Source of the DNA: Gemmatimonadota bacterium
Lineage (GTDB): Bacteria; Latescibacterota; UBA2968; UBA8231
Assembly: GCA_002712305.1 (NCBI GenBank)
Contig: PATE01000042.1
Coordinates: 1-8,019 of the forward strand
DNA length: 8,019 nt
Direction of reading: 5' to 3'
Every line of letters starts with the position of its first letter. The first letter of the stretch is position 1. Of the stretch, positions 1 through 8,019 are shown in pieces. The translations under genes were made by a program, and so were the position numbers. The notes under the pieces were generated by a model, which had not been told where the DNA came from, did not search any database, and worked only from the letters and a program-made list of their open reading frames with translations.

Positions 1-208
1 TAGATCGCATCCTCTTTTCGAGTGCTTTGACGACGGTCTTTTCGGTTTCTACAAGGGCATCGCCCATTGAGAAAACCTCTCCGCCGCCTGCACGCTGGTA
101 GGCGCCGAAACGGTTTGTGGACCGGATGCGGGTTTGCATCAGGTCGTTGAGTTCACGGGCCTGCAAACGCAGCATCGTGTAGTCGGTGTGGATTGTGTCG
201 ATGTTCAT
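1..208 (-). CDS. Hypothetical phage protein, 3' end outside the window
   Basis: The first 69 residues are present; the gene continues past the left edge. ATG at 206-208 is preceded by a purine-rich AAGAAAG stretch that can serve as a weak ribosome binding site. The visible part is charged and probably helical, beginning MNIDTIHTDYTMLRLQAREL, with a middle segment rich in R, T and N, then a Gly-Gly-Gly turn and a second helix that reaches ALEKRMRS at the edge. From memory it resembles a family of small actinophage proteins found downstream of the 162-aa and cysteine-motif proteins seen here, but I cannot confirm this. It is the last leftward gene, separated from its upstream neighbour by the stem-loop array at 241-568. 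No function is assigned. It lacks the 60-codon ORF context needed to judge its full length. Confidence 0.75.
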   Translation of the reverse strand, partial: MNIDTIHTDYTMLRLQARELNDLMQTRIRSTNRFGAYQRAGGGEVFSMGDALVETEKTVVKALEKRMRS

Positions 209-240
209 TGTTTTCTTTCTTGTTTGAGGTGCATAAATGT

Positions 241-568
241 CATGCATGGGTAACGGGAATAGAAGGTGTCCGGCGTGCCGTATCAGGGTATCGATGGGAA
301 AGCGGCCGGACAGAAAACACCCGGTGACTGTTCAATGGGTAACGAGCCTTTGCTGGCCGGGTGAGAAACAGGGGGCGAAACCAGTACGGGCACCGAGGCG
401 TTCCAGCCCCCTAGAAAGACCCGGCGAGTGGGACTTGGGTATCGTGACATCCATAGCCGGGGTAGAAACAGGGGGGCGCTTTCGCTCTGGGTAACGGCCC
501 CGAATTCGGCCCCCCTAGAAAGCACCCGGCGCTGCGCTTGTGGGTGACGAACGGACCTCGGCCGGGTG
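241..568 (-). repeat. Tandem array of about seven stem-loops, 51-bp period
   Basis: This is non-coding DNA between two leftward genes. The core GGGTAACGA-like 9-mer recurs at 248, 286, 337, 388, 437, 489 and 542, at intervals of 38, 51, 51, 49, 52 and 53. From the second unit on, each core sits in the middle of a ~30-nt loop closed by a perfect or near-perfect stem: 268-274/305-311, 318-324/357-363, 371-376/406-411, 419-425/456-463, 471-477/509-515, 523-530/561-568. Stem sequences differ between units but stay complementary (GTCCGGC, CACCCGG, GGGGGC, ACCCGGC, GGGGGGC, CACCCGGC with their partners). Stems are joined by short AGAAACA or TAGAAAG linkers. G-type and C-type left arms alternate from unit 318 on. 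Covariation-like arm changes favour a structured RNA, probably made with the leftward operon. Strand is inferred from the neighbours. Confidence 0.8.
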
Positions 569-575
569 AGAACTT

Positions 576-755
576 TTAGAAGCCGTCGGTGTACCGGTAG
601 GGACGCTTGTTCAACGGTGTCGCCTCCCAACACTTGGAGCAGATGGCGTATTGGTTGTACACGGACAGGACGACAGTGCAGTCGTCCCGCCCGCATACAC
701 GGCCCTTAATCTGCGCCTTCTTCTTGGGCTTCGCCCGGTACTGCGACGCGGTCAC
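576..755 (-). CDS. Small four-cysteine (zinc-knuckle-like) protein
   Basis: This is a 59-aa basic protein from a GTG at 753-755 whose GTGA overlaps the upstream TGA stop, a common coupling geometry. A TTG at 768-770 would give 64 aa; neither start has a good Shine-Dalgarno. A lysine-rich N-terminal stretch (KPKKKAQIKGR) is followed by C-x4-C-T-V-V-L-S-V-Y-N-x5-C-x2-C, with cysteines at about 21, 26, 39 and 42. The four cysteines could bind one zinc ion, and the basic tail could contact nucleic acid; both are inferences. The same D-[DE]-C-T-x-V-L-S-x-Y-N block occurs in the product of 2977-3312. Short proteins with this type of motif are, as I recall, common and uncharacterised in actinophages. 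It is translationally coupled to the 162-aa gene. The stem-loop array starts 8 bases after its stop codon. Confidence 0.75.
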   Translation of the reverse strand: MTASQYRAKPKKKAQIKGRVCGRDDCTVVLSVYNQYAICSKCWEATPLNKRPYRYTDGF

Positions 756-1240
756 AGGTTGTTCAGGCAATCAACGCCGCTCAAGTTGATGGCGCGGATG
801 GCTTCCGTGTGGAAGTCGACACGGTCCTGTATGGCGTCAACCATCCCTACGTACCGGTTGACCATCGACTGGTGCTGTGCGACGGTCATCTCGCCTACGC
901 GGATGAAGACACCGTTGATCTTGAATGTGTCGGCTAGGACGGCTGCGTCCAACAGGCCGGGGAACCGGATCTCTTCGTTAACCCCGTCAGAGGTCGGGAA
1001 AGAGGTAGGTCCGCCGAATCCGTCGACACGCTCTGAGGCTGCCTTACGGATCTTGCGGGTGTAGTCAGCGTGCCGGTTGTTGACCCAGTTCTGGACAGCA
1101 GGCACGAGGAACATGACGAGCGCTTCTGCGTCGCCGCTCTCTACGCCTTTGCGGATGAAGTCAGCGACGCAATCTGCGACATCGCTGCGATCAGTGGTGA
1201 CTTCGAGTTGCTCGTCGATCATCTGGGTGATGGTACTCAT
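752..1240 (-). CDS. Hypothetical 162-aa phage protein
   Basis: The start is ATG 1238-1240; upstream lies GAAAGACCTCC, only a weak ribosome binding site. The protein begins MSTITQMIDEQLEVTTDRSD and is mainly helical and acidic at the N-terminus. A middle section has RKIRKAASERVDGFGGPTSF, and a C-terminal block has VGEMTVAQHQSMVNRYV. I recall a widespread actinophage family with an N-terminal segment of this kind and a D-M-T-x-A-x-H-like motif near the C-terminus, function unknown; the match is from memory only. The gene is first after the promoter at 1291-1319 and overlaps the next gene by 4 nt, so the two are probably co-translated. Nothing in the sequence shows a catalytic site or a membrane segment. 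Confidence 0.8.
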   Translation of the reverse strand: MSTITQMIDEQLEVTTDRSDVADCVADFIRKGVESGDAEALVMFLVPAVQNWVNNRHADYTRKIRKAASERVDGFGGPTSFPTSDGVNEEIRFPGLLDAAVLADTFKINGVFIRVGEMTVAQHQSMVNRYVGMVDAIQDRVDFHTEAIRAINLSGVDCLNNL

Positions 1241-1290
1241 TGGAGGTCTTTCGGGGGAGTCGGGCCGATGGCGGGCGCCACCGACACATG

Positions 1291-1319
1291 ACTGTAGGGA
1301 AAGCCCGTCCAGATACCAA
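1291..1319 (-). promoter_or_regulatory. Sigma-70-like promoter for the 1240-to-576 genes
   Basis: On the minus strand the -35 is TTGGTA (1314-1319), the spacer is 17 bp, and the -10 is TACAGT (1291-1296). The spacer contains GGACGGG, the element shared with the promoters in the right part of the window. The predicted start near 1284 is followed almost at once by a hairpin (1267-1272 pairing with 1277-1282, one G-U pair). Confidence 0.65.
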
Positions 1320-1338
1320 CCTCTAGTAGAAAAACTTT

Positions 1339-1488
1339 TCAGTCAACCCACGGGTCGGTGATCATCTTGACGAATTTCCAGAACTCCACCTCGTTGCCAG
1401 TGGATGTCCGGTCCTCCCACTCGGTTCGCATCCACGAGATGAAATCGTCGTCGTCGGGCGACGGGACCTCTCCTACCGGTTCATCCAT
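1339..1488 (-). CDS. Small acidic hypothetical protein (49 aa)
   Basis: The chosen start is ATG 1486-1488, with AAGGA seven bases upstream. A longer reading frame to 1551 lacks such support and would overlap the previous gene far more. The product begins MDEPVGEVPSPDDDDFISWM and ends in KMITDPWVD: acidic, tryptophan-containing, with no membrane segment and no cysteine. It overlaps the 3' end of the membrane-protein gene by 16 nt. It is the last gene of the endolysin cluster before the promoter at 1291-1319. No family is recognised; its place suggests a lysis-associated or simply co-transcribed accessory product. Confidence 0.65.
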   Translation of the reverse strand: MDEPVGEVPSPDDDDFISWMRTEWEDRTSTGNEVEFWKFVKMITDPWVD

Positions 1489-1604
1489 GGGAGGTCCTTG
1501 AAGAAGGCGTGTGCCGCCAGCACAGCCACCCCGATGAGCGTCCCCGCCCATATGACGGCCACTACCGGCCAGAACAGGAGGATTTCGCGACCCTCGGAAC
1601 CCAT
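1473..1604 (-). CDS. One-helix small membrane protein, holin candidate
   Basis: This is a 43-aa product from ATG 1602-1604, two bases below the stop codon of the preceding gene; a TTG at 1655 would lengthen it but would overlap that gene by about 50 nt. After a short charged start (MGSEGRE) comes a hydrophobic stretch of about 25 residues (about 8-33, containing LLFWPVVAVIWAGTLIGVAV), then a short basic tail KDLPWMNR. It sits two genes downstream of the endolysin on the same strand. Phage holins are small membrane proteins usually encoded next to the endolysin, so a holin or holin-accessory role is plausible. A single helix also fits many unrelated phage membrane proteins. No strong Shine-Dalgarno is visible, so translation may be coupled to the gene above. 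Confidence 0.65.
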   Translation of the reverse strand: MGSEGREILLFWPVVAVIWAGTLIGVAVLAAHAFFKDLPWMNR

Positions 1605-1605
1605 G

Positions 1606-1782
1606 TCACGTGCAACTCTCGCACGATTCGGGGTTCTCCAGATCGCATGACGCAACTATCTCTTCGTCGTCGTCGAACGGGTCCCCCACAGGGGGAAGGT
1701 CGGGGTGTTCACCCATAGTGCTTTCTTCTTCCCACGGGTTCTCGTACAAGCGGACCCGTTCCGTCACCTCCGGCCATGCCAT
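1606..1782 (-). CDS. Small acidic three-cysteine protein (58 aa)
   Basis: The start codon shares its A with the endolysin stop codon (TGATG), and the TGA stop is one base upstream of the next ATG. This chain of couplings is the main evidence that it is real. The product begins MAWPEVTERVRLYENPWEEE, then has an acidic stretch (DPFDDDEE) and a tail with cysteines at 46, 53 and 56 (C-x6-C-x2-C), ending in CESCT. No transmembrane segment or signal peptide is seen. The family is not recognised. As part of the endolysin cluster it may act in or around lysis, but that is only inferred from position. Confidence 0.7.
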   Translation of the reverse strand: MAWPEVTERVRLYENPWEEESTMGEHPDLPPVGDPFDDDEEIVASCDLENPESCESCT

Positions 1783-2528
1783 CAGTCTTCAACCCCCCAC
1801 ATGCGATCCCATGTCTTGTGGCCGACAACACCGTCGACCTGTAGGCGCTCCACCCTCTGGAAGTTCCGCACAGCGTGGAGTGTCCGCCATCCGAACTTGC
1901 CGTCAGGGTTACCGACGTTGAAGTCCAGATCAGCGAGGCGGCGTTGCATCATCTCCACAGGGTCCCCGACCGACTTGCGACGCAAAGGCCGGATCTCTAA
2001 AGCCTCCCCAACCTTGTGGATCATCGCGACGATCGCGTTGAAGTCCGGCAGCACAGGCTCCACGGGAGGCGTAGGCGGAATCAGATACCCCTCATCCAGA
2101 GCCGGGGCAGGAAACCACTCCGTCGTGTACCGGGGCTGCATGTGCCAATTCTCGGAAGGGACCGTCTTCTTTATGCCGTAATCCTCCGCTATGTCGTGGA
2201 AAGTACCCCACTTCAAACCACCCGACAGGCGAACATCACACGCATATACCCATGAATCGATCTGTTGCATGTGCCAACTTCCCCTCCAAATACCAACCCC
2301 GTTCAACCCCTTAGGACCAAACCGCCGATCCGGGTTAGCAGCCAGATTCCCCCGACCATTCTTGTACTTCGTGTAGAGAGCCTTCTGCTGGTTATACGTC
2401 CGACCGCCAGACACAATCTTCACCTTCCCCCGTATGCGAGGATCAGCGAACAGGGCTTCAAGACGGCGAGTGAACTCAGGGTGAAACAGCGAACAGTCCA
2501 CCCACTTGGAAGTGGTCGGCAAAGGCAT
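1782..2528 (-). CDS. Endolysin: M15-type peptidase with C-terminal peptidoglycan-binding domain
   Basis: This 248-aa lysin is predicted to cut peptide bonds in host peptidoglycan. Residues about 1-135 look like a VanY/D-Ala-D-Ala carboxypeptidase (M15) fold. It has the arginine-containing SGGRTYNQQKALY motif (40-52), SWH with His86, then YACD with Asp98, and SENWH with His129. His86, Asp98 and His129 are the expected zinc ligands and Glu126 lies in the E-x-W-H motif. The His-to-Asp gap (12) is longer than in the textbook SxHxxGxAxD, a spacing I recall from other actinophage lysins. A proline-rich linker (about 151-158) leads to a PG_binding_1 domain (about 186-245: GDPVEMMQRRL, NPDGKFGWRT, VDGVVGHKTW). 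It has no signal peptide, so release needs a holin. Its Shine-Dalgarno is weak. It heads the overlapping leftward cluster 2528-1339. Confidence 0.92.
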   Translation of the reverse strand: MPLPTTSKWVDCSLFHPEFTRRLEALFADPRIRGKVKIVSGGRTYNQQKALYTKYKNGRGNLAANPDRRFGPKGLNGVGIWRGSWHMQQIDSWVYACDVRLSGGLKWGTFHDIAEDYGIKKTVPSENWHMQPRYTTEWFPAPALDEGYLIPPTPPVEPVLPDFNAIVAMIHKVGEALEIRPLRRKSVGDPVEMMQRRLADLDFNVGNPDGKFGWRTLHAVRNFQRVERLQVDGVVGHKTWDRMWGVED

Positions 2529-2976
2529 AGGTCTGACTCTAACCGCAGGTCACCAACCGGCTCGAGAGGTAACCTAACAGGAGACCCTACAAAAGTGTTC
2601 CAAAAATGCGAACACAGACGGCCCGGGGCCATAGGGGGGGGGTACACGTGTTCGATTGCCCCCCCTACCCGCCGGTAACTTACGAGGGGACGTGTGTTCG
2701 GTTACTGGTCGGTAACCTCGCGTGTGGATTGGGCCGTGGCGCTGTCGCACCCCCTCTGACCTGCGGTTATGTAGTCTCACCGCCGTTTTCGGGCCGTTTC
2801 GGGCGCCGTCATAGAACTGTAACAAACAATCTGGAAACCACCCCTGACCTGCAACGATGCACCGTCGGTGCGCGGTGTGTAGGGGTACTGCATACGTACC
2901 GTCCCCTCCCAGTGGACCGACGGTAGTACGGTGGTCCTCGTCGTCAACAACGGCGGCACCGATTGGAGGCAATGAC
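2529..2976. other. 448-bp gene-free region with nested inverted repeats
   Basis: No frame here combines a ribosome binding site with plausible composition. It holds a G/C hairpin (2632-2640 with 2659-2667, loop with a TGTTCGA half-site at 2649-2655) and a GTGTTC-N9-GAACAC inverted repeat (2595-2615). It also holds several GGTAAC-type motifs (2569, 2674, 2711), the perfect palindrome GCACCG-T-CGGTGC (2860-2872), GGTAC/GTACC (2884-2888/2896-2900) and TACCGTC/GACGGTA (2897-2903/2919-2925). It lies between a leftward lysis cluster and a rightward gene, so it should contain both promoters. I could not find a copy of the window's GGACGGG promoter here. A control region, replication origin or attachment site are all possible. 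Confidence 0.6.
2540..2769. repeat. Widely spaced 13-bp perfect inverted repeat
   Basis: TAACCGCAGGTCA at 2540-2552 is the exact reverse complement of TGACCTGCGGTTA at 2757-2769. A truncated third copy, TGACCTGC, is at 2846-2853. The arms are 204 bp apart and flank the G/C hairpin and the GTGTTC repeat. Such arms may be binding sites of one protein, but none can be named. Confidence 0.7.
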
Positions 2977-3312
2977 ATGAACGGAACCACAGGAACCAGC
3001 ACAGCAACACTGGCAGCGATGCGGGATGCCGAGGCCCGCCGCCGCAACGGCCTGCCCGCCGCCACCGCCGCACAGCGGGCCACAGTGGAGGCCGCAGACC
3101 TGATGGTGGAGGTCGTCAAGTCGGCCCGCCTCGTCGCAGTGGAGGCCTTCGAAAAGGGCCGAGTGTGCACCGCCGTCACCGTCACGGTCGACGAGGATGG
3201 CACCGCCACAACGGACGAGTGCACAACGGTCCTGTCGATCTACAACGAGGGCCCGCAGTGTCACCGCTGCGATGCGAAAAACCCGCAGGACGTCGACAGC
3301 CTGATTGGCTGA
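2977..3312 (+). CDS. Hypothetical protein with C-terminal cysteine motif (111 aa)
   Basis: The start is ATG 2977 with GGAGG at 2965-2969; an upstream extension to 2857 has no comparable site. The N-terminal two thirds are alanine- and arginine-rich and probably helical (AAMRDAEARRRNGLPAATAA, then AADLMVEVVKSARLVAVEAF). The C-terminal part carries cysteines at 64, 82, 95 and 98, within E-C-T-T-V-L-S-I-Y-N-x4-C-x2-C. This block matches the leftward protein at 576-755, so the two share a possible zinc-binding tail on different N-termini. It is a monocistronic rightward gene followed by a strong hairpin. Function is unknown; nucleic-acid binding is a guess from the knuckle and basic helix. Confidence 0.85.
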   Translation: MNGTTGTSTATLAAMRDAEARRRNGLPAATAAQRATVEAADLMVEVVKSARLVAVEAFEKGRVCTAVTVTVDEDGTATTDECTTVLSIYNEGPQCHRCDAKNPQDVDSLIG

Positions 3313-3332
3313 TCGGCCCAGCGGCCCAGCGG

Positions 3333-3352
3333 CCCCGCCCACACGGGCGGGG
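3333..3352 (+). terminator. GC-rich hairpin after the 2977-3312 gene
   Basis: CCCCGCCC, loop ACAC, GGGCGGGG: a perfect 8-bp stem 20 bases after the stop codon. There is no T-tract, as is usual in this window. Confidence 0.7.
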
Positions 3353-3399
3353 TCGCCCCGCGTGCAGGCCGAAATCGAAAATAACCTGTGAAAAATGGT

Positions 3400-3507
3400 C
3401 CCGGCTTCCGGGCTGTGGGCGTGTGAATCTGCTGTGTGAATCTGTGACATAGGTCACACTGGGCGCGCAGCGCCCGGTCTCCGGGCTTACTGGATAGGTG
3501 TCAATCT
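3400..3507. repeat. Intergenic module: CCCGG hairpin, GTGTGAATCT repeats, CRP-like site, GGGCGC hairpin
   Basis: The order is: hairpin CCCGG-CTT-CCGGG (3400-3412); GTGTGAATCT at 3421-3430 and 3434-3443; palindrome TGTGACATAGGTCACA (3443-3458), directly continuing the second repeat; hairpin GGGCGC-GCA-GCGCCC (3461-3475); and a degenerate GTGTCAATCT (3498-3507). The same order recurs at 4370-4475 and 7337-7470. It lies between the ends of two convergent genes. Confidence 0.75.
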
Positions 3508-3514
3508 CGCCCCC

Positions 3515-3535
3515 GGGGCCGCGGGCCGCGGCCCC
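3515..3535 (-). terminator. Terminator hairpin of the 3542-3799 gene
   Basis: GGGGCCGCG, loop GGC, CGCGGCCCC: a perfect 9-bp stem that begins 6 bases past the leftward stop codon. It is symmetrical enough to work for both directions. Confidence 0.65.
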
Positions 3536-3541
3536 CCCGCC

Positions 3542-3799
3542 TCAGCCGAGGCGGCGGATCCCGAGGGCCAGAGCGGGGATGACTACCAGACACCCGAGCG
3601 TGACGCTCAGGGCGGCGCCGGGGCCCATGCTGAGGCCAGCCACGCCGTCGCTGATTGCGTTCCCTACCAGAGCGCCTAGGGCGGCTCCTGCGGCCTTCGT
3701 GCGAAGGCGGCGGGGGAGCGGCAGGTAGTCCTCCAACTCGGCGCCAGCCAGCAGGCAGACGAGCAGGATGCCGTTGTCGATGAGTCCGAAGATGAACAT
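3542..3799 (-). CDS. Small glycine-rich membrane protein (85 aa)
   Basis: The start is ATG 3797-3799, supported by AAGGAAGG six bases upstream; a longer frame to 3835 runs through the leader hairpin and is rejected. Two hydrophobic segments are seen: about 4-20 (GLIDNGILLVCLLAGA) and about 62-80 (ALSVTLGCLVVIPALALG). Between them is a glycine/alanine stretch (AAGAALGALVGNAISDGVAG) that could be a third, tightly packed helix. It ends in a basic tail, IRRLG. A membrane location is likely; function is unknown. It is transcribed from the leftward promoter of a divergent pair whose rightward partner is 3992-4333. The transcript starts with a GGAGGG/CCCTCC hairpin (3814-3830). Confidence 0.82.
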   Translation of the reverse strand: MFIFGLIDNGILLVCLLAGAELEDYLPLPRRLRTKAAGAALGALVGNAISDGVAGLSMGPGAALSVTLGCLVVIPALALGIRRLG

Positions 3800-3839
3800 G
3801 GTTCCTTCCTTCTGGAGGGGCGTTCCCTCCAACAACTAA

Positions 3840-3868
3840 AGCGTATAGGAAGCCCGTCCGTTTGTCTA
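3840..3868 (-). promoter_or_regulatory. Leftward promoter of the 3542-3799 gene
   Basis: On the minus strand: -35 TAGACA (3863-3868), 17-bp spacer with GGACGGG, -10 TACGCT (3840-3845). The predicted start near 3833 is about 3 nt before a leader hairpin (3814-3830). Confidence 0.75.
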
Positions 3869-3876
3869 CTCCTAGG

Positions 3877-3904
3877 GGAAGATTCTTCTGTGACATATGT
3901 CACA
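3877..3904. promoter_or_regulatory. Two adjacent operators: GGAA-N2-TTC(C/T) box and CRP-like palindrome
   Basis: GGAAGATTCT (3877-3886) is followed after 2 bp by the perfect palindrome TGTGACATATGTCACA (3889-3904). The latter fits the TGTGA-N6-TCACA consensus of CRP/GlxR-family regulators. The site lies between divergent promoters, its centre about 63 bp upstream of the leftward start and about 53 bp upstream of the rightward one. Confidence 0.75.
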
Positions 3905-3914
3905 CGCTCAGGGG

Positions 3915-3943
3915 TAGCGAAACGGACGGGGGTAGCGTAGAGT
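3915..3943 (+). promoter_or_regulatory. Rightward promoter of the 3992-4333 gene
   Basis: -35 TAGCGA (3915-3920), 17-bp spacer with GGACGGG, -10 TAGAGT (3938-3943). The -35 is weak, which fits a need for an activator bound at the upstream palindrome. Confidence 0.7.
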
Positions 3944-3991
3944 GGCAGTTGTCGGGAGGCACCCAGCCACCCGCTACGAGAGGAACCAGAC

Positions 3992-4333
3992 ATGGGCGCA
4001 TACATCACCCCCGAGGGAATCACCGACTACATGGCCGACAAACTGGCCCGCGACGGCTTGCAGTGTGCAGGCGGGGTCACGTATTCCACTGTGAATGTGA
4101 CCATCGTCGAAGCCAACGACGGCGGGGCGGCCATCCTCCTCGAAGATGGGGTCCACACCTACAGCGGTCGGCACATCCCGACCTACGAAGACGTCGCCGC
4201 TCTCCGAGAGGTAGCCGAGGCTGCCGAGGCGGGCGTCGGTCCCCAGTACCTGCGAGGACGGGGCGGGGTGCGAGTGATCGCCAACGCCTTCCGCGTCGCA
4301 TGGCTGCGGGGCGAGGCGGTCGTCTGGGGGTGA
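3992..4333 (+). CDS. Hypothetical protein (113 aa)
   Basis: The start is ATG 3992 behind GAGAGGAA. The product begins MGAYITPEGITDYMADKLAR, continues with alternating hydrophobic residues (GGVTYSTVNVTIVEA, AAILLEDGVHTYSG) suggestive of a beta sheet, then a helix (YEDVAALREVAEAAEAGV). It ends VRVIANAFRVAWLRGEAVVWG, amphipathic or helical. No cysteine motif, no signal peptide and no catalytic signature is visible; the single cysteine is at residue 30. The family is not recognised. It is monocistronic, sharing a control region with the membrane-protein gene on the other strand, and is followed 10 bases after the stop by a UUCG hairpin. It may work together with that membrane protein. Confidence 0.85.
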   Translation: MGAYITPEGITDYMADKLARDGLQCAGGVTYSTVNVTIVEANDGGAAILLEDGVHTYSGRHIPTYEDVAALREVAEAAEAGVGPQYLRGRGGVRVIANAFRVAWLRGEAVVWG

Positions 4334-4343
4334 CCCCAGCGGT

Positions 4344-4361
4344 GGGGGGCTTCGGCCCCCC
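4344..4361 (+). terminator. UUCG-loop terminator of the 3992-4333 gene
   Basis: GGGGGGC, loop TTCG, GCCCCCC: a perfect 7-bp stem, 10 bases after the stop codon. Confidence 0.75.
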
Positions 4362-4369
4362 GCACACCG

Positions 4370-4475
4370 CCCGGTTGTTCCGGGCCTCGTGCGTGTGAAT
4401 CTGCCGCGTGTGAATCTAGGCGTGTGAATCTCAGGGGCGCGGAGCGCCCGGGGCCCCCCCCTCGCGTGTGAATCT
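4370..4475. repeat. Intergenic module with four GTGTGAATCT copies
   Basis: Hairpin CCCGG-TTGTT-CCGGG (4370-4384); GTGTGAATCT at 4393-4402, 4408-4417 and 4422-4431 (15 and 14 bp steps); hairpin GGGCGC-GGA-GCGCCC (4435-4449); fourth copy 4466-4475, three bases from the end of the leftward gene. The layout is the same as 3400-3507 and 7337-7470. The GGGCGC hairpin may also end the leftward transcript. Confidence 0.8.
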
Positions 4476-4477
4476 AG

Positions 4478-4621
4478 TCACTCGTCCTCGGCGACCTCAG
4501 CCTGCACGGCGGCGGCCTCGCGGTGACGGCGGCGTCGGCGAGCGGGGATCTTGTCGGCGCCCTTCTTGGCGTCGGTGTAGCCGTACCGGCGCTCGGTGTC
4601 GCCGGTCTTGATGGTTGCCAT
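4478..4621 (-). CDS. Small basic protein (47 aa) behind an SOS-box-like site
   Basis: The start is ATG 4619-4621 with AAAGGA six bases upstream. The product begins MATIKTGDTERRYGYTDAKK, has a run of five arginines at 28-32 (PARRRRRH) and an acidic tail ending AEVAEDE. It is too short for a known domain. The basic patch suggests nucleic-acid or protein contact, an inference only. It shares a lysine-rich, Y-T-D-containing style with the 36-aa product of 5646-5756 (YGYTDAKKG against KAYTDRARPG). It has no GGACGGG promoter. Instead a LexA-type palindrome lies 34 bp upstream (4655-4670), so it is probably induced by DNA damage. The stop codon abuts the GTGTGAATCT repeat module. Confidence 0.75.
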   Translation of the reverse strand: MATIKTGDTERRYGYTDAKKGADKIPARRRRRHREAAAVQAEVAEDE

Positions 4622-4654
4622 GATGTCCTTTCTGCGCCCGGGGGCATGTGTCGG

Positions 4655-4670
4655 TCGAACAGGTGTTCGG
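4655..4670. promoter_or_regulatory. LexA/SOS-box-like operator
   Basis: TCGAACAGGTGTTCGG matches the actinobacterial SOS box TCGAAC-N4-GTTCGA at 11 of 12 conserved positions. It is placed 34 bp upstream of the leftward ATG at 4621, after the hairpin that ends the preceding transcript. Confidence 0.75.
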
Positions 4671-4677
4671 TGTGCAT

Positions 4678-4697
4678 CCCCACCGTATTCGGTGGGG
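4678..4697 (-). terminator. Hairpin between the 4793-4981 gene and the SOS box
   Basis: CCCCACCG, loop TATT, CGGTGGGG: a perfect 8-bp stem. A second hairpin (GTGGGGG 4732-4738 with CCCCCAC 4753-4759) lies between it and the gene end. Together they probably insulate the SOS-controlled gene from leftward read-through. Confidence 0.6.
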
Positions 4698-4792
4698 GCC
4701 CTTTAGGGGTGATGGGCCAACCCCGTGTCATGTGGGGGTTCTGTTGCCACGCCCCCCACGGGCGCCGAGTCTTAGTCAGTAGGGCTCGCCGA

Positions 4793-4981
4793 CTACGCCA
4801 AGGCGTAGTGGGTGCCGCTTCGCGTTACCGCGAAGCCCCGAGCGAGGTCTAGGACCTCTATCGGGCTGGTCCGCAGAAGCGGGCCAGAGCCGAGCCGCGG
4901 ATGGTCTTCCATCCGTTCGGCCGTGAGGACGTAGTGGTCCTCGCCGAACGGGATGATCTTCCATCCGAAGATCGTCACCAT
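4793..4981 (-). CDS. Hypothetical protein (62 aa); coding sequence tiled with hairpins
   Basis: The start is ATG 4979-4981, behind GAGAGGGGGTGA. The 90-aa extension to 5065 crosses the promoter and is rejected. The product begins MVTIFGWKIIPFGEDHYVLT and ends VTRSGTHYALA; a small beta-rich fold is possible, family unknown. The unusual feature is nucleotide structure. Nearly the whole gene is a chain of inverted repeats: 4955-4961/4967-4973, 4913-4921/4943-4951 enclosing 4925-4930/4937-4942, 4898-4904/4909-4915, 4867-4874/4879-4886 (one mismatch), 4844-4849/4853-4858, 4817-4824/4829-4836, and 4792-4799/4802-4809 over the stop codon. It is the leftward gene of a divergent pair with 5184-5324, and its leader begins with a GGAGGG/CCCTCC hairpin (5011-5027). 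Confidence 0.75.
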   Translation of the reverse strand: MVTIFGWKIIPFGEDHYVLTAERMEDHPRLGSGPLLRTSPIEVLDLARGFAVTRSGTHYALA

Positions 4982-5036
4982 GCATTCACCCCCTCTCGGT
5001 GGTTCGGTGTGGAGGGGCTCTCCCTCCGACAACCGC

Positions 5037-5065
5037 ATCGTATAGGAAGCCCGTCCTACCGTCAA
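5037..5065 (-). promoter_or_regulatory. Leftward promoter of the 4793-4981 gene
   Basis: On the minus strand: -35 TTGACG (5060-5065), 17-bp spacer with GGACGGG, -10 TACGAT (5037-5042). The predicted start is near 5030, 3 nt before the leader hairpin. Confidence 0.8.
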
Positions 5066-5075
5066 CTCCTAGTTG

Positions 5076-5091
5076 TGTGACATGTGTCACT
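5076..5091. promoter_or_regulatory. CRP-like palindrome between divergent promoters
   Basis: TGTGACATGTGTCACT is the TGTGA-N6-TCACA pattern with one end mismatch. It sits 11 bp from both -35 hexamers. Compared with the other cassettes it lacks the 10-bp GGAA-N2-TTCC box, so the leftward promoter is exactly about one helical turn closer. Confidence 0.75.
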
Positions 5092-5101
5092 CACCTAGAA
5101 G

Positions 5102-5130
5102 TAGACAAACGGACGAGACTCCGATAGATT
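5102..5130 (+). promoter_or_regulatory. Rightward promoter of the 5184-5324 gene
   Basis: -35 TAGACA (5102-5107), 17-bp spacer with GGACGAG, -10 TAGATT (5125-5130). The leader contains a GGGGG/CCCCC hairpin (5147-5151/5162-5166) before the ribosome binding site. Confidence 0.78.
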
Positions 5131-5183
5131 AGGAATCACTGAGGGAGGGGGTCTGAAAGTGCCCCCACGAAGGAGGTGAAAGA

Positions 5184-5324
5184 ATGAGGAAAGCAATCGA
5201 CTGGCTCTATGTCAGCGACTGGCGAATGTTCGCCGCAATCGTCGCTACCCAGATCCTGTTCGTCGTAGCGTTCATCTGGTTCAGCCACTGGATCAGCGAC
5301 TACGCCAAACTGAACTGGTACTAA
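5184..5324 (+). CDS. One-helix membrane protein (46 aa)
   Basis: ATG 5184 follows AAGGAGGTGA (5170-5179), the best Shine-Dalgarno in the window. The protein has a short charged start (MRKAIDWLYVSDWR), a hydrophobic helix at about 15-34 (FAAIVATQILFVVAFIWF), then SHWISDYAKLNWY rich in aromatic residues. It is probably a single-pass inner-membrane protein; the tryptophans and tyrosines at both ends fit the membrane interface. Function is unknown. A holin-like, superinfection-exclusion or toxin role is possible for such a peptide but cannot be decided. It is monocistronic: its own promoter, and a GAAA-loop terminator 7 bases after the stop. Confidence 0.82.
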   Translation: MRKAIDWLYVSDWRMFAAIVATQILFVVAFIWFSHWISDYAKLNWY

Positions 5325-5330
5325 GGCAGA

Positions 5331-5350
5331 GGGGGGGCGAAAGCCCCCCC
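5331..5350 (+). terminator. GNRA-loop terminator of the 5184-5324 gene
   Basis: GGGGGGGC, loop GAAA, GCCCCCCC: a perfect 8-bp stem starting 7 bases after the stop codon. Confidence 0.8.
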
Positions 5351-5645
5351 GAAGCCCCCGGTCCCGGGGCCATGTATGCGTGAATACGCGAGAACGGGGG
5401 CGAGGCCGGAGGGAACCAGTCCCCGACCCCACCCCCTAGAACGGCGGGGGAAGGAGAACCCCGCCGGAGCCCCAGTCAGCGGATGGAATCGCCCGGGGCT
5501 CTATTGTGTAACTAGCGCCGGGGGGCTGGTGTAGCCCCCCCGACGCACACCGAGCAGTGTCATTGATTACTCGGCGCCGGGACTTTGACCCCCTCGCAGC
5601 GTTTCGACATCTACGTCTGTGCGGGGTATCCCTTATTTGATCTCG
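5351..5645. other. Gene-free, densely structured region between convergent genes
   Basis: No ORF with a ribosome binding site is seen. Inverted repeats follow each other: CCCCGG/CCGGGG (5356-5369) followed by GTATGCGTGAAT, a decayed copy of the GTGTGAATCT module. Next is GGGGG/CCCCC (5396-5400/5432-5436) with a 31-nt loop containing GGGAACCAG and flanked by AGAAC and TAGAAC, which resembles a unit of the 241-568 array. Then come CGGCGGGG/CCCCGCCG (5442-5466) with AAGGAGA in the loop, and GAGCCCC/GGGGCTC (5467-5501). Last are GGGGGGCT/AGCCCCCC (5520-5540) and CCGAG/CTCGG (5550-5574). A tRNA was looked for and not found. Confidence 0.65.
5520..5540 (-). terminator. Probable bidirectional terminator hairpin
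   Basis: GGGGGGCT, loop GGTGT, AGCCCCCC: a perfect 8-bp stem, about 105 bases below the leftward stop at 5646. It is the nearest strong hairpin in that direction. Confidence 0.5.
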
Positions 5646-5756
5646 TTATTTCGTGGCCTTGTTCTTGTTGCCTCGGCGCTGGAAGTGTCCAGCCCCTCCG
5701 ACGAACTTGGTTGGTGCCTTCTTACCGGGTCGTGCCCGATCGGTGTATGCCTTCAT
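5646..5756 (-). CDS. Very small basic protein (36 aa)
   Basis: The start is ATG 5754-5756 behind GGGAGGAACC, which is a good ribosome binding site. The product begins MKAYTDRARPGKKAPTKFVG and ends in QRRGNKNKATK. It has many lysines and arginines, few hydrophobic residues, and no cysteine. It is likely unstructured alone and possibly RNA- or DNA-binding. It has its own strong promoter (5794-5822) and a GGGGG/CCCCC leader hairpin (5769-5783), which supports it being a real gene despite its size. Its Y-T-D motif and basic character recall the SOS-box gene product at 4478-4621. No family is recognised. Confidence 0.7.
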   Translation of the reverse strand: MKAYTDRARPGKKAPTKFVGGAGHFQRRGNKNKATK

Positions 5757-5793
5757 GGTTCCTCCCTCGGGGGTCCGTCCCCCACTGGTTGAA

Positions 5794-5822
5794 ACTATAT
5801 AGGAGGTCCGTCCGACTGTCAA
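5794..5822 (-). promoter_or_regulatory. Leftward promoter of the 5646-5756 gene
   Basis: On the minus strand: perfect -35 TTGACA (5817-5822), 17-bp spacer with GGACGGA, -10 TATAGT (5794-5799). It is the closest to consensus in the window. It has no CRP-like site upstream, so it may be constitutive. The stop codon of the upstream gene lies inside its -35. Confidence 0.85.
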
Positions 5823-5980
5823 CTCTTACGCCGGATTTCTCCAGAATAATCGATTGGGATCCGCCCGAGCCGTTCCGCCCGTGAGTCCCGCACGTCCTGA
5901 ATCAGGATGCGTATAGCGAGGCTGCACGACCAGAGGACCCCGACGATCAGGACCATTTGGACAATGCGAGTTGTTAGCAA
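5819..5980 (-). CDS. Small membrane-anchored protein with TTG start, behind an SOS box
   Basis: A 53-aa frame begins at TTG 5978-5980, four bases after GGAAGGAAACACC's purine core; an ATG at 5956 would be eight residues shorter and cut into the hydrophobic helix. Residues about 5-27 (RIVQMVLIVGVLWSCSLAIR) form one membrane segment. The rest is charged (QDVRDSRAERLGRIPIDYSG, then EIRRKS). The TGA stop overlaps the -35 box of the next promoter. It has no GGACGGG promoter; a full LexA-type palindrome at 6034-6049 is 54 bp upstream. DNA-damage induction is therefore likely. Function is unknown; a small SOS-induced membrane peptide could act in lysis, growth arrest or exclusion, but nothing decides between these. 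Confidence 0.68.
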   Translation of the reverse strand: MLTTRIVQMVLIVGVLWSCSLAIRILIQDVRDSRAERLGRIPIDYSGEIRRKS

Positions 5981-6003
5981 GGTGTTTCCTTCCGTGTAGT
6001 GGG

Positions 6004-6036
6004 CCCGGTTACTCCGGGGCCTGTATGTGTGAATCG
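6004..6036. repeat. Short copy of the hairpin/GTGTGAATC module
   Basis: CCCGG-TTACT-CCGGG (6004-6018), then GTGTGAATCG (6027-6036), one base different from the repeat and sharing its last three bases with the SOS box at 6034. Confidence 0.65.
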
Positions 6037-6049
6037 AACAGGTGTTCGA
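6034..6049. promoter_or_regulatory. LexA/SOS box, full consensus
   Basis: TCGAACAGGTGTTCGA matches TCGAAC-N4-GTTCGA at every conserved position. It lies between the terminator of the 6094-6348 gene and the leftward TTG-start gene at 5980. Confidence 0.82.
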
Positions 6050-6058
6050 GAGAGAGGC

Positions 6059-6076
6059 GGGGGGCTTGCGCCCCCC
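6059..6076 (-). terminator. Terminator of the 6094-6348 gene, with adjoining G-tracts
   Basis: GGGGGGC, loop TTGC, GCCCCCC: a perfect 7-bp stem 17 bases past the leftward stop. On the transcribed strand it is preceded by four G-tracts (6071-6094), a possible G-quadruplex. Confidence 0.72.
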
Positions 6077-6093
6077 ACCCCCACCCCCAGACC

Positions 6094-6348
6094 CTAGAGG
6101 TTGACCCTCAGAATCTGGTTCCCGATCGAAGAGGTGACCTCTCCGTCGGTGCTGGTGACGATCACGTCGTCACCGGCTAGGGCGACTTCCACGACTTCTA
6201 TGACGTGGAAGCCTCGGCAAGCGACCCTCTCACCGCCGACGAAAAGTCGGGTGGTCGGTTCACTGCCTGCCCTCTCGAAAGAGTGGTACTCCTGTAGGAG
6301 GTGATCTCCTACTCGCACCTCATCGAATCGGATTGGTAGTACCTGCAT
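6094..6348 (-). CDS. Small beta-rich hypothetical protein (84 aa)
   Basis: The start is ATG 6346-6348 with AGAGAGGAA upstream. The product begins MQVLPIRFDEVRVGDHLLQE and has alternating strands, with FHVIEVVEVALAGDDVIVTS in the middle and GEVTSSIGNQILRVNL at the end. The F-D-E-V-R-V-G-D pattern followed by short strands suggests a small beta barrel, but no family is recognised. The mRNA is rich in perfect hairpins inside the coding part: 6154-6161/6167-6174, 6186-6193/6204-6211, 6236-6240/6246-6250, 6294-6300/6306-6312, as in the 4793-4981 and 6513-6668 genes. It is monocistronic, with its own promoter and an AGTGGGGG/CCCCCACT leader hairpin (6361-6381) right before the ribosome binding site. 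Confidence 0.8.
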   Translation of the reverse strand: MQVLPIRFDEVRVGDHLLQEYHSFERAGSEPTTRLFVGGERVACRGFHVIEVVEVALAGDDVIVTSTDGEVTSSIGNQILRVNL

Positions 6349-6388
6349 CGGTTCCTCTCTAGTGGGGGCGTCTCCCCCACTGACTGAA

Positions 6389-6417
6389 ACTATACCGGCA
6401 TCCCGTCCGTTTGTCCA
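6389..6417 (-). promoter_or_regulatory. Leftward promoter of the 6094-6348 gene
   Basis: On the minus strand: -35 TGGACA (6412-6417), 17-bp spacer with GGACGGG, -10 TATAGT (6389-6394). The predicted start near 6382 is one base before the leader hairpin. Confidence 0.82.
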
Positions 6418-6425
6418 CTTCCAGA

Positions 6426-6453
6426 GGAAGTTTCCTGTGTGTCGTGCGTCACA
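6426..6453. promoter_or_regulatory. GGAA-N2-TTCC box and degenerate CRP-like palindrome
   Basis: GGAAGTTTCC (6426-6435) is followed after 2 bp by TGTGTCGTGCGTCACA (6438-6453). Spacing to the -35 is the same as in the 3840 and 6724 cassettes (21 bp). No rightward promoter or gene is found on the other side. Confidence 0.65.
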
Positions 6454-6482
6454 CCGTCAGGGGCCCGGGGGCGCGGGAGGTA

Positions 6483-6498
6483 GGGGGCCGAAGCCCCC
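6483..6498 (-). terminator. UUCG-loop terminator of the 6513-6668 gene
   Basis: On the transcribed strand: GGGGGC, loop TTCG, GCCCCC, 15 bases after the stop codon. Confidence 0.75.
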
Positions 6499-6512
6499 CA
6501 CCCCTTGGAGCC

Positions 6513-6668
6513 CTACTCCTTACGGAGGGCCTCCGCCGCCCTCGCCTCCCAGAGGGCGAGTTCCCGCGCTTGGCGGGCCTTCTTCCTCCGATGGGCGAGG
6601 CCTACCGGCAATCGGGGCCGATCGCTCGCCCCACATGCCGAGTAGTACTCCTCACTCGGATAGGTCAT
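6513..6668 (-). CDS. Small charged hypothetical protein (51 aa)
   Basis: The start is ATG 6666-6668 directly after GGGGGAGGAGGTGAAT, an excellent ribosome binding site. The product begins MTYPSEEYYSACGASDRPRL, then a strongly basic section (AHRRKKARQAREL) and an alanine/glutamate helix ending AEALRKE. It looks like one long amphipathic helix after a polar head. No family is recognised. Five inverted repeats tile the coding sequence (6523-6527/6531-6535, 6537-6543/6552-6558, 6563-6567/6573-6577, 6593-6599/6625-6631, 6638-6643/6654-6659). It is the leftward member of the divergent pair with 6872-7258. Its leader hairpin is at 6691-6713. Confidence 0.75.
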   Translation of the reverse strand: MTYPSEEYYSACGASDRPRLPVGLAHRRKKARQARELALWEARAAEALRKE

Positions 6669-6723
6669 ATTCACCTCCTCCCCCTTTCCGGGGGTCGGTC
6701 CTTCTCCGTCCCCACTGATTGAA

Positions 6724-6752
6724 ACTATATCGGGATCTCGTCCGTTTGTCCA
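6724..6752 (-). promoter_or_regulatory. Leftward promoter of the 6513-6668 gene
   Basis: On the minus strand: -35 TGGACA (6747-6752), 17-bp spacer with GGACGAG, -10 TATAGT (6724-6729). Confidence 0.82.
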
Positions 6753-6760
6753 CTCCTAGA

Positions 6761-6788
6761 GGAACATTCCGATGTGTCATATGTCACG
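6761..6788. promoter_or_regulatory. GGAA-N2-TTCC box and CRP-like palindrome
   Basis: GGAACATTCC (6761-6770, perfect) and TGTGTCATATGTCACG (6773-6788, two mismatches to the copy at 3889). The site sits between divergent promoters. Confidence 0.72.
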
Positions 6789-6799
6789 TCCGTTTGAGG

Positions 6800-6828
6800 T
6801 TGACGATTGGACGGGATTCCTATAGATT
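6800..6828 (+). promoter_or_regulatory. Rightward promoter of the 6872-7258 gene
   Basis: -35 TTGACG (6800-6805), 17-bp spacer with GGACGGG, -10 TAGATT (6823-6828). A short GGGG-ATGG-CCCC hairpin (6842-6853) follows in the leader. Confidence 0.82.
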
Positions 6829-6871
6829 GATCCATGTCGAAGGGGATGGCCCCCAACGACAGGAAGGACCT

Positions 6872-7258
6872 ATGAGCATTACCGTCCAGCCCAACCCGAA
6901 GGGGACCTTCGGAGCCGTACTGGCTTCGTGGGTGGCGCTTCTGACGGTGGCCGTGAAGGGCACCGATCGTGAGCGCTTCGAGGCTGATGGCCTCGCCTAC
7001 CCGTGGGAAGGCAAGTTCTACACCGGCTTCAAATGCCCCTACGGCATTGTGAAGGTCCGCCGACAGGCGGGCAACCTCTGGAGGGTGTCAATCCTCTGGC
7101 CCGCTGGTCGGGGTGGCATCGCCACTGGGAACCACGATGTGGAGCGTATCTTCGTCTTTAGTTGCGACGAGGACCTGCCCGCCTACTTGGACACTCTTCG
7201 GAGCGATCCGAAGAACCCTCCGAGTCTGGAGGTGGTGCCGCACGGCGAGGCGGTCTAA
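6872..7258 (+). CDS. Hypothetical protein (128 aa), paralogue of the 7564-7950 product
   Basis: ATG 6872 follows AGGAAGGA; the longer frame from 6719 runs through the promoter and is rejected. The product begins MSITVQPNPKGTFGAVLASW. Its most conserved parts, judged against the paralogue, are DGLAYPW (39-45), PYGxxxVRRQxGNxWR (56-71), WPAGRGGIA (76-84), ERIFVF (91-96) and VPHG near the end. By hand count about 75 of 128 aligned positions are identical without gaps. The pattern of aromatic and glycine residues suggests a compact mixed fold; no catalytic signature or membrane segment is seen, and no family is recognised. It is the rightward gene of a divergent pair, ended by a UUCG hairpin, and convergent with its own paralogue. 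Confidence 0.87.
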   Translation: MSITVQPNPKGTFGAVLASWVALLTVAVKGTDRERFEADGLAYPWEGKFYTGFKCPYGIVKVRRQAGNLWRVSILWPAGRGGIATGNHDVERIFVFSCDEDLPAYLDTLRSDPKNPPSLEVVPHGEAV

Positions 7259-7269
7259 CGGCCACCGGG

Positions 7270-7287
7270 TCGGCCCTTCGGGGTCGG
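7270..7287 (+). terminator. UUCG-loop hairpin after the 6872-7258 gene
   Basis: TCGGCCC, loop TTCG, GGGTCGG, including two G-U pairs, 11 bases after the stop. A second hairpin ACCGG-CCG-CCGGT (7291-7303) follows at once. Confidence 0.6.
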
Positions 7288-7306
7288 CCCACCGGCCGCC
7301 GGTCGA

Positions 7307-7322
7307 TCGAACAAGTGTTCGG
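7307..7322. promoter_or_regulatory. LexA/SOS-box-like operator without an obvious gene
   Basis: TCGAACAAGTGTTCGG matches 11 of 12 conserved SOS-box positions. It lies between two convergent terminators; no small gene with a ribosome binding site is seen on either side. Confidence 0.7.
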
Positions 7323-7336
7323 TCGGCCGGAGGACC

Positions 7337-7525
7337 CCCGGTAGTTCCGGGCTATTGGCGTGTGTGAATCTGGCGTGTGAATCTGCACTGGGCGCGGAGC
7401 GCCCGGGTGACTGGGTAGGTGTGAATCTTGGGCCCGGTAGGGCCCGGGGTGACTGGGTAGGTGTGAATCTCGGCCCCGGGGGGCCGGGGCCGCGTGTGAC
7501 ACATGACCACGTGTGACAGATGACC
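7337..7525. repeat. Largest hairpin/GTGTGAATCT module
   Basis: CCCGG-TAGTT-CCGGG (7337-7351); GTGTGAATCT at 7362-7371, 7375-7384, 7419-7428 and 7461-7470; GGGCGC-GGA-GCGCCC (7390-7404) after the second copy. The last two copies are in a duplicated context (GTGACTGGGTAG before each). A 9-bp-stem hairpin (7471-7479/7484-7492) and two direct repeats GTGTGACA-N-ATGACC (7494-7508, 7511-7525) complete this gene-free stretch of about 300 bp between convergent genes. Confidence 0.8.
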
Positions 7526-7529
7526 CCGT

Positions 7530-7555
7530 GGGCCCCACCCCTGAGGGTGGGGCCC
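7530..7555 (-). terminator. Strong terminator of the 7564-7950 gene
   Basis: GGGCCCCACCC, loop CTGA, GGGTGGGGCCC: a perfect 11-bp stem starting 8 bases after the leftward stop. It is probably bidirectional. Confidence 0.8.
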
Positions 7556-7563
7556 GTCGGGCC

Positions 7564-7950
7564 TCAGATGGCGTCCCCGTGAGGGACGATCTCCAGCGGC
7601 TGGGGATTCTGGGGATCGGCGCACAGGGCGTCCAGCGCCCCGTACAGGTCCACGTCCGTGGCGAACACGAAGATTCGTTCGCTGTCCGTGGTCCCGTCGG
7701 CGATCCCGCCGCGTCCCGCGGGCCACGTCTGCGAGATGCGCCAGACGTTGCCGTGCTGTCGGCGGACCCGGAGGACACCATAGGGACGCTTGATCCCTGT
7801 GAACGTCTTCCCCGTCCATGGGTAGGCGAGACCGTCGGACTCACGGCGCTCGCTGGTGTGGTTCTTGCAGGCCTTGGCGACCTGATCGATCCACGATGCT
7901 AGGACAGCGGCCCTAGTCTTTTTCCCGTTAGGGAGGATGGTTACGCTGAT
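7564..7950 (-). CDS. Paralogue of the 6872-7258 product; ATC at the start-codon position
   Basis: An uninterrupted 128-codon frame aligns end to end, without gaps, with the product of 6872-7258. Shared blocks are AVLASW, DGLAYPW, PYGVLRVRRQHGNVWR, WPAGRGGIA, ERIFVF and VPHG. Both genes have exactly 129 codons with the stop. At the position of the paralogue's ATG this gene has ATC (7948-7950), with AAGGAG six bases upstream. No ATG, GTG or TTG occurs in frame before the conserved core, or upstream back to the promoter. Either AUC is used as a rare initiator, or a G-to-C change (or base-call error) removed the start and the gene is freshly inactivated. The intact frame, promoter (7990-8018) and terminator favour a working gene. 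Function is unknown. Confidence 0.78.
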   Translation of the reverse strand: MSVTILPNGKKTRAAVLASWIDQVAKACKNHTSERRESDGLAYPWTGKTFTGIKRPYGVLRVRRQHGNVWRISQTWPAGRGGIADGTTDSERIFVFATDVDLYGALDALCADPQNPQPLEIVPHGDAI

Positions 7951-7989
7951 GTGATTCTCCTTGCTGTCGTTGTCTTGCTGATATGAGGA

Positions 7990-8018
7990 ACGATATAGGC
8001 ATCCCGTCCGACTTCCAC
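7990..8018 (-). promoter_or_regulatory. Leftward promoter of the 7564-7950 gene
   Basis: On the minus strand: -10 TATCGT (7990-7995), spacer with GGACGGG. The -35 is poor: GTGGAA with a 17-bp spacer, or TGGAAG with 16. The upstream operator region is outside the window. Unlike the others, its leader has no hairpin. Confidence 0.65.
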
Positions 8019-8019
8019 C

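What the first reader, a model, noticed from the sequence alone, without database searches (positions are those of the whole stretch)
241..568. Tandem stem-loop array with covarying stems and a conserved loop core
Seven units of about 51 bp share a GGGTAACGA-like core in the loop. Six have stems whose arms differ from unit to unit yet remain complementary, joined by AGAAACA/TAGAAAG linkers. Selection seems to act on RNA (or cruciform) structure and on the loop core, not on protein. It is not a CRISPR: the repeated element is the loop centre, and the stems vary. It could be a multi-site RNA decoy, a protein-binding array, or a processed chain of small RNAs from the leftward operon. I know no described phage element with this layout.
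Basis: seen in the sequence. Interest (0 to 1): 0.87.

Follow-up and report, generated by a model that had tools for sequence, protein, structure and literature searches.

The report
Phage guide-RNA array (TIGR stem-loop type)
The hairpin array is a small phage bank of paired guide RNAs that sits in front of the broken-off start of a TIGR-associated (Tas) protein gene; it is a new example of an RNA-guided DNA-targeting system described in 2025, not an unknown kind of element.

Summary
At 267-568, minus strand, six tandem hairpins have different but complementary stems and a conserved loop centre. The seventh 'unit' (241-264) is only a core-like octamer without a stem. That is the layout of the stem-loop TIGR arrays of Faure et al. 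2025 (PMC12045711): two spacers framed by box C/D motifs in a loop closed by variable palindromes.

The next gene in the same direction (2-205, minus, cut by the contig end) is the N-terminus of a Tas protein. The evidence is NCBIfam TIGR_Tas at E 0.009, a profile from 50 relatives (best of 176 frames), and tblastn hits that all fall on one phage Tas family. A covariance model built only from other phages' units ranks the six units as the top six hits, all on the minus strand. Homologous loci in 76 mycobacteriophages and 50 IMG/VR contigs carry such arrays on the tas strand (236 units against 15). In mycobacteriophages stems and boxes stay fixed while spacers are hypervariable.

I found no target. 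It is a new member of a known kind.

The parts
267..568 (-). stem-loop TIGR-type array: six tandem guide units, read leftward, directly upstream of tas
   Evidence: Covariance model R1 built from other phages' units: the top six hits in the window are these units, all on the minus strand; stem statistics
523..568 (-). unit 1 in reading order: stem CACCCGGC/GCCGGGTG; spacer A 550-558 AGGTCCGTT; loop CGTCACCC 542-549; spacer B 532-540 CAAGCGCAG
   Evidence: 34.4 bits, E 8e-6
470..516 (-). unit 2: stem AGGGGGGC/GCCCCCCT; spacer A AATTCGGGGC (10 nt), loop CGTTACCC 489-496, spacer B 479-487 GAGCGAAAG
   Evidence: 23.1 bits, E 0.0019
419..463 (-). unit 3: stem CCCGGC/GCCGGG; spacer A 445-453 TGGATGTCA, loop CGATACCC 437-444, spacer B 427-435 AGTCCCACT
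   Evidence: 23.3 bits, E 0.0017
369..413 (-). unit 4: stem AGGGGGC/GCCCCCT; spacer A 396-403 GAACGCCT (8 nt), loop CGGTGCCC 388-395, spacer B 378-386 TACTGGTTT
   Evidence: 12.8 bits, E 0.26, weakest unit but still ranked sixth; 7-bp stem
318..363 (-). unit 5: stem CACCCGG/CCGGGTG; spacer A 345-353 GCAAAGGCT, loop CGTTACCC 337-344, spacer B 327-335 TTGAACAGT; box D is CA, not CG
   Evidence: 29.3 bits, E 1e-4
267..312 (-). unit 6: stem TGTCCGGC/GCCGGACA; spacer A 294-302 CTTTCCCAT, loop CGATACCC 286-293, spacer B 276-284 GATACGGCA
   Evidence: 21.8 bits, E 0.0034
241..264 (-). core-like octamer CGTTACCC (248-255) without stem; a decayed or truncated unit, or chance
   Evidence: no stem, no match to the model
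2..205 (-). 5' part of the tas gene (68 aa; ATG just upstream of the array-proximal polypurine stretch; the open frame also runs to an earlier ATG at 247), cut by the contig end just before the Nop-type RNA-binding domain
   Evidence: NCBIfam NF052498 TIGR_Tas E 0.0093; best of 176 window frames with a Tas profile, 11.2 bits against at most 4.6 for shuffled controls; tblastn hits in one phage Tas family; alignment
576..770 (-). small ORF (64 aa) upstream of the array in the same leftward gene run; weak PHROG 10853 match
752..1240 (-). ORF of 162 aa, same run, no known family
1782..2528 (-). endolysin-like gene (VanY-like peptidase part plus PG_binding_1), the phage hallmark of the contig

Best explanation
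The array is a stem-loop TIGR array: a tandem bank of six dual-spacer guide RNAs for the Tas protein encoded just downstream, of which only the N-terminus is on this contig. Model: the leftward transcript folds into hairpins of about 46 nt, which are cut apart in the pyrimidine-rich linkers (CTTTCTA / TGTTTCT). A Tas dimer grips each hairpin at two equivalent places: box C/D at the base of the loop (C(C/T)...CG at the stem) and the box D/C pair in the loop centre (CG-NNN-CCC). Two spacers of about 9 nt are left free. Spacer A pairs with one strand and spacer B with the other strand of adjacent halves of a DNA target of about 18 bp (predicted target 5'-A-revcomp(B)-3'). Relatives have no nuclease domain (TasA type), so the likely outcome is binding, unwinding and bending of target DNA that blocks or regulates it, probably in a competing mobile element or the host, rather than cutting. 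Shown here: layout, strand, six independent model hits, an adjacent Tas-family N-terminus, conservation of layout with hypervariable spacers in relatives. Inferred from the literature: processing, RNP assembly, DNA pairing. Unknown: the target and the benefit to the phage.
For: Stems at fixed distance from the cores. The adjacent truncated ORF matches TIGR_Tas and the phage Tas family, whose full members score E 1e-55 to 1e-69. An independent covariance model finds exactly these six units first, on the minus strand, and finds nothing at E < 0.4 in tas-less phages Bxb1, TM4 and Che8. 50 relatives: 236 units on the tas strand against 15 on the opposite strand, mostly within 700 nt upstream of tas, spacing mostly 54-66 nt. 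13 mycobacteriophage arrays: stems, CCA, CG and CCCA conserved, 9-nt spacers hypervariable. Tas relatives fold like TasR and TasH (Foldseek E 5e-9 and 7e-7; sequence E 4e-28 and 2e-14). Published description of stem-loop TIGR arrays with 8-12 nt spacers, box C/D, variable palindromes and processing at linkers.
Against: The Tas gene in the window is truncated, so the Nop domain itself is not seen and the family match of the fragment is weak by itself (E 0.009). Box C of the window units is looser than in relatives (CCG, CTA, CTG as well as CCA), and unit 5 has CA for CG. No target was found for the spacers. No expression data.
Confidence: 0.93

Rival explanations
1. A multi-site RNA decoy or sponge: the hairpin loops titrate a protein or small RNA through the conserved core.
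For: Conserved core in each loop, structured RNA, tandem copies.
Against: A decoy has no reason to keep two hypervariable 9-nt segments of fixed length beside the core, nor to sit beside a Tas gene in dozens of phages. The layout is that of an established guide array.
Confidence: 0.03
2. A DNA-level array of protein-binding sites (operators, iterons or cruciforms) in which the octamer is the binding site.
For: Octamer repeated about every 51 bp; inverted repeats.
Against: Strand-specific asymmetric grammar: in relatives 236 units on the tas strand against 15 on the other. Compensatory stem changes (selected set). Units also occur inside tas ORFs in relatives.
Confidence: 0.02
3. A stem-loop guide array that no longer works in this phage: a decaying TIGR locus with a broken tas. 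(A sub-case of the best explanation, not exclusive with it.)
For: One of seven cores has no stem; unit 4 is a weak match; box motifs deviate from the consensus. The tas end lies at the contig end, so intactness is unknown.
Against: The open frame reads to the very last bases with family-typical residues; five of six units match well.
Confidence: 0.12
4. A CRISPR array or another spacer array with long identical repeats.
For: Tandem units with variable segments.
Against: No exact repeat longer than about 13 nt is shared between units; the constant parts are 2-8 nt; no cas genes among the window proteins tested.
Confidence: 0.005

Closest known systems
Stem-loop TIGR arrays with TasA (Faure et al. 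2025, PMC12045711, Fig. 7; Peromyscus gut contig)
   Same: Tandem hairpins; two 8-12 nt spacers framed by box C/D-like motifs; variable palindromic stems in place of edge repeats; loop segment of conserved length and sequence; linkers between units; beside a Tas gene; mobile-element context
   Different: Box D is CG (UG in TasR) and box C is C(C/T) plus mostly A or G; six units in one array directly upstream of tas; tas cut by the contig end
Cluster A1 mycobacteriophage loci (e.g. Anglerfish gp71, BPBiebs31 gp74; annotated 'transposase' or 'hypothetical protein')
   Same: Array directly upstream of a TasA-like gene of about 236 aa; same unit grammar CCA-N9-CG-...-CCCA-N9-CG
   Different: Five units with longer stems; no nucleotide similarity to the window; 'CCA' box C conserved
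Dual-repeat TIGR arrays (TasR, TasH)
   Same: 9-nt paired spacers, box C/D logic
   Different: Those have constant edge and loop repeats and 36-nt tigRNAs; here the edge is a variable stem and units are about 46 nt plus linker
IS110/IS621 bridge RNA
   Same: Nop-fold protein family, box C/D-like framing of guides, stem-closed loops
   Different: Single two-loop RNA of a transposase with a DEDD domain; here a tandem array, and relatives lack that domain
Archaeal box C/D snoRNA
   Same: Two guide segments framed by C/D and D'/C'
   Different: No RUGAUGA/CUGA or k-turn; directs RNA methylation

Membership tests
Stem-loop TIGR array | Tandem hairpin units, several copies | tested here: met
   six units
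Stem-loop TIGR array | Variable but consistently palindromic stems in the edge position | tested here: met
   6-8 bp stems that differ from unit to unit; 46 bp in all against a shuffle maximum of 32
[quoted passage not shown]
   C(C/T)-N9/10-CG-NNN-CCC-N9/10-CG in the units; one unit has CA for CG and one spacer A is 8 nt
Stem-loop TIGR array | Adjacent gene for a Tas protein | tested here: met
   truncated ORF 2-205: NF052498 E 0.0093, best of 176 frames, hits in the phage Tas family
Stem-loop TIGR array | Nop domain in the Tas protein | tested here: inconclusive
   the window gene ends before that domain; relatives have it by sequence and fold
Stem-loop TIGR array | Processed into single hairpin units bound by Tas | not testable with these tools
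   needs small-RNA sequencing or pull-down
Stem-loop TIGR array | Tandem-spacer DNA targeting | tested here: inconclusive
   no target found; real spacer pairs match no better than shuffled pairs
CRISPR array | Near-identical repeats of 20-50 nt | tested here: not met
   longest shared exact piece about 13 nt
Box C/D snoRNA | Box C RUGAUGA, box D CUGA with k-turn | tested here: not met
   sequence read directly: motifs are CC/CT and CG
IS110 bridge RNA | Single two-loop RNA beside a DEDD transposase | tested here: not met
   tandem array; relatives of about 240 aa match NF033542 only weakly (E 4e-8 for the Microcystis phage protein, otherwise E 0.02 or weaker, or no match) and far below its cut-off

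The most novel reading that the evidence does not exclude
The window belongs to a large actinophage lineage of TasA systems whose guide cassettes are compact 46-nt hairpins with a fixed grammar (stem-CCA-N9-CG-NNN-CCCA-N9-CG-stem), are swapped and diversified quickly between near-identical phages, and in many relatives are inserted in frame within the tas coding sequence itself, so that one stretch is both guide RNA and protein. Cultured cluster A1 mycobacteriophages would then allow natural TIGR targets and spacer turnover to be studied genetically.
Probability: 0.45. Interest if true: 0.7.

Novelty: new member of a known kind. Interest (0 to 1): 0.5.

Why it matters
TIGR-Tas systems are recent, and their natural targets, spacer origin and biological role are unknown. 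Recognising this element, and the same one in 76 sequenced mycobacteriophages most of which grow on a laboratory strain, puts the stem-loop type into a tractable phage-host pair and supplies a tested covariance grammar for finding more. For the window itself, it turns an apparently unexplained hairpin array into a named system.

Tried and rejected
1) Rfam scan of the window: no convincing family. 2) Nop family Pfam PF01798 in the whole genome: none; Pfam also misses bona fide phage Tas proteins, so this is not evidence against. 3) Pattern of three exact GGGTAACG octamers 36-62 nt apart in viral and genome collections: scattered hits in unrelated genomes, not followed up, because the core alone is not diagnostic. 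4) DNA similarity to known phages: none. 5) Targets: A+revcomp(B) 18-mers against 50,697 phage records. The first two queries were too long to detect an exact 18-mer; shorter ones gave only chance-level matches. The best mycobacteriophage match, in TM4 gp17, is 16 of 18 for one Buttons/Froghopper spacer pair. In four phage genomes real pairs do no better than shuffled pairs or reversed order. Five of the six window pairs against their own genome with up to 2 mismatches: one chance-level hit. 6) Tas family in 25 genomes of the same order: none; the rest of tas is not elsewhere in the assembly. 7) Promoter/terminator scan near the array: nothing above chance. 8) Covariation statistics on A3 are inflated, because units were picked for complementarity; the strand asymmetry and the window search are the unbiased tests.

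Full report
WHAT WAS CHECKED. The window is one whole contig (C63, 8019 bp) of a metagenome-type assembly. It carries an endolysin-like gene and many small ORFs and looks like a phage or prophage fragment, although it has no close DNA relative among 50,697 phage records. The described array is real. Six cores between 286 and 549 are flanked at 10-12 nt by arms of 6-8 bp that differ from unit to unit yet pair. In total 46 bp pair, against a mean of 22.6 (sd 2.6, maximum 32) in 2000 shuffles with fixed cores. The seventh core, at 248, has no stem.

ANATOMY. Read on the minus strand, each unit is: stem (6-8 bp), C(C/T), usually A or G, 9-10 variable nt, CG, three nt, CCC, usually A, 9 variable nt, CG, stem. 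Example 568-523: CACCCGGC-C-G-AGGTCCGTT-CG-TCA-CCC-A-CAAGCGCAG-C-GCCGGGTG. Linkers are CTTTCTA or TGTTTCT.

THE NEIGHBOUR. The next gene in the same direction starts at about 205 and runs off the contig at position 2. Its 68 residues match NCBIfam NF052498 'TIGR-Tas system RNA-guided endonuclease' from profile position 1 (E 0.0093). tblastn against phages gives 75 weak hits, of which 74 are in mycobacteriophages (the listed ones all on one gene family) and one is in an Arthrobacter phage gene. Full members of that family, the Arthrobacter one included, score E 1e-55 to 1e-69 against NF052498. A profile from 50 viral relatives picks this frame as the best of 176 in the window (11.2 bits, E 0.0018; 1000 shuffled versions reach at most 4.6 bits). 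The alignment shows the family's TLRL.A...DDL..(T/V)RI...NR and EK..VK.LEK.MR.

HOMOLOGOUS ARRAYS. In cluster A1 mycobacteriophages the tas-like gene (about 236 aa, annotated 'transposase', 'HTH' or 'hypothetical') has a non-coding stretch of about 335 nt directly upstream, with five hairpins of the same grammar. In 13 aligned phages the stems, CCA, CG and CCCA are conserved while the 9-nt segments are hypervariable, and whole cassettes are shared between otherwise different arrays. This is what guides predict, and neither a coding sequence nor a binding-site array does. A profile-guided search found 50 tas loci in IMG/VR (some are the same mycobacteriophages). A simple scan with the grammar gives 236 units on the tas strand and 15 on the other strand, 164 of them within 700 nt upstream of tas, with spacers of 9 nt after CCA in the great majority.

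INDEPENDENT TEST OF THE WINDOW. A covariance model was built from 50 units of other loci only (A3/R1). With filters off, the six best hits in the window are the six units, all on the minus strand, 34.4 to 12.8 bits; five have E below 0.004. The next hit has 12.2 bits, so the weakest unit is supported by its place in the array rather than by its score. Phages without tas (Bxb1, TM4, Che8) give nothing below E 0.4. In loci outside the training set all hits at E <= 0.05 lie on the tas strand.

PROTEIN FAMILY. A relative (L159, 242 aa) is predicted with mean pLDDT 93. Its closest solved structures are TIGR-TasR (9mty, Foldseek E 5e-9), TasH complexes, then IS621/IS110 recombinases; by profile, TasR E 4e-28 and TasH E 2e-14. 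These relatives match only the part of TasR/TasH behind the nuclease domains and are therefore TasA-like. For the window protein this is inference, because it is cut.

MECHANISM. From the published work: stem-loop arrays are transcribed, cut in linkers and bound by Tas; in TasR and TasH two short spacers pair with opposite strands of adjacent DNA. From the reported 8-nt 3' overhangs and the 'C-5' rule I derive the target order 5'-A-revcomp(B)-3' (my inference). For the window I expect DNA binding and bending without cutting. I tested targets as far as possible and found none.

COMPARISON. All sequence-level features of stem-loop TIGR arrays that could be tested are met. The Nop domain of this particular protein, RNA processing and DNA targeting could not be shown. 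CRISPR, box C/D snoRNA and IS110 bridge RNA each fail a defining feature. Hence: new member of a known kind, with high confidence in identity and low knowledge of target.

BEYOND THE WINDOW. In 21 of the 50 viral loci one to three units lie inside the tas reading frame, most of them at one site between ...YCGxHV and RxRGQxANW, where the protein carries an in-frame insertion with DTQ/DTH-like repeats. Units of this kind in loci outside the training set are found by the independent model. I did not find this in the main text of the TIGR-Tas paper; its supplement could not be read.

Noticed in passing
L162, L166, L167, L171, L174, L175, L187-L189, L194, L196-L198, L200-L202, L205, L206, L208 (about 350-530 nt into tas); L148 2888-2997: One to three guide units lie inside the tas ORF, in frame, mostly at one site of the Nop-type domain, so the guide cassette is also translated as an insertion. 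L164, L171, L194 and L199 have units near the 3' end of the ORF.
   Followed up: partly
L141, L143-L146, L151-L158 (cluster A1 mycobacteriophages): Tas genes annotated as transposase, HTH DNA binding domain protein or hypothetical protein sit downstream of an unannotated five-hairpin array whose spacers are hypervariable between near-identical phages; Bxb1 lacks the gene.
   Followed up: yes
L147 2276-2500 (Mycobacterium phage Rich gp50), L148 2060-2500 (Gordonia phage Spooky gp50): The annotated N-terminal extensions of these proteins overlap guide arrays (model hits inside); the gene starts are probably called too far upstream.
   Followed up: partly
L142 1930-2510 (Arthrobacter phage Talia1610): A run of hairpins upstream of tas gene 255 with ATACCC/TAACCC-like loop cores and lower GC, seemingly a diverged form of the array.
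   Followed up: no
window 3420-3450, 4391-4470, 7360-7480: Recurrent GTGTGAATCT motifs in short tandem runs in non-coding stretches (TRF rows); function unknown.
   Followed up: no
window 3830-3862, 5035-5067, 5795-5825, 6385-6415, 6720-6755, 7995-8015: A repeated promoter-like block (TTGACAAACGGACGGGCTTCCTATA-like, read on the minus strand) before several small ORFs.
   Followed up: no
window 6719-7258 (+) and 7564-8019 (-): Two divergent copies of one unknown protein (shared DGLAYPW.GK..TG.K.PYG...VRRQ.GN.WR.S..WPAGRGGIA).
   Followed up: no
window position 1: The contig ends inside tas and the rest of the gene is not elsewhere in the assembly; the phage contig may have been binned with an unrelated bacterium.
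   Followed up: partly
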